Source: Halorubrum yunnanense
GTDB taxonomy: Archaea > Halobacteriota > Halobacteria > Halobacteriales > Haloferacaceae
Reading direction: 5' to 3'
Length of the DNA: 47,044 nt
Assembly: GCF_026586675.1 (NCBI RefSeq)
Contig: NZ_JAODIX010000063.1
Coordinates: forward strand, 1-47,044
Shown here: positions 1-47,044 of the stretch, piece after piece
Position numbering within the stretch: the first letter of the stretch is position 1
Layout: every line of letters begins with the position of its first letter
Position numbers and translations under genes: made by a program
Notes under the pieces: generated by a model
Databases searched by the model: none
What the model saw: the letters and a program-made list of their open reading frames with translations, nothing else
Told to the model about the DNA's origin: nothing

Positions 1-81
1 GACAGGTAGTCCCAACGATATTCAGATCAGCAGACGGCGCTGGCGTGAGGCGTTAAACTACAACGAATGGCAGGCCCACAG

Positions 82-778
82 GCCGGTCGCGTTAACTTTG
101 GCGTGAATTGTGGTAGACGGCGAGGGCTTCGAGCCAGTTTTGAGCTGTCTCTGACGCGACATTGCTAAAACTATTCGCAAACGATGATGTTCGTTGTTCT
201 ATTTTCCAAAACACATCTTCGATGGCATTCCGATTTCCATGACGAATCACTCGAAATCGATAGCCGTCTTCAGCAAGGACTGATCGGAGATAGTCTGCGT
301 CATCAACGAGGAATTCGACGTTATTTAGCTGGTAACGCCGGTGTAGCTCGGTTAGAGACCACCGCGTTGTCTGTTTATTTGCGGTCGGATAGAGACTCAC
401 GTGGAGGATCTCGTTCGTCTGTGGATCAACCGCGCCGTACAGCCAGAACTTCTGGCCGTGGAGGCGAATCATCTTTTCGTCAATCGTAAGTTGATCCTCT
501 GAGACGGTCGAGATCGGCTGTAAATCGGCTTCATGAACCCAACTATGGATCGCGACGTGACTCCGATCGATCCCAAACCTTTCGGGATACTTACTTACCT
601 CGCGTAGTGACATACCAGCTAAATGACAGCGGGTCCCTACTTCAATGCCCCAGCGCGGCGTCCGATCTCGCTTCACAAATGACAAGTCGATCCACGCGAT
701 ACTCTCGCTGAGGCGTTCGATTTCGGTCATAAACACTCTGAACTCGAGCGCCTCATCCTCTAACTTAACGCGACCGGC
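82..778 (-). mobile_element. IS6-family insertion sequence
   Basis: A short insertion sequence of about 697 bp that carries one transposase gene on the minus strand. The ends are inverted repeats: GCCGGTCGCGTTAA at 82-95 and its complement TTAACGCGACCGGC at 765-778, and the similarity runs a few bases further inward with mismatches. IS6 elements normally leave an 8-bp target duplication. Here the 8 bases outside the left end (GCCCACAG) and the right end (GAGTCCCG) do not match, so the element probably took part in a rearrangement after insertion. The boundaries rest on the repeats seen here and not on a database match. Confidence 0.8.
92..736 (-). CDS. IS6-family transposase
   Basis: A 214-residue DDE transposase that moves the enclosing insertion sequence by a replicative (cointegrate) route, as known for IS6. 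The catalytic core is visible: a first Asp in LTIDEKMIRLHG, a second in VEFLVDDADYL, and the Glu in RNAIEDVFWKIEQRTSSF, with the family hallmark of an Arg/Asn-rich stretch before the Glu and the RTSSF tail after it. The length matches haloarchaeal members of the family, so the gene looks intact. The stop codon lies within about 10 bases of the left terminal repeat. The AT-richer coding sequence differs from the neighbouring core genes, as expected for a mobile gene. Confidence 0.88.
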   Translation of the reverse strand: MFMTEIERLSESIAWIDLSFVKRDRTPRWGIEVGTRCHLAGMSLREVSKYPERFGIDRSHVAIHSWVHEADLQPISTVSEDQLTIDEKMIRLHGQKFWLYGAVDPQTNEILHVSLYPTANKQTTRWSLTELHRRYQLNNVEFLVDDADYLRSVLAEDGYRFRVIRHGNRNAIEDVFWKIEQRTSSFANSFSNVASETAQNWLEALAVYHNSRQS

Positions 779-823
779 GAGTCCCGAACAACGCTTTTGT
801 AGCTACGGCGACCAGCGACGAGC

Positions 824-1021
824 ATGACAGAGGGTTCGGTGTCCGTTCCGCCCGAGCAGTACGAGCGGCTCGCGGCGCTCGCGGCCGCCCGCGGCGTGAC
901 GCCCGAGACCCAGGTCGCCCGCCTCATCGACGACGCCTACGAGGGGCTCGCCAGCGACGCGGAGCCGCCGGAGACGCTCCCGCTCGGCGTCTGCGACCCC
1001 GACGACGACGAGGAGGAGTGA
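824..1021 (+). CDS. small acidic protein, possible ribbon-helix-helix fold
   Basis: A 65-residue protein. Residues 5-42 run as a short strand-like VSVPPEQYERL followed by two helices (ALAAARGVTPETQVARLIDDAYEGL), a layout that resembles CopG/ribbon-helix-helix DNA-binding proteins. The tail is very acidic, ending in DPDDDEEE. No strong family match can be claimed by eye. The start ATG sits 45 bp after the IS6 element, and a weak TATA-like stretch (CTTTTGTAG, about 792-800) lies between them, so the insertion may have replaced the original upstream region. Function unknown; a DNA-binding role is only inferred from the fold pattern. Confidence 0.6.
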   Translation: MTEGSVSVPPEQYERLAALAAARGVTPETQVARLIDDAYEGLASDAEPPETLPLGVCDPDDDEEE

Positions 1022-1063
1022 GGGCGCGCCGCGCGCCGTCGTCCGACGGGACGGCCCCTGGGC

Positions 1064-2449
1064 TCACTCGTCGTACGGCCAGCGACCCCCCGTCTTCAGC
1101 TCGGTGACGTAACCGTCGGCGATCGACTCGCGGACCGCCGACCGCGACCGGTGCGCGACCCGCTCGCCGCCCGCCGCGCCGCCGCCGTCCGTGGCGAATC
1201 GGTACGTCGCCGCCGCGACCAGCGCCGCCACCTCCCGGAGGTCGCGGGGGTCGAGCTTGTCGAGCGTGTCGGCGTGGGTGTGCCCCCACCCCCGCCCCGA
1301 CTGCTCGGAGGTCGTCGACGCCATCACCGCCGGGATCCCCTCCTGAACGAACGCCCACTGGTCGCCGTGCGGCGAGATCGCCTCGCCGGTCTCCAGCGGG
1401 GCGTCGAACGCGTCGGCGACCGCCTCGAAGACCGCGCCCATCCCGTCGAACTCGTTCGTCCCGACCCTGAGATTCCGGGAGTTGCAGGCGCCGTCGAGGT
1501 TGACCACGCAGGCGATCTCGTCGCGCGGCGTCGTCTCGGCGGCGTGGTACGCGCCCCACAGGCCGACCTCCTCCGCGCCGAAGGTGACGAGCCGAACCCG
1601 GGTGTCGAGGTCGCCCTCGACCGACGCGAGCAGGCGACCGACCTCGGCGACGAGCGCCGCCCCCGCGCCGTTGTCATTCGCGCCGTCGCTGACGTCGTGG
1701 GCGTCGACGTGCGCGGTGAGGAACACCGCTTCGTCGGTGTCGGGGCCCACGTCGGCGACGGCGTTGACCGACGTGGTCGGCTCGTTTCGGCAGTCGACCT
1801 CGATCGAGAGCTCGAGGGCGTCGGCGTCGCTCGTCTCGCCCTCCTCCGCCAGCCGCGCCAGCCGTCCGCCCACCTCCTTCGAGACGCCGACTGCGGGGAT
1901 CGGTCCCGGCCGGTTGTGGTAGCCGACCTCGCCGGTCGGCGGGAGCGCCCCCTCGACGTGGTTCCGGAAGACGAAGCCGACCGCGCCGTGCTCGGACGCG
2001 GTGACGTACTTCTCCATTCGGTGGATCCACCGGTCGTGCGAGTCCGGCGTGCGCGAGGAGGCCATCGCGATCGCGCCGTCAAGCCGGTCGCTCGCCGCCT
2101 CGAACGCCTCGTACGTCCCGTCGCCGACGTCGACGAGGGGGGCCGTCACGTCGCCCGCCGGCGTGCCGGGGAGCGCGATGACCTCGTGGGACCGCTCGTG
2201 TCGGCGCTCGACGGGGCCGGCCAGTTTGACGGCGGACTCGCCGCGCCACCAGCCGGGGATCTCGAACTCGTCGAGGCCGGCGTTCCGGAGGCCGGCCGCC
2301 TCGAACGCCGCGACGACCCGCTCGGCGCCGCGGCGCTCACCGACGGACCCCGCCATCCGGTCCCCGATGTCCGTCAGGTCCGTGAGGAGGTCCCAGCCGA
2401 AGTCGCTCGTGCGGGCGTCGCCGACGACGCGGTCCGGTAACGCTGTCAT
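1064..2449 (-). CDS. M28-family zinc aminopeptidase/carboxypeptidase-like protein
   Basis: A 461-residue metallopeptidase of the M28 type, expected to cleave amino acids from peptides with two zinc ions. The metal-site motifs appear in order: HVDAHD near residues 247-252, DN at 259-260, the catalytic GAEEVG at 291-296, NLDG at 317-320, and a final GHTHAD with the His near 392. A protease-associated-like insert lies roughly at residues 95-215. There is no signal peptide, so it probably acts in the cytoplasm. The gene stands alone between two convergent or unrelated genes. The high-GC codon use matches the core genome. The substrate cannot be predicted. Confidence 0.88.
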   Translation of the reverse strand: MTALPDRVVGDARTSDFGWDLLTDLTDIGDRMAGSVGERRGAERVVAAFEAAGLRNAGLDEFEIPGWWRGESAVKLAGPVERRHERSHEVIALPGTPAGDVTAPLVDVGDGTYEAFEAASDRLDGAIAMASSRTPDSHDRWIHRMEKYVTASEHGAVGFVFRNHVEGALPPTGEVGYHNRPGPIPAVGVSKEVGGRLARLAEEGETSDADALELSIEVDCRNEPTTSVNAVADVGPDTDEAVFLTAHVDAHDVSDGANDNGAGAALVAEVGRLLASVEGDLDTRVRLVTFGAEEVGLWGAYHAAETTPRDEIACVVNLDGACNSRNLRVGTNEFDGMGAVFEAVADAFDAPLETGEAISPHGDQWAFVQEGIPAVMASTTSEQSGRGWGHTHADTLDKLDPRDLREVAALVAAATYRFATDGGGAAGGERVAHRSRSAVRESIADGYVTELKTGGRWPYDE

Positions 2450-2522
2450 ACGGCTCCGTTAGGCCGAGCGCGAAAAGGGGTTGCGGGAGGCGGAACCCTC
2501 TCGGATCCGGTTCGCCGGCGCC

Positions 2523-2858
2523 TCAGGCCGGGTCCGCCTTCGTCGTCTCGACCGCGACGTCCCCCGGAGCGACGCCGATCCGAGCGAACTGCGTGCGGAC
2601 GTGCTCCTCGGCGGCGTCGACCGCGGCCGACTTGGTGTCGAACCCGCGGGGCATCGGCTCCTCGAAGGCGACCCGGATCTCCTCGCCGTCGACGGTGAGC
2701 GCCGACCCGCCGCTCTCGACCTGATAGAAGGAGTCGCACACCCAGACGTAGGCGGCGTCCTCGTCGGGCGCGCCCTTGTACGTCGGCGGGTCCTCCCCGC
2801 GCTCGAACACCGTTCCGGTGAGGTTTGTCCCCCCGCCGGCGCCGCGAACTAATATCAT
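2523..2858 (-). CDS. haloarchaeal conserved hypothetical protein
   Basis: A 111-residue soluble acidic protein starting MILVRGAGGGTNLTG. A central segment has an aromatic-rich core (AYVWVCDSFYQVESGG) and a later helix (SAAVDAAEEHVRTQFARIGV). The overall pattern resembles short uncharacterised proteins found across halophilic archaea, but no function is known to me. It is divergent from the HerA-type ATPase gene; the two start codons are about 107 bp apart, so the two promoters lie between them. No metal or catalytic motif is apparent. Confidence 0.7.
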   Translation of the reverse strand: MILVRGAGGGTNLTGTVFERGEDPPTYKGAPDEDAAYVWVCDSFYQVESGGSALTVDGEEIRVAFEEPMPRGFDTKSAAVDAAEEHVRTQFARIGVAPGDVAVETTKADPA

Positions 2859-2965
2859 GTGTGGGATACGGGCCCGACGCGGAAAAGGGGCGCGTGATGC
2901 CCGCGAGTCGCCCGCGCCGACGCGGAGGGGGAAACGCTTTCGGCGTGGCGGGCGCTGGTGTACTC

Positions 2966-4870
2966 ATGACGCTGGAGGACTTCACCGAGTTCACCGACGA
3001 GGGCGACGGCGGGGGGGACGCCGCCGGCTCGCCCGGCGACGGGGTCGCGGCCGACGGCGACGGCCACGGGCCGCGCGCGGCGGCGGGCCGCGACGGCGGG
3101 CGCGCGGCGTCACCGGGAGGCGACGCCGACGGTCCGAGGGACGACCGCGACGTCGCGGCCGGCGACGCGTTCGCCGCGTACGACGTGGAGCCGGCGGGGG
3201 AGGACACCGGCCTCGGGGTCGTCTCGGTCTCGCAGGGGCTCCGGGTCGCCGAGGAGGCCGAGGAGACGACGCTGCGGGCGTTCGTCACCACCGGGAACCG
3301 CGAGGCGGTCCGGCTCGGGAAGTACCTCCTGATCCCGTATCCGGACGGAGAACGGCTGTTCTGCCGGATAACGGGGCTGGAGTACGCCCAGGAGTTCCGG
3401 TCGGACGACGCCACCGAGATCCACGCCCGCCGACAGATGCGCCGCGACGACTTCGCCGAGCGCGACTACAAGTTCATGGCCGAGCTGGAGCCGATGTCGG
3501 TCGTGTACGGCGAGGGCGATGAGATGAAACGCCGGATGACCGACCGGGTGCCGAAGCCGGGCGCGGTCGTCGAGGAGGCCTCCGACGACGCCGAGATCAA
3601 GACCGGCCTGAAGATCCCCGAGGACGGCGTCTTCCTCGGCCACCTCTCGGTCGGCGGCGAGAAGGTCCGAACCGCGGCCGAGCCGCCCACGGTCGACTAC
3701 CGGGTGACGGACGACTACACCGACGGCGACCCCCTCGCGTTCCGGCACACCCTCGTCGCCGGCGGGACGGGGTCGGGGAAGACGCACGCCTCAAAGAACG
3801 TCCTCCGGCAGTACCTCGACTCCGACCGCACCTACCCGACCGGCGACGGCCGGGAGTCGCGGATGGCGGTCGTCCAGTTCGACCCGCAGGACGAGTACGC
3901 GCAGATGCACGACGACAACCCCGACCTCGACGACGACTTCGCCCGGCGGCTGGACCGGGAAGGGATCGCCCACGGCGGCCACGACGACACCGTCGCCCTC
4001 GTGCCGCGGGTCGCGAACGCGACGTACCCCGGCGAGGGTCACCGCGCGGAGCGCGTGGAGTTCACAATCCCCTTCTCGCTCGCGCGGGACATGCCGTGGC
4101 TGGTCGCCGGCTCCGGGCTCAACGACAACCAGTACCCCGCTCTGTTGACCCTCCTCAACCGTTTCTTCGCCGACTACGGCGACTCGGGGACCTACGGCCA
4201 GTTCCTCTCGTACCTCGACGACCCGGCGCTCAAAGAGCAGCTCGACGAGAGCGGTCGGGTCCACGAGGCGACGTTCGACGCGGTCAAGCGGCGGGTGCGC
4301 GCGGTTCCCGGCGGCGTCTTCGACCAGGACGCGAAGCCGATCACTGAGCTGGACCACACCCTCGTCCGACCCGGGGGGCTCTCCGTGGTCCCGACCTACC
4401 ACCTGCCGACCTCCCGACAGAAGGAGATCGTCGTGCTCGCCGTAGCGGGGCTGCTGGTCGACGACAAGCTCTCGAACGACCCCGACAGCGACCGGATCGA
4501 GGAGACACCCCTCCTCGTCGGCATGGACGAGGCGCACAACTTCCTCGCGGACGCCGACAACGTGCAGGCGCGGAAGGTCGTCCAGAAGTTCACGGAGGCC
4601 GCCAAACAGGGCCGCAAGGAGCGGCTCGGCCTCTTCCTGATCACACAGGACCCGCAGGACGTCGCGGAGTCGGTATTTAAACAAGTGAACACGAAAGTCG
4701 TCCTCAACCTCGGGGACGAGGACGCCATCTCCAGCGTGAACATCCCCTCGAACCTCGCCGGCAAGGTCCCGTACATGGAGAAGGGACAGATGGTGGTGTA
4801 CTCGCCGGACAACTCCGAACCCGTCGAACTGATCGGGCTCTCGAAGTGCGTGACGCGCCACGGCGACTAA
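2966..4870 (+). CDS. HerA-type ATP-binding protein (DUF87 family)
   Basis: A 634-residue ATPase related to HerA/FtsK-type motor proteins, which pump DNA in repair together with NurA; a DNA-translocation role is inferred from the family. The first 95 residues are a low-complexity Gly/Asp/Ala segment. An OB/HAS-like barrel follows (AFVTTGNREAVRLGKYLL). The Walker A motif GGTGSGKT is near residues 264-271 and Walker B (LLVGMDEAH) near 515-522. The start was set at the ATG at 2966, because an upstream in-frame extension would read through the divergent promoter region. No NurA gene lies beside it, so it may belong to a HerA-like subgroup with another role. Confidence 0.85.
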   Translation: MTLEDFTEFTDEGDGGGDAAGSPGDGVAADGDGHGPRAAAGRDGGRAASPGGDADGPRDDRDVAAGDAFAAYDVEPAGEDTGLGVVSVSQGLRVAEEAEETTLRAFVTTGNREAVRLGKYLLIPYPDGERLFCRITGLEYAQEFRSDDATEIHARRQMRRDDFAERDYKFMAELEPMSVVYGEGDEMKRRMTDRVPKPGAVVEEASDDAEIKTGLKIPEDGVFLGHLSVGGEKVRTAAEPPTVDYRVTDDYTDGDPLAFRHTLVAGGTGSGKTHASKNVLRQYLDSDRTYPTGDGRESRMAVVQFDPQDEYAQMHDDNPDLDDDFARRLDREGIAHGGHDDTVALVPRVANATYPGEGHRAERVEFTIPFSLARDMPWLVAGSGLNDNQYPALLTLLNRFFADYGDSGTYGQFLSYLDDPALKEQLDESGRVHEATFDAVKRRVRAVPGGVFDQDAKPITELDHTLVRPGGLSVVPTYHLPTSRQKEIVVLAVAGLLVDDKLSNDPDSDRIEETPLLVGMDEAHNFLADADNVQARKVVQKFTEAAKQGRKERLGLFLITQDPQDVAESVFKQVNTKVVLNLGDEDAISSVNIPSNLAGKVPYMEKGQMVVYSPDNSEPVELIGLSKCVTRHGD

Positions 4871-4940
4871 GGGGACTGGGCTCGCCTCTCGGAGCCGCCG
4901 AGCCCGCGTCGCGCGTTTCCACGCGGCCGGAGCCGCCGTC

Positions 4941-4954
4941 GGCCTTTTTAAATC
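4941..4954 (+). promoter_or_regulatory. TATA-like promoter of uspA
   Basis: GGCCTTTTTAAATC is a clear archaeal TATA-like box in a GC-rich stretch. Its centre lies about 27 bases before the ATG at 4975, which predicts a leaderless transcript. Confidence 0.6.
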
Positions 4955-4974
4955 GAGCGGGCGAAGCGCCGCGT

Positions 4975-5430
4975 ATGACCAAACGCATCCTGGTGGCGGT
5001 CGACGGGTCGGAGGAGGCGATCGAGGCGCTGCGGTTCGCGGCCACGGAGTGGCCGGACGCTGACGTGACGGCGCTCCACGTCATCAACCCGGCGGACTCG
5101 ACGACCGGCGCGGAGGGCGGGTTCCCGGGCGCGGTCGACCAGTGGTTCGACAGCGCGAAGGGGCGCGGCGAGCGGATCCTCCGCGAGGCGAGCGAGGCGG
5201 TGGACGGCGACGTCGACACCAGGCTGGAGGTGGGTCGCCCGACGGCGACGATCCTCACGGTCGCGGGCGGCGAGGCCGCCGTCGGCGACGGCGCGGAGGG
5301 AACCGGAGCGCCGTTCGACCACCTCGTGCTCGCGAGCCGCGGGCGGACGGGGCTCTCGCGCATCCTGCTCGGCAGCGTGGCCGAGGCGGTCGTCCGGCGC
5401 GCGGAGGTGCCGGTGACGGTCGTGCGGTAG
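4975..5430 (+). CDS. universal stress protein UspA family
   Basis: A 151-residue single-domain universal stress protein, a cytoplasmic nucleotide-binding fold that is often raised under stress. It opens with the typical KRILVAVDGSEEA strand and ends with the ATP-binding signature ASRGRTGLSRILLGSVAEAV (G-2x-G-9x-G-S), so it probably binds ATP. The start was taken at 4975 and not at an upstream in-frame ATG, because the TATA box fits this codon and the conserved first strand begins here. It is a single gene with its own promoter. The physiological role is not known. Confidence 0.9.
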   Translation: MTKRILVAVDGSEEAIEALRFAATEWPDADVTALHVINPADSTTGAEGGFPGAVDQWFDSAKGRGERILREASEAVDGDVDTRLEVGRPTATILTVAGGEAAVGDGAEGTGAPFDHLVLASRGRTGLSRILLGSVAEAVVRRAEVPVTVVR

Positions 5431-5480
5431 CCGAAGCGGACACCGGTCGGGGGAGGGCCGGGACGCCCCCGCCGAGTGGC

Positions 5481-5768
5481 TCACTCCTCGACGCGCTCGG
5501 CCTCGGCGACCTCGCCGACGACGGTCCAGCCCTCCTCGTCGGACCCGGACCGACCCAACAGCACCGACTCGTAGTCGTCGGAGGTGAGGAGCCGGAACTC
5601 GGCGTCCGGATCGGCGTCCGTGCGAACGCCCTCGCCGCGGAACTCCCGCTGGAAGAACTCGGTGGAGGAGAACTCGAAGACGCCGGTCTCGCCGTCGTCG
5701 AGGGTGAGCCGGACCGGTCGCGGCTGGACGTTGTGGATCCGCTTCGCGATCGGGTGGAGATCGGGCAT
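5481..5768 (-). CDS. conserved hypothetical protein, 95 residues
   Basis: A 95-residue acidic protein beginning MPDLHPIAKRIHNVQP. It alternates short strands and acidic loops (RPVRLTLDDGETGVFEFSST, FRLLTSDDYESVLLGR), which suggests a small beta-rich fold, but I do not recognise the family. The internal ATG at 5768 was chosen as the start: a TATA-like TTTTATTTCC (minus strand) sits about 24-32 bases upstream of it, and the upstream extension consists of a tandem GC-rich repeat. The gene is convergent with uspA. Confidence 0.7.
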   Translation of the reverse strand: MPDLHPIAKRIHNVQPRPVRLTLDDGETGVFEFSSTEFFQREFRGEGVRTDADPDAEFRLLTSDDYESVLLGRSGSDEEGWTVVGEVAEAERVEE

Positions 5769-5800
5769 GTCGGATCGTCCGCGAGAGGTGGAAATAAAAG

Positions 5801-5848
5801 CGCCGCCCGCGCCGTCGACGCCGCCCGCGCCGTCGACGCCGCTCGCGC
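5801..5848. repeat. 18-bp tandem repeat upstream of the 95-residue gene
   Basis: The unit CGCCGCCCGCGCCGTCGA occurs at 5801-5818 and 5819-5836, with a degenerate third copy to about 5848. It lies upstream of the TATA-like box of the minus-strand gene ending at 5481. It is probably slippage-derived and no function is evident. Confidence 0.7.
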
Positions 5849-5963
5849 TGTGTCGCCGTTCTGTCGTTCGCTGCCGCACAGACGGCATCGACGGCTGCGC
5901 TCTCCCGGTGAACCGACCGTACGAGGTTAAGCTCTCTCGGCGCGTGGGTACAGGGGATCGTCC

Positions 5964-6581
5964 ATGATGTCAGCTTCCCTAACCTACCTGCGCGACGGCG
6001 ACGCCGTCGTCGTCACCGTCCTGATCGGCGGACTGCTCCTGCTCGCGAGCCCGCTCGTCGTCCCGTCCGTCCTCGCGCTCGGCTACGTCTCCCGCGTCCT
6101 TCGGCGGACGGCGGACGGCGACGACGCGCCGCCAGCCTTCGAGGCGTGGGGCGACCTGCTCGTCGAGGGAGCGAAGGCGTTCGTCGTCGCGTTCGTCTAC
6201 TCGCTACTGCCGATCGCGGCCCTCGCGATCGCCGGACTCGCGGCCTCGCTCGCCGGGCTCTACGTGACGCCCGCGGCGCTGGCCGCCGTCGCCGACTCCG
6301 GGCGGATCGGGGACGGGTTCGCGGTCGGGACGCTCTGGACCGTAGTCACGAAGCGGGCGTACGCGACCGGGTGGCTCACCGCCGCCGCGGTCGCGCTGGG
6401 CGGCGCACTGGCGGTCGGCGTGCTCTCCGTGGTTCCGGTCCTCGGGACGATCGCCGGGTTCTTTGTTCAGTTCTACGCGCTCGTCGCCGCGGCCGCCGTC
6501 ATCGGCTGGACGTGGAGCGACGTGCGGCCCGTCTCGTCCGATCCGCCGGAGCCCGAGGCCGCGGAGCGGGCCGCGGTGTAG
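5964..6581 (+). CDS. DUF4013-type membrane protein
   Basis: A 205-residue integral membrane protein. After a short soluble start (SLTYLRDGDAVVVT) there are about five hydrophobic helices, and a conserved pattern that begins with a hydrophobic pair, then GYVSRVLRRTADGDDAPPAF, a soluble loop ending in FEAW, and then further helices. This arrangement matches the DUF4013 family common in haloarchaea, for which no function is known. The C-terminus is short and acidic. A TATA-like GGTTAAGC lies about 30 bases upstream (near 5925). It is followed convergently by rpl11. Confidence 0.75.
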   Translation: MMSASLTYLRDGDAVVVTVLIGGLLLLASPLVVPSVLALGYVSRVLRRTADGDDAPPAFEAWGDLLVEGAKAFVVAFVYSLLPIAALAIAGLAASLAGLYVTPAALAAVADSGRIGDGFAVGTLWTVVTKRAYATGWLTAAAVALGGALAVGVLSVVPVLGTIAGFFVQFYALVAAAAVIGWTWSDVRPVSSDPPEPEAAERAAV

Positions 6582-6635
6582 GCGTCGGAGAAAGCGAACG
6601 CGACGGGGCTCGACAGAAAAGCCGCGAAAACCGCC

Positions 6636-7112
6636 TTACGCCTCGAGGACGTCGTCGTAGTCGCCGGCGTCGACGCGGTCGTCGAACGTCCGGGCGTCCT
6701 CGTCCTCAATGGTGACGCCGAGGGAGGCGCAGGTGCCGCCGACCTCCTTGGCGGCGTTTTTCACGTCGTACGAGAGCAGGTCGCTCGACTTCTGCTCGGC
6801 GACCTTCTTCACCTGTTCGACCGACATGTCCGCGACGAAGTCCTCCTGGGGCTCGCCGGAGCCCGTCTCGAACCCGGCCTCGTCTTTGATCAGCTCGGCC
6901 GTCGGCGGGACGCCGACCTCGATGGTGAACGAGCCGTCGTCGTCGTACTCGACCGTGACGGGGACCTCCATCCCGTCGAACGCGGCGGTCTCCTCGTTGA
7001 TCTGCGCCACGACGTCCTGAACGTCCACCGGCGTCGGCCCGAGCTCCGGACCGAGCGGCGGACCGGGGGTGGCCTGCCCGCCGGGGACGAGCGCTTCGAT
7101 AGTTCCAGCCAT
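6636..7112 (-). CDS. rpl11: 50S ribosomal protein L11
   Basis: A 158-residue large-subunit ribosomal protein that binds 23S rRNA at the GTPase-associated centre. The N-terminal signature MAGTIEALVPGGQATPGPPLG and the proline-rich PLGPELGPTPVDVQ are diagnostic, and the C-terminal RNA-binding domain with the AAKEVGGTCASLGV helix is present. The length is normal for archaea and the protein is strongly acidified, as in halophiles. A TATA-like GTTAAAAGT (minus strand, 7135-7143) lies 24-31 bases before the ATG. It is not next to rpl1, rpl10 or rpl12 in this window; separation of L11 from L1-L10-L12 is known in some haloarchaea. Confidence 0.95.
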   Translation of the reverse strand: MAGTIEALVPGGQATPGPPLGPELGPTPVDVQDVVAQINEETAAFDGMEVPVTVEYDDDGSFTIEVGVPPTAELIKDEAGFETGSGEPQEDFVADMSVEQVKKVAEQKSSDLLSYDVKNAAKEVGGTCASLGVTIEDEDARTFDDRVDAGDYDDVLEA

Positions 7113-7377
7113 GTCCGTACGAACCCGTCGCCGACTTTTAACGGTTGTTCTTTCGGGTAGGGGGAGTCAGCCGTTCGCACACCACCGGTATCGGGAGGGC
7201 GCGACCGACGGGCTCGGGGGACGCGAGTCGAGCCGGGCCGGAGATCATTTATAAGCAGTCGGCGGCGGCGGTGCGGTGTTCGGAGCTGACTTCCGGCTTC
7301 ACGCGTGCGCAGCCGAACCGCTCGCAGAGCGCGTCCGAAGCCCCGACCGTCGGGCGTGAATCGTCGAGTGCGACCGG
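7113..7377. other. intergenic region with an isolated plus-strand TATA-like box
   Basis: About 265 bases without a convincing gene between rpl11 (pointing left) and the truncated MFS gene. It holds the rpl11 promoter and, at 7247-7257, CATTTATAAGC, a strong plus-strand TATA-like box followed by GCGGTGCGGTG. The same TATA-plus-GCGGTG order opens the dispersed structured repeats at 16.9 and 25.9 kb, so this may be a decayed left end of that element. No hairpin set follows. Confidence 0.4.
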
Positions 7378-7920
7378 TCACGACTTCGCCCCGGTCGCGT
7401 CGCCCGCGGCGGTCGCCGTGTCGCCCTCGGTGCGCCCCGGGAGGAACGTCCCGGTCTCGCGGCGGACGCCGAGCCCCCACAGCACCCGCACGAGGAGGAA
7501 CCACGTCTCGGACGCGACGGCGACGGAGAGTGGCGCGAACCACCAGTCCGGTCCGACTGCGAGCGGACCGACCGCGACCCGCGGCAGCGACGCCGCGAGG
7601 GGACGGAGCGACTCGGCCGGCGGGGTCGCGAGCGCGGCGACGTAGCCGAGCGTCGCGATCCCCTCGAGCAAGAGCCCGTAGACGAACGGCTTGCGCGTCC
7701 CGTACCTGTCGACGAGGGCGCCGGCCGGCCCGTTCGCGACGAGCCGCACCCAGCGGTTCGCCGAGAGGATGACGCCCACCATGAACGCCGAGATGCCGAG
7801 GACGGCGCCGAGGTTCGGGAGGATCGGGAAGAGGACGCCCCCGCCGAACCCGACGAAAAAGGTGCTGGCGATCACCGCGAGCAGGACGGTCGGCGGCCGG
7901 TCGAAGCCGAACCAGCCCAC
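7378..7920 (-). pseudogene. MFS transporter with internal deletion
   Basis: A 180-residue remnant of a major facilitator superfamily exporter. The first four membrane segments are present with the MFS loop signature (GALVDRYGTRKPF, residues about 63-75), and the fourth ends WFLLVRVLWGLG. The normal family protein then continues with eight more helices. Here the sequence jumps to RRETGTFLPGR and a hydrophilic tail that looks like a genuine MFS C-terminus. The reading frame is intact, so this looks like an in-frame deletion of helices 5-12 in a once full-length protein of about 400 residues. The gene follows the tetR gene by 27 bases, an arrangement typical of regulator plus drug exporter. It is unlikely to transport anything. 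Confidence 0.6.
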
Positions 7921-7947
7921 CTCAGGGGCCCCGTGAAGGCGCCGCGG

Positions 7948-8670
7948 TCATTCGGCGTCGTCGTCGCGAGTCATGGAGTCGATGCCGGCTTCCAGCGAGG
8001 GGAGCGCCACCCCTTCAGCGAGGATGGGCTCGACGATCCGCCGGAGCGCCGCCTCGGCGACCCGACGCGTGTACGTCGGCTCCGGGAGCCCATCGGCGGG
8101 CGCGTCGCCCTCGCCCCCACTCTCCGAGTCGGCGCTACCCTCGTCCGTCCCGCCGATGAGGGTGATCTGTCGAGTCCGCGCGCCGTCGAGGGTGGCGACG
8201 ACGAGCGCCGCCGTCTCCTCGACGTCGACCTCGCGGAACGTCCCCGCCTCGATCCCCGACTCGAGGATGTCGGCGACGGTGCCGCGGAGCAGGCGGTCGC
8301 TCCTGACCAGCTGCTCCCGGATGCGCTCGTTGAACGGGCCCTGCGTCCGCAGCTCCAGGAGGGCGATGTGGAACGCCTCGCGGTCGACGGCGTCAGCCTC
8401 GAAGACGAACCAGCCGACGAACCCCGCCAGCCGCTCGGCCGGGGGGTCGTCCGCGTGGGCCCGGATCCGCGCCTCGGAGTCGGTGATGACGTAGTCGAGG
8501 AAGGCGACGAGCAGGTCCTCTTTCGTGTCGTAGTGGTAGTGAAGCAGCGACTTGCTCTTCGAGCACTCGTCGGCGATGTCCTGCATCGTGACGTCGGCGT
8601 AGCCGTGGGCGCGGAGCGCGCGGTAGACCCCGTCCATGATCTCGTCGGCCGCGCTCGGCTGCTCGCTCAT
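7948..8670 (-). CDS. TetR/AcrR-family transcriptional regulator
   Basis: A 240-residue repressor-type regulator. The N-terminal DNA-binding domain is clear: ADEIMDGVYRALRAHGYADV then TMQDIADECSKSKSLLHYHY, the helix-turn-helix near residues 27-47, then KEDLLVAFLDYV. The larger C-terminal part is the variable ligand-binding domain, with an Asp/Gly-rich linker near residues 180-200. It probably represses itself and the downstream exporter remnant through the palindrome that lies directly before its start codon. The ligand is unknown. Since the exporter looks broken, the regulator may now control other genes or be on its way to loss. Confidence 0.9.
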   Translation of the reverse strand: MSEQPSAADEIMDGVYRALRAHGYADVTMQDIADECSKSKSLLHYHYDTKEDLLVAFLDYVITDSEARIRAHADDPPAERLAGFVGWFVFEADAVDREAFHIALLELRTQGPFNERIREQLVRSDRLLRGTVADILESGIEAGTFREVDVEETAALVVATLDGARTRQITLIGGTDEGSADSESGGEGDAPADGLPEPTYTRRVAEAALRRIVEPILAEGVALPSLEAGIDSMTRDDDAE

Positions 8671-8688
8671 TGACTGACCGGTCAGTCA
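8671..8688. promoter_or_regulatory. TetR operator palindrome
   Basis: TGACTGACCGGTCAGTCA is a perfect 18-bp palindrome that abuts the ATG of the tetR gene. A TATA-like GGAATTTACC (minus strand, about 8695-8704) lies just upstream. A bound regulator here would cover the expected transcription start of a leaderless mRNA, a classic autorepression layout. Confidence 0.75.
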
Positions 8689-8790
8689 GCAACCGGTAAA
8701 TTCCTATCGGTCGGGGGCCGAACGCGGCTGCCGCTCGCGGGCGGAGAACAGTCGAAAAGCCGATACAACCTTGAACGTCGTCGCCAGCGG

Positions 8791-8985
8791 TTACAGACGG
8801 GTGACGTTCGTGGCGCGCGGACCCTTGTCCGCCTCCTCGATGTCGAACTCGACTTCCTGACCCTCCTCTAGGTCCGGGCCGCCGACGTCCTCCATGTGGA
8901 AGAACACGTCCTCGTCCGCGTCGTCAGTCTCGATGAATCCGTAGCCGCCAGTGTCGTTGAAGAAGTCAACTTCGCCTTTCGCCAT
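8791..8985 (-). CDS. cspA: cold-shock domain protein
   Basis: A 64-residue single cold-shock domain that binds single-stranded RNA or DNA. The RNP motifs are present: GEVDFFNDTGGYGFIE (RNP1-like KGYGFI position) and DEDVFFHMEDV (RNP2), followed by EGQEVEFDIEEADKGPRATNV. The start at 8985 gives the standard MAKGEVDFF beginning; an upstream in-frame ATG was rejected. A TATA-like TTTTATGTG (minus strand, 9010-9018) lies about 26-33 bases upstream. The gene is divergent from the sdh operon. Confidence 0.93.
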   Translation of the reverse strand: MAKGEVDFFNDTGGYGFIETDDADEDVFFHMEDVGGPDLEEGQEVEFDIEEADKGPRATNVTRL

Positions 8986-9100
8986 TGCGTCCGTAAAACT
9001 GGGAGGAACACATAAAAGGCTTCCGCGAGCGAGAGCGCCGTGCCAAGGCGACTCAGGCCCGGACACGGCGGCGGGTCCGTCGGGGTCGATCCCGCCGTGT

Positions 9101-9116
9101 TAGTAACTACTATACG
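9101..9116 (+). promoter_or_regulatory. sdh operon promoter with overlapping inverted repeat
   Basis: TAGTAACTACTA (9101-9112) is a perfect 5-bp inverted repeat with a 2-base spacer, and the overlapping ACTACTATAC is the best TATA-like box for a transcript starting at or near the sdhC ATG (9139). A factor bound to the repeat would compete with TBP. This is inference from position and symmetry. Confidence 0.45.
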
Positions 9117-9138
9117 ACCCCGGTGGAAAGCGGTACGT

Positions 9139-9564
9139 ATGAGTCAGTCGTACAATCGAGGCCTCATTGAGGACTTCAGCCGGTGGCGGGAGTTCGAGGC
9201 GGGGATGTGGGCCTGGATCTTCCATAAGTTCACGGGGTGGGTGCTCATCGGCTACCTGTTCACCCACATCGCCGTGTTGAGCACCGGTATCCCGGCGGCG
9301 GGCGCGAGCGAAGCCGCGATCATGGCGGGAGAAGACGTGTACACCCAGACGATCGTCAGCCTCGAGAGCCTGCTCTTGGTGCGACTCCTCGAGGTCGGCC
9401 TGCTCGCCGTGGCCGTCTTCCACATGCTCAACGGCACCCGGCTCCTCCTCGTCGACCTCGGCGTCGGCCTGGAGTCGCAGAACAAGAGCTTCTACGCGTC
9501 GCTCATCCTAACCGGAGCGATCACCGTCGCGTCGGTGCCGACGTTCATCGCGGGGGCGTTCTGA
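9139..9564 (+). CDS. sdhC: succinate dehydrogenase cytochrome b556 subunit SdhC
   Basis: A 141-residue membrane anchor subunit of succinate dehydrogenase (complex II). Three hydrophobic helices are visible, starting near [21 protein letters not shown], with His residues suited to haem ligation in the first (HKFTG, FTHIAV) and second ([10 protein letters not shown]) helices. It is the first gene of a four-gene operon and is separated from sdhD by a single base. The start at 9139 follows the promoter by a short distance and gives the usual haloarchaeal MSQSYNRG beginning. High confidence from family pattern and operon order. Confidence 0.93.
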
Positions 9565-9565
9565 G

Positions 9566-9937
9566 ATGGCCGAGCGCTACTCCTCGTTCGAGTCGGGCGG
9601 CCGGATGTGGCTGTTCCAGCGGGTCACGGCGGCGTTCCTGCTTGTCGTGCTGGCGTTCCACTTCTTCCTGCTCCACTTCGTCCACCACGCCGACGAGGTC
9701 TCGTTCCTCGCCAGCTCGGCGCGGATGGAGCAGATAAGCTACTACTCGCTGATGATCCTCTTCCTCGTGACGGCGACGTTCCACGGGGTCAACGGCGTCT
9801 ACAACGCCCTCGTCAACCAGGGGCTCACCGGCACCAAACGCACCGTCATCAAATGGACCCTCGTCGCCGCGAGCGCGGTCCTCGTCGTGCAGGGCGTGCG
9901 CACCGCGAACGCGTGGGCGGGCATCGGACTCTACTGA
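9566..9937 (+). CDS. sdhD: succinate dehydrogenase membrane subunit SdhD
   Basis: A 123-residue second membrane anchor of complex II. It has three hydrophobic helices (LFQRVTAAFLLVVLAFHFFL; YYSLMILFLVTATFHGVNGV; KWTLVAASAVLVVQGV). Conserved His residues in HFFLLHFVHH and TFHGVNGVYN are candidates for haem or quinone contacts. It starts one base after the sdhC stop and ends 7 bases before sdhB, so the four genes are very probably co-transcribed. It supplies the quinone-reducing site together with SdhC and the iron-sulfur subunit. Confidence 0.92.
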   Translation: MAERYSSFESGGRMWLFQRVTAAFLLVVLAFHFFLLHFVHHADEVSFLASSARMEQISYYSLMILFLVTATFHGVNGVYNALVNQGLTGTKRTVIKWTLVAASAVLVVQGVRTANAWAGIGLY

Positions 9938-9944
9938 ACCGACC

Positions 9945-10835
9945 ATGAGCACACAGATACCCAAGCAGACCGAGGAATCGAGCGAGACCGACGCCGAGAC
10001 CGACGTGGCCTCCAGAGGCGACGAGCGGCGGACGGAGAAGCGTCGCCGGGCCGCGGAGGAGCAGGCGCGGCGGCAGGCCGAGGAGGCCGAGAAGGCCGCG
10101 GCCGACGACGACACGATCGAGCTGAAGGTGTTCCGGTACGACCCCGAGGTGGAGGGGAAACAGGATCCCCGGTTCGACACGTTCCACGTCCCGTTCACCA
10201 AGGGGATGACCGTCCTCGACGCGCTGATGTACTCGCGGGACAACTACGACTCCTCGCTCACGTTCCGCCACTCCTGCCGGCAGGCGGTGTGCGGCTCGGA
10301 CGCCATGTTCGTCAACGGCGGCCAGAAGCTGGCGTGTAAGACGCAGATCGTCGAGCTCGAGGAGCCGATCCGGGTCGAGCCCCTCCCGCACGCCGAGGTC
10401 CGGAAGGACCTCGTCGTCGACATGGAGCACTTCTACGACCAGATGGAGGCCGTCGAGCCCTACTTCCAGACGAACGAGTACCCCGACGGCGAGCTGGAAG
10501 AGCAGCGCCAGACGCGGGAGAACCGCGAGAAGGTGAAGATGTCGACACGCTGCATCTGGTGTGGCGCGTGCATGTCTTCGTGTAACATCGCCGCCGGCGA
10601 CAACGAGTACCTGGGACCTGCCGCGATCAACAAGGCGTACCGGTTCGCCATGGACGAGCGGGAGGGCGAGGATATCAAGCAGAAGCGGCTGGAGATCATC
10701 GAGCAGGAGCACGGCGTCTGGCGGTGTCAGACCCAGTTCTCCTGTACCGAGGTGTGCCCGAAGGACATCCCACTCACCGAACACATCCAGGAGCTGAAGC
10801 GCGAAGCGGTCAAGAACAACCTGAAATTCTGGTAG
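9945..10835 (+). CDS. sdhB: succinate dehydrogenase iron-sulfur subunit SdhB
   Basis: A 296-residue electron-transfer subunit of complex II. After an N-terminal extension of about 55 residues rich in Glu, Ala and Arg (a likely charged coil), the plant-type ferredoxin domain shows SCRQAVCGSDAMFVNGG and a later LAC, with Asp in the third ligand position as in E. coli. The second domain carries CIWCGACMSSCN for the 4Fe-4S cluster and CQTQFSCTEVCPKD for the remaining ligands. It links the flavin in SdhA to the membrane subunits. The extension is longer than in bacterial homologues. Confidence 0.94.
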   Translation: MSTQIPKQTEESSETDAETDVASRGDERRTEKRRRAAEEQARRQAEEAEKAAADDDTIELKVFRYDPEVEGKQDPRFDTFHVPFTKGMTVLDALMYSRDNYDSSLTFRHSCRQAVCGSDAMFVNGGQKLACKTQIVELEEPIRVEPLPHAEVRKDLVVDMEHFYDQMEAVEPYFQTNEYPDGELEEQRQTRENREKVKMSTRCIWCGACMSSCNIAAGDNEYLGPAAINKAYRFAMDEREGEDIKQKRLEIIEQEHGVWRCQTQFSCTEVCPKDIPLTEHIQELKREAVKNNLKFW

Positions 10836-10888
10836 CGACGGGAGACACCCCTAAGTCACTCCAGAACCAACCGATTATTATACTACCA

Positions 10889-12718
10889 ATGCACGAACAC
10901 GACGTCATCGTTGTCGGCGCCGGGGGGGCGGGACTCCGGGCGGCGATCGCGGCACAGGAAGCCGGGGCCGACGTGGCCATCGTCTCGAAACTCCACCCGG
11001 TCCGCTCGCACACGGGCGCGGCCGAAGGCGGAATCAACGCGGCGCTGCGCGACGCCGACTCCTGGCAGGACCACGCGTACGACACCATGAAGGGGTCGGA
11101 CTACCTCGGCGACGCGCCGGCGGTCGAGGCCCTCTGTCAGGAGAGCCCCGAAGAGGTCATCCAGCTCGAACACTGGGGGATGCCGTTCTCCCGCGAGGAG
11201 GACGGGCGCGTCTCCCAGCGGCCGTTCGGCGGCCTTTCTTTCCCCCGGACGACGTACGCCGGCGCGGAGACCGGCCACCAGATGCTCCACACGATGTACG
11301 AGCAGGTGGTCAAACGCGGGGTCACGGTGTACGACGAGTGGCACGTGATGGACCTCGCCGTCACGGACGAGGACGACCCGGCGGACCGCACCTGCCACGG
11401 CGTCGTCGCCTACGATATCCAGAGCGGTGAGGTCAGCGGCTTCCGCGCCGATAACGGCGTCATCCTCGCGACGGGCGGGATGGGACAGGTGTTCGACCAC
11501 ACCACGAACGCGGTCGCGAACACCGGCGACGGCGTGGCGATGGCGTACCGCGCCGGCGTCCCGATGGAGGACATGGAGTTCATCCAGTTCCACCCGACGA
11601 CGCTGCCGTCGACGGGCGTCCTGATCTCGGAGGGGGTCCGCGGCGAGGGCGGCATCCTCTACAACGAGAACGGCGAGCGCTTCATGTTCGAGCACGGCTA
11701 CGCCAACAACGACGGCGAGCTCGCCTCCCGCGACGTGGTCTCGCGCGCCGAGCTGACCGAGGTCAACGAGGGGCGCGGCATCGAGGACGAGTACGTCCAC
11801 CTCGACATGCGCCACCTCGGCGAGGAGCGCATCCTCGACCGGCTGGAGAACATTCTCCACCTCGCGGAGGACTTCGAGGGCGCCGACGGGCTCACGGAGC
11901 CGATGCCCGTCAAGCCCGGCCAGCACTACGCGATGGGCGGTATCGAGACGAACGAGCACGGCGAGACCGTCATCGGGGGCCTCTACGCCGCCGGCGAGTG
12001 CGCCTGCGCCTCGGTCCACGGCGCGAACCGCCTCGGCGGCAACGCCCTCCCCGAGCTCATCGTCTTCGGCAAGCGCGCCGGTCGCCACGCGGCCGGCGAG
12101 GACATGGGCGAGGCGAAGGTCACGACCGGCAAGGACGGCGAGTGGGAGCCCGCGGACTACGAGTTCGGGGTCGAGGTCGGCGAGACGGGCGGAAGGGGCC
12201 CGGCCGCGGCCGACGGCGGCGCGGTGGCGACGGACCCCGAGGGCGTGCTCGGCGCCGCCGTCGAGCGCGCCAAGGACCGCGTCGACGCGCTGCTCTCGCG
12301 GAAGGGCCGCAACCACGCCGAGATCCGCTCGAAGGTCCAGCAGACGATGACCGCCAACGTCAACGTGTTCCGCGAGGAGGAGCGTCTCGAGGAGACCCTC
12401 GGCGACCTCCGCGAGGCGCGCGAGGCGTACAAGGACGTCGCCGTCTCCGACCCGTCCCGGACGTTCAACACCGACCTCATCCACACGATGGAGACCCGGA
12501 ACATCCTCGACATCGCCGAGGCGCTCACGATGGGAGCGCTCGCTCGCGAGGAGTTCCGCGGCGCCCACTGGCGGAAGGAACACCAGGAGCGGAAAGACGA
12601 GAATTGGCTGAAACACACCTTGGTCTCGTGGAACGACGGCGAGCCCGATCTCTGGTACAAGCCGGCGATCATCGAGGGCGAGAACAAGACGTACGAGCCG
12701 AAAAGCCGCTCGTACTGA
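10889..12718 (+). CDS. sdhA: succinate dehydrogenase flavoprotein subunit SdhA
   Basis: A 609-residue catalytic subunit that oxidises succinate to fumarate with covalently bound FAD. The FAD-binding motif is DVIVVGAGGAGLRAAIAA at residues 5-22, and the flavin-linking His is in RSHTGAAEGGINAAL near residue 44. Later fumarate-reductase motifs are QFHPTTLPSTGVL, EGVRGEGGIL and HGANRLGGNALPELIVFG. The ATG at 10889 was chosen since it gives the expected MHEHDVIVVG start, 53 bases after sdhB; upstream in-frame sequence overlaps sdhB. The acidic Gly/Ala-rich insert near residues 425-450 varies in this family. Confidence 0.95.
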   Translation: MHEHDVIVVGAGGAGLRAAIAAQEAGADVAIVSKLHPVRSHTGAAEGGINAALRDADSWQDHAYDTMKGSDYLGDAPAVEALCQESPEEVIQLEHWGMPFSREEDGRVSQRPFGGLSFPRTTYAGAETGHQMLHTMYEQVVKRGVTVYDEWHVMDLAVTDEDDPADRTCHGVVAYDIQSGEVSGFRADNGVILATGGMGQVFDHTTNAVANTGDGVAMAYRAGVPMEDMEFIQFHPTTLPSTGVLISEGVRGEGGILYNENGERFMFEHGYANNDGELASRDVVSRAELTEVNEGRGIEDEYVHLDMRHLGEERILDRLENILHLAEDFEGADGLTEPMPVKPGQHYAMGGIETNEHGETVIGGLYAAGECACASVHGANRLGGNALPELIVFGKRAGRHAAGEDMGEAKVTTGKDGEWEPADYEFGVEVGETGGRGPAAADGGAVATDPEGVLGAAVERAKDRVDALLSRKGRNHAEIRSKVQQTMTANVNVFREEERLEETLGDLREAREAYKDVAVSDPSRTFNTDLIHTMETRNILDIAEALTMGALAREEFRGAHWRKEHQERKDENWLKHTLVSWNDGEPDLWYKPAIIEGENKTYEPKSRSY

Positions 12719-12920
12719 GCCGCCGACCGCGGCGGGGTCGTTCGGGCACGATCGTTCCGGACCGTTCACGGTTTCGCATCCGTCATCGGTCGAAACGGAC
12801 GCCGGATCCGGGCGGGGTTTCCGCCCGTGCGACGGTACGACCCTGACCGAACCGTCGTCGTTGACGCCGGATGCGCCGTTATCCCATCGCTTTCGATATT
12901 TTCGACGATCGTTGAATGGG

Positions 12921-12932
12921 GGATTTATTATC
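12921..12932 (+). promoter_or_regulatory. TATA-like promoter of the winged-helix gene
   Basis: GGATTTATTATC lies 25-36 bases before the ATG at 12957, fitting a leaderless transcript. Confidence 0.55.
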
Positions 12933-12956
12933 GTCGAACTCGACGGTTCGAACAAG

Positions 12957-13175
12957 ATGATAGAGACACGCACCGCGGCGCCGGCCCTCCCGCCGGAGCT
13001 ACAGTCCCCCCGCGCGAAGCTCGTGTACCTGTACCTGACGACGAGCGGCGACGCCACCGTCTCGGAGATGGGCGACTCGCTCGGGATGAAGAAGATCTCG
13101 CTGTACAGCATCCTGAAGACCCTCAAGCGAGAGGGCATGGTCGACTGCGACGGCGACACCTACGTGCTGAACTGA
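12957..13175 (+). CDS. small winged-helix DNA-binding protein
   Basis: A 72-residue protein that is almost entirely one winged helix-turn-helix of the MarR/TrmB type: PRAKLVYLYLTTSGDATVSEMGDSLGMKKISLYSILKTLKREGMVDCDGDTYVLN. The recognition helix is KKISLYSILKTLKREG and the wing is CDGDTYVLN. The start at 12957 follows a good TATA-like box. It sits alone between sdhA and the glycosylase-family gene. There is no effector domain, so it probably acts as a simple dimeric regulator or as a partner of another protein. Targets unknown. Confidence 0.82.
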   Translation: MIETRTAAPALPPELQSPRAKLVYLYLTTSGDATVSEMGDSLGMKKISLYSILKTLKREGMVDCDGDTYVLN

Positions 13176-13257
13176 GCCGGACGACGAGGCCGTTCTCGCC
13201 GACGACTCCCGCCCCCGTCAGCGGAGCGTTTAGGGTCTCGGGGGACGCAGTAGACCC

Positions 13258-13893
13258 GTGGACGCGAACCAAGAGCAGTTCCGGAACCCGTTCGGGATGG
13301 ACGCCGAGTGCGAGAACTGTCCCGAGCTGTGCGGCGAGCGGGAGCGCGTCGTCCACGGCTACGGCGACGTGGGCGCCGAGTTCCTCGTCGTCGGAACCGG
13401 ACCGACGGCGGCCGCCGAGGAGAACGGCGTGCCGTTCACCGGAGCCGGCGGCGGCGAGCGGGTCCAGTCGATATTCGGCGACCTCGGATTCGTCCGGTCG
13501 CCGCCGGACGCGACGGAACCGGACGTCCAGAACCTCTTCTTCACGGACCTGACGCGGTGTCGGCATCCCGACCGGGAGCCGACCGACCGCGAGGTCGACA
13601 CCTGCGAGCCGTTCCTCAACGCGGAGATCCGGATGATCAACCCGCAGATCATCGTTCCCGTCGGGCAGCGCCCCCTCCGAGAGCTTGCGGTCGAGTACAC
13701 GACGCGGCGGCCCGACTCCTTCGACGTCGACGCCGAACACGCGACGACGGTCCGCGGACGCGGGTTCGAGCTAGTGCCGATGAAAGAACCGGCGACGATG
13801 ACCGACGACGAGGCCGACGCCTTCCGCGAGCACATGCGCGAGAGCGTGCTGAGTCGGGACTATCGGCAGACGAAGGGCCGCCAGAACCGGTGA
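13258..13893 (+). CDS. uracil-DNA glycosylase family protein, divergent active site
   Basis: A 211-residue protein with the fold pattern of family 4/5 uracil-DNA glycosylases. The four cluster cysteines are kept (C18, C21, C101, C116) together with the body motifs GVPFTGAGG, FFTDLTRCRHP and NPQIIVPVG. However, the catalytic motif that is normally GExPG reads GTGPT (46-50), and the motif 2 that normally contains HP(A/S) reads VPMKEPA, so the catalytic acid position and His are both replaced. It may bind DNA or an iron-sulfur cluster without removing uracil. The start is GTG, preceded by a TATA-like GCGTTTAGGG near 13226. Confidence 0.8.
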   Translation: MDANQEQFRNPFGMDAECENCPELCGERERVVHGYGDVGAEFLVVGTGPTAAAEENGVPFTGAGGGERVQSIFGDLGFVRSPPDATEPDVQNLFFTDLTRCRHPDREPTDREVDTCEPFLNAEIRMINPQIIVPVGQRPLRELAVEYTTRRPDSFDVDAEHATTVRGRGFELVPMKEPATMTDDEADAFREHMRESVLSRDYRQTKGRQNR

Positions 13894-13920
13894 AGGGGGC
13901 GTCTCACGCTCCCGCGGCGC

Positions 13921-15096
13921 TCAGTCGCCGAGGTCGACGTCGTCGAGGATCCCCTCGGTCGCGTCCTCGCTGTCCGCGCCGAACGCGCAGTCGACGATGA
14001 TGTGCCCCCCGAGCGTCGACGGGGAGATCACCTGGTCGGCGCCGGCGCGGCGGAGCTTATCGACGTTCTCCCGCTGGGTCACCGCCGCGACGATCCGCAC
14101 GTGGGGGTTGAGCTGTCGGGCGGTGAGGATCGCGAGCGCGTCGCGCGCGTCGTCCTCGGTCGCGGCGACCACCGCGCGGGCGCCGTCGAGGTTGACCCGC
14201 TCGAGCGGCTCCACGTCGCTGGGGTCCGCGGTGTACACGGGAATGTCGCGGTCGGCGAGGCGGCGGGCGGCGGTCTCGTCGGGTGTCACCACGGCGTACT
14301 CGACGCCGTCGCGGGCGTCGAGCTCTTCGAGTATCGGTTCCGTCAAGTCCCCGTAGCCGAGCACGAGGACGTGGTCGTCGAGGAGGTCGATCTGTCTGTC
14401 TGTCATCTTTCCGAGCGCCTTGGAGAGCTGCGCCTCGATGGCGGGCGTGAGGATGACGCCAAGCGCCACCGCGAAGGCGGCGACGTTCATCACGAGCGAG
14501 GAGAGCACGAACAGCTGGGCGATGTCGGCGGCCGCCCCGGCCTTGGGCGTCACGTCCCCGTAGCCGACCGTGGAGGCGGTGACGACGGTGAAGTAGAAGG
14601 CGTCGACGATCGTCTCCACCCCGTTGAACTGGTCGCGGAGCGCGTACGTGCCGACCGTCCCGTACGAGACCGCGGTCAAGAGCGCGGCGGTCGCCGCGAG
14701 CTGCGTCGGCGACGGGGAGAAGTCCCTGTCGAACCGCCGCCGGTTGTACGCCAGCGCGGGCACCGACAGGGCCGACAGCGCCACCAGCGGGAACGACAGG
14801 ATCGACGCCTGCATCAGCCCCTGAATCGCCGTCAGCGGCAGCAGGACCGCGGTGGAGTACCACCCGACGCGATACCCGTTCTTCAGGGCGAAGCCGCTCC
14901 CGAACATCGCGAAGCCGGTGATCGTCCCCGTGAAGCCGACCGTCTGGCGGACGACGTCGGGGACGTAGGGGGCGAGCGGCCCGTCGACGCCGAGCCCGCC
15001 GATCTGGGCGAGCCCGGCGAGGATCGACAGGACCGCGACCGCGAACGTCAGGGCGATGGACGCCCGCACGGTCACCCAGTCGCGGGTCAGCTCCAT
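13921..15096 (-). CDS. potassium channel with RCK/TrkA-N domain
   Basis: A 391-residue ion channel. Residues 8-120 hold about four hydrophobic helices, then a two-helix pore module with P-loop FYFTVVTASTVGYGD; the selectivity filter TVGYGD is at 176-181, diagnostic for potassium. From about residue 242 the cytoplasmic RCK domain begins with HVLVLGYGDLTEPI, a Rossmann nucleotide-binding motif, and continues to a typical VDCAFG end. It is likely gated by NAD(H), ATP or calcium binding. Potassium is the main intracellular ion of haloarchaea. It is a single gene convergent with the preceding one. Confidence 0.9.
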   Translation of the reverse strand: MELTRDWVTVRASIALTFAVAVLSILAGLAQIGGLGVDGPLAPYVPDVVRQTVGFTGTITGFAMFGSGFALKNGYRVGWYSTAVLLPLTAIQGLMQASILSFPLVALSALSVPALAYNRRRFDRDFSPSPTQLAATAALLTAVSYGTVGTYALRDQFNGVETIVDAFYFTVVTASTVGYGDVTPKAGAAADIAQLFVLSSLVMNVAAFAVALGVILTPAIEAQLSKALGKMTDRQIDLLDDHVLVLGYGDLTEPILEELDARDGVEYAVVTPDETAARRLADRDIPVYTADPSDVEPLERVNLDGARAVVAATEDDARDALAILTARQLNPHVRIVAAVTQRENVDKLRRAGADQVISPSTLGGHIIVDCAFGADSEDATEGILDDVDLGD

Positions 15097-15219
15097 ATCG
15101 GCTCCTCGCCGAGGTCGAAGTTAAACCTCGCGAGTGCGGAGCGCCGGCGTTACCGGCGAGGGCGGCCGCGATCCGAGGGCGACCGCGACGCGCTCGACGG
15201 GTTCGCGGAGGTCGCGCGG

Positions 15220-15408
15220 GTGAGAAGCGATCACGGGATCGCCCACGTCGACGTCGACGTCACCGACGACGGGGAAACCGAGTACTTCGCGGTCGGCTCC
15301 CGCGCGGCGGGGCTCGGGCCGACGCTCGCGCCCGGATCGGCCGCGGTCGCCGTGTCCGGTGAGGAGGACGCCGACACCAGACCGGGCGACGGGACGCAAC
15401 GCTCTTGA
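15220..15408 (+). CDS. possible small protein, uncertain
   Basis: An open stretch that would start with GTG and encode about 62 residues (VRSDHGIAHVDVDVTDDGET and onward, ending DGTQRS). The alternating hydrophobic and acidic pattern in the first 40 residues looks protein-like. The frame is open far upstream, but only because it runs antisense to the channel gene. I recognise no family. It ends 22 bases before the MoaD-type gene. It could be a small leader protein, the relic of a longer gene, or chance. Confidence 0.25.
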   Translation: MRSDHGIAHVDVDVTDDGETEYFAVGSRAAGLGPTLAPGSAAVAVSGEEDADTRPGDGTQRS

Positions 15409-15430
15409 GGCGTCCGCGCGGGGGTCACGT

Positions 15431-15715
15431 ATGGAGTGGAAGCTGTTCGCGGACCTCGCTGAGATCGCCGGCGGCCGCGCCGTCAAGGTGGAGTCGTCGC
15501 CCGGCGACACGGTCGACGACGCGCTCGACGCCCTCCTCGACGCGCACCCCGACCTCCGGGACCGCGTGATCGAGGACGAAGCGGTGGCCGACCACATCAA
15601 CGTCCTCCGGAACGGGAGGAACGTCCGCCAGGACGACGGGCTGGAGACGACGCTGGATGCCGGCGACGAACTGGCGCTGTTCCCGCCGGTGAGCGGGGGG
15701 TCGGGCGGGCGGTAG
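15431..15715 (+). CDS. MoaD/SAMP1-type ubiquitin-like protein
   Basis: A 94-residue beta-grasp protein of the MoaD/ThiS class. In haloarchaea such proteins act as sulfur carriers for molybdopterin and as small archaeal modifiers (SAMP1) joined to target lysines. It begins MEWKLFADLAEIAGGRAV and has the ending ELALFPPVSGG typical of the family. In the usual protein the chain stops at the double glycine; here four residues follow (SGGR), so the active tail would need trimming or the later GG with a final Arg would have to be tolerated. The start at 15431 matches the family. It precedes the deoxyhypusine synthase gene by 39 bases. Confidence 0.88.
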   Translation: MEWKLFADLAEIAGGRAVKVESSPGDTVDDALDALLDAHPDLRDRVIEDEAVADHINVLRNGRNVRQDDGLETTLDAGDELALFPPVSGGSGGR

Positions 15716-15754
15716 ACCGGTCGTTTCAAACGGTCGCCCGCCGCATCACACCAC

Positions 15755-16864
15755 ATGAGCGACGGCGACGAACACGACGAGAGCGACGGGCACGACGGCC
15801 ACCACGAGAGCGACGGGCACGACGGCCACCACGAGAGCGACGGCGACGAACACGACGACCACGCCGGCGACCCCCACCGCGAGGAGTTTCACGAGGACCC
15901 GGTCAGCCACACCCGCGCGACGGCCGACATGACGGTCGGTCAGCTCGTGGAGGGGTACGGCGACGCCGGGATCGGCGCGGCGTCGGTGAACGAGGCGGGC
16001 GACGTCCTCGCAGAGATGTTCGCGAACGAGGACTGCACCGTCTTTCTCTCGCTCGCCGGCGCGATGGTCCCCGCGGGGATGCGCCGGATCGTCTCCGACC
16101 TCATCCGCGACGGCTACGTCGACGCCGTGGTGACGACCGGGGCGAACCTCACCCACGACGCCATCGAGGCCATCGGCGGAAAACACCACCACGGGCGGAC
16201 CCATGACCCCGAGAAGAGCCTCCGCGAGCACGACGAGGGGCTTCGCGACGAGGGCGTCGACCGCATCTACAACGTCTACCTCCCGCAGGAGCACTTCGCC
16301 GAGTTCGAGGGCCACCTCCGCGAGGAGGTGTTCCCGGAGTTAGTCGGAGACGACCCCGTCTCCATCGCCGACCTCACGCGCGAGCTCGGGCGCGCGAACG
16401 CCGCGGTCAACGAGCGCGACGACGTGGCCGAAGACCCCGGCGTCGCCGCCGCGGCCTCCGACTGCGACGTGCCGATCTACTGCCCCGCCGTGCAGGACTC
16501 CGTGCTCGGCCTGCAGGCGTGGATGTACGCGCAGACCGCCGACTTCACGCTCGACGCCCTCGCCGACATGACGGAGCTGACCGACCTCGCGTTCGACGCC
16601 GACGACGCGGGCTGCCTGCTCGTCGGCGGCGGCGTCCCGAAGAACTTCACCCTCCAGACGATGCTCGTCACCCCCCGCGCCTACGACTACGCCGTCCAGA
16701 TCACGATGGACCCGGAGGCGACCGGCGGGCTCTCGGGCGCCACCCTCGAGGAGGCACGCTCGTGGGGGAAGTTGGAGAAGGACGCGCGCAACGCCTCCGT
16801 CTACGGCGACGCGACCGTCATGCTGCCGATGCTGATCGCGGCGGCCCGCGAGCGCGTTGAATAG
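15755..16864 (+). CDS. dys: deoxyhypusine synthase
   Basis: A 369-residue enzyme that transfers the aminobutyl group of spermidine (or agmatine-derived groups in archaea) to a lysine of translation factor aIF5A. Family motifs are MFANEDCTVFLSLAGAMVP, TTGANLTHDAIEAIGG, the catalytic lysine in GGGVPKNFTLQ (K296), and ARSWGKL near the end. The first 46 residues are an unusual His/Asp/Glu-rich extension built from a 9-residue unit (ESDGHDGHH) encoded by two exact 27-bp DNA repeats at 15779-15832. Such a tail could bind metal, but that is inference. The core length is normal for archaea. Confidence 0.92.
   Translation: MSDGDEHDESDGHDGHHESDGHDGHHESDGDEHDDHAGDPHREEFHEDPVSHTRATADMTVGQLVEGYGDAGIGAASVNEAGDVLAEMFANEDCTVFLSLAGAMVPAGMRRIVSDLIRDGYVDAVVTTGANLTHDAIEAIGGKHHHGRTHDPEKSLREHDEGLRDEGVDRIYNVYLPQEHFAEFEGHLREEVFPELVGDDPVSIADLTRELGRANAAVNERDDVAEDPGVAAAASDCDVPIYCPAVQDSVLGLQAWMYAQTADFTLDALADMTELTDLAFDADDAGCLLVGGGVPKNFTLQTMLVTPRAYDYAVQITMDPEATGGLSGATLEEARSWGKLEKDARNASVYGDATVMLPMLIAAARERVE
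15779..15832 (+). repeat. two tandem 27-bp repeats within the deoxyhypusine synthase gene
   Basis: Two exact 27-base units, 15779-15805 and 15806-15832, encode ESDGHDGHH twice, followed by a related third unit (ESDGDEHDD). It keeps the reading frame and so enlarges the His-rich tail. Confidence 0.85.
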
Positions 16865-17091
16865 GATCCCGAGTGCGGCCCCGGCCGCGTCATCATTCAT
16901 AAATGGAGCTGCGGTGGCGTCGCCGGCGCTGCGCGCCGGCTGCAAGCGAGAGCTTCGCTCTCGCCCTGCGCGCCTTCGAGCGCCCATCGGGCGCGAGGAG
17001 CACGCGCGAGGGACGCCGCGAGCGAAGCGAGCGGCGAGGCTGGGGAGGTGTGAGGTGCGGTTGCGGTGCGGGCGGGGTGGACTCAAAGGGG

Positions 17092-17187
17092 CAGCCGCGA
17101 GGCGGGCGCAGGCGACGTAAGCACCGCAGGGAGCGAGTGAAACGAGCGACCGAGGAGCGCAACGAGCGTGCGCCCGCCTCGCGGCTG
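17092..17187 (+). ncRNA. long hairpin of structured repeat A
   Basis: A perfect 19-bp stem, arms 17092-17110 and 17169-17187, around a 58-base loop. The region just outside the stem (CTCAAAGGGG before, GGGGCTTTGGAG after) is nearly complementary except for a GGG/CCC clash, giving an internal loop. Copy C has a shorter 12-bp stem at the same place with different arm bases. It is listed as a candidate RNA; transcription is not shown by the sequence. Confidence 0.45.
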
Positions 17188-17434
17188 GGGCTTTGGAGGT
17201 GTTCTCCGTCGATCCAGTAGCAATCATTTATAAGCGAGCGGCTGGGGCTTTGGAGGTGTTCTCCGTCGATCCAGTAGCAATCATTTATAAGCGAGCGGCT
17301 GGGGCTTTGGATGTGTTCTCCGTCGATCCAGTAGCAATCATTTATAAGCGAGCGGCTGGGGCTTTGGATGTGTTCTCCGTCGATCCAGTAGCAATCATTT
17401 ATAAGCGAGCGGCTGGGGCTTTGGAGGTGTTCTG
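17181..17434 (+). repeat. tandem array, four 57-bp units plus a partial fifth
   Basis: The units begin with GCGGCTGGGGCTTTGGA at 17181, 17238, 17295, 17352 and 17409, so the period is exactly 57. Each of the first four ends with CAATCATTTATAAGCGA, which contains a strong TATA-like box; the fifth unit diverges after GGAGGTGTTCT. Units 1, 2 and 5 read GGAGGTG and units 3 and 4 read GGATGTG, so the array grew in steps. Because 57 is divisible by 3, open frames run through on both strands (19-residue repeats), but they have no start signals and look like chance. Confidence 0.92.
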
Positions 17435-17532
17435 TGTCGCTCCGTCGCCACGGATCGAATAGAACCGGCGCCCGCACTCTGGATCAACGTCACGCAGACG
17501 CGACCCGGCCGAACTCGTGCGGCCATGAGCTG

Positions 17533-17548
17533 TAATTACATGTAATTA
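17533..17548. promoter_or_regulatory. 16-bp palindrome upstream of ribbon-helix-helix gene
   Basis: TAATTACATGTAATTA is a perfect palindrome 34-49 bases before the ATG at 17582, in an AT-rich island that should also hold the TATA box. Ribbon-helix-helix repressors commonly bind such sites and control their own gene; the link is inferred. Confidence 0.6.
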
Positions 17549-17581
17549 GACTTTTCACCCCGGAGCGAGTCACCCGAGCCA

Positions 17582-17782
17582 ATGAGCGAGTACACGACCA
17601 TCTCTCTGCGGAAGGAGTTCGTCGCGGACGTCGAGGAGTACGTCGAGGACGAGCCGTTCGGCTCGGTGAAAGAGTTCGTGAAACACGTCGTCGTCCAGGA
17701 GATGGAGTCGGACGAGGAGATCAGCGAGTCGGAGGCCCGTCAGATCGGCCAGCGGCTCCGGGACCTGGGGTACGTGGACTGA
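17582..17782 (+). CDS. ribbon-helix-helix (CopG-like) protein
   Basis: A 66-residue protein. Residues 4-45 follow the ribbon-helix-helix plan: strand TTISLRKEF, helix VADVEEYVEDEPFG, and helix SVKEFVKHVVVQEME. An acidic tail (DEEISESEARQIGQRLRDLGYVD) forms a further helix. Such proteins dimerise and bind palindromic DNA, and a perfect palindrome lies just upstream. The stop overlaps the start of the next gene by one base (TGATG), so the two are co-transcribed. There is no toxin-like partner, although the pairing resembles antitoxin-type regulators in form. Confidence 0.82.
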   Translation: MSEYTTISLRKEFVADVEEYVEDEPFGSVKEFVKHVVVQEMESDEEISESEARQIGQRLRDLGYVD

Positions 17783-17994
17783 TGAGCGTCGCCGACGGCA
17801 AGCCGATCGACTTGCCCGAGCGGATGACTCGGGCGGACGCCGTCCTCGCGGGCATGCCGCTGCTGTTCGCCGGCGGGTACGGCGTCGGCGCGGCGGTGTT
17901 CGGCGGGTGGGTGGCCGCCACCGCGAACGCGTCGATCGCGTGTACCGCGTTGATGCTCGACGCGCTCGTCCGGAATCCGCCGCGCGCTCAGTGA
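17782..17994 (+). CDS. small membrane protein
   Basis: A 70-residue protein with a hydrophilic start (SVADGKPIDLPERMTRADAV) and two hydrophobic helices (LAGMPLLFAGGYGVGAAVFGG; VAATANASIACTALMLDAL), ending in a short charged tail. It is translationally coupled to the ribbon-helix-helix gene through a one-base overlap. I do not recognise a function. Short two-helix proteins of this kind are common in haloarchaea. Confidence 0.7.
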   Translation: MSVADGKPIDLPERMTRADAVLAGMPLLFAGGYGVGAAVFGGWVAATANASIACTALMLDALVRNPPRAQ

Positions 17995-18016
17995 GCAGGG
18001 CGGCGACACGGGCGCG

Positions 18017-19054
18017 TCATTCGCTTCTCGATGTCAGTCCGACCGCCTCGGCCAACAGCGCGTGCGACTCCAAGGCGTCCTCGTGGTCCGGCACCGCGTG
18101 TTGGATCATCACCTCGTCGACGCCGAGGCGGTCGGCGAACTGGTCGAGGATCCCCGATATCGTCTCCGGACTCCCGGAGACCGACCGCGGCCACTCGTCG
18201 GCGTCGAGCGTCGCGGGGGTCGGCTCCGGGACCCCGCCGAGCTCGTCGATCGCCTCCTCGACGCTCGGGGTCGAGTCTCCGAGTTCGCCGCGCCGCATCC
18301 GCCGGAAGGTCGCCTCCGCGGGCGCGCGCCGACGGGCCGCGGCCGCGTCGGTCTCGCCGGCGACCGCGTTGACCGCGACCATCCCTGTGGGCTCGTCGGG
18401 ACCGCCGGGGAGGACTCCGGGGTCAAACGCCTCGCGGTAGGCGACGAGGGCGCGCTCCGCGAACCCGGGGCGGATGAAGGCGGCGAAGCAGTAGCGGAGC
18501 CCGAGTTCGCCGGCGATCTGGCCGCTCGACGGGCTCGACCCGAGCACCCATGGGACCGGCGGGCCGTCCCCGGAGCGCGGGACGCCGAGGTCGGCGTACT
18601 CGTGGCCGTCAGGGTAGTCGTCGTAGAGGTGGCTCACGAGCGCGCGAATCCGCTCCTCGTGGTCCTCGTTCGGGGTCTCGACGCGGCGGCTCGTCCCGAG
18701 CGCGCGGTCGGCGGCCGCCGGACCGTTCGCCCGCCCCACGCCGACGTCGACGCGGCCCGGGGCGAGCCCGTCCAGGGTCCCGAACGCCTCGGCGATCTTG
18801 AACGGGCTGTAGTGGTTGAGCAGGATGGCGCCGCTGCCGAGTCGGATACCGTCGGTCGCCGCCGCGAGTCGACCGAGGAGTACCTCCGGGGTCGTCCCCG
18901 CGAGGCGGTCGGTCCGACCGTGGTGCTCGGCGACCCAGAACCGCGAGTAGCCGAGTCGCTCCGCCTGCTCGGCGGCCGCGACCGTGTTCGCGAAGGCGTC
19001 GGCGGCGGTCCCGTCCGCGGGGACCGGAGAGAGGTCGACGACGGAGAGGTCCAT
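18017..19054 (-). CDS. LLM-class flavin-dependent oxidoreductase
   Basis: A 345-residue luciferase-like monooxygenase with a TIM-barrel fold that uses F420 or FMN. It begins MDLSVVDLSPVPADGTAADAF, and the family signatures AEQAERLGYSRFWVAEHHG (residues about 31-49), LGSGAILLNHYSPFKIAEAF (about 96-115) and GRVDVGVGRANGP (about 123-135) are present. Many haloarchaeal members of this kind (MsnO8-like) have no known substrate. It is a single gene convergent with the small membrane protein gene. The cofactor cannot be fixed from sequence alone. Confidence 0.9.
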   Translation of the reverse strand: MDLSVVDLSPVPADGTAADAFANTVAAAEQAERLGYSRFWVAEHHGRTDRLAGTTPEVLLGRLAAATDGIRLGSGAILLNHYSPFKIAEAFGTLDGLAPGRVDVGVGRANGPAAADRALGTSRRVETPNEDHEERIRALVSHLYDDYPDGHEYADLGVPRSGDGPPVPWVLGSSPSSGQIAGELGLRYCFAAFIRPGFAERALVAYREAFDPGVLPGGPDEPTGMVAVNAVAGETDAAAARRRAPAEATFRRMRRGELGDSTPSVEEAIDELGGVPEPTPATLDADEWPRSVSGSPETISGILDQFADRLGVDEVMIQHAVPDHEDALESHALLAEAVGLTSRSE

Positions 19055-19199
19055 GTCCGGGCTCGACGACCGCCGGTGGTAAGGGTTGGGCCGGCGGTGG
19101 GGCCGTGGGGATCCGAGCGACGCGGCGGGCCGTGGCGATCCGAGGAGAGCGGTCGCTACGCGGTCGGAGCGGAAACGAGATATCGAGAAAACGGCGTCG

Positions 19200-19376
19200 T
19201 CAGTTGTCGCCGGTCTTCGACTGCCACGCGTAGTCGCGACGCTTCGCGGACTTGCCGAAGCCGCAGGAGGAGCAGCGCTCCTTCTTGATGTGGTAGGACT
19301 TCTCGCCGCAGCGGCGGCACTTCACGTGAACCGTCTTGTTCTTCTTCCCCTGAGAGGGCGTTCCGGAGCCGGTCAT
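19200..19376 (-). CDS. rpl37e: 50S ribosomal protein L37e
   Basis: A 58-residue zinc-ribbon ribosomal protein of the large subunit. It begins [20 protein letters not shown]. The zinc ligands are the two pairs CRRC and CSSC within [20 protein letters not shown], followed by [16 protein letters not shown]. The start codon overlaps the stop of the lsm gene by four bases (ATGA), which marks translational coupling. The lsm-rpl37e pair is conserved across archaea. At 58 residues the gene is easily missed by length cut-offs. Confidence 0.95.
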
Positions 19377-19615
19377 GCTTTAATGGTGACGACGTTATCG
19401 CCGCGTATAATCGTTGTGTCTTCGATCGCGACGGCGAACTCCCCGTCGAGATCGTCGTCGACGCGGTCACCCACGTCGTCCTCGGGCTCGATGACGACGT
19501 TCATGTGCTGGTCGTAGCCGGCCAAGGTCCCGTAGTAGGTCGTCCCGTCCTTCAGGTGTACCGTCACCGGCTCCTCGAGCGACGCTTCGAGTACGTCGAG
19601 GGGTCGTCCACTCAT
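19373..19615 (-). CDS. lsm: Sm-like archaeal protein (Lsm)
   Basis: An 80-residue Sm-fold protein that forms rings and binds U-rich RNA. The Sm1 motif is [26 protein letters not shown] and the Sm2 motif IRGDNVVTI near the end carries the conserved RG. The acidic variable loop is [18 protein letters not shown]. The start at 19615 was chosen over an upstream in-frame codon because the TATA-like box (minus strand, 19640-19650) lies 25-35 bases upstream of it. It is first in an operon with rpl37e. Confidence 0.95.
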
Positions 19616-19638
19616 TGTACGTATCGCCTCCCGTCGCG

Positions 19639-19652
19639 GTAATAAAAATATC
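19639..19652 (-). promoter_or_regulatory. TATA-like promoter of lsm-rpl37e
   Basis: On the minus strand the sequence reads GATATTTTTATTAC, an AT-rich island 24-37 bases upstream of the lsm ATG. Confidence 0.6.
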
Positions 19653-19753
19653 GGGACGCGAGCCGGACGGATCGAAACGGGATCGCGTTCGCGCCGGCCG
19701 AAGCGCCCGGAGACCGTCGTGTTACCGCGCAACTCGGTCCCGACCGAACCCCG

Positions 19754-19768
19754 GTGTTTTTAAGATAG
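19754..19768 (+). promoter_or_regulatory. TATA-like promoter far upstream of RNase J
   Basis: GGTGTTTTTAAGATA at 19752-19766 or so is the best plus-strand TATA-like box before the RNase J gene. It would start transcription near 19790, giving a leader of about 140 bases, unusually long for a haloarchaeal mRNA. Confidence 0.45.
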
Positions 19769-19928
19769 GCACCTGTACCTCGAGATACCACACTCCCGCG
19801 GGACACGGTGAGTCGCGACGACTCGGCCGTAGCGGGGCCTCAACGACGCGCGGACAAACGTAGCGCTGACGGCTCCTTGCGGGGTTTCAGTGACCGGCGC
19901 CGACCACGGCGTCAGACACGAACACACC

Positions 19929-21281
19929 ATGGAAATAGAAATTGCGACACTCGGCGGTTACGAAGAGGTCGGTCGACAGATGACGGCGGTCCGAGCGGGC
20001 GACGACATCGTCATCTTCGACATGGGCCTGAACCTCAGTAAGGTCCTCATCCACGACAACGTGGAGACCGAGAGCATGCACAGCCTCGACCTGATCGACA
20101 TGGGCGCGATTCCGGACGACCGCGTCATGAGCGAGCTCGAAGGCGACGTCCAGGCGATCGTCCCCACCCACGGCCACCTCGACCACATCGCGGGCATCCC
20201 GAAGCTCGCCCACCGGTACGACGCCCCGATCGTCGGCTCCCCGTACACGATCGAGCTGGTCAAACAGCAGATCGCCGACGAGGGGAAGTTCCAGGTCGAC
20301 AACGACCTCGTGAAGATGAAGGCGGGCGGCACGATGGCCATCGGCGACTCCGAGCAGGTCGAGATGGAGTTCGTCAACGTCACCCACTCGATCATCGACG
20401 CGATCAACCCGGTCCTCCACACGCCCGAGGGCGCGATCGTCTACGGGCTCGACAAGCGACTGGACCACACGCCCGTCATCGGCGACCCGGTCGACATGGA
20501 CCGGTTCCGCGAGATCGGGCGCCAGGACGAGGGCGTCCTCTGTTACATCGAGGACTGCACGAACGCCGGCCGCAAGGGCCGGACGCCCTCCGAGTCGTAC
20601 GCGAAGAAGCACGTCGAGGACACGCTCAAGTCGATGGAGGACTACTCGGGCGGGATCGTCGCCACGACGTTCTCCTCTCACATCGCCCGCGTGAAGACCC
20701 TCGTCGAGTACGCCCGCGAGATCGGCCGCCAGCCGGTCCTGCTCGGGCGCTCGATGGAGAAGTACTCGGGCACCGCGGAGCGGCTCGACTTCGTCGACTT
20801 CCAGGGCGACGTCGGCATGTACGGCCACCGGAAGTCCGTCGACCGCGCGTTCAAGCGCATCATGAAGGAGGGGAAGGGGAACTTCCTCCCCATCGTGACT
20901 GGCCACCAGGGCGAGCCCCGCGCGATGTTGACGCGCATGGGCCGCGGCGAGACGCCGTACGAAATCGACGACGGTGACAAGGTCGTCTTCAGCGCCAGCG
21001 TCATCCCGGAGCCGACGAACGAGGGGCAGCGCTACCAGAGCGAGCAGCTCCTCCGGATGCAGGGCGCGCGCCTCTACGACGACATCCACGTCTCCGGCCA
21101 CCTCCGCGAGGAGGGGCACTACGAGATGCTGCAGGCGCTCCAGCCGCAGCACGTCATCCCCGGTCACCAGTCGCTGGAGGGCCGCTCGCCGTACGTGAAC
21201 CTCGCGACGTCGCAGGGGTACAAGCTCGGTCGTGACATCCACGTCACGCAGAACGGGAGCGTCATCCAACTCGTCGAATGA
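19929..21281 (+). CDS. rnj: ribonuclease J (beta-CASP metallo-beta-lactamase)
   Basis: A 450-residue RNase of the beta-CASP group, a 5'-3' exo- and endoribonuclease in RNA turnover. The metallo-beta-lactamase zinc motif is [11 protein letters not shown] (H81, H83, D85, H86). Further motifs are YIEDCTNAG (near residues 200-208), [12 protein letters not shown] in the beta-CASP domain, and the C-terminal [15 protein letters not shown] and [12 protein letters not shown] that supply metal-binding His. The start at 19929 gives [10 protein letters not shown]; upstream extension is not conserved-looking. It overlaps idsA by four bases. Linkage of RNase J to an isoprenoid gene is seen in archaea. Confidence 0.93.
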
Positions 21282-22324
21282 CGAGCGAGACGAAGGAGGC
21301 GCGGGTGCTCGACGCCATCCGCGAGCGGCGGGAACTGGTCAACGCCGCTATCGACGAGGAGCTGCCGATACAGCATCCGGAACGCCTCTACGAGGCGACG
21401 CGGTACATCCTCGAAGCGGGCGGGAAGCGGCTCCGGCCGACGGTGGCGACGCTCGCCGCTGAGGCCGTCACGGGCACCGAGCCGATGGGCGTCGACTTCC
21501 GCGAGTTCGCCGCCCTCGACGGGACCGAGGTGGACGTGATGCGCGCGGCGGTCGCCATCGAAGTGATCCAGTCGTTCACCCTGATCCACGACGATATCAT
21601 GGACGAAGACGAGCTCCGGCGCGGGGTCCCCGCCGTCCACGAGCGGTACGATACGTCGACGGCGATCCTCGCCGGCGACACCCTCTACTCGAAGGCGTTC
21701 GAGTTCATGACGGAGACGGGCGCGGCCCCGGCGAACGGGCTGGAGGCGATGCGGATGCTCGCGTCCACCTGCACGGAGATCTGCGAGGGACAGGCGCTCG
21801 ACGTCTCCTTCGAGTCCCGCGACGACATCCTGCCGGAGGAGTACTTAGAGATGGTCGAGCTGAAGACCGCGGTCCTCTACGGGGCGTCGGCGGCCACGCC
21901 GGGCATCCTGCTCGGCGCCGACGAGGAGATCGTCGACGCGCTCTACAAGTACGGGATCGACTCGGGGCGGGCGTTCCAGATCCAGGACGACGTCCTCGAT
22001 CTCACCGTCCCTTCCGAGGAGCTCGGCAAGCAGCGCGGCTCCGACCTCGTCGAGGGGAAAGAGACGCTGATCACGCTCCACGCGCGCCAGGAGGGCGTCG
22101 ACGTCGACGGGCTCGTCGACGCCGACACCCCGGCCGAGGTCACGGAGCCGGCCATCGAGGACGCGGTCGCCGCCTTGGAGGCGGCCGGCTCCATCGCGTA
22201 CGCTCGCGAAACGGCTGAGGACCTCACCGAGCGCTCGAAGGAACACCTCGAACTGCTCCCCGAGAGCGGCTCCCGCGAGCTCCTCGAGGACCTCGCGGAC
22301 TACCTGATCGTCCGCGGCTACTGA
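21278..22324 (+). CDS. idsA: geranylgeranyl/polyprenyl diphosphate synthase
   Basis: A 348-residue trans-prenyltransferase that makes the C20 (or longer) chains for archaeal membrane lipids by adding isopentenyl diphosphate. Both Asp-rich motifs are present: HDDIMDED (D105, D106, D109) and QIQDDVLD (D237, D238, D241), as are GGKRLRP at 48-54 and [14 protein letters not shown]. An aromatic residue (F100) lies five positions before the first motif, a position known to limit chain length in archaeal GGPP synthases, so GGPP is the likely product. The start overlaps the RNase J stop (ATGA). Confidence 0.93.
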
Positions 22325-22424
22325 GCGGGGCCGCGGCGCGAGCGTCGGCGTCCCGCTGACGACCCGATCCGGCGGCGTCGTCCGCAACGGACACCGCTTT
22401 ATCCCCAGTCGCCCTTCTCCCCGT

Positions 22425-23351
22425 GTGCCCCGGTATCGAGACGTCGTCCTGTTCTTCACCCTCGCCACGCTGTGGGGCGGCTCCTTCGTGGCCATCGAGG
22501 TCGGCCTCAACTACTACCCCCCGATACTGTACGCCGCCTTCCGGTTCGACGTGGCGGCGCTGGTGTTGGTCTCGTACGTCCTCCTGACCGAGTCGGGGCC
22601 GCTCCCGCGCACTCGCGGCGACCTGGCCGCGATCTGCTTCAGCGGGGGGCTCTCCGTCGCCGCGAACAACTCGCTGCTGTTCGTCGGCCAGCAGTACACG
22701 ACAAGCGGTATCGCCTCCATCACCTACAGCCTCGTCCCGATCGCCACCGCGGCGGTCGCGGCCGCCTGGATCGGCGGCTCGGACCTCGACGCGCGAGGGG
22801 TCCTCGGCGTGGTGCTGGCGTTCGTCGGCGTCGGGCTCGTCGCCCAGCCGGATCCCGCGAACCTCGCCGGCGGCGTCACGATCGGCGTCGGGCTCATCTC
22901 GGTCGGCGTGCTCGCGGTCGCGGTCGGGAGCGTCGGGCTCCGCACCGTGGAGACGAGCTTCTCCAGCATCGCGCTCACGGGGTGGGCGATGCTGTTCGGC
23001 GCCCTACTGATCCACGGGCTCAGCGTCGGGCTCGGCGAGACGCAGCAGGCTCCGGTCGCCGACCTCCCGGCGGTCGCCTCGCTGCTGTTCCTCGGAGTGT
23101 TGTCGTCGGCGGTCGCGTACACCATCTACTTCACGCTCCTCGACCGGCTGGGCGCCTTCGAGATCAACCTCGTCTCCTACGTCGTCCCGGTCGTCGCGAC
23201 CGTGGCGGGCGCGGTCCTCCTCTCCGAGCCCGTGACGCCGCTGACGGTCGTCGGCTTCGCCGTCATCGTCGTGGGGTTTGGGCTTCTCAAACGGCACGCG
23301 ATCGCCGACGAGGTGCCGCGGCTCCTCTCGCGGGTCGGCGGGCTGTTTTGA
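22425..23351 (+). CDS. EamA/DMT-family transporter
   Basis: A 308-residue inner-membrane transporter with ten predicted helices in two repeated five-helix halves (drug/metabolite transporter superfamily). Typical EamA patterns are visible: TLWGGSFVAIEVGL in helix 1, FVGQQYTTSGIASITYSLVP in the first repeat, and the matching GAFEINLVSYVVPVVAT plus LLSEPVTPLTVVGFAVIV in the second. The start is GTG at 22425; the TATA-like CTTTATCC near 22396 supports it. Substrate unknown. A structured repeat (copy B) lies just after the stop. Confidence 0.88.
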   Translation: MPRYRDVVLFFTLATLWGGSFVAIEVGLNYYPPILYAAFRFDVAALVLVSYVLLTESGPLPRTRGDLAAICFSGGLSVAANNSLLFVGQQYTTSGIASITYSLVPIATAAVAAAWIGGSDLDARGVLGVVLAFVGVGLVAQPDPANLAGGVTIGVGLISVGVLAVAVGSVGLRTVETSFSSIALTGWAMLFGALLIHGLSVGLGETQQAPVADLPAVASLLFLGVLSSAVAYTIYFTLLDRLGAFEINLVSYVVPVVATVAGAVLLSEPVTPLTVVGFAVIVVGFGLLKRHAIADEVPRLLSRVGGLF

Positions 23352-23388
23352 ACCGGGTGTTGAGCTGAACGCTGGAGGGTACCGCTTG

Positions 23389-23772
23389 CTCAAAAGCCCC
23401 AGCCGCGACGGCTCGCGCACTTCGCTGCGGTCCTCAGTCGCTCGCGCACTTCGCTGCGGTCCTCAGTCGCTCGCGCACTTCGCTGCGGTCCTCAGTCGCT
23501 CGCGCACTTCGCTGCGGTCCTCAGTCGCTCGCGCACTTCGCTGCGGTCCTCAGTCGCTCGCGGTGCTCGCTCCTTGCGGTCCTTCCGTCGGTGTGCTTCG
23601 CCCTCGCGGCTGCCCCTCCGAGTCCCGCCCGCACAGCACCGCACCTCACGCCCCCCCAGCCTCGTCGGTCGTCCTCCGCGTTGCTCCGGACGACCGACTC
23701 CCTCGCACCGTCGGTTCGCGGCCCTTCGGGCCACTCACCGGGGCGCGCCGCAGCACCGTTTATTTATAACTG
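23389..23772 (-). repeat. dispersed structured repeat, copy B (reverse orientation)
   Basis: The same element as copies A and C, read on the minus strand from a TATA-like TTATAAATAAACGG (23759-23772) down to CGCGGCTGGGGCTTTTGAG (23389-23408). Hairpins in the same order: GGCCC/GGGCC (23720-23732), GTCGGTCGTCC (23664-23674) with its exact complement GGACGACCGAC (23688-23698), and the closing stem CAGCCGCGA (23400-23408) with TCGCGGCTG (23604-23612). The part inside the closing stem has grown by tandem duplication. It fills nearly the whole 438-base gap between the EamA gene and bcp. Confidence 0.8.
23412..23556 (-). repeat. tandem array, five exact 29-bp units
   Basis: Units starting CTCGCGCACTTCGCTGCGGT begin at 23412, 23441, 23470, 23499 and 23528, with a diverged sixth from 23557. 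There is no unique spacer between them, so it is not a CRISPR. The array lies in the loop of the closing stem of copy B and corresponds to the single GAGGACCGCA-GCGA segment in copies A and C. Confidence 0.92.
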
Positions 23773-23789
23773 TTCGTCGCCGTCGTTCA

Positions 23790-24257
23790 TCAGCCGTCCA
23801 GCGCGGCGATGTCTTCGACAATCTCGGTCGCGTGGTCCTCGGGCGAGACGCCCTCGTACGCGAGGACGACGACGCCCTCGCCGTCGAGCACGTACGTGTT
23901 CCGGAACACCCCGTCGAAGCTGTTTCCGAACATCTGCTTCTCGCCGTAGGAGTCGTACGCGCCAGCGACCTCACCGTCCGGATCGGAGAGCAGCGTGAAC
24001 GGGAGGTCGTGCTTCTCGGCGAACGGCTCCAAGTCCTCGGGCGGGTCGTCGCTGATCCCGACGACGGCGACGTCCGCCCCCTCGAAGGCGTCCCACTCGT
24101 CGCGGAAGCCACACGCCTCGGCGGTACAGCCCGGCGTGTCGGCGCGCGGGTAGAAGTAGACCACCGTGTACCGCGCGTCGGCGGGGTCGACGCTGACCGT
24201 GTCGCCGTGCTGGTCGGAGAGCGCGATCGGGGGTGCGGAGGCGCCCGGTTCGAGCAT
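23790..24257 (-). CDS. bcp: peroxiredoxin, Bcp/PrxQ type
   Basis: A 155-residue thiol peroxidase that reduces hydrogen peroxide and organic peroxides, recycled by thioredoxin. The active-site motif is PRADTPGCTAEAC with the peroxidatic C44 and a resolving C49 five residues on, the classic atypical two-Cys arrangement. Later conserved parts are VVGISDDPPEDLEPFAEKHDL and RNTYVLDGEG. The length is normal for the family. The gene is divergent from the methionine aminopeptidase gene, with about 130 bases for the two promoters. Confidence 0.94.
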   Translation of the reverse strand: MLEPGASAPPIALSDQHGDTVSVDPADARYTVVYFYPRADTPGCTAEACGFRDEWDAFEGADVAVVGISDDPPEDLEPFAEKHDLPFTLLSDPDGEVAGAYDSYGEKQMFGNSFDGVFRNTYVLDGEGVVVLAYEGVSPEDHATEIVEDIAALDG

Positions 24258-24389
24258 ATCTCCAGTCGGTTCGGCGGCGTCTTATGGCGTTCGGTCCGGC
24301 GAGTTCGACGGGCGTGACGCCCGCCCCGGACTGCCCCCGGTCGTCGTCGCTCCGCAACCTCTTTGCGGTCGCTGACCGAATCGACGGCC

Positions 24390-25298
24390 ATGAGCCACGG
24401 ATCCCTGGACGACGACGCGGTCGAGAGCTATCGAGAGGCCGGCGCGGTGTTGACGGAGGCGATGAACGAGGCCCGCGAGATGGTCGAGCCGGGGCGGACC
24501 CACCTGGAGGTCGCGGAGTGGACGGAGGACTTCGTCCGCGAGCGGGGGGCGGGGCTCGCGTTCCCCGTCAACATCAGCGTCGACCCCGAAGCGTCGCACG
24601 CGACCCCCGGCCGCGACGATGACACCGAGTTCGGGGAGGAGATGGTGTGTCTCGACGTCGGCGTCCACGTCGACGGTCACATCGCCGACGCGGCCGTGAC
24701 GGTCGACCACACGGGCACCCCGGAGCTCGTCGAGGCCGCCGAGATGGCGCTGGAGGCGGCGGTCGACGAGGCCGGCCCGGGCGTCGAGGTCGGCGTCGTC
24801 GGTGAGGCGATCGAGGACGTGATCCGCGGGTACGGCTACACGCCCGTCCTGAACCTCTCCGGCCACGGCGTCGAGCGCTACGACGCCCACACCGGCCCGA
24901 CGATCCCGAATCGGGGGGTCGACCGCTCCGTCGAGCTGGAGCCGGGACAGGCCGTCGCCATCGAGCCGTTCGCCACCGACGGGCGGGGGAAGGTCGGCGA
25001 GGGGACCGTCGAGGAGATCTTCGAGCGGGAGGGATCGGGGAGCGTCCGCGACCGACGCGCGCGGCAGGCCTTAGAGGAGATCGAGGCGTTCGACGACCTC
25101 CCGTTCGCGGCGCGGTGGCTGGAGGGCGACCGCGTCGAGATGGCGCTGCGCCGGCTGAAGCAGGCGAACGCGGTGAAGGGGTACCCCGTCCTAAAAGAGG
25201 ACGACGGCGCCCTCGTGAGCCAGGCGGAGCACACTCTCCTGATCACGGGGGACGGGGTCGAGGTGACGACCGCGGGGATCCACGGGTTCGACGACTGA
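24390..25298 (+). CDS. map: methionine aminopeptidase type II
   Basis: A 302-residue metalloenzyme that removes the initiator methionine. The metal ligands and substrate residues appear in order: GLAFPVNISVDPEASHATPG, CLDVGVHVDGHIADAAVTVD with the two Asp ligands, LSGHGVERYDAH with the His, IEPFAT with the first Glu, and LVSQAEHTLLI with the second. The length fits archaeal type II enzymes, which lack the eukaryotic N-terminal extension. The start at 24390 was chosen because it begins in the conserved helix. The stop overlaps the next start by one base (TGATG). Confidence 0.94.
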   Translation: MSHGSLDDDAVESYREAGAVLTEAMNEAREMVEPGRTHLEVAEWTEDFVRERGAGLAFPVNISVDPEASHATPGRDDDTEFGEEMVCLDVGVHVDGHIADAAVTVDHTGTPELVEAAEMALEAAVDEAGPGVEVGVVGEAIEDVIRGYGYTPVLNLSGHGVERYDAHTGPTIPNRGVDRSVELEPGQAVAIEPFATDGRGKVGEGTVEEIFEREGSGSVRDRRARQALEEIEAFDDLPFAARWLEGDRVEMALRRLKQANAVKGYPVLKEDDGALVSQAEHTLLITGDGVEVTTAGIHGFDD

Positions 25299-25849
25299 TG
25301 GACCGGATCTACGCCCCGTGGCGGATCGAGTGGGTCGAGCGCAACTCCGACCCGATCGACGGTTGCCCGTTCTGCGTCCTGCCCAAGCGGGAGGACGACC
25401 GCGAGTCGCGGATCGTCGCGAGGAGCGAGCGCAACTACGTCCTGCTGAACAACGCCCCGTACAACCCGGGCCACGCGATGGTGATCCCGCGCGAGCATCA
25501 CGAGGACCCGACGGACCTCGACGACGGGGCCCTGCTCGACCACGCGCGGCTGAAGGCGGCGACGCTGACCGCGATGCGCCGCGACGTCGACCCCGACGGG
25601 GTCAACACGGGGCAGAACCTCGGCGCCTCGGCGGCCGGCGGCTCGGTCGACCACCTCCACACGCACGTCGTTCCGCGGTGGGAGGGCGACACGAACTTCA
25701 TGCCCGTCACGGGCGAGACGAAGGTGATCGTGGAGGCGATCGACCGCACCTACGGGCACCTCCACGCCGGCTTTGCCGCCGGTGACGACGTGGTCGATCC
25801 GGGCGACGCCGAGAGCGGCGAGGCGGTCGAACTCGACTTCGACGTCTGA
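25298..25849 (+). CDS. HIT-family hydrolase
   Basis: A 183-residue histidine-triad nucleotide hydrolase or transferase, probably acting on dinucleoside polyphosphates or aminoacyl-AMP. It begins MDRIYAPWRIEWVE and has a CPFC zinc knuckle (C23, C26), as in Ap4A phosphorylase-like members. The active-site motif HLHTHVVPR is at residues 119-127. The C-terminus is acidic and longer than the minimal domain. It is translationally coupled to map, an arrangement that hints at a shared housekeeping role but no direct link is known. Confidence 0.9.
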   Translation: MDRIYAPWRIEWVERNSDPIDGCPFCVLPKREDDRESRIVARSERNYVLLNNAPYNPGHAMVIPREHHEDPTDLDDGALLDHARLKAATLTAMRRDVDPDGVNTGQNLGASAAGGSVDHLHTHVVPRWEGDTNFMPVTGETKVIVEAIDRTYGHLHAGFAAGDDVVDPGDAESGEAVELDFDV

Positions 25850-25866
25850 GGCGACGGCGGTGTCGA

Positions 25867-26206
25867 TCGCTTATAAACAAGCGGTGCGGTGGCGCGCGCC
25901 TCCGAGTGGCCGACAGGCCACGAGGAGCGCGTGCGAGGGAGTCGGCCGACCGGAGCGAAGCGACGGGAGGCCGACGAGGCTGGGGAGGCGTGAGGCGCTA
26001 TGTGGTTGCGGTCGGGTGGGGTTCAAAGGGGCAGCCGCGAGGACGAAGACGGGCGACGTAAGGACCGCAAGGAGGGAGCGCAAGCGACCGACTGAGGACC
26101 GCAACGAGCCCATCGAATCCTCGCGGCTGGGGCTTTGGAGGTGCTCACCGCGCCGTCGACGACGTATAAACAGCCGGTAGCAACAACGCAATTCGACTTA
26201 TAAATA
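25867..26206 (+). repeat. dispersed structured repeat, copy C
   Basis: The least expanded member of the family. It opens with TATA-like CGCTTATAAACAAGCGGTG (25868-25886). Hairpins follow: GTGGCC-GACA-GGCCAC (25906-25921), GTCGGCC (25941-25947) with GGCCGAC (25969-25975), conserved GAGGCTGGGGAGGCGTGAGG, then closing stem CAGCCGCGAGGA (26032-26043) with TCCTCGCGGCTG (26118-26129). The loop holds GGGCGACGTAAGGACCGCA. After GGCTTTGGAGGTG come two more TATA-like boxes (GTATAAAC near 26164, CTTATAAATA near 26198). It fills the 396-base gap between the HIT gene and the tungstate operon. Confidence 0.8.
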
Positions 26207-26245
26207 TCCACACTACCACAGTGATTCACATACTCTAAGTACGAG

Positions 26246-27010
26246 TCAGTATACCAGTTCCCCGGAGATGAACTTCCGGGTGCGCTCGTCAGACGGGTCC
26301 TCGAAGATCCGCTCCGTCGGGCCGACCTCGGTGATCCCGTTGTCGAGCAGGACCGCGACGCGGTCCGCGACGCGCTCCGCCTGATGCATGTCGTGCGTGG
26401 CCACGACGACGCCGATCCCGCGGTCCCGGGCCTTCGCCGTCGCCTCCTCGATGACCGCGGTGTTCCTTGGGTCGAGGTCCGAGGTGGGCTCGTCCAAGAG
26501 CAGGACGTCGGGGTCGTACGCCAGCGCGCGGGCGAACGACACCCGCTGGGCCTCGCCGCCCGAGAGCGACGCCGCCGGCTGATCCGCCATCTCCGACAGT
26601 CCGACCACGTCGAGCGCGTCGCGGACGGCGTCGGCTGGCTCGCGGCTCCCGACCAGCCCGCGGAGCTGGGCCCGCAGCCTGTCGGTCCACGACCGGCGGA
26701 TCCGGAGCCCGTACTCAACGTTCCGCGCGACGGTGGCGCCGAAGAGACTCGCCTCCTGGAACACCATCCCGACCCGCCGTCGGAGGGCGAGCCGCTCGGC
26801 CTTCTCGACGGCCCAGGCGTCCGTGCCGTCGAGCGCGACGGCCCCCTCGTCGGGTTCGAGCGAGAGCGCGAGCGTTCGGAGCAGGGTCGACTTGCCGACG
26901 CCGGAGGGGCCGATCACCGCGACGGTCTCGCCCGACCGGACCTCGAGGGAGAGGTCGCGGAACACCCGCTCGTCGCCGTACGAGTGCGAGACGCCACTAA
27001 CCCGGAGCAT
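26246..27010 (-). CDS. tupC: tungstate-type ABC transporter ATP-binding protein
   Basis: A 254-residue ABC ATPase. Walker A is GPSGVGKST (residues about 34-42), the signature is LSGGEAQR, and Walker B is VLLLDEPTSDLDP, followed by the switch His in VVATHDM. It closely fits the tungstate/molybdate (Tup/Wtp) group by context: it is the last gene of a three-gene operon with a permease and a TupA-like binding protein. Its ATG overlaps the permease stop by one base. It powers import of the oxyanion from outside the cell. Confidence 0.9.
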   Translation of the reverse strand: MLRVSGVSHSYGDERVFRDLSLEVRSGETVAVIGPSGVGKSTLLRTLALSLEPDEGAVALDGTDAWAVEKAERLALRRRVGMVFQEASLFGATVARNVEYGLRIRRSWTDRLRAQLRGLVGSREPADAVRDALDVVGLSEMADQPAASLSGGEAQRVSFARALAYDPDVLLLDEPTSDLDPRNTAVIEEATAKARDRGIGVVVATHDMHQAERVADRVAVLLDNGITEVGPTERIFEDPSDERTRKFISGELVY

Positions 27011-27732
27011 CAGCGGTGCACCCCCTGGTCGCCGAGCCGGATCACGACGGCGTTGACGGTCAACACGAGCGCGACGAGGACGGCGCCGAGGATCATCGCG
27101 GTCTCGTACTGCCCCTGCCTAGCCTCGAGCTGGATCGCGGTCGTCAGCGTCCGAGTCTTCGAGATCCCGTCCGCGCCCGTGATGTTGCCGCCGACGATGA
27201 GCACGGAGCCGACCTCGCTGACGGCGCGGCCGAAGCCCGCCAGGATCGCGGTCGCGATACCGTACCGCGCCTCCTTGAGGACGACCAGGGCCACGTCGAG
27301 GCGGGTCCCGCCGAGCACGCGGGCGGCGTCGCGGACGGTCTCGTCGACGCCGGTTATCGCCGCGAGGCTGATCGCCGTGATCGGCGGCGTCGCGAGCACG
27401 AACTGCGACGCGATCATCGCCTCCCTCGTGAAGACGAGGTTCAGCGCCCCGAGCGGCCCCTGGTTCGAGACGGCGAACAGCACGAGGAGGCCGACGACGA
27501 CGCTCGGGAACCCCATCCCGGTGTTGATCACCGACTTCGCGAACTGCTTACCGGGGAAGTCGGAGAGCCCCATCGCGACGGCCAGCGGAACGGAGAACAA
27601 CGTGCTCAGCGCCACCGCCGTGAGGCTCACGTACAGGGAGACGTAGATGATACTCCAGACGTAGCCGTCCCTGAACGGGAGATCGAGGAGCCCCGAGAGC
27701 AGCGGGACGACCGGTTCGAGCGGCACGCTCAT
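27010..27732 (-). CDS. tupB: tungstate-type ABC transporter permease
   Basis: A 240-residue permease with about six membrane helices and the inner-membrane coupling motif [20 protein letters not shown] (EAA-like loop). It follows the TupB plan: short N-terminus, first helix from [18 protein letters not shown], and ending [12 protein letters not shown]. The start at 27732 is preferred because it overlaps the stop of the binding-protein gene by four bases (ATGA). It forms the membrane pore with tupC as motor. Specificity for tungstate over molybdate is inferred from TupA. Confidence 0.9.
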
Positions 27733-28664
27733 TCGTCGGACGAGTCGGCACTCCACCCGTCCGGAACGTACTGCTGGAAGTCGGGGTCCTCGGAGACCGC
27801 CTCGGGGAAGAAGAGCTGCTTACCGTTTACCTGGTAGTCGGCGATCGCGTCCTGGGCCCCGGGGCTCGTGATCCAGCCGACGTACGCCATCGCGAGGTCG
27901 TAGTTGACGGCGTCGTGAACCGCGGGGTTGACGGCCATGATCCCGTAGGGGTTCGCGAGGGTCTCCGGACCGCCCTCGATGGGGCCCTGGACGAGGACCA
28001 CGAGGTCGAGCTCGGAGCGCTGCGAGAGGAACGTCCCGCGGTCCGCGAGGGTGTAGGCGCCCTGCTCGTTGGCGATGTTGAGCACCTCGCCCATCCCCTG
28101 ACCGGTCTCGCGGTACCAGCCGCCGCCGGGGTCGGCCCCCGCGGCCTCCCAGAGGGCCAGCTCCTTGGTGTGGGTCCCGGAGCGGTCCCCCCGCGAGACG
28201 AACGGGGCCTCCTCGTCGGCGACGGCGGTCAGCGCCTCGGTGGCCGACGAGAGCCCTTCGATCCCCGCCGGGTCGCTCTCGGGCCCGACGATCACGAAGT
28301 CGTTGAACATCAGGTCCCGGCGGTTGACCCCGTACCCGTCGCGCAGGAACTCGTCTTCGAGGTCGCGGGCGTGGACCATCACCACATCGCTGTCGCCGTT
28401 GCGGGCCGTTTCGAGGGCCGCGCCCGTTCCCTTGGGAACAGCGTCGACCGTCACGCCGTACAGCTCCTCGAAGTCGAGGTGGATCGCGTCGAGCAGCCCC
28501 GTGTCGTAGGTGCTCGTCGTCGTCGTGAGCGTGAGCGTCTCGCCGGCCACGCCAGCGCCGTCGTCCGGCTGCCCGGAGCTCCCGCCGATCGCGGAGCACC
28601 CGGCGGTACCGACGACCCCGCCGGTCCCGAGCGCCGCGACGAACCGGCGTCGATGTATCGACAT
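27729..28664 (-). CDS. tupA: TupA-like tungstate-binding lipoprotein
   Basis: A 311-residue extracellular binding protein. It starts with a twin-arginine export signal (HRRRFVAAL) and a lipobox TAGC with C23, so it is probably exported folded and anchored by lipid, as usual in haloarchaea. The mature part carries the TupA hallmark [18 protein letters not shown], where TTTS is the oxyanion-binding segment. Tungstate is used by aldehyde ferredoxin oxidoreductases. The ATG at 28664 is preceded by an AT-rich TATA-like box. It is the first gene of the operon. Confidence 0.9.
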
Positions 28665-28680
28665 AGACACACCGAAGGAC

Positions 28681-28698
28681 CGATAATAAAAATAGCTT
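28681..28698 (-). promoter_or_regulatory. promoter of the tup operon
   Basis: On the minus strand, GCTATTTTTATTATCG is a strong TATA-like island 17-33 bases upstream of the tupA ATG. The remaining 200 bases up to the divergent regulator gene are GC-rich. Confidence 0.55.
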
Positions 28699-28906
28699 CT
28701 GCACACGGATAACCGCGATCGGTTACGGTCCGCCCGCGAGGGGGAGCCCGGATCCACGCTCGCCGCGCCGACCGTGTCCGATCGCGTCCCGAACACGGTC
28801 CGGGCCGGAGCCCGAACCGATCCGCGACCGGTTACGCCGGCGTCGCGGCCGACGACCTCGGCGCGGGAGGGAAAACGCCAACACCGTCCGAGCCGAGGCC
28901 TTCGGT

Positions 28907-29707
28907 ATGGGAGAACGCGGAGAGGGGAGCGTCGCGGACGAGGAGGTCGCCGGGGCTGGAGCGGGCCGCGGCCGCGCGGCGCTCATCGAGGGCGACGCCG
29001 AGTTCGACGGGCGCGACGCGGCGCTCCTCCGGGCGGTCCACGAGACGGGGTCGGTCGCGGGCGCGGCCGCCGAGCTGGGTCGCTCGCGGGCCCGAGCGCT
29101 CTCGCGGATCGAGAGCTTGGAGGACGCGTTCGGCCGGTTAGTCGAGCGCCAGCGGGGGGGCTCCGGCGGCGGCGGCAGCCGACTCGCGGACGCCGGCCGC
29201 GGGCTCCTCGACCGCTACGACCGGCTCCAGGCGGTGCTCGCCGCGACCGCGAGCGTCCCCGAGACGGTGCTCGACGGGACGGTCGCGAGCGTCGAGGGCG
29301 AGCTGGCCGACGTCGACACCGCGGTCGGCGCGGTGCGGGGGCTCTGCGACGGCGGCGCGGTCGGGGGCGACACCCGCGACGGGGCGAGCGTCGGGGACGC
29401 GGTGCAGGTGCGAATCGGGGCCGACGCGGTGACCGTTTATAAAGGGGACGCGGGCGTGGACCCGAACGCGACGAGCGCGCGGAACCGGCTCCGCGGCGAA
29501 GTCGTCGAGATCGAGGCGGGCGAGACGGTGTCGACGGTTCGGGTCGCGGTGGGGGAGGCAGTCTTTCGGGCGTTGATCACGGCCGAGAGCGCGTCCCGAT
29601 TGGCGCTCGCGGCGGGCGACGACGTGTCGATCCGCTGGAAAGCGACGGCCACCCGACTGGTGGCCCACACGACGGACGCCGGGTACTCCGAGGCCCCGGA
29701 GGGCTAA
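28907..29707 (+). CDS. ModE-like regulator with TOBE domain
   Basis: A 266-residue probable molybdate/tungstate-responsive regulator. An acidic Gly/Ala-rich start is followed by a LysR/ModE-type helix-turn-helix ([43 protein letters not shown], residues about 43-85). A Gly/Ser linker and helices follow, and the C-terminal third is a TOBE fold ([42 protein letters not shown]), which binds oxyanions in ModE. It is divergent from the tup operon, so it very likely controls it. Only one complete TOBE motif is visible, against the usual pair in E. coli ModE. Confidence 0.85.
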
Positions 29708-29728
29708 CTCCGGCGCGGACCGGGGCGG

Positions 29729-29848
29729 TCACTCGGACCGAGCCGCCTCGCGGGATCGCTTCCAGGCGGGGTAAATCTCGAGCACGGCGATCAGGCTGAG
29801 CACGACGCCGAAGGCGATCATCAGCAAATCCGGGTCGATGTCTTTCAT
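29729..29848 (-). CDS. tiny single-helix membrane protein
   Basis: A 39-residue protein: a short acidic start (MKDIDPDLL), one hydrophobic helix (MIAFGVVLSLIAVLEIYPAW) and a charged tail (KRSREAARSE). It has normal high-GC codon use. Such small membrane proteins are frequent in haloarchaea and are often left unannotated. It is convergent with the ModE-like gene, 21 bases between the stops. Function unknown. Confidence 0.55.
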   Translation of the reverse strand: MKDIDPDLLMIAFGVVLSLIAVLEIYPAWKRSREAARSE

Positions 29849-30010
29849 ACGCCTACAACGGGGCGTAACGGTGTAATCGTTTGCCATGCGCTGGACCGTC
29901 GCCGGCGGGTGCGGCGCTCGATCCCCGTCGAGGCGGCCGAGCGGTTACGGCGTTGCGCGGCGAGTCGACGGGCGAAGTGGTATGTACGCGGGGGCCCTAC
30001 TGTGGCTATC

Positions 30011-30133
30011 ATGTCTGCGACAGGTGAAGAATCCGACGACGGGAACGAACTGCTGTTTGCCGTCGTCATGATCGCGCTCTCGCTGCTCATCTTCCTCGCG
30101 ATCCGCGAGACGGAGGGCTCGCGTTCCGGGTAG
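30011..30133 (+). CDS. tiny single-helix membrane protein
   Basis: A 40-residue protein beginning MSATGEESDDGNELLF, with one hydrophobic helix (AVVMIALSLLIFLAI) and a charged end (RETEGSRSG). The start at 30011 was chosen over an upstream in-frame ATG because the upstream extension is Arg-rich and unlike a haloarchaeal protein. It is divergent from the 39-residue gene. Function unknown. Confidence 0.55.
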   Translation: MSATGEESDDGNELLFAVVMIALSLLIFLAIRETEGSRSG

Positions 30134-30295
30134 CGTGGCCGGCGCGGTAGGGAGCGTGGCCGGCGGATGCAACCGGCACCGTCGAATGGGTCTCCCGGAC
30201 TCGACCCCTGCGACGTCGGCGAGCCGAGCGTAACGTGCAGAGTGTCCGATCGGGATGACACAAAGTGATTTACACGTACAGACCGTACCTGTGGT

Positions 30296-30535
30296 GTGAG
30301 CGACTCAACCGAAGATATAGTAAGCGGAACTGCGGATGGAATCGGTGCCGACGGTCTCAGCCCCGCGGTGCTGGCGTCGATCGGCTCCGTCGCCCTCGCG
30401 CTGTACTTCTACTACGTGCGCGGCGACAAGCAGCGCGGCCAGTTCATCGGCCTATGGCCAGGTACCATACTCGGCCTCACCACCTACCTCCAATTAGAAG
30501 AGGTCAAACAGACGCTCGGCGAAGGCGACGACTGA
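30296..30535 (+). CDS. small membrane protein, haloarchaeal type
   Basis: A 79-residue protein with a GTG start, a hydrophilic N-terminus (SDSTEDIVSGTADGIGADG) and a hydrophobic stretch (LSPAVLASIGSVALALYFYYV), then KRGDKQRGQF-like charged residues (RGDKQRGQFIGLWPGTILGL) with a second weaker hydrophobic part. A TATA-like GTGATTTACACG at 30265 lies about 30 bases upstream, which supports the GTG. I do not know a function. It is the last core-like gene before the mobile patch. Confidence 0.65.
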   Translation: MSDSTEDIVSGTADGIGADGLSPAVLASIGSVALALYFYYVRGDKQRGQFIGLWPGTILGLTTYLQLEEVKQTLGEGDD

Positions 30536-30862
30536 GATCGGCAACGAGCGGTGGCGCCTTTCTGCCCGAAAACGCCGGGAGCTTCGAGCCCCTGGCGGAG
30601 TCAGTCAGTATCGGGAATCCGACTCAGTTACGAGAAATTCGAGGCGAAAGCCTCGCCCTTCACAGTAGTTGCCGAATCAGCTTGTGTCGGCCACCAATCT
30701 GGCGTGAACAACGGCCTTCATTTATATGAGTAATAAAGGGATATATAAATGGAATGCGCCGAGTTTGACGATCAGCATCCTCGATATGCGGCGTGTTGAG
30801 AGGTTCGGTAACTACTGTCCAGGGCGGGGATGAAGCCGACCAACAGTATTCAACCGCCGTCG
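30536..30862. other. intergenic patch before the tnpB remnant
   Basis: No convincing gene is seen. It contains a short inverted repeat, CATTTATAT at 30719-30727 and ATATAAATG at 30743-30751, around GAGTAATAAAGGG; together they form an AT-rich block with TATA-like character on both strands. The base composition falls compared with the core genes to the left. Confidence 0.45.
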
Positions 30863-31450
<588 letters not shown>

Positions 31451-31523
31451 GCGGGAAACCAATCGCCCCTCCGAGCATCCTGACCGAGAGAATCAACGAA
31501 GACGGTTCTCGTCCGCTGAGCCG

Positions 31524-32642
31524 CTACTGGAACTGACTTCCGAGCGTTGCCTGTCCGTGAGTTTCCGACTCCGGTTCGATCGAGTCGGACTCGTTGTACG
31601 CGGAGTGTGTCACGGAGTATCCGGTTTCCGTCTGTTCCACCCCGCCGATGGTGTAGAGTTGGAGCGGTTTCTCCTGTTTCGTCGTAACCGGAAAGTCGTA
31701 GTTTTCGGCGTCGTACTTGAACTCCTTCCCGTCATGTAGCCGCTGCTCGACGAACTCCTCGTGACGTTGGATTCGCTTCGAGACCGTAGCGTGAGCGAGC
31801 TCGCTGACCTCGGAGACCTCGGCGTCGAAGACCTCTCTGAACTCCTCTTGCACTTCGTATCCGACGGAGTTCCGACCGGCGATCATCGCCGCCAGGGAGG
31901 TCGTTCCGGTTCCCCAGAACGGGTCGAGAACGGTGTCCCCGTACACGCTGTACATGTTGATGAGTCTGTACGGGACTTCCAGTGGATACGCCGCCGAACG
32001 GTCTCTGAGTTCCTCGTCGGCGTTCTCTAACCCTTGGAACGTTCCCGTAATGCCCTCCCAAACGTCGGAGAACCACTCGTTTCGCTCCTCCCAGAAGTAC
32101 GCCGACTTATACCGCACGTCGTTCCCGGACGGGAAGTTCCGGCTCTGTTTCCCGTTCCTGAATATGAGCAGATATTCGTGTTCGAGAGTCGCGTAGGCAT
32201 TCGGCGGCATCATGCCGCTTCCCATGAACTTCGCCGCCGAGTTAGTGGGCTTCCGCCAGAGAATATCGGGGAGTGGCTCGAACCCCATACCGTCGAAGTA
32301 CTCGGTTATGTGCGCGTGGTTCTGGTAGACTCTGAAGCTATCGTCCACCTTCCGGGTCGCGTCTCCGATATTGATACACGCGATGCCGCCGTCCACGAGA
32401 ACCCGATCGATTTCCTCCCACGTCCTGTTGAGTTCCTCGTGCATCAGCTCGAAGGCCCTCCGCCCGTCGCCCTCGTCGAGAGCCGTGTCGATGTCCGAGT
32501 TGAGCGAGGAGAAGAGGTCGTCCCACATCTCGATCATCGGGTACGGCGGAGAAGTTACGACGAGTTCGACTCCGTCGTCTTCTATCTCGCCGAGAGTGTT
32601 TGAGTTGCCGATAAAAACATCGTGGGCGGTCTCCATACGCAC
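31524..32642 (-). CDS. DNA methyltransferase, probable CTAG-specific (MjaI type)
   Basis: A 372-residue DNA methyltransferase. The catalytic motif TSPPYP lies near the N-terminus (30-35) and the SAM-binding DPFWGTGTTSLAA near residues 240-252, the motif order of beta-class amino-methyltransferases; TSPPY favours N4-cytosine methylation. It is paired with a MjaI-like endonuclease gene 38 bases upstream, so it should protect CTAG; M.MjaI-type enzymes make N4-methylcytosine. Start 32642 or the ATG six bases on (32636) are both possible. The codon use is less GC-rich than the core genes, which supports acquisition by transfer. Confidence 0.88.
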   Translation of the reverse strand: MRMETAHDVFIGNSNTLGEIEDDGVELVVTSPPYPMIEMWDDLFSSLNSDIDTALDEGDGRRAFELMHEELNRTWEEIDRVLVDGGIACINIGDATRKVDDSFRVYQNHAHITEYFDGMGFEPLPDILWRKPTNSAAKFMGSGMMPPNAYATLEHEYLLIFRNGKQSRNFPSGNDVRYKSAYFWEERNEWFSDVWEGITGTFQGLENADEELRDRSAAYPLEVPYRLINMYSVYGDTVLDPFWGTGTTSLAAMIAGRNSVGYEVQEEFREVFDAEVSEVSELAHATVSKRIQRHEEFVEQRLHDGKEFKYDAENYDFPVTTKQEKPLQLYTIGGVEQTETGYSVTHSAYNESDSIEPESETHGQATLGSQFQ

Positions 32643-32680
32643 ACGCTGTTCGTGCGAGCGTTTGTAGTTACTGGTGCAGT

Positions 32681-33349
32681 TCAGAACCGGTCGTTCGTAT
32701 CGCTACCTCCGACGTCCGTCGCATCCGATAACTCGGACGTATCGACCGTCATCGTCTTGTTGGATTTGTTCTCGTCGTAGAAGACAATCGGGACCTCGAT
32801 GCTCTCTTGGAGGTTGTCCTTGTAGGTTACCGGCTTCACCTGGACGGGCTGGTCCCCGAGGTATCCGTCGATGCCTTCGCTTTCGTCCCGAGCGTCAGCC
32901 CGGTGAACTTCCACGTCGTACATCTCGCTCAGTTTCTTCAGGACCGCCTCCTGGATGTCGAACCCCTCGTATGACTTGAACAGAACCAAGTCCCGAAGGT
33001 ATTGGCGGGTCATCTCCTTGTCTATCTGTTCGAACGCCTCTCGCATTTTCTCGACCATCGGATACGCCATCTCGGTGGCTTCCTCGAGTCGGTCGTCCCC
33101 GTCGTACTCCTCCTCGTAGTAGTTCACCCAGTCCTCGAATGTCCCCTCCGGGTGTTCCCGCCGAAACTCCTCTACGATGTCGCTCATCTGTCCGACGACG
33201 TGCGGGCGATTGGACTGTGAGAGGTTGATCGCGGGGTTCAGGAGGTAGGTAGTGTACTTCGGAGTGTCGAAGGGGAACTCTTCGACGTCTTCAGCGACCA
33301 ACCGTTCTCTCTCGTCTTCGGTCAGTTTGAACTCGTCTCCGTCAGTCAC
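32681..33349 (-). CDS. MjaI-family restriction endonuclease
   Basis: A 222-residue type II restriction enzyme of the MjaI kind, which cuts CTAG. The helix-rich first part contains FPFDTPKYTTYLLNPAINLS, and the PD-(D/E)xK-like core is visible as GIDGYLGDQPVQVKPVTYK, where D161 and the Q170-V171-K172 triplet occupy the catalytic positions (Gln in place of Glu, a known variant). It is followed on the same strand by the methyltransferase, so the nuclease is read first. Classic type II systems protect the host through the paired enzyme. The family name is from pattern recall; a profile search would settle it. Confidence 0.8.
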   Translation of the reverse strand: MTDGDEFKLTEDERERLVAEDVEEFPFDTPKYTTYLLNPAINLSQSNRPHVVGQMSDIVEEFRREHPEGTFEDWVNYYEEEYDGDDRLEEATEMAYPMVEKMREAFEQIDKEMTRQYLRDLVLFKSYEGFDIQEAVLKKLSEMYDVEVHRADARDESEGIDGYLGDQPVQVKPVTYKDNLQESIEVPIVFYDENKSNKTMTVDTSELSDATDVGGSDTNDRF

Positions 33350-33401
33350 GTCCTGCCGTGAATATTGACGGATAAAGAGTTTCGGATTACAGAGACAACT
33401 C

Positions 33402-33445
33402 GTCTATTTTCGATGTCCTCCTCGGCCTGAAAGGGGAGGAACCCC
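33402..33445 (-). other. second TnpB-type right-end hairpin
   Basis: On the minus strand this reads CCTCCCC-TTTCAGGCC-GAGGAGG (stem 33417-33439) followed by ACATCG, the same plan as the end at 31420-31442 (CCTCGCGC-TTCA-GCGCGGGGAGG then ATGTC). It points in the opposite direction. The two ends thus face each other across the restriction-modification pair. Confidence 0.5.
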
Positions 33446-33900
33446 AAGCGTTGAGATATTAGGGTTTACACTCCTCCTGTTCTCTCGGTGTGAACCGCCC
33501 GCTCTCACGATCGAACAGGAAGACTCCGGGCCGTGCCAACCAGCCGTTACTCGTATCCCCTGTCGGGGCACTCTGTGTTATTTTCGGCGGATGGTTACGC
33601 TCGCGCTGTACGGGCTCTTTCTGGCCACGAAACCGCCCGTCGATTACGCCGGGTAGGCCCACGCCTCCGCGTTCCTCCCCGGACCGGTCGGATATCTGGG
33701 ACACACGCTTCGTCAGGCGCTCTCGGTCCTGGCTGAATGACGCTCGATGGCGGCAATCTGACCCGTACGCGCCCCGTATTTCGATCACTAATCAGAACCA
33801 TATCCGCGGACTGTCTCGGCCGATACGAACATAAACTCTGACCGAGAGTCCACAGACTCCCACATAAAAGTCGGACTCCTCGCAAGTAGTTCTATGACGC
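33446..33900. other. intergenic region with uncertain open frames
   Basis: About 455 bases with no gene I can support. The best open frame is minus strand 33459-33788 (109 residues), ending RPGVFLFDRESGRFTPREQE, which looks like the tail of a protein, but its first two thirds are Arg/Ser-rich and unconvincing and a plus-strand frame overlaps it. It may be a decayed gene of the accessory patch. Confidence 0.35.
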
Positions 33901-33967
33901 GTGAACTACCCTACCCTACTTCGCTCACCCCATATGGGGTTCGCTCGTTGAGGGTAGGGTAGTTCAC
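33901..33967. repeat. nested palindrome at the 3' end of the thioredoxin gene
   Basis: Perfect 17-bp arms, GTGAACTACCCTACCCT (33901-33917) and AGGGTAGGGTAGTTCAC (33951-33967), enclose a second perfect palindrome ACCCCATATGGGGT (33927-33940). The inner flanks TTCGCTC are direct repeats. The right arm contains the stop codon of the thioredoxin gene. It may be a PATE-like solitary transposon end, a terminator or a cruciform. Confidence 0.85.
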
Positions 33968-34647
33968 TCGCCGTACACGTCCGCGACCCGCTCCGCCAGC
34001 GCCGACGGGTCCGTTCGGCCGGTGATCACGTCCACGGCCGCTCCGTCCTCGAACAGCACGAACGCGGGGGCCGCGTTGACCCCGACCGACTGACAGAACC
34101 CCGGCGAGCGCTCGCCGGCGATTCCACCGACCGCTGCGTCGTCCGGGAACGCCGCCAGCACCTCGTCGAGCTCCGCTTTCATCGCCTCGCAGGGGTCACA
34201 GAACAGCTTCCAGACGGTGACGACGCACCGCTCGTGCTCGTCGACGAAGGAGTCGTAGCTCTCGTCGTCGAGGTGTTCGACCCCGTCGGGGACCGGCGTC
34301 TCCGGTCCCAACTCGGTCGCCATCTGTGCCATCGCGGTCAGTTCGGGGGTCGCGTACGAGCCGTCGACGTTCGACCGGAGCGTCAGGAACGTGGCGAACT
34401 CCTCGCGAGAGACATCGAGTTCCGCGACCCGGCTCGCGGCCTCGGCCGCCGAGTCGAGACCGAACACGTCGGCGACGGACTCGTGGAACTCGTCGTCGGG
34501 CATCGCGACGTACGTGTCGTAGTACACCTCCCGGTCGGCCTCGAACGCCTCGGTCGTGGCCACCTCGTCCGTTCCCTCGTCGATGCGAACGACGCCCTCG
34601 TCGCGGAGGTCGTCGAGTAGCGCCTCGGGGGATAGCGCGTCCGCCAT
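33964..34647 (-). CDS. thioredoxin-domain protein with N-terminal helical extension
   Basis: A 227-residue protein from the ATG at 34647 (a GTG nine bases upstream is an alternative). Residues 1-120 are an acidic helical domain with no recognised family (EALLDDLRDEGVVRIDEGTD and onward). The thioredoxin part begins near residue 125 and has the redox motif LFCDPCEAMK (C150, C153) and the cis-Pro segment GVNAAPAFVLFEDG. It probably acts as a cytoplasmic disulfide reductase or sensor. The ATG lies one base after the livF stop, so it may be co-transcribed with the transporter operon, an uncommon neighbour. Its stop codon lies inside the nested palindrome. Confidence 0.82.
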   Translation of the reverse strand: MADALSPEALLDDLRDEGVVRIDEGTDEVATTEAFEADREVYYDTYVAMPDDEFHESVADVFGLDSAAEAASRVAELDVSREEFATFLTLRSNVDGSYATPELTAMAQMATELGPETPVPDGVEHLDDESYDSFVDEHERCVVTVWKLFCDPCEAMKAELDEVLAAFPDDAAVGGIAGERSPGFCQSVGVNAAPAFVLFEDGAAVDVITGRTDPSALAERVADVYGE

Positions 34648-34648
34648 C

Positions 34649-35392
34649 TCAGACACCGAGGTACTTGTCGCGCGTTTCTTGATCCGCCTGGAGCTCCTCG
34701 GCGGGCCCCTCGAAGACGACCTGGCCGCGGTCCAGCACGTAACACCGGTCGGCGATCTTCATCGCGGCCACGGCGTTCTGTTCGACCAACAGTATCGTGG
34801 TGCCGGCCTCGCTGATGCGACGGATCGCGTTCTCGACGGCCTCGATGATCTGCGGGGCCAACCCCTCGTACGGCTCGTCGAGCATCAGCAGGTCGGTGCT
34901 CTGGTGGAGCGCCCGGGCGATCGCGAGCATCTGCTGCTCGCCGCCCGACAGCGTCCCCGCCTTCTGCGTGCGCCGCTCGTCGAGCCGGGGGAAGTACTCG
35001 TAGATGTCCGACGTGGACATCCCGTCGTCGCGGAAGTCGAGATCTCGCCCCAGCGTATTCGCTTTGTTGCGGACGGTGTCCGCGAGGTGGAGGTTCTCGG
35101 CGACGGTGAGGTCGGAGAACACGCGCCGTTCCTCCGGGACCAGCGAGATGCCCCTGACGGCGATGTCCTCGGGCGGCTCGTCGGTAATGTCGACCCCGTC
35201 GAACCGGATCCGACCGCTTCGGACGTCCGGCGGCGTCGCCCCCGAGATACACCGCAACGTCGACGTCTTCCCCGCACCGTTGCGCCCCAAGAGAGCCGTG
35301 ATCTCGCCGTCGTCAACGCTCAGCGACAGGTCCTGGATGATGTGGCTCTCGCCGTAGTAACCGTCGATCGCCTCGACGTCGAGCAGCGTCAC
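34649..35392 (-). CDS. livF: branched-chain amino acid-type ABC ATPase LivF
   Basis: A 247-residue ABC ATPase. Walker A is GRNGAGKTS (residues about 35-43), the signature LSGGEQQ is near 146-152 and Walker B is LLMLDEPYEGLAP. LivF-specific features are SLVPEERRVFSDLTVAENL and the short C-terminus YLGV. It works as one of two motors with LivG. Its start overlaps the livG stop by four bases (ATGA). The substrate may be branched-chain amino acids, amides or urea; the family does not fix it. Confidence 0.92.
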   Translation of the reverse strand: MTLLDVEAIDGYYGESHIIQDLSLSVDDGEITALLGRNGAGKTSTLRCISGATPPDVRSGRIRFDGVDITDEPPEDIAVRGISLVPEERRVFSDLTVAENLHLADTVRNKANTLGRDLDFRDDGMSTSDIYEYFPRLDERRTQKAGTLSGGEQQMLAIARALHQSTDLLMLDEPYEGLAPQIIEAVENAIRRISEAGTTILLVEQNAVAAMKIADRCYVLDRGQVVFEGPAEELQADQETRDKYLGV

Positions 35393-36147
35393 TCCTCGAC
35401 ACCTCCGAGATACGCTTCCTGGACGGCCGGATCGTTTTGTACTTCCTCCGGCGTCCCCGTGGAGATGACCGATCCGCGGTTGAGAACGACGATACGGTCG
35501 GAGATGTCGAAGACGATCTCCATGTCGTGCTCGACGAGGAGGAACGTCAGGTCCAGTTCGTCTTTCACCCGCTTGATGAGCTCGACGGTCGACTGCGTCT
35601 CGTCGGGCGACATCCCGGCGGTCGGTTCGTCCATCAGCAGCATGTCCGGTTCCGCGGCGAGCGCGATGCCGAGTTCGAGGCGGCGCTTGTTGCCGTAGTC
35701 CAGACTGTCCGCCTGGGTCTCCCGCTCGCCGTACAGCCCGACCGATCTGAGAACGTCGTTCGTCAACTCCTCGACCGCCGGGTAGCTGTTCCGGTGTCGG
35801 AAGAAGTTGACCCGGAACGACCCGTGTTCGGCGGCTAACGCGGCGATAGTCGCGTTCTCCTTGACGCTCAGTTCCGGGAAGACCGAGGCCGTCTGGAACG
35901 ACTTGCTCATGCCCTGTTGGACGACCTCGTGGGGGTCCATTCCGACGATGGACTCCCCTTTGAACGAGACGTCGCCGTAACTCGGTTCCAGCCGTCTGGT
36001 GACGAGGTTGATAAGCGTCGATTTCCCCGCCCCGTTGGGACCGATGAGGCTTACGCCCTCGCCCTGTTCGATCTCCATGTCCACCTCGTCGACCGCTGTG
36101 AGACCGCCGAACTGCTTCGTGAGTTGTTCAGTTTGTAGAAGCGTCAT
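35389..36147 (-). CDS. livG: branched-chain amino acid-type ABC ATPase LivG
   Basis: A 252-residue ABC ATPase. Walker A is GPNGAGKST, followed by the LivG hallmark GMDPHEVVQQGMSKSFQTASVF. Walker B appears as MLLMDEPTAGMSPDE and the switch His in LLVEHDMEIV. The expected LSxGQ-like signature is replaced by SLDYGNKRRLELGIALA, the usual variant of LivG. It overlaps livM and livF by four bases each, so all these genes are translated in a coupled way. It pairs with LivF under the permeases LivH and LivM. Confidence 0.92.
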   Translation of the reverse strand: MTLLQTEQLTKQFGGLTAVDEVDMEIEQGEGVSLIGPNGAGKSTLINLVTRRLEPSYGDVSFKGESIVGMDPHEVVQQGMSKSFQTASVFPELSVKENATIAALAAEHGSFRVNFFRHRNSYPAVEELTNDVLRSVGLYGERETQADSLDYGNKRRLELGIALAAEPDMLLMDEPTAGMSPDETQSTVELIKRVKDELDLTFLLVEHDMEIVFDISDRIVVLNRGSVISTGTPEEVQNDPAVQEAYLGGVEE

Positions 36148-37235
36148 GACTCGTCACCTCCGGTGACCTTGTCACGCAGATACTCGATACCGCCCCAGAT
36201 GCCGTCGGGGAAAACGACGACGGCGACGACGAACACGATCCCGAGGATGAGATGCCAGAACGAACCGAGCGTTTCGAACCCGCTGACGATGTTCTCGATG
36301 TACAGGTACAGGCCGGCGCCGAACAACGGCCCGAACAGCGACCCGACACCGCCGAGCACGGTCATGATGACGATCGCGCCGGACTCGGTCCAGTACAGCG
36401 ATCCCAGCGGCACGTAGTTCCCTTCAATAGCGAACAGGCTCCCGGCGATACCGGCGAAGGCGGCCGAGATGATGAACGCCATCAGCTTGTACCGCCAGAC
36501 GTGCAGGCCGACGAACTCGGCCCGTCGCTCGTTCTCCCGGATCGCACGGAACACGATTCCGTACGGCGAATGCAGGATGCGATTCGCCATCGCGACCGAC
36601 AGTACGGTAACGACGGCCACAAACACGTACAGCATGTTGTCGACCGCGATCGATAACGGGAACGGGACTCCCCCGTGAAGGTCGATGACGCCCAGTAACG
36701 GGGCGATGGTGACCGACGTGAACCCGTTCTCACCGTTCGTGAGGAACGCGAGCGGCGACGCCGCGAGGTAGAACGCCATCTGGCCGAACGTCAGCGTGAG
36801 GATGGCGAAGTAGATCCCGCCGCGCCGCAGCGACAGGAAGCCGACGACCCACGCCAGCAACACCGCGAACACCGTGCCGGCAAGCAACACCAGCAACGGT
36901 TGGCTGCTGACGCTCGCACTGAAGATACCGGCCGCATAGGCCGCACCCCCCCAGAAGACGGCGTGACCGAACGACAGCAGTCCGGTGTACCCCAGCAGGA
37001 TGTCGAACCCGACGGCGAAGATGCCCCAGATGAGCATCAGCGTCGCGAGCTGCGTGTAGCCGTTGAGGAGGTTGTTGAAGATGAACGGGAAGACGAGTAC
37101 GCCGACGATCGTTATCAGTACCGTCGAGCTCTCCCGTTCGCGGAACCTCGACAGTCGAGCTGCGAACCCGTCGCTGACGTCGGCGCCCGATTCGCTCGCC
37201 GCCGCCGGTGTCGCGTCGCGTGGCTCGTCGCTCAT
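36144..37235 (-). CDS. livM: branched-chain amino acid-type ABC permease LivM
   Basis: A 363-residue permease. A hydrophilic N-terminus (about 45 residues, acidic and variable) is followed by about nine membrane helices, with the LivM pattern GYTGLLSFGHAVFWGGAAYAA, YGIVFRAIRENERRAEFVGL (coupling helix) and GGVGSLFGPLFGAGLYLYIE. The start at 37235 overlaps the livH stop by four bases and gives a more normal length than the longer open frame. It forms the heterodimeric pore with LivH. Confidence 0.9.
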   Translation of the reverse strand: MSDEPRDATPAAASESGADVSDGFAARLSRFRERESSTVLITIVGVLVFPFIFNNLLNGYTQLATLMLIWGIFAVGFDILLGYTGLLSFGHAVFWGGAAYAAGIFSASVSSQPLLVLLAGTVFAVLLAWVVGFLSLRRGGIYFAILTLTFGQMAFYLAASPLAFLTNGENGFTSVTIAPLLGVIDLHGGVPFPLSIAVDNMLYVFVAVVTVLSVAMANRILHSPYGIVFRAIRENERRAEFVGLHVWRYKLMAFIISAAFAGIAGSLFAIEGNYVPLGSLYWTESGAIVIMTVLGGVGSLFGPLFGAGLYLYIENIVSGFETLGSFWHLILGIVFVVAVVVFPDGIWGGIEYLRDKVTGGDES

Positions 37236-38170
37236 GCGACGTCCACCTCCGAACCGAGGAGCCCCTGCGGACGCACCAACAGGATGACCGCGGCGAGGGC
37301 GTAGATGCCGACCTGGCTCCACGCGGCGTAGCCGGTTTGGATGAGCGCCACCTGCAGCGTGCCGAGCATTAGCCCGGCCACCACCGCGCCCTCGATCTTC
37401 CCGACGCCGCCGATAACGACGGTCAGGAAGGCCGGCACCAACTGTTCGGTGCCGATGTTGGGGTTAACGTTCGCGAGCGGCCCGCCGACGACGCCGGCCA
37501 CGCCGGCGAGCGCGGCACCGATCCCGAAGACGACGAGATAGGGGCGGCTGAGCCGGATCCCCAGCAGCCGGACCATTTCCTCGTCGAGCGTCCCCGCTTG
37601 GACGATGAGTCCGAAGTCGGTGTACTCGACCAGCGCGTACACGCCGATCACGAGCACTGCGGTAATCGCGATGACGCCGAGGCGCCATCGCGGGAAGTTC
37701 CCGATGATCGGCAGCGAGATCGGCCCGGACGCCCACCCCGGCTGCGGGAACGGTTGGCTGCTCCCGCCGAGCAGCGCTCGGAGCAGCTCCTGAACGATGA
37801 CCGCGAGCCCGAACGTGACGAGAATCTGGTCGGTGTCGGGTCGGTCGTAGAACGACCGGGCGACGAACCGCTCCATCAGGATGCCGATGATGAACACGAT
37901 GATCGGCACCAGAACGAGCGCGGCGGTGAACCCGAGGCCGATCCCGTACGCTTCGATCCCCCAGTCCGCGAGCTGTCCGTTCGACAGGGGGACCTGCCCG
38001 GTGATGAACAGCCCGAGGTACGCGCCGATGAGGTATAACGCTCCGTGGGCGAAGTTAACGAATTTGAGCGTCCCGAGGATGATCGACAGCCCGACCGCCA
38101 GCAGGACGTATATCGCTCCCTGTTGCAGCCCGTTTAACAGGATTGTTAGTATATCTGCAAGCACCGTCAC
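37232..38170 (-). CDS. livH: branched-chain amino acid-type ABC permease LivH
   Basis: A 312-residue permease with about eight helices. Diagnostic parts are LNGLQQGAIYVLLAVGLSII near the start, VNFAHGALYLIGAYLG, and VIGGVGKIEGAVVAGLMLG near the end. It lies 136 bases downstream of the binding-protein gene. That gap is GC-rich and without a clear promoter, so it may simply separate the highly expressed binding protein from the rest of the operon, as in many ABC operons. Confidence 0.92.
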   Translation of the reverse strand: MTVLADILTILLNGLQQGAIYVLLAVGLSIILGTLKFVNFAHGALYLIGAYLGLFITGQVPLSNGQLADWGIEAYGIGLGFTAALVLVPIIVFIIGILMERFVARSFYDRPDTDQILVTFGLAVIVQELLRALLGGSSQPFPQPGWASGPISLPIIGNFPRWRLGVIAITAVLVIGVYALVEYTDFGLIVQAGTLDEEMVRLLGIRLSRPYLVVFGIGAALAGVAGVVGGPLANVNPNIGTEQLVPAFLTVVIGGVGKIEGAVVAGLMLGTLQVALIQTGYAAWSQVGIYALAAVILLVRPQGLLGSEVDVA

Positions 38171-38306
38171 GTGTGAGATTCCTCGTCGAACGTCGTTTTC
38201 GACCGGTCAGCGGTCCTGTCCGCGGGACCTCCTGTACCGGGGAGCGCGGCTCCGTGCAGCGTCCTCCCCGAGGCGACCCCGTGCTGTTCAGCCGGCTCGT
38301 CGACCA

Positions 38307-39689
38307 TTACTCGTCACCGTACTCTCCGAGTTCGCACTCGGCGGCCGGCCCGGAGTCACAGGCGTATCCGACGTCGTCTCTGGACGTAACCTGGACGAGA
38401 TCGATGAAGTTCCCGTCGGACTGTTCGCTCTCCGGCAGCCCCCGTGCGACCGGAATCGATCGCTGCGCCTGGTGGTCGCACGCGCGCATCGTCTCCTGAC
38501 CCAGACCGACGTTGTCGTACTCGTAGTCCTCGAGCTCGCGGATGACCTCGGGCGGGTAGAACGTGCCCGCTCGCTCGGCCGCGGCCGCGTACTGCAGCGT
38601 CTGCGCGTAGGCGAGCTGGGCCGGTCCGGAGGGGACGCGGTCGTACTCGTCTTCGAACGCCGTGGTGAAGCTGTTCGAGGCGTCGTTGTCGATCTGTGAG
38701 TCCCACGCGATCGTCCCGAACACGCCTTCGATGGATCCGCCGGCCGCCTGTGCCATCGGTCGGTTGTACAGCGGAACGACGATTTCCATGTCCTCGTCGA
38801 GGCCGGCGTTGACGGCTTGGGAAACGGAGTTCGCGCCGTCGAGACCGTAGTGGTCGAGCAGGAGCACGTCTGCGCCGCTGTTCGCGGCCTCCGAGAGGTA
38901 CGAGGAGAAGTCGCTGGTCCCCAGCGGGGTCGGCACGCTGTTGAGTTCCTCCCACCCGACGTCCGAGAGGAACTGGTTCATCGACTCCTGAACGGTCTGG
39001 CCCCAGGAGTAGTCCGCGTACAGCTGGTAGAAGGTGTTGTCGGAGCCGTACTCCTCTTCGAGCACCGGCGCGAGCGCCTGTCCCGTCATGTACGCGTTGA
39101 ACATCTCACGGAACCCGTACCGGACGCAGTCCTTCCCGGTGGTGTCGTTCGAGTGGGTCAGGCAGGCCATGAACATGACGTTCTCCTGCTGACAGAGGCC
39201 CTGCACGGCGATGGCCACCGCGCTCGACGAACCGCCGGAGACCATCACGGCGTCGTCGCGGTTTATCATCCGCTGTGCGGACTGCCGGGCGGTGTCGGCG
39301 TCGGTCGCCGTGTCGCCGTTCACCGAGTCGACCGTGTAGCCGAGAACGCCGTCGCCGCTGAGGTCCTCGAAGTCCTCTATCCAGCCGCCTCCGTTGTTGA
39401 GGTGCTTCTTCGCCAGCTGGTACGCTCGGAGCTCGTCTTGCCCCTCGGACGAGTACGGGCCTGACTGGGGAACGTTGAATCCGAACGTGACCGTGTCGCC
39501 TTCGACTGGGAAGTTCCCGAGCGCGGGGTAGCTGTCGCTGTCACCGCCGTCACCGCCGTCACCGCCGCCCCCGCCGCCGTCGCCACCGTCGCCCGAACAA
39601 CCGGCTAAGCCGGCGATGCCCACTGTGCCCGCGGCACCTGTAGTTTGCAACAACTGTCGTCGACTCACCGAGCTGCCATTGGTTGGCAT
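38307..39689 (-). CDS. livJ: branched-chain amino acid-type ABC substrate-binding lipoprotein
   Basis: A 460-residue periplasmic-binding-protein-type I receptor. It has a twin-arginine signal (SRRQLLQTTGA, RR at 10-11) and a lipobox LAGC with C31, then a Gly/Asp linker that varies in length (GDGGDGGGGGGDGGDGG). The mature part is of the Leu/Ile/Val or amide-binding kind (FPVEGDTVTFGFNVPQSGPY). It is probably exported by Tat and lipid-anchored outside the cell. The start at 39689 was selected because the upstream in-frame sequence has no signal features and overlaps the promoter. Confidence 0.9.
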   Translation of the reverse strand: MPTNGSSVSRRQLLQTTGAAGTVGIAGLAGCSGDGGDGGGGGGDGGDGGDSDSYPALGNFPVEGDTVTFGFNVPQSGPYSSEGQDELRAYQLAKKHLNNGGGWIEDFEDLSGDGVLGYTVDSVNGDTATDADTARQSAQRMINRDDAVMVSGGSSSAVAIAVQGLCQQENVMFMACLTHSNDTTGKDCVRYGFREMFNAYMTGQALAPVLEEEYGSDNTFYQLYADYSWGQTVQESMNQFLSDVGWEELNSVPTPLGTSDFSSYLSEAANSGADVLLLDHYGLDGANSVSQAVNAGLDEDMEIVVPLYNRPMAQAAGGSIEGVFGTIAWDSQIDNDASNSFTTAFEDEYDRVPSGPAQLAYAQTLQYAAAAERAGTFYPPEVIRELEDYEYDNVGLGQETMRACDHQAQRSIPVARGLPESEQSDGNFIDLVQVTSRDDVGYACDSGPAAECELGEYGDE

Positions 39690-40106
39690 GCTACACACGG
39701 TGGTCTGATCTATCATAATAGTTTGGAATAATGAAACGGAAATTCCACATATGAGGGGACGAAAATAATATCCGATGCTAAACCGTCCGCGGGATGAAAA
39801 CACGATATACTAAGTTTAAAAGACAGTTACCAATCGTCTTCGCTCAGAAACACCTTGGAGCGGACCAGGGAATCACGTTCGCAGTGACCGGAGGCCGATC
39901 AGCGCGGAGCGCTGCGGCGGTTCGGGGGAGAGAGCGATAGCTTCAACACTCCCGAGGTTGTGTTCATTTATATACCCGGCACGACCGTAATCGAAGCAGT
40001 CTCGGTGTAACTCACCCGAGACACGGTGAGATGCGCCGGGTTAGCGCGACTCGCCTCCACAGGCGCCGGACTCGCGTGACGTATCGGAGACAATCGAAAC
40101 CACAGC
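39690..40106. other. intergenic region with plus-strand TATA-like boxes
   Basis: About 415 bases without a supported gene. It holds the livJ promoter (minus strand TATTATGATA near 39709-39718). On the plus strand there are two good TATA-like boxes, AGTTTAAAAG near 39811 and CATTTATATACC near 39965-39976. After the second, GTCTCGG (39999-40005) pairs with CCGAGAC (about 40015-40021) as a hairpin. A short RNA from 39995 onward is possible. Base composition drops sharply near 40,200. Confidence 0.4.
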
Positions 40107-40158
40107 GGTGGGATGGCAGAGTGGCCCATTGCGCTAATCTTGACAGATTAGCCCCACC
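40107..40158 (+). other. tRNA-like three-stem fold, probable tRNA relic
   Basis: GGTGGG (40107-40112) pairs with CCCACC (40153-40158). Inside, ATGG-CAGAGTGGC-CCAT (40113-40129) mimics a D arm, and CTAATCT-TGAC-AGATTAG (40134-40151) stands where an anticodon arm would be, but with 7 bp and a 4-base loop. GGCAGAGTGG resembles the D arm of serine/leucine tRNAs. There is no T arm or normal acceptor end, so it is not a working tRNA. It lies at the border between core and AT-rich sequence, next to an integrase relic. Confidence 0.5.
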
Positions 40159-40501
40159 CTCCAAGCACCTACCCCCCGCAGATTGCCGATACAAGCTCTC
40201 TAAGTGCAACTATCTCAACCCAACGGTATAAAACCACAGGAACACTAATCTGACATTATGTGCGGCTATATTGAAAATGACCCCCACATTTTGAGTTAGA
40301 AGTGGGCCGATTTTCCAGCGTCATAGAGCGCGTCATCCGGATTTCATCAGTCTACACTCGTAGAGAATACAGAGATCATTTGAGATACACGACTCTGAAA
40401 TCCTTGAGCAGTGATATGTTTTGGAGTGCGTGCTGACTATAGAGCGTGAATACAGCAGCAAGTCCGGTGATTGTATTACTCAGTAGCGGATAGACATAGC
40501 A
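40159..40501. other. AT-rich intergenic region upstream of pilin gene 1
   Basis: About 340 bases with no gene seen. An imperfect inverted repeat AAAATG (about 40273) and CATTTT (about 40287) surrounds ACCCCCA. The region carries the start of the visible drop in GC content. Confidence 0.4.
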
Positions 40502-41041
40502 ATGAATCAGCAGGATCGTGCTGTCACACCTGCTATTTCGACTATTCTTATGGTCGCAATTGTCGTTATTTTAGCTGCGGCAGTCTCTGTGTTTTTTCTC
40601 GGTGTGGTAGAAGATGTTAATGAACCTGCGCCGAATGTCGCGGATACAACTGGTGAGTTTGTCATTGACGAGGAGGACGCCGGGGACAATCAGATCGTCC
40701 GAATTACACATTTGGGTGGAGATAGCGTTGCTATGGAAGAAATCGAAATTATTGTTCGGGCAGATGCCTCTGGCGACGATGATTTTCCCAAAGAGGCTCG
40801 GTTGATTAATTTTCCGAACCCTGATGAAGATGACCCTGATAATATAATAGATTCTGGAGAGAGTAGTGTTGGGTTTGAAAAATGGGCTGCGAGCCGTACG
40901 ATTGAATTCCGAATAAACACAGGCGACGCTGACTTTCGTGTTGATGATAATAACACTGGCCCAGAAGCCGATACACTCGAAGTAATCATCGTACACACTC
41001 CATCGGACGCGATCATCTCGAAAAACACATTCACTCCATAG
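40502..41041 (+). CDS. type IV pilin-like protein 1
   Basis: A 179-residue secreted pilin. The class III signal has a short charged start MNQQDR followed by the hydrophobic segment AVTPAISTILMVAIVVILAAAVS, which prepilin peptidase (PibD) would cut near the start of the hydrophobic stretch. The remaining 140 residues are acidic and beta-rich and end in HTPSDAIISKNTFTP. The hydrophobic domain differs from the strongly conserved one of the two pilins at 43.7-44.6 kb, so it may form another filament type. The AT-richer codon use marks it as accessory. Confidence 0.85.
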   Translation: MNQQDRAVTPAISTILMVAIVVILAAAVSVFFLGVVEDVNEPAPNVADTTGEFVIDEEDAGDNQIVRITHLGGDSVAMEEIEIIVRADASGDDDFPKEARLINFPNPDEDDPDNIIDSGESSVGFEKWAASRTIEFRINTGDADFRVDDNNTGPEADTLEVIIVHTPSDAIISKNTFTP

Positions 41042-41357
41042 TGTTAAGAAGGTACCCAGCACACACAAGTTGGATCGGATATTTTCAGTGCTACATACGC
41101 GCCCGCTATTCAGCAGGCCGTTTGTATCAGCCGCTGAGGATTTCAACAAATCCAGATACACACACTTTGAGCAGGCCGGATCAATCCGCCGGGAGTCGCT
41201 ACTTTGCGGGCAAACGAGGAAGGGATTCACAACGCGAAAGAACAGCTCCGACACAAGCAGATTGAGACGACGGAACGTTACGTCAACGCCGGAGTAGAAC
41301 AGCGAGGGAAGATGGCCGACTCCAAGTGGTGAAATAGAAACTACTGTTCCAAATGAG
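41042..41357. other. 316-base interval between pilin 1 and the HTH gene
   Basis: No intact gene. The second half holds the C-terminal remnant of an integrase (see 41171-41332). The first 130 bases show no clear signal. Confidence 0.5.
41171..41332 (+). pseudogene. C-terminal remnant of a tyrosine-recombinase integrase
   Basis: An open stretch of 53 codons with no start, directly preceded by an in-frame TGA at 41168, encoding a typical integrase tail: ANEEGIHNAKEQLRHKQIE then TTERYVNAGVEQRGKMADSKW. The RHKQIETTERY segment matches the final active-site box of tyrosine recombinases, in which the His/Lys region precedes the nucleophilic Tyr (Y in TERYV). The catalytic His-x-x-Arg box upstream is degraded (PPGVATLRAN). 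It is likely the trace of an integrated plasmid or virus. Confidence 0.7.
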
Positions 41358-42134
41358 CTAATCGATCTGTAGTTCCCGAGCGGCATCTGCAGAGATGGTA
41401 ATTCTCTCACCACTACTCGTGACTCTCCCATCACACACTCCATCAAGGAGTTTCCAGAGATCTTTTATGAACGAAACCGGGCGCTTGACTTGGACTTGTG
41501 TGGTCGCTTTCTGTTTATGATCCAGCCCACGATGGCGGAGATAAATCTGCGCAAACGAGCGTCGAACACTCACAGGCACATCCCACACGGCAGGTGGCAG
41601 CCGGTCAAGCTTCGTTTTTTGACCGTTTGGCACACCCATCGTAACGAGACAACGTCCAAGTACTGAACCATCGTTTGCTGGAACAACCTCGGTTGATCTA
41701 CTCTTAGAATCTTCATGACGAGTTACAGTCTCAACACCCACACTCTCGAAGGCTTGTCGTATCTCTTGTATTTCAACTCGCTTTCCGGGTGCTACGGCAG
41801 GGACAAAAAATTTCTCTGAAATACTCCCACCTGAGAGAACATGTGCGAGTAGTTCGACAAGAGAGGCGGCAATCTTCCCATTCGGATTAGGTTCGACCCA
41901 ACTGTGTTGGATCGCCGTGTTGATTCCACGAACTGGATCTGGTACGGAATCGTTAATCCATCCACGAACACGACTACTGGGGAGGTCAAGCGCATTACCA
42001 ATTCGGACCCGACCAGCGTTCGGATGTTCAGCAGAATATTCGCGAACCCGTCGGTAGTCAAGAACCTTTTCCCATGGGTCTGGATATACTCGGTCACTAT
42101 AGGTTCGAGCGATTCCCTGTGCTGTCGGTTGCAT
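41358..42134 (-). CDS. HTH protein with LAGLIDADG-like segment
   Basis: A 258-residue protein of unknown role. Near the N-terminus there is a helix-turn-helix-like stretch (YRRVREYSAEHPNAGRVRIG then LDLPSSRVRGWIND, residues about 27-60). The C-terminal half contains LGRCLVTMGVPNGQKTKLDR, then LPPAVWDVPVSVRRSFAQIY, a layout that resembles LAGLIDADG homing endonucleases (G-x-P-x-G-x-K-T followed by a basic insertion and RxxF). A second LAGLIDADG-like Asp helix is not clear. It is probably carried by the island. An ISH3 element sits 29 bases upstream of its start and may have cut it off from its promoter. Confidence 0.55.
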   Translation of the reverse strand: MQPTAQGIARTYSDRVYPDPWEKVLDYRRVREYSAEHPNAGRVRIGNALDLPSSRVRGWINDSVPDPVRGINTAIQHSWVEPNPNGKIAASLVELLAHVLSGGSISEKFFVPAVAPGKRVEIQEIRQAFESVGVETVTRHEDSKSRSTEVVPANDGSVLGRCLVTMGVPNGQKTKLDRLPPAVWDVPVSVRRSFAQIYLRHRGLDHKQKATTQVQVKRPVSFIKDLWKLLDGVCDGRVTSSGERITISADAARELQID

Positions 42135-42162
42135 GTAGAGATTATAGTCGAAACGATGGTTT

Positions 42163-42167
42163 CAGTA
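42163..42167 (+). repeat. target-site duplication, left
   Basis: AGTAT immediately outside the left terminal repeat of the ISH3 element; the same five bases follow the right end at 43546-43550. An exact duplication means that the element inserted recently or has not rearranged since. Confidence 0.85.
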
Positions 42168-42284
42168 TCAGTCGATCACATCGACAGCCGCGTAATCTCG
42201 TCTGATGGCGATGAATCAGATGGAACTGGTCGTGGCGCGTCTTCGAAGCGCTGGTGAGTGTGATCTTCAGGATGGACCGTCGCT

Positions 42285-42307
42285 GTCGGCGGCGCACTGC
42301 CGCCGAC
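42285..42307. terminator. GC hairpin downstream of the transposase gene
   Basis: GTCGGCGGC-GCACT-GCCGCCGAC, a perfect 9-bp stem with a 5-base loop, about 45 bases after the transposase stop and inside the element. There is no T-run, so a terminator role is a guess; it could also shield the transposase from outside transcription. Confidence 0.35.
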
Positions 42308-42352
42308 GCGACAGTGTCGTCACTCACGACCGCTATCTAAATCGGTGGACAG

Positions 42353-43498
42353 CTACCGGAAGAATCGGCTGTCGAGTGGCTGGTTCGCTGGAATGGACCT
42401 ACGTACACCAAGCGCTGTCCAAGCGGCCCGCAGCACCATCTCACAGAACTCCGTGAACGGCCACCTCCAGAGGCGGCGCCCCCCGCGGCGGGGCGCCGCC
42501 ACGTACCGCCAGTGTAGATACCGCCAGCTATTCTGGAGCAGTAGGCTCACCACAAACATCACCAGCCGTAGCCCAGCGTCCTGAGAACTGGTGAATGCGA
42601 GGCTCTGCTTGGCTAATCGGTAGCTCGACTCGATGCCGAAGCGCTTGCTGTAGTGTTCTCGGGCATCCCGTGGTGTGTCGATAAACGGCGCGTCAGCGGC
42701 GTAGCCGTGACGCGCCACCCCGTGTTCGTCGTATCGTCCCTGTTGGTAGACGCAGTCGATGAACACAGGGAACGTTACCTTGCCGGCGAGATCGTGTTCG
42801 ATCTCGCGGCTCCAGCCGCTACTGAGTTCGTCTTGGATCGTTTCACCCCACTTGACGATCGGCATCACGTAGGCGTAGTTGTGCGTGGACAACAGCCCAA
42901 GACAGGTGCTGTTGTAGAATCCGCGATCGAGATAGACGGCCTTGACGCCGAGGTCAAGGCCGTCGAGGAGTTCGAGAAACTCACCAAGGACGTCGCTGGT
43001 GGTGTCGCCAGCGACAAGCTGGCGCACCGCCAGCGTGTACCGCTTGTTGCGTACCCGCGCGTACAGCGTCGCGTACGCGTGAAACGTTGTGGTTCCTCGT
43101 TTCGCCTGTGAGAAGTACAGCGCTTCTGTTTCGTCTTCATCGCCGTAGTAGGGGTCGAGGTGGAGGTCTGCACAGACCTCCACCGGTCGATCTGGAAGCG
43201 TCTCAAGCGTATCTCGTTGAAGTAGCGTGTCCCCAACCGCCTCAACGGAGTCAAGTTCGAACTGCTCGGTGAGATGTCCTCGAACGGTGTTGGCGTGTGG
43301 CGAGTCCTCGGTCGTTTCGCAGACGTGATTGATCGAGGTCCCGCCGGCGCTGGCGCCGGCGAGGACCTCGTACAACGTCTCTGTCGTGACCTTGACGTTC
43401 TCGTCGAGATCTATCGCAAGCTCTTCGTTGAGGCTGTTGACGACAAAATTAAGGAGGTGCTCTTCTTCTATCTCGCTGTCTGCTTCGGTAGCTTCCAC
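42353..43498 (-). CDS. ISH3-family transposase
   Basis: A 381-residue DDE transposase. The catalytic residues appear in ADLHLDPYYGDE (first Asp), AVYLDRGFYNS (second Asp), and RFGIESSYRLAK (Glu, in the YREK-type box of IS4-like enzymes). The N-terminal 100 residues hold the DNA-binding part. The start is GTG at 43498; an in-frame stop lies just upstream, so no longer protein is possible. The gene is full length and the element is probably active or was so recently. High GC content relative to the island suggests it came from core-like sequence. Confidence 0.93.
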   Translation of the reverse strand: MEATEADSEIEEEHLLNFVVNSLNEELAIDLDENVKVTTETLYEVLAGASAGGTSINHVCETTEDSPHANTVRGHLTEQFELDSVEAVGDTLLQRDTLETLPDRPVEVCADLHLDPYYGDEDETEALYFSQAKRGTTTFHAYATLYARVRNKRYTLAVRQLVAGDTTSDVLGEFLELLDGLDLGVKAVYLDRGFYNSTCLGLLSTHNYAYVMPIVKWGETIQDELSSGWSREIEHDLAGKVTFPVFIDCVYQQGRYDEHGVARHGYAADAPFIDTPRDAREHYSKRFGIESSYRLAKQSLAFTSSQDAGLRLVMFVVSLLLQNSWRYLHWRYVAAPRRGGRRLWRWPFTEFCEMVLRAAWTALGVRRSIPANQPLDSRFFR

Positions 43499-43545
43499 AC
43501 CCTTCCCAAGCAGACACTTTCACTCAAACCCGATGTGATCGACTG

Positions 43546-43550
43546 AGTAT
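43546..43550 (+). repeat. target-site duplication, right
   Basis: AGTAT, matching 42163-42167. Joining the two sides restores the uninterrupted upstream region of the HTH protein gene. Confidence 0.85.
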
Positions 43551-43631
43551 ACCTGCTCCATTATCCAAATTGATATGCAAGCCATTAAGTACTTATGTGA
43601 TCCGGGGGTATCTTATGTTAACCAGCGAATG

Positions 43632-43702
43632 ATTGAGATAGTCAATCGGGACTCTCAAATTGGCATGAGCCAGTCAAAGAGTCTTTAGATGATTATCTCA
43701 AT
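43632..43702. promoter_or_regulatory. inverted repeat upstream of pilin gene 2
   Basis: ATTGAGATA at 43632-43640 and TATCTCAAT at 43694-43702 form an exact 9-bp inverted repeat with a 53-base spacer. The right arm sits 18 bases before the ATG at 43720, and the TATA-like CTTTAGA lies near 43683, within the spacer. Possible regulatory loop for the pilin pair; not proven. Confidence 0.35.
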
Positions 43703-43719
43703 CGGCTGGGTTGACAATA

Positions 43720-44127
43720 ATGAAACCAACAAATCTATTCAACACTGACGACCGGGCAGTAAGTCCTGTCATCGGAGTGATACTCATGGTTGCAATAACC
43801 GTGATACTGGCGGCCGTGATCGGGACATTCGTACTCGGTCTGGGTGACTCGCTTGGAGATAGTCAGCCGACAGCATCGATTGGTATTGAAGCGGGATCTG
43901 AAACTGGTGAGGTGGTGATTTCCCATAACGGCGGTGACGCTCTTACAGGGAGTGAGTTGGACGTAGTGGATGGATCCGGAAACAGTCTGAGCGGCAGTCC
44001 GCCTGGTGATCTTAGTGTCGGTGGATCAGTTACAGTCAGTAGCGAAAAAGCCACGGAAACCACTGTTCGAGTAATCCACACGCCTTCGGAAACGATCCTC
44101 GCAGAGAACACTGTCGATCTATCATAA
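43720..44127 (+). CDS. PilA-type adhesion pilin 2
   Basis: A 135-residue type IV pilin. The signal is MKPTNLFNTDDR, and the H-domain AVSPVIGVILMVAITVILAA, continuing VIGTFVLGLGDSLGD, is the highly conserved one of Haloferax adhesion pilins, in which it also tunes motility. The rest is a Ser/Thr/Gly-rich exposed domain ending HTPSETILAENTVDLS. The ATG at 43720 was preferred to a TTG nine bases upstream. The gene lies directly downstream of the ISH3 element and is followed by a close paralogue after only four bases. Confidence 0.9.
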   Translation: MKPTNLFNTDDRAVSPVIGVILMVAITVILAAVIGTFVLGLGDSLGDSQPTASIGIEAGSETGEVVISHNGGDALTGSELDVVDGSGNSLSGSPPGDLSVGGSVTVSSEKATETTVRVIHTPSETILAENTVDLS

Positions 44128-44131
44128 TATC

Positions 44132-44608
44132 ATGAATTCAAACAAATTTATTACTACGAGTGACCGAGCCGTGAGTCCTGTCATCGGAGTGATACTCATG
44201 GTTGCAATAACTGTGATATTGGCCGCAGTGATTGGGACATTTGTGCTCGGTTTGGGTGACTCACTTGGAGATAATCAGCCAACTGCACAGCTTAGCGTCG
44301 AAAATGCCAGTAGTTCAACTGATCTTGACGTATCACATTCTGGCGGTGATAGTATTGATCAAGCCGATCTCGAAATTGTCGCATATAATGGAGACACTGC
44401 TGTTGATCCAAGCAACGTAGATAACGACGCGAGAACCAAGCTTGGTAGTAGTGGTACTATAAGTGTTGGCGATAGCGTTTCTGTGAGCTATTCCGGCACT
44501 GGTACTAATAGTGTTACTGTCACCAAAATTAAGATAATCCACACTCCTTCAGATTCAATTATCCTGGACAGAAATGTGGAAATTAACAATTTTCATGGTT
44601 GGGACTAA
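44132..44608 (+). CDS. PilA-type adhesion pilin 3
   Basis: A 158-residue paralogue of the preceding pilin. The signal MNSNKFITTSDR is followed by the same H-domain (AVSPVIGVILMVAITVILAA), and even the DNA of the first 110 bases is nearly the same as in pilin 2. The outer domain shares only the pattern and not the sequence, being richer in Ser, Asp and Asn, and ends IILDRNVEINNFHGWD. The two genes form a tandem pair (4-base gap), probably an operon, and show a conserved assembly part joined to a variable surface part. Confidence 0.9.
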   Translation: MNSNKFITTSDRAVSPVIGVILMVAITVILAAVIGTFVLGLGDSLGDNQPTAQLSVENASSSTDLDVSHSGGDSIDQADLEIVAYNGDTAVDPSNVDNDARTKLGSSGTISVGDSVSVSYSGTGTNSVTVTKIKIIHTPSDSIILDRNVEINNFHGWD

Positions 44609-44754
44609 GCAGTAGGATCAGCCAGTCTTACTACCTCTTCTGTTCCTGTTCGATATTTAGGATCGAATTCATACAGATAGAGTATCGGTACAATACTCTT
44701 TAACCGGTCCAGCAACCTAATCGATATATCTCTGTTCAGAATCTATCTCAGCGA

Positions 44755-46554
44755 TTGACAATTGACGCCGTCCGTTCCCGTCTAAATAAAACGATCCAGC
44801 AAGCATTCGAGCAAGATGGAACCACTCTCGTCGAAGCTCTCCCTGCGATGGGAAAGAGCTACCACGCCGTCAAGTGGGCTGAAAGTACGGGTAGCCCACT
44901 GACGATCTTCACTTCTCGACGAGAGTTGTACGGACAGTACGAGAAGTGGTGTGAGGAACAAGGATTAGACTACCTCGTACTACCGGCGTTTCACCATGAG
45001 TGCGAAACGATTGGGGAGGATCATCCCATTGAGGGGAGGATTGATGACCTGTATGAATCTGGAATCTCAGGAGCAGAAATCCACCGAGAAGCAAAACGAT
45101 ACTTTGGCAGAGATCTCCCGTGCCAGCTTGACGGACCCTGTCAGTACATGGAGAAACGGGAGTTCGATCCTGAGAACTACGACGTGCTGATCGGCCACTA
45201 CCTCCAAGCTCACAATAGAGATTATATCGAAGAGCGATACGTCGCCATCGACGAGTTCCCTGGAGACTCCTACTTCTTTGAGCCAACTCACAACGAAGCG
45301 ACGAGGGCGGTGAGTAACTACCTGCGAGCTGAGGATACCCTTCCGTTTGAGAACTGGAAAGACCTCCATCGCCGGCATGATAACGAGGAACACGAGACTG
45401 TCGTCTCTGAATGGAAGGAGGAGATGGGATTCTATTCTCATCGAGATACACGAATCACTCTCCAACGAAGTCCACACTTCCATGCCCATGCTCCGCTTCT
45501 AACTCATGCTGCCATCGAGTTCGATCTTTTGGAGAACGAATGGGAATATGCCGAACTCGGTTCCGGTCGAGTAGCAGTCAGAACTCCCGAAGACGAGTGG
45601 ACAATCCTGATCCCTCCCCCATTCTACGCCGCAGAGAGCGTTGTCGCCCTGGATGGTACTCCAACTATCGCGAAGTGGCGGATGGTCCTTGGAGGTGACT
45701 GGATAGAGCATGAAGAGGTCTTAGACTCGGACGAAGAGAAGCGAGAATACCTCGGAGACGTTCTTGGCCTCAAAATCAAGCAGACAGACGCTGGTGCGAA
45801 GCCATATCAGAGTGGTTCTCACGTCAATGTTGACTCTGACGGCGCACTCTTAGAGAGTATTCACGAGGAGGAAGGCTCTCGTCCAGCTGTCATCACCTCA
45901 AAGCAAGCAAAAGAGCAGTACAAATCAACTGACGTACAACAGCATGTTGAGGTCGCGGAACACTATGGGAACCTCAAAGGGAGTAACAAGTTCGCGGAAA
46001 CACGGCTTGGAGCGATCATAGGAAGTCCACATCCTCCGGAGGGAGAGGCTGTTATCCGGTGGGGAGCAATCGACGGCGAAGCAATTTCACGGAAGGTGGG
46101 TGAAGACGGTCGCGTCACGAAGGGTATGAACTTGGACTTCGGGGGATACGGGAACGCACTCTTCCGAGACGTCGTCGAGAAAGAGGTCCTCCAAGCAATC
46201 ATGCGCTTTAGCCGAACCCCGAGTGAAGATGAGCATGGAGCGACAGTGTACGCTCACACCTCCCGTCTTCCGTACTGGGTGGAAGCTGACGAACGCTTGG
46301 AGGTCAACACATGGTCTAAAGGGATGGTCGAAGTTGTTGGCGCGATCCGTGACTCAGAGAAGTGGCCCGATGGTGAGTGGAAGAACGGCGAGATCGCGGC
46401 GGAAACCTCAGTTGGAGATCGACAGGTGGGTGAGCTGATGAAGGAACTGGACGAAGAGGGATACGTCACTCATCGTCGCGGCGGGCGCGGGAACGCGTAT
46501 CACTGGTCGAACGAACGCCTCGACGAGTTCTCGCGATACGGGCGCGTGGTGTAG
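44755..46554 (+). CDS. P-loop helicase-like protein with C-terminal winged helix
   Basis: A 599-residue protein of unknown role. Walker A is ALPAMGKSY (residues 28-36) and a Walker B-like VAIDEF with D166-E167 follows, as in superfamily 2 DNA/RNA helicases. Between them lie four cysteines (C66, C83, C123, C129), the last two in LPCQLDGPCQYME, which resembles the iron-sulfur region of XPD/DinG-type helicases. The C-terminal 60 residues form a winged helix (NGEIAAETSVGDRQVGELMKELDEEGYVTHRRGGRGNAYHWS). The start is a TTG (MTIDAVRS). It probably belongs to the island, for example a plasmid or provirus replication or defence protein. Confidence 0.65.
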   Translation: MTIDAVRSRLNKTIQQAFEQDGTTLVEALPAMGKSYHAVKWAESTGSPLTIFTSRRELYGQYEKWCEEQGLDYLVLPAFHHECETIGEDHPIEGRIDDLYESGISGAEIHREAKRYFGRDLPCQLDGPCQYMEKREFDPENYDVLIGHYLQAHNRDYIEERYVAIDEFPGDSYFFEPTHNEATRAVSNYLRAEDTLPFENWKDLHRRHDNEEHETVVSEWKEEMGFYSHRDTRITLQRSPHFHAHAPLLTHAAIEFDLLENEWEYAELGSGRVAVRTPEDEWTILIPPPFYAAESVVALDGTPTIAKWRMVLGGDWIEHEEVLDSDEEKREYLGDVLGLKIKQTDAGAKPYQSGSHVNVDSDGALLESIHEEEGSRPAVITSKQAKEQYKSTDVQQHVEVAEHYGNLKGSNKFAETRLGAIIGSPHPPEGEAVIRWGAIDGEAISRKVGEDGRVTKGMNLDFGGYGNALFRDVVEKEVLQAIMRFSRTPSEDEHGATVYAHTSRLPYWVEADERLEVNTWSKGMVEVVGAIRDSEKWPDGEWKNGEIAAETSVGDRQVGELMKELDEEGYVTHRRGGRGNAYHWSNERLDEFSRYGRVV

Positions 46555-46961
46555 GGTTATCGAACTCTGACGTACTAAGATCATACGTGATACCTCAGAA
46601 ATAGTCGTTCGCGAGTAGAAACGCATTGAGTGGGACTGATACCCCGGCGATTCCATACCCGCCAGGACACTTTATTGGAGATACGCTGCATATTTACCAA
46701 ATTTACATAATATAAATAAATATTATATTTATCCAGATCGGAACCGAGGACTCGTCTTTGCCTGTTGGTGGCAGGCCGTGAACGTGTGACACGATCCCAC
46801 ACTGTTCATAGATATATCCGTTGACAAATAGGAATCCTTTGAGCGATGTGTTGTGCGTGAAGCTGTACTTGGTAATTAGTATCAACAGCAACGGCGGGAC
46901 ACTTGCACGCGCTTGCCGCAACGCAACAGCAGCGCCCCCGCTCGCCCGTACGCGATAACAG
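46555..46961. other. AT-rich intergenic region with inverted repeats
   Basis: About 400 bases with no supported gene. At about 46699-46732 lies a dense AT stretch (ATTTACATAATATAAATAAA followed by TATTATATTTATCC) that contains ATAATAT and ATATTAT as an inverted repeat. Such easily melted DNA is found at origins and strong promoters; no repeats of an ORC-binding kind were seen. Chance reading frames here are not credible. Confidence 0.4.
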
Positions 46962-47044
46962 TTATAATTCTACTACGCTCTTGTGTAGCACATTGTTGAT
47001 TTCAGAGAGTAGCTTTGACAGCGTGTTTGAGCGCTTCTCGTCCG
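46962..47044 (-). CDS. C-terminal end of a gene, cut by the window
   Basis: On the minus strand the last 26 codons of a frame entering from the right edge read DEKRSNTLSKLLSEINNVLHKSVVEL and stop at 46962-46964. The helix-like, charged pattern looks like a real protein tail. No family can be named from so short a piece. Confidence 0.35.
   Translation of the reverse strand, partial: DEKRSNTLSKLLSEINNVLHKSVVEL

Follow-up and report, generated by a model that had tools for sequence, protein, structure and literature searches.

What kind of protein is encoded at 44755-46554 of the window (the whole stretch of DNA analysed here, 47,044 nucleotides, which is the entire contig C77 of the 3.17-Mb haloarchaeal genome of Halorubrum yunnanense), and what might it do for the DNA that carries it? 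The first-pass annotation described a helicase-like protein that ends in a winged helix and has four cysteines between its Walker motifs, and proposed a role in the replication of a plasmid or virus or in defence. The open reading frame is intact. The 599-residue protein has no cysteines besides C66, C83, C123 and C129, and all four lie between motif I and D166-E167, where that annotation had placed them. The gene is under purifying selection (dN/dS 0.09 and 0.14 against two Halorubrum relatives with 89% and 86% amino acid identity, respectively). The features to which the text refers are given below in window coordinates, with fractions counted over a set of 82 homologous helicase domains.

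44755-46554, + strand: helicase coding sequence, 599 amino acids, TTG start; XPD/DinG-like SF2 protein with a C-terminal winged helix, stand-alone form
44836-44859, + strand: motif I (Walker A), A28-LPAMGK34-S35; G33 and K34 in 82/82 homologues
44950-44952, + strand: C66; C in 46/82, A in 24/82; probably outside the metal site
45001-45003, + strand: C83, first ligand of the predicted metal site; 82/82; placed by hhalign on the first Fe-S cysteine of haloarchaeal XPD
45082-45084, + strand: H110, predicted ligand; 82/82
45121-45123, + strand: C123, predicted ligand; 81/82
45139-45141, + strand: C129, predicted ligand; 82/82; weak alignment with the last Fe-S cysteine of XPD
45250-45261, + strand: motif II (Walker B-like), D166-E167-F-P; D and E each 82/82
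45649-45663, + strand: motif III-like L299-DGT-P303; D300 82/82, G301 65/82 (A in 17)
46192-46215, + strand: motif VI, Q480-R487 (QAxxRFxR); Q480 and R484 82/82, R487 81/82
46318-46512, + strand: C-terminal winged helix, approximately residues 522-586, from DSSP of the model and weak HTH profile matches
44740-46637, + strand: sole DNA homology around the gene to the G013 and G278 loci, which hold the closest orthologues in the genus (blastn); the flanks differ

Single-sequence searches of Pfam, NCBIfam, PADLOC and the PDB with the window protein gave no significant helicase match, a search of PHROGs gave just a weak match to the C-terminal HTH, and a sequence profile search alone found XPD only faintly (2vl7, E 0.059). 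Pfam DEAD_2 (PF06733) has no match in the protein at E <= 1, although it does match other proteins of the genome. An AlphaFold2 model based on 31 related sequences (mean pLDDT 84.8, pTM 0.79) has two RecA domains in the XPD/DinG arrangement. The first six Foldseek matches in the PDB are to XPD (4a15, 3crw, 5fmf from TFIIH, and 2vl7) and DinG (8zef and 6fws), with E values of 6e-8 to 6e-7, and are followed by a DEAD-box protein and SecA at E 1.5e-4 and weaker; the first 20 rows from VIA-align 2 are all XPD, TFIIH-XPD or DinG, including CasDinG (Z 18.9 to 14.9, rmsd 4.1-7.2, 338-462 residues aligned). The winged-helix tail of the first-pass annotation is likewise seen in the predicted structure and in the weak HTH matches. 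The D5-type helicases gave little: Pox_D5 aligned below threshold to residues 51-88 (E 0.047), and D5_N/DUF5906 has no match in the window protein or in P0001-P0004. A known halovirus replication protein was also tried and rejected, because the window protein found no match by tblastn in the phage collection, so that at that sensitivity it is not one of these proteins.

For residue conservation, helicase domains were drawn from the open reading frames of homologous loci, excluding those with stops or partial coverage; the resulting 124 full-length domains, 95 of them distinct, were reduced to 82 below 90% identity. Among these, motifs I, II (DE), III (LDGTP) and VI (QAxxRFxR) are near-invariant, with K34, D166, E167, D300, Q480 and R484 each present in 82/82 and R487 in 81/82, and we read LDGTP as probably standing where XPD has the SAT of motif III. 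Haloarchaeal XPD sequences (PF06733 matches in the same genome and related ones) were compared by hhalign. Residues 1-260 aligned with a probability of 96 and an E value of 1.6e-9, with motif I in register and C83 on the first of the cysteines that we take to hold the cluster in haloarchaeal XPD. The alignment of residues 70-260 was weak (probability 1.7, E 0.029), and just two placements from it, that of motif II and that of C129 (the cysteine of a CxY motif) on the last XPD cysteine, were used, as a lead; global mode and the alignment of residues 280-530 with XPD gave nothing useful.

The near-invariant motifs and the profile alignment correct the earlier impression that the rest of the protein lacks standard XPD motifs, and, with the fold matches, they uphold the proposal of an XPD/DinG-related helicase with an insertion of the metal-binding type. 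Compared with the consensus in XPD/DinG (DEAH in motif II, QxxGRxxR in motif VI), the 82 homologues have an invariant DE that continues as DEFP, and they keep motif VI as Q-x3-R-x2-R without the glycine. The departures of C66 and of motif II from XPD, together with the missing DEAD_2 match, speak against the reading as an XPD/DinG-kind helicase. As the window protein fails two defining features, the four-cysteine set and DEAD_2, it is a relative of XPD/DinG that is not filed as a member.

The predicted metal site differs from the one originally drawn. The first-pass annotation had likened the position of all four cysteines to that of the iron-sulfur cluster in XPD/DinG helicases and had named poor conservation of these in homologues as evidence to the contrary. 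Three of them are conserved, C83 in 82/82, C123 in 81/82 and C129 in 82/82, and C66 is not (46/82); the position of C66 precedes the cysteine that aligns with the first XPD cluster cysteine. A CCCC Fe-S set between motifs I and II is not conserved among the 82 homologues, and a metal quartet that includes C66 was rejected on these counts. Because H110 is found in 82/82 while C66 is found in merely 46/82, the site is predicted to be Cys3His, C83-H110-C123-C129. Such a C-H-C-C site might hold zinc in place of Fe-S, which would make the family a zinc-containing XPD relative and would be compatible with the replication role favored below. The invariance of the histidine as second ligand makes this quite conceivable, though we lean somewhat the other way, given that Fe-S cysteines of XPD are matched in the alignments by C83 and, less securely, by C129. 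Passages of a 2025 review also weigh against zinc, describing bacterial DinG-like proteins as mostly CCCC and stating that variants with His, Ser or Asp for one Cys (for example CCHC) may still coordinate the Fe-S cluster (PMC11981726).

Homologues were found in 122/391 Halobacteria genomes and on 15 plasmid records of a plasmid collection, 30 genome-contig loci and 4 viral contigs; in the phylum-wide search (96/392 genomes), matches beyond Halobacteria were mostly to the HTH only and were excluded as relatives. In Halobacteria the family takes two forms, one fused to a primase on small plasmids and one standing alone in elements of 4.6-12 kb. Many homologues lie inside open reading frames of 950-1800 amino acids, and among 37 distinct proteins with more than 150 residues N-terminal to the helicase, most bear one of three primases (L070, L073 and L129 were left unclassed by N-terminal type). 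DnaG/TOPRIM primases are fused to the helicase in P0002, L016 and L072, as judged by DNAG_N (E 3e-10 in L016 and 6e-9 in L072), and the Prim-Pol domain PF09250 in L017 (E 1e-10) and L026 (E 2e-7). The third type, represented by the N-terminus of L069, has no Pfam match, and its model has a pLDDT of 70 and a pTM of 0.46. Its only six Foldseek matches below 0.001 are all to the primase-polymerase of phage NrS-1 (E 2e-11 to 5e-9), and VIA aligned 168 residues with NrS-1 PrimPol at Z 17.6 and 25% identity. The linker of L069-type proteins has a CHC2-like zinc-finger match (2au3, Z 6.6), and L042, L043, L044, L045, L083 and L084 (1600-1800 amino acids) have in common a long primase-helicase linker, whichever primase is present. 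Fused forms were also seen in L070 and L074, on contigs of Thermoplasmata MAGs from sediment, reflecting either transfer or a binning error.

The primases appear, from the sequences, to have been exchanged repeatedly among helicase relatives. A tree of 83 helicase domains, built by a quick method and supported by SH-aLRT values only, requires 10 changes among the four architectures, and its starred branches force at least five for TOPRIM. Between L016, L017 and L018 the helicases share 84-86% identity, yet the first of these is joined to TOPRIM and the other two to PF09250. In turn, the plasmid protein's NrS-1-type PrimPol shares 40.8% identity with the N-terminus of a protein from a Halorubrum tailed virus (L170, 5046-8207; OP630574.1), in which the same PrimPol is fused to a D5_N/DUF5906 helicase; a Halarchaeum plasmid protein (L171, 3950-7267) likewise joins an NrS-1-type PrimPol to D5_N/DUF5906. 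As the same PrimPol is thus found with either motor, the XPD-like helicase appears to take the place of an SF3 replicative helicase. The fused gene is much larger than every other gene on two complete plasmids, one of 8.9 kb from Halorientalis litorea and one of 10.8 kb from Halomarina, neither of which carries a further annotated replication gene.

The stand-alone form, of which the window copy is an example, was surveyed in 53 loci with up to 20 kb of their surroundings (L129, with a longer N-terminal frame, was set aside) and compared with 20 control windows at arbitrary spots on the same contigs. Tyrosine integrases were detected with profiles built up from two cases confirmed by Pfam and from two integrases annotated on plasmids. 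An integrase lies within 10 kb in 46/53 stand-alone loci versus 2/20 controls (Fisher p 1e-9, ignoring relatedness; the loci are related to one another, and the counts overstate their independence), within 5 kb in 40/53, and within 2 kb in 26/53. tRNA genes were found in 29/49 scanned loci (5/54 were unscanned) as against 1/20 controls. In 16 of these 29 the helicase gene sits between the tRNA and a duplicated segment of the tRNA 3' end, a direct repeat of 18-65 bp that was accepted if it exceeded in length whatever 20 random probes gave in that locus. Of the remaining 13, the repeat equals the best random probe in five, does not enclose the helicase in one, and does not exceed 11 bp in seven.

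The 16 att-bounded elements span 4.6 to 12.0 kb. They were selected on the helicase, and the integrase is the sole other universal gene, the next commonest family being present in 5/16. Fourteen of the integrases come from one family, and those of L091 and L095, recovered by the integrase profiles, from another. The smallest element, of 4.6 kb in Haloarcula amylovorans, holds the integrase, the helicase and one clear further gene. The L060 element is otherwise complete at 5.3 kb and may be fixed in place, as its integrase (8715-9773) is split into two open reading frames. In L031, positions 10950-11063, which closely follow the G013 orthologue of 89% identity on its downstream side, contain a 13-nucleotide unit three times and a 12-nucleotide unit twice in tandem, short direct repeats that are a possible origin or set of iterons. 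Iterons were also looked for next to the window gene and were not found.

The closest orthologue of the window gene, the 89% one in G013, lies inside an 11.5-kb element bounded by tRNA-Val repeats of 36 bp. DNA homology extends from 44779 to 46637 against G013 and from 44740 to 46637 against G278, and the downstream flank is matched in 3/52 genomes of the genus, its own included; such differences between flanks would fit a mobile gene sitting in different places. The contig ends at 47044, 490 bp past the helicase gene, in repeated sequence: approximately 71 bp at 46974-47044 recur elsewhere in the genome (17 matches in all) and are probably the terminus of an insertion sequence at which the assembly broke off. 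Up to that end no integrase or att repeat was identified near the gene, a T-arm motif that was tried is absent from the window, and the only tRNA of the window is 31 kb from the helicase. Two archaeal pilin genes (PF07790) stand in tandem directly upstream of the helicase at 43711-44127 and 44132-44608 (+ strand), the former also matching viral PHROG families, and the N-terminus of an open reading frame at 40502-41041 (+ strand) looks similar to pilins by eye. An ISH3-family transposase (42353-43498, - strand; NCBIfam E 1e-110) lies between the pilin pair and a halovirus-type protein. The latter, at 41358-42134 (- strand), belongs to PHROG 14115 (E 6e-97), a family with no known function, and may be a sign of virus or plasmid ancestry at that end of the contig.

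From the position of the G013 orthologue, we infer that the window copy lies in a tRNA-integrating element. It could instead be a chromosomally domesticated remnant that is no longer part of any mobile element, as the contig shows neither an att repeat nor an integrase, the upstream genes include those for an ISH3 transposase and for pilin-type proteins, and homology to relatives is confined to the gene. We consider this unlikely, though not strikingly so: the reading frame is intact with dN/dS of 0.09-0.14, the G013 orthologue sits between tRNA-Val repeats, and the contig stops so soon after the gene.

The helicase either adjoins an integrase or is joined to a primase of one of three unrelated types, and for this reason we take it as the probable motor for copying or maintaining these elements. 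Our best explanation, which we hold to be probable, is that the family consists of XPD/DinG-kind ATP-driven DNA helicases that serve the replication or maintenance of haloarchaeal plasmids and tRNA-integrating elements. The replication role suggested at the outset has thereby gained three primase fusions, the standing of the fused gene as the largest on small plasmids, and a place for the stand-alone gene in the core of tRNA-integrated elements; the primase fusions and the element-specific distribution are seen in relatives, the window copy itself having no primase. Its main rival for the stand-alone form is that this form serves integration and excision or transfer, remodelling or unwinding att DNA for the integrase or protecting the excised circle. 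The constant presence of an integrase (16/16 att-bounded elements), often within 2 kb (26/53 loci), would suit such a task, and so would the scarcity of primases, since none of the three types was found near the 53 stand-alone loci apart from one weak match at a single locus, so that replication may not be the task of the stand-alone form. This alternative nonetheless seems rather improbable to us, because on free plasmids the relatives come joined to three primases of unrelated kinds and because the integrases themselves come from at least two families.

A less likely possibility still, and one to which we give little credence, is that the helicase is cargo used in defence against viruses or competing plasmids, as CasDinG is in type IV CRISPR systems. 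Its fold does resemble that of CasDinG (Z 17.8), and restriction-type methylases lie within 10 kb in 16/53 stand-alone loci versus 1/20 controls (Fisher p 0.03). The restriction genes vary among the elements, however, while the helicase is constant, so these systems look like cargo of the same elements. PADLOC gave 0 families at E <= 1, and the helicase belongs to plasmid primase fusions; both speak against the defence role offered by the first-pass annotation. A more specific version of the replication and maintenance reading, which we put at about even chances, is that a distinct Cys3His branch of XPD/DinG took over as replicative helicase throughout a whole class of haloarchaeal plasmids and in minimal tRNA-integrating elements of integrase and helicase (down to 4.6 kb), repeatedly swapping three unrelated primases and replacing D5/SF3 behind the same PrimPol.

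In such a scheme, the window protein would use its winged helix to recognise the DNA of the element, and the RecA motor together with the small Fe-S or Zn insertion between motifs I and II would separate the strands, the metal site helping as it does in XPD. Priming would fall to the fused primase in the plasmid forms and to a host primase in the stand-alone form, the one that includes the window copy and that pairs with a tyrosine integrase in small elements integrating at tRNA genes. Helicase activity, origin binding and the presence of metal at the site are what we infer of the protein from its sequence and predicted structure.

How does this compare with known systems? With XPD/DinG (Rad3-type) proteins the family has in common the overall fold, the cysteine-bearing insertion between motifs I and II, the QxxxRxxR of motif VI and the context of motif I. 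It differs from them in having Cys3His and not Cys4, DEFP and not DEAH, and no DEAD_2 match, and in adding a C-terminal winged helix, a mobile-element setting and primase fusions. The 2025 review places XPD/DinG functions in repair, transcription and CRISPR, and none of the ten DinG subgroups in its section 5 has a primase or a winged helix (PMC11981726). CasDinG is, like the window family, plasmid-borne and of the XPD/DinG fold; the passages that describe it give it a vestigial Fe-S domain, whereas the ligands here are conserved. NrS-1 PrimPol, pRN1 ORF904 and the D5/P4-type primase-helicases resemble the family in their plasmid primase-helicase architecture and, for the NrS-1-type fusions, in the PrimPol domain, but the motor here is an XPD/DinG-like SF2 one and not SF3/D5 or AAA+.

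Fusions of AEP primases with SF3, MCM or poorly defined SF2 helicases are known from published passages (PMC5862659). Compared by description, the All3500-type AEPs with the SF2-like helicases pVOG 1685/9714 in that paper are the same kind of AEP-SF2-related fusion on mobile elements; pVOG 9714 is there likened to herpesvirus UL9, and the words XPD, DinG and halo- are all absent from the main text. The arCOG07809 (Mpal_2033) elements, as outlined in the relevant part of PMC4158269, combine a primase, an SF1 helicase, an HTH and a Zn finger and have primase-less homologues. They are thus integrated archaeal elements with a helicase that comes with or without a primase, as here, but with an SF1 helicase and a methanogen as the named example. 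The SCCmec proteins CCPol-MP and Cch2, again compared by description, belong to integrative elements with their own helicase binding a putative origin, and differ in that the primase-polymerase is unrelated and Cch2 is a 3'-to-5' helicase (passages of PMC7581432). The helicase family is not described in the passages on pleolipoviruses (PMC10599561), pL6 plasmids (PMC11431627) and archaeal integrases (PMC8371274), PMC13107129 contains none of the terms sought for it, and no description of it was found in searches of an open-licence PMC library. We see in the family a variation on known systems: a proposed primase-helicase module for replication whose motor is of the XPD/DinG type, with a branch of that motor standing alone in minimal integrative elements.

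XPD and DinG are helicases of repair, transcription and CRISPR systems. The residues C83, H110, C123, C129 and K34 can be tested, and small model elements are at hand for doing so. If true, a replicon helicase related to XPD/DinG and working with interchangeable primases would be a new engine among plasmid replication machines, and would explain the copying of many 'cryptic' haloarchaeal plasmids and tRNA-bound islands.
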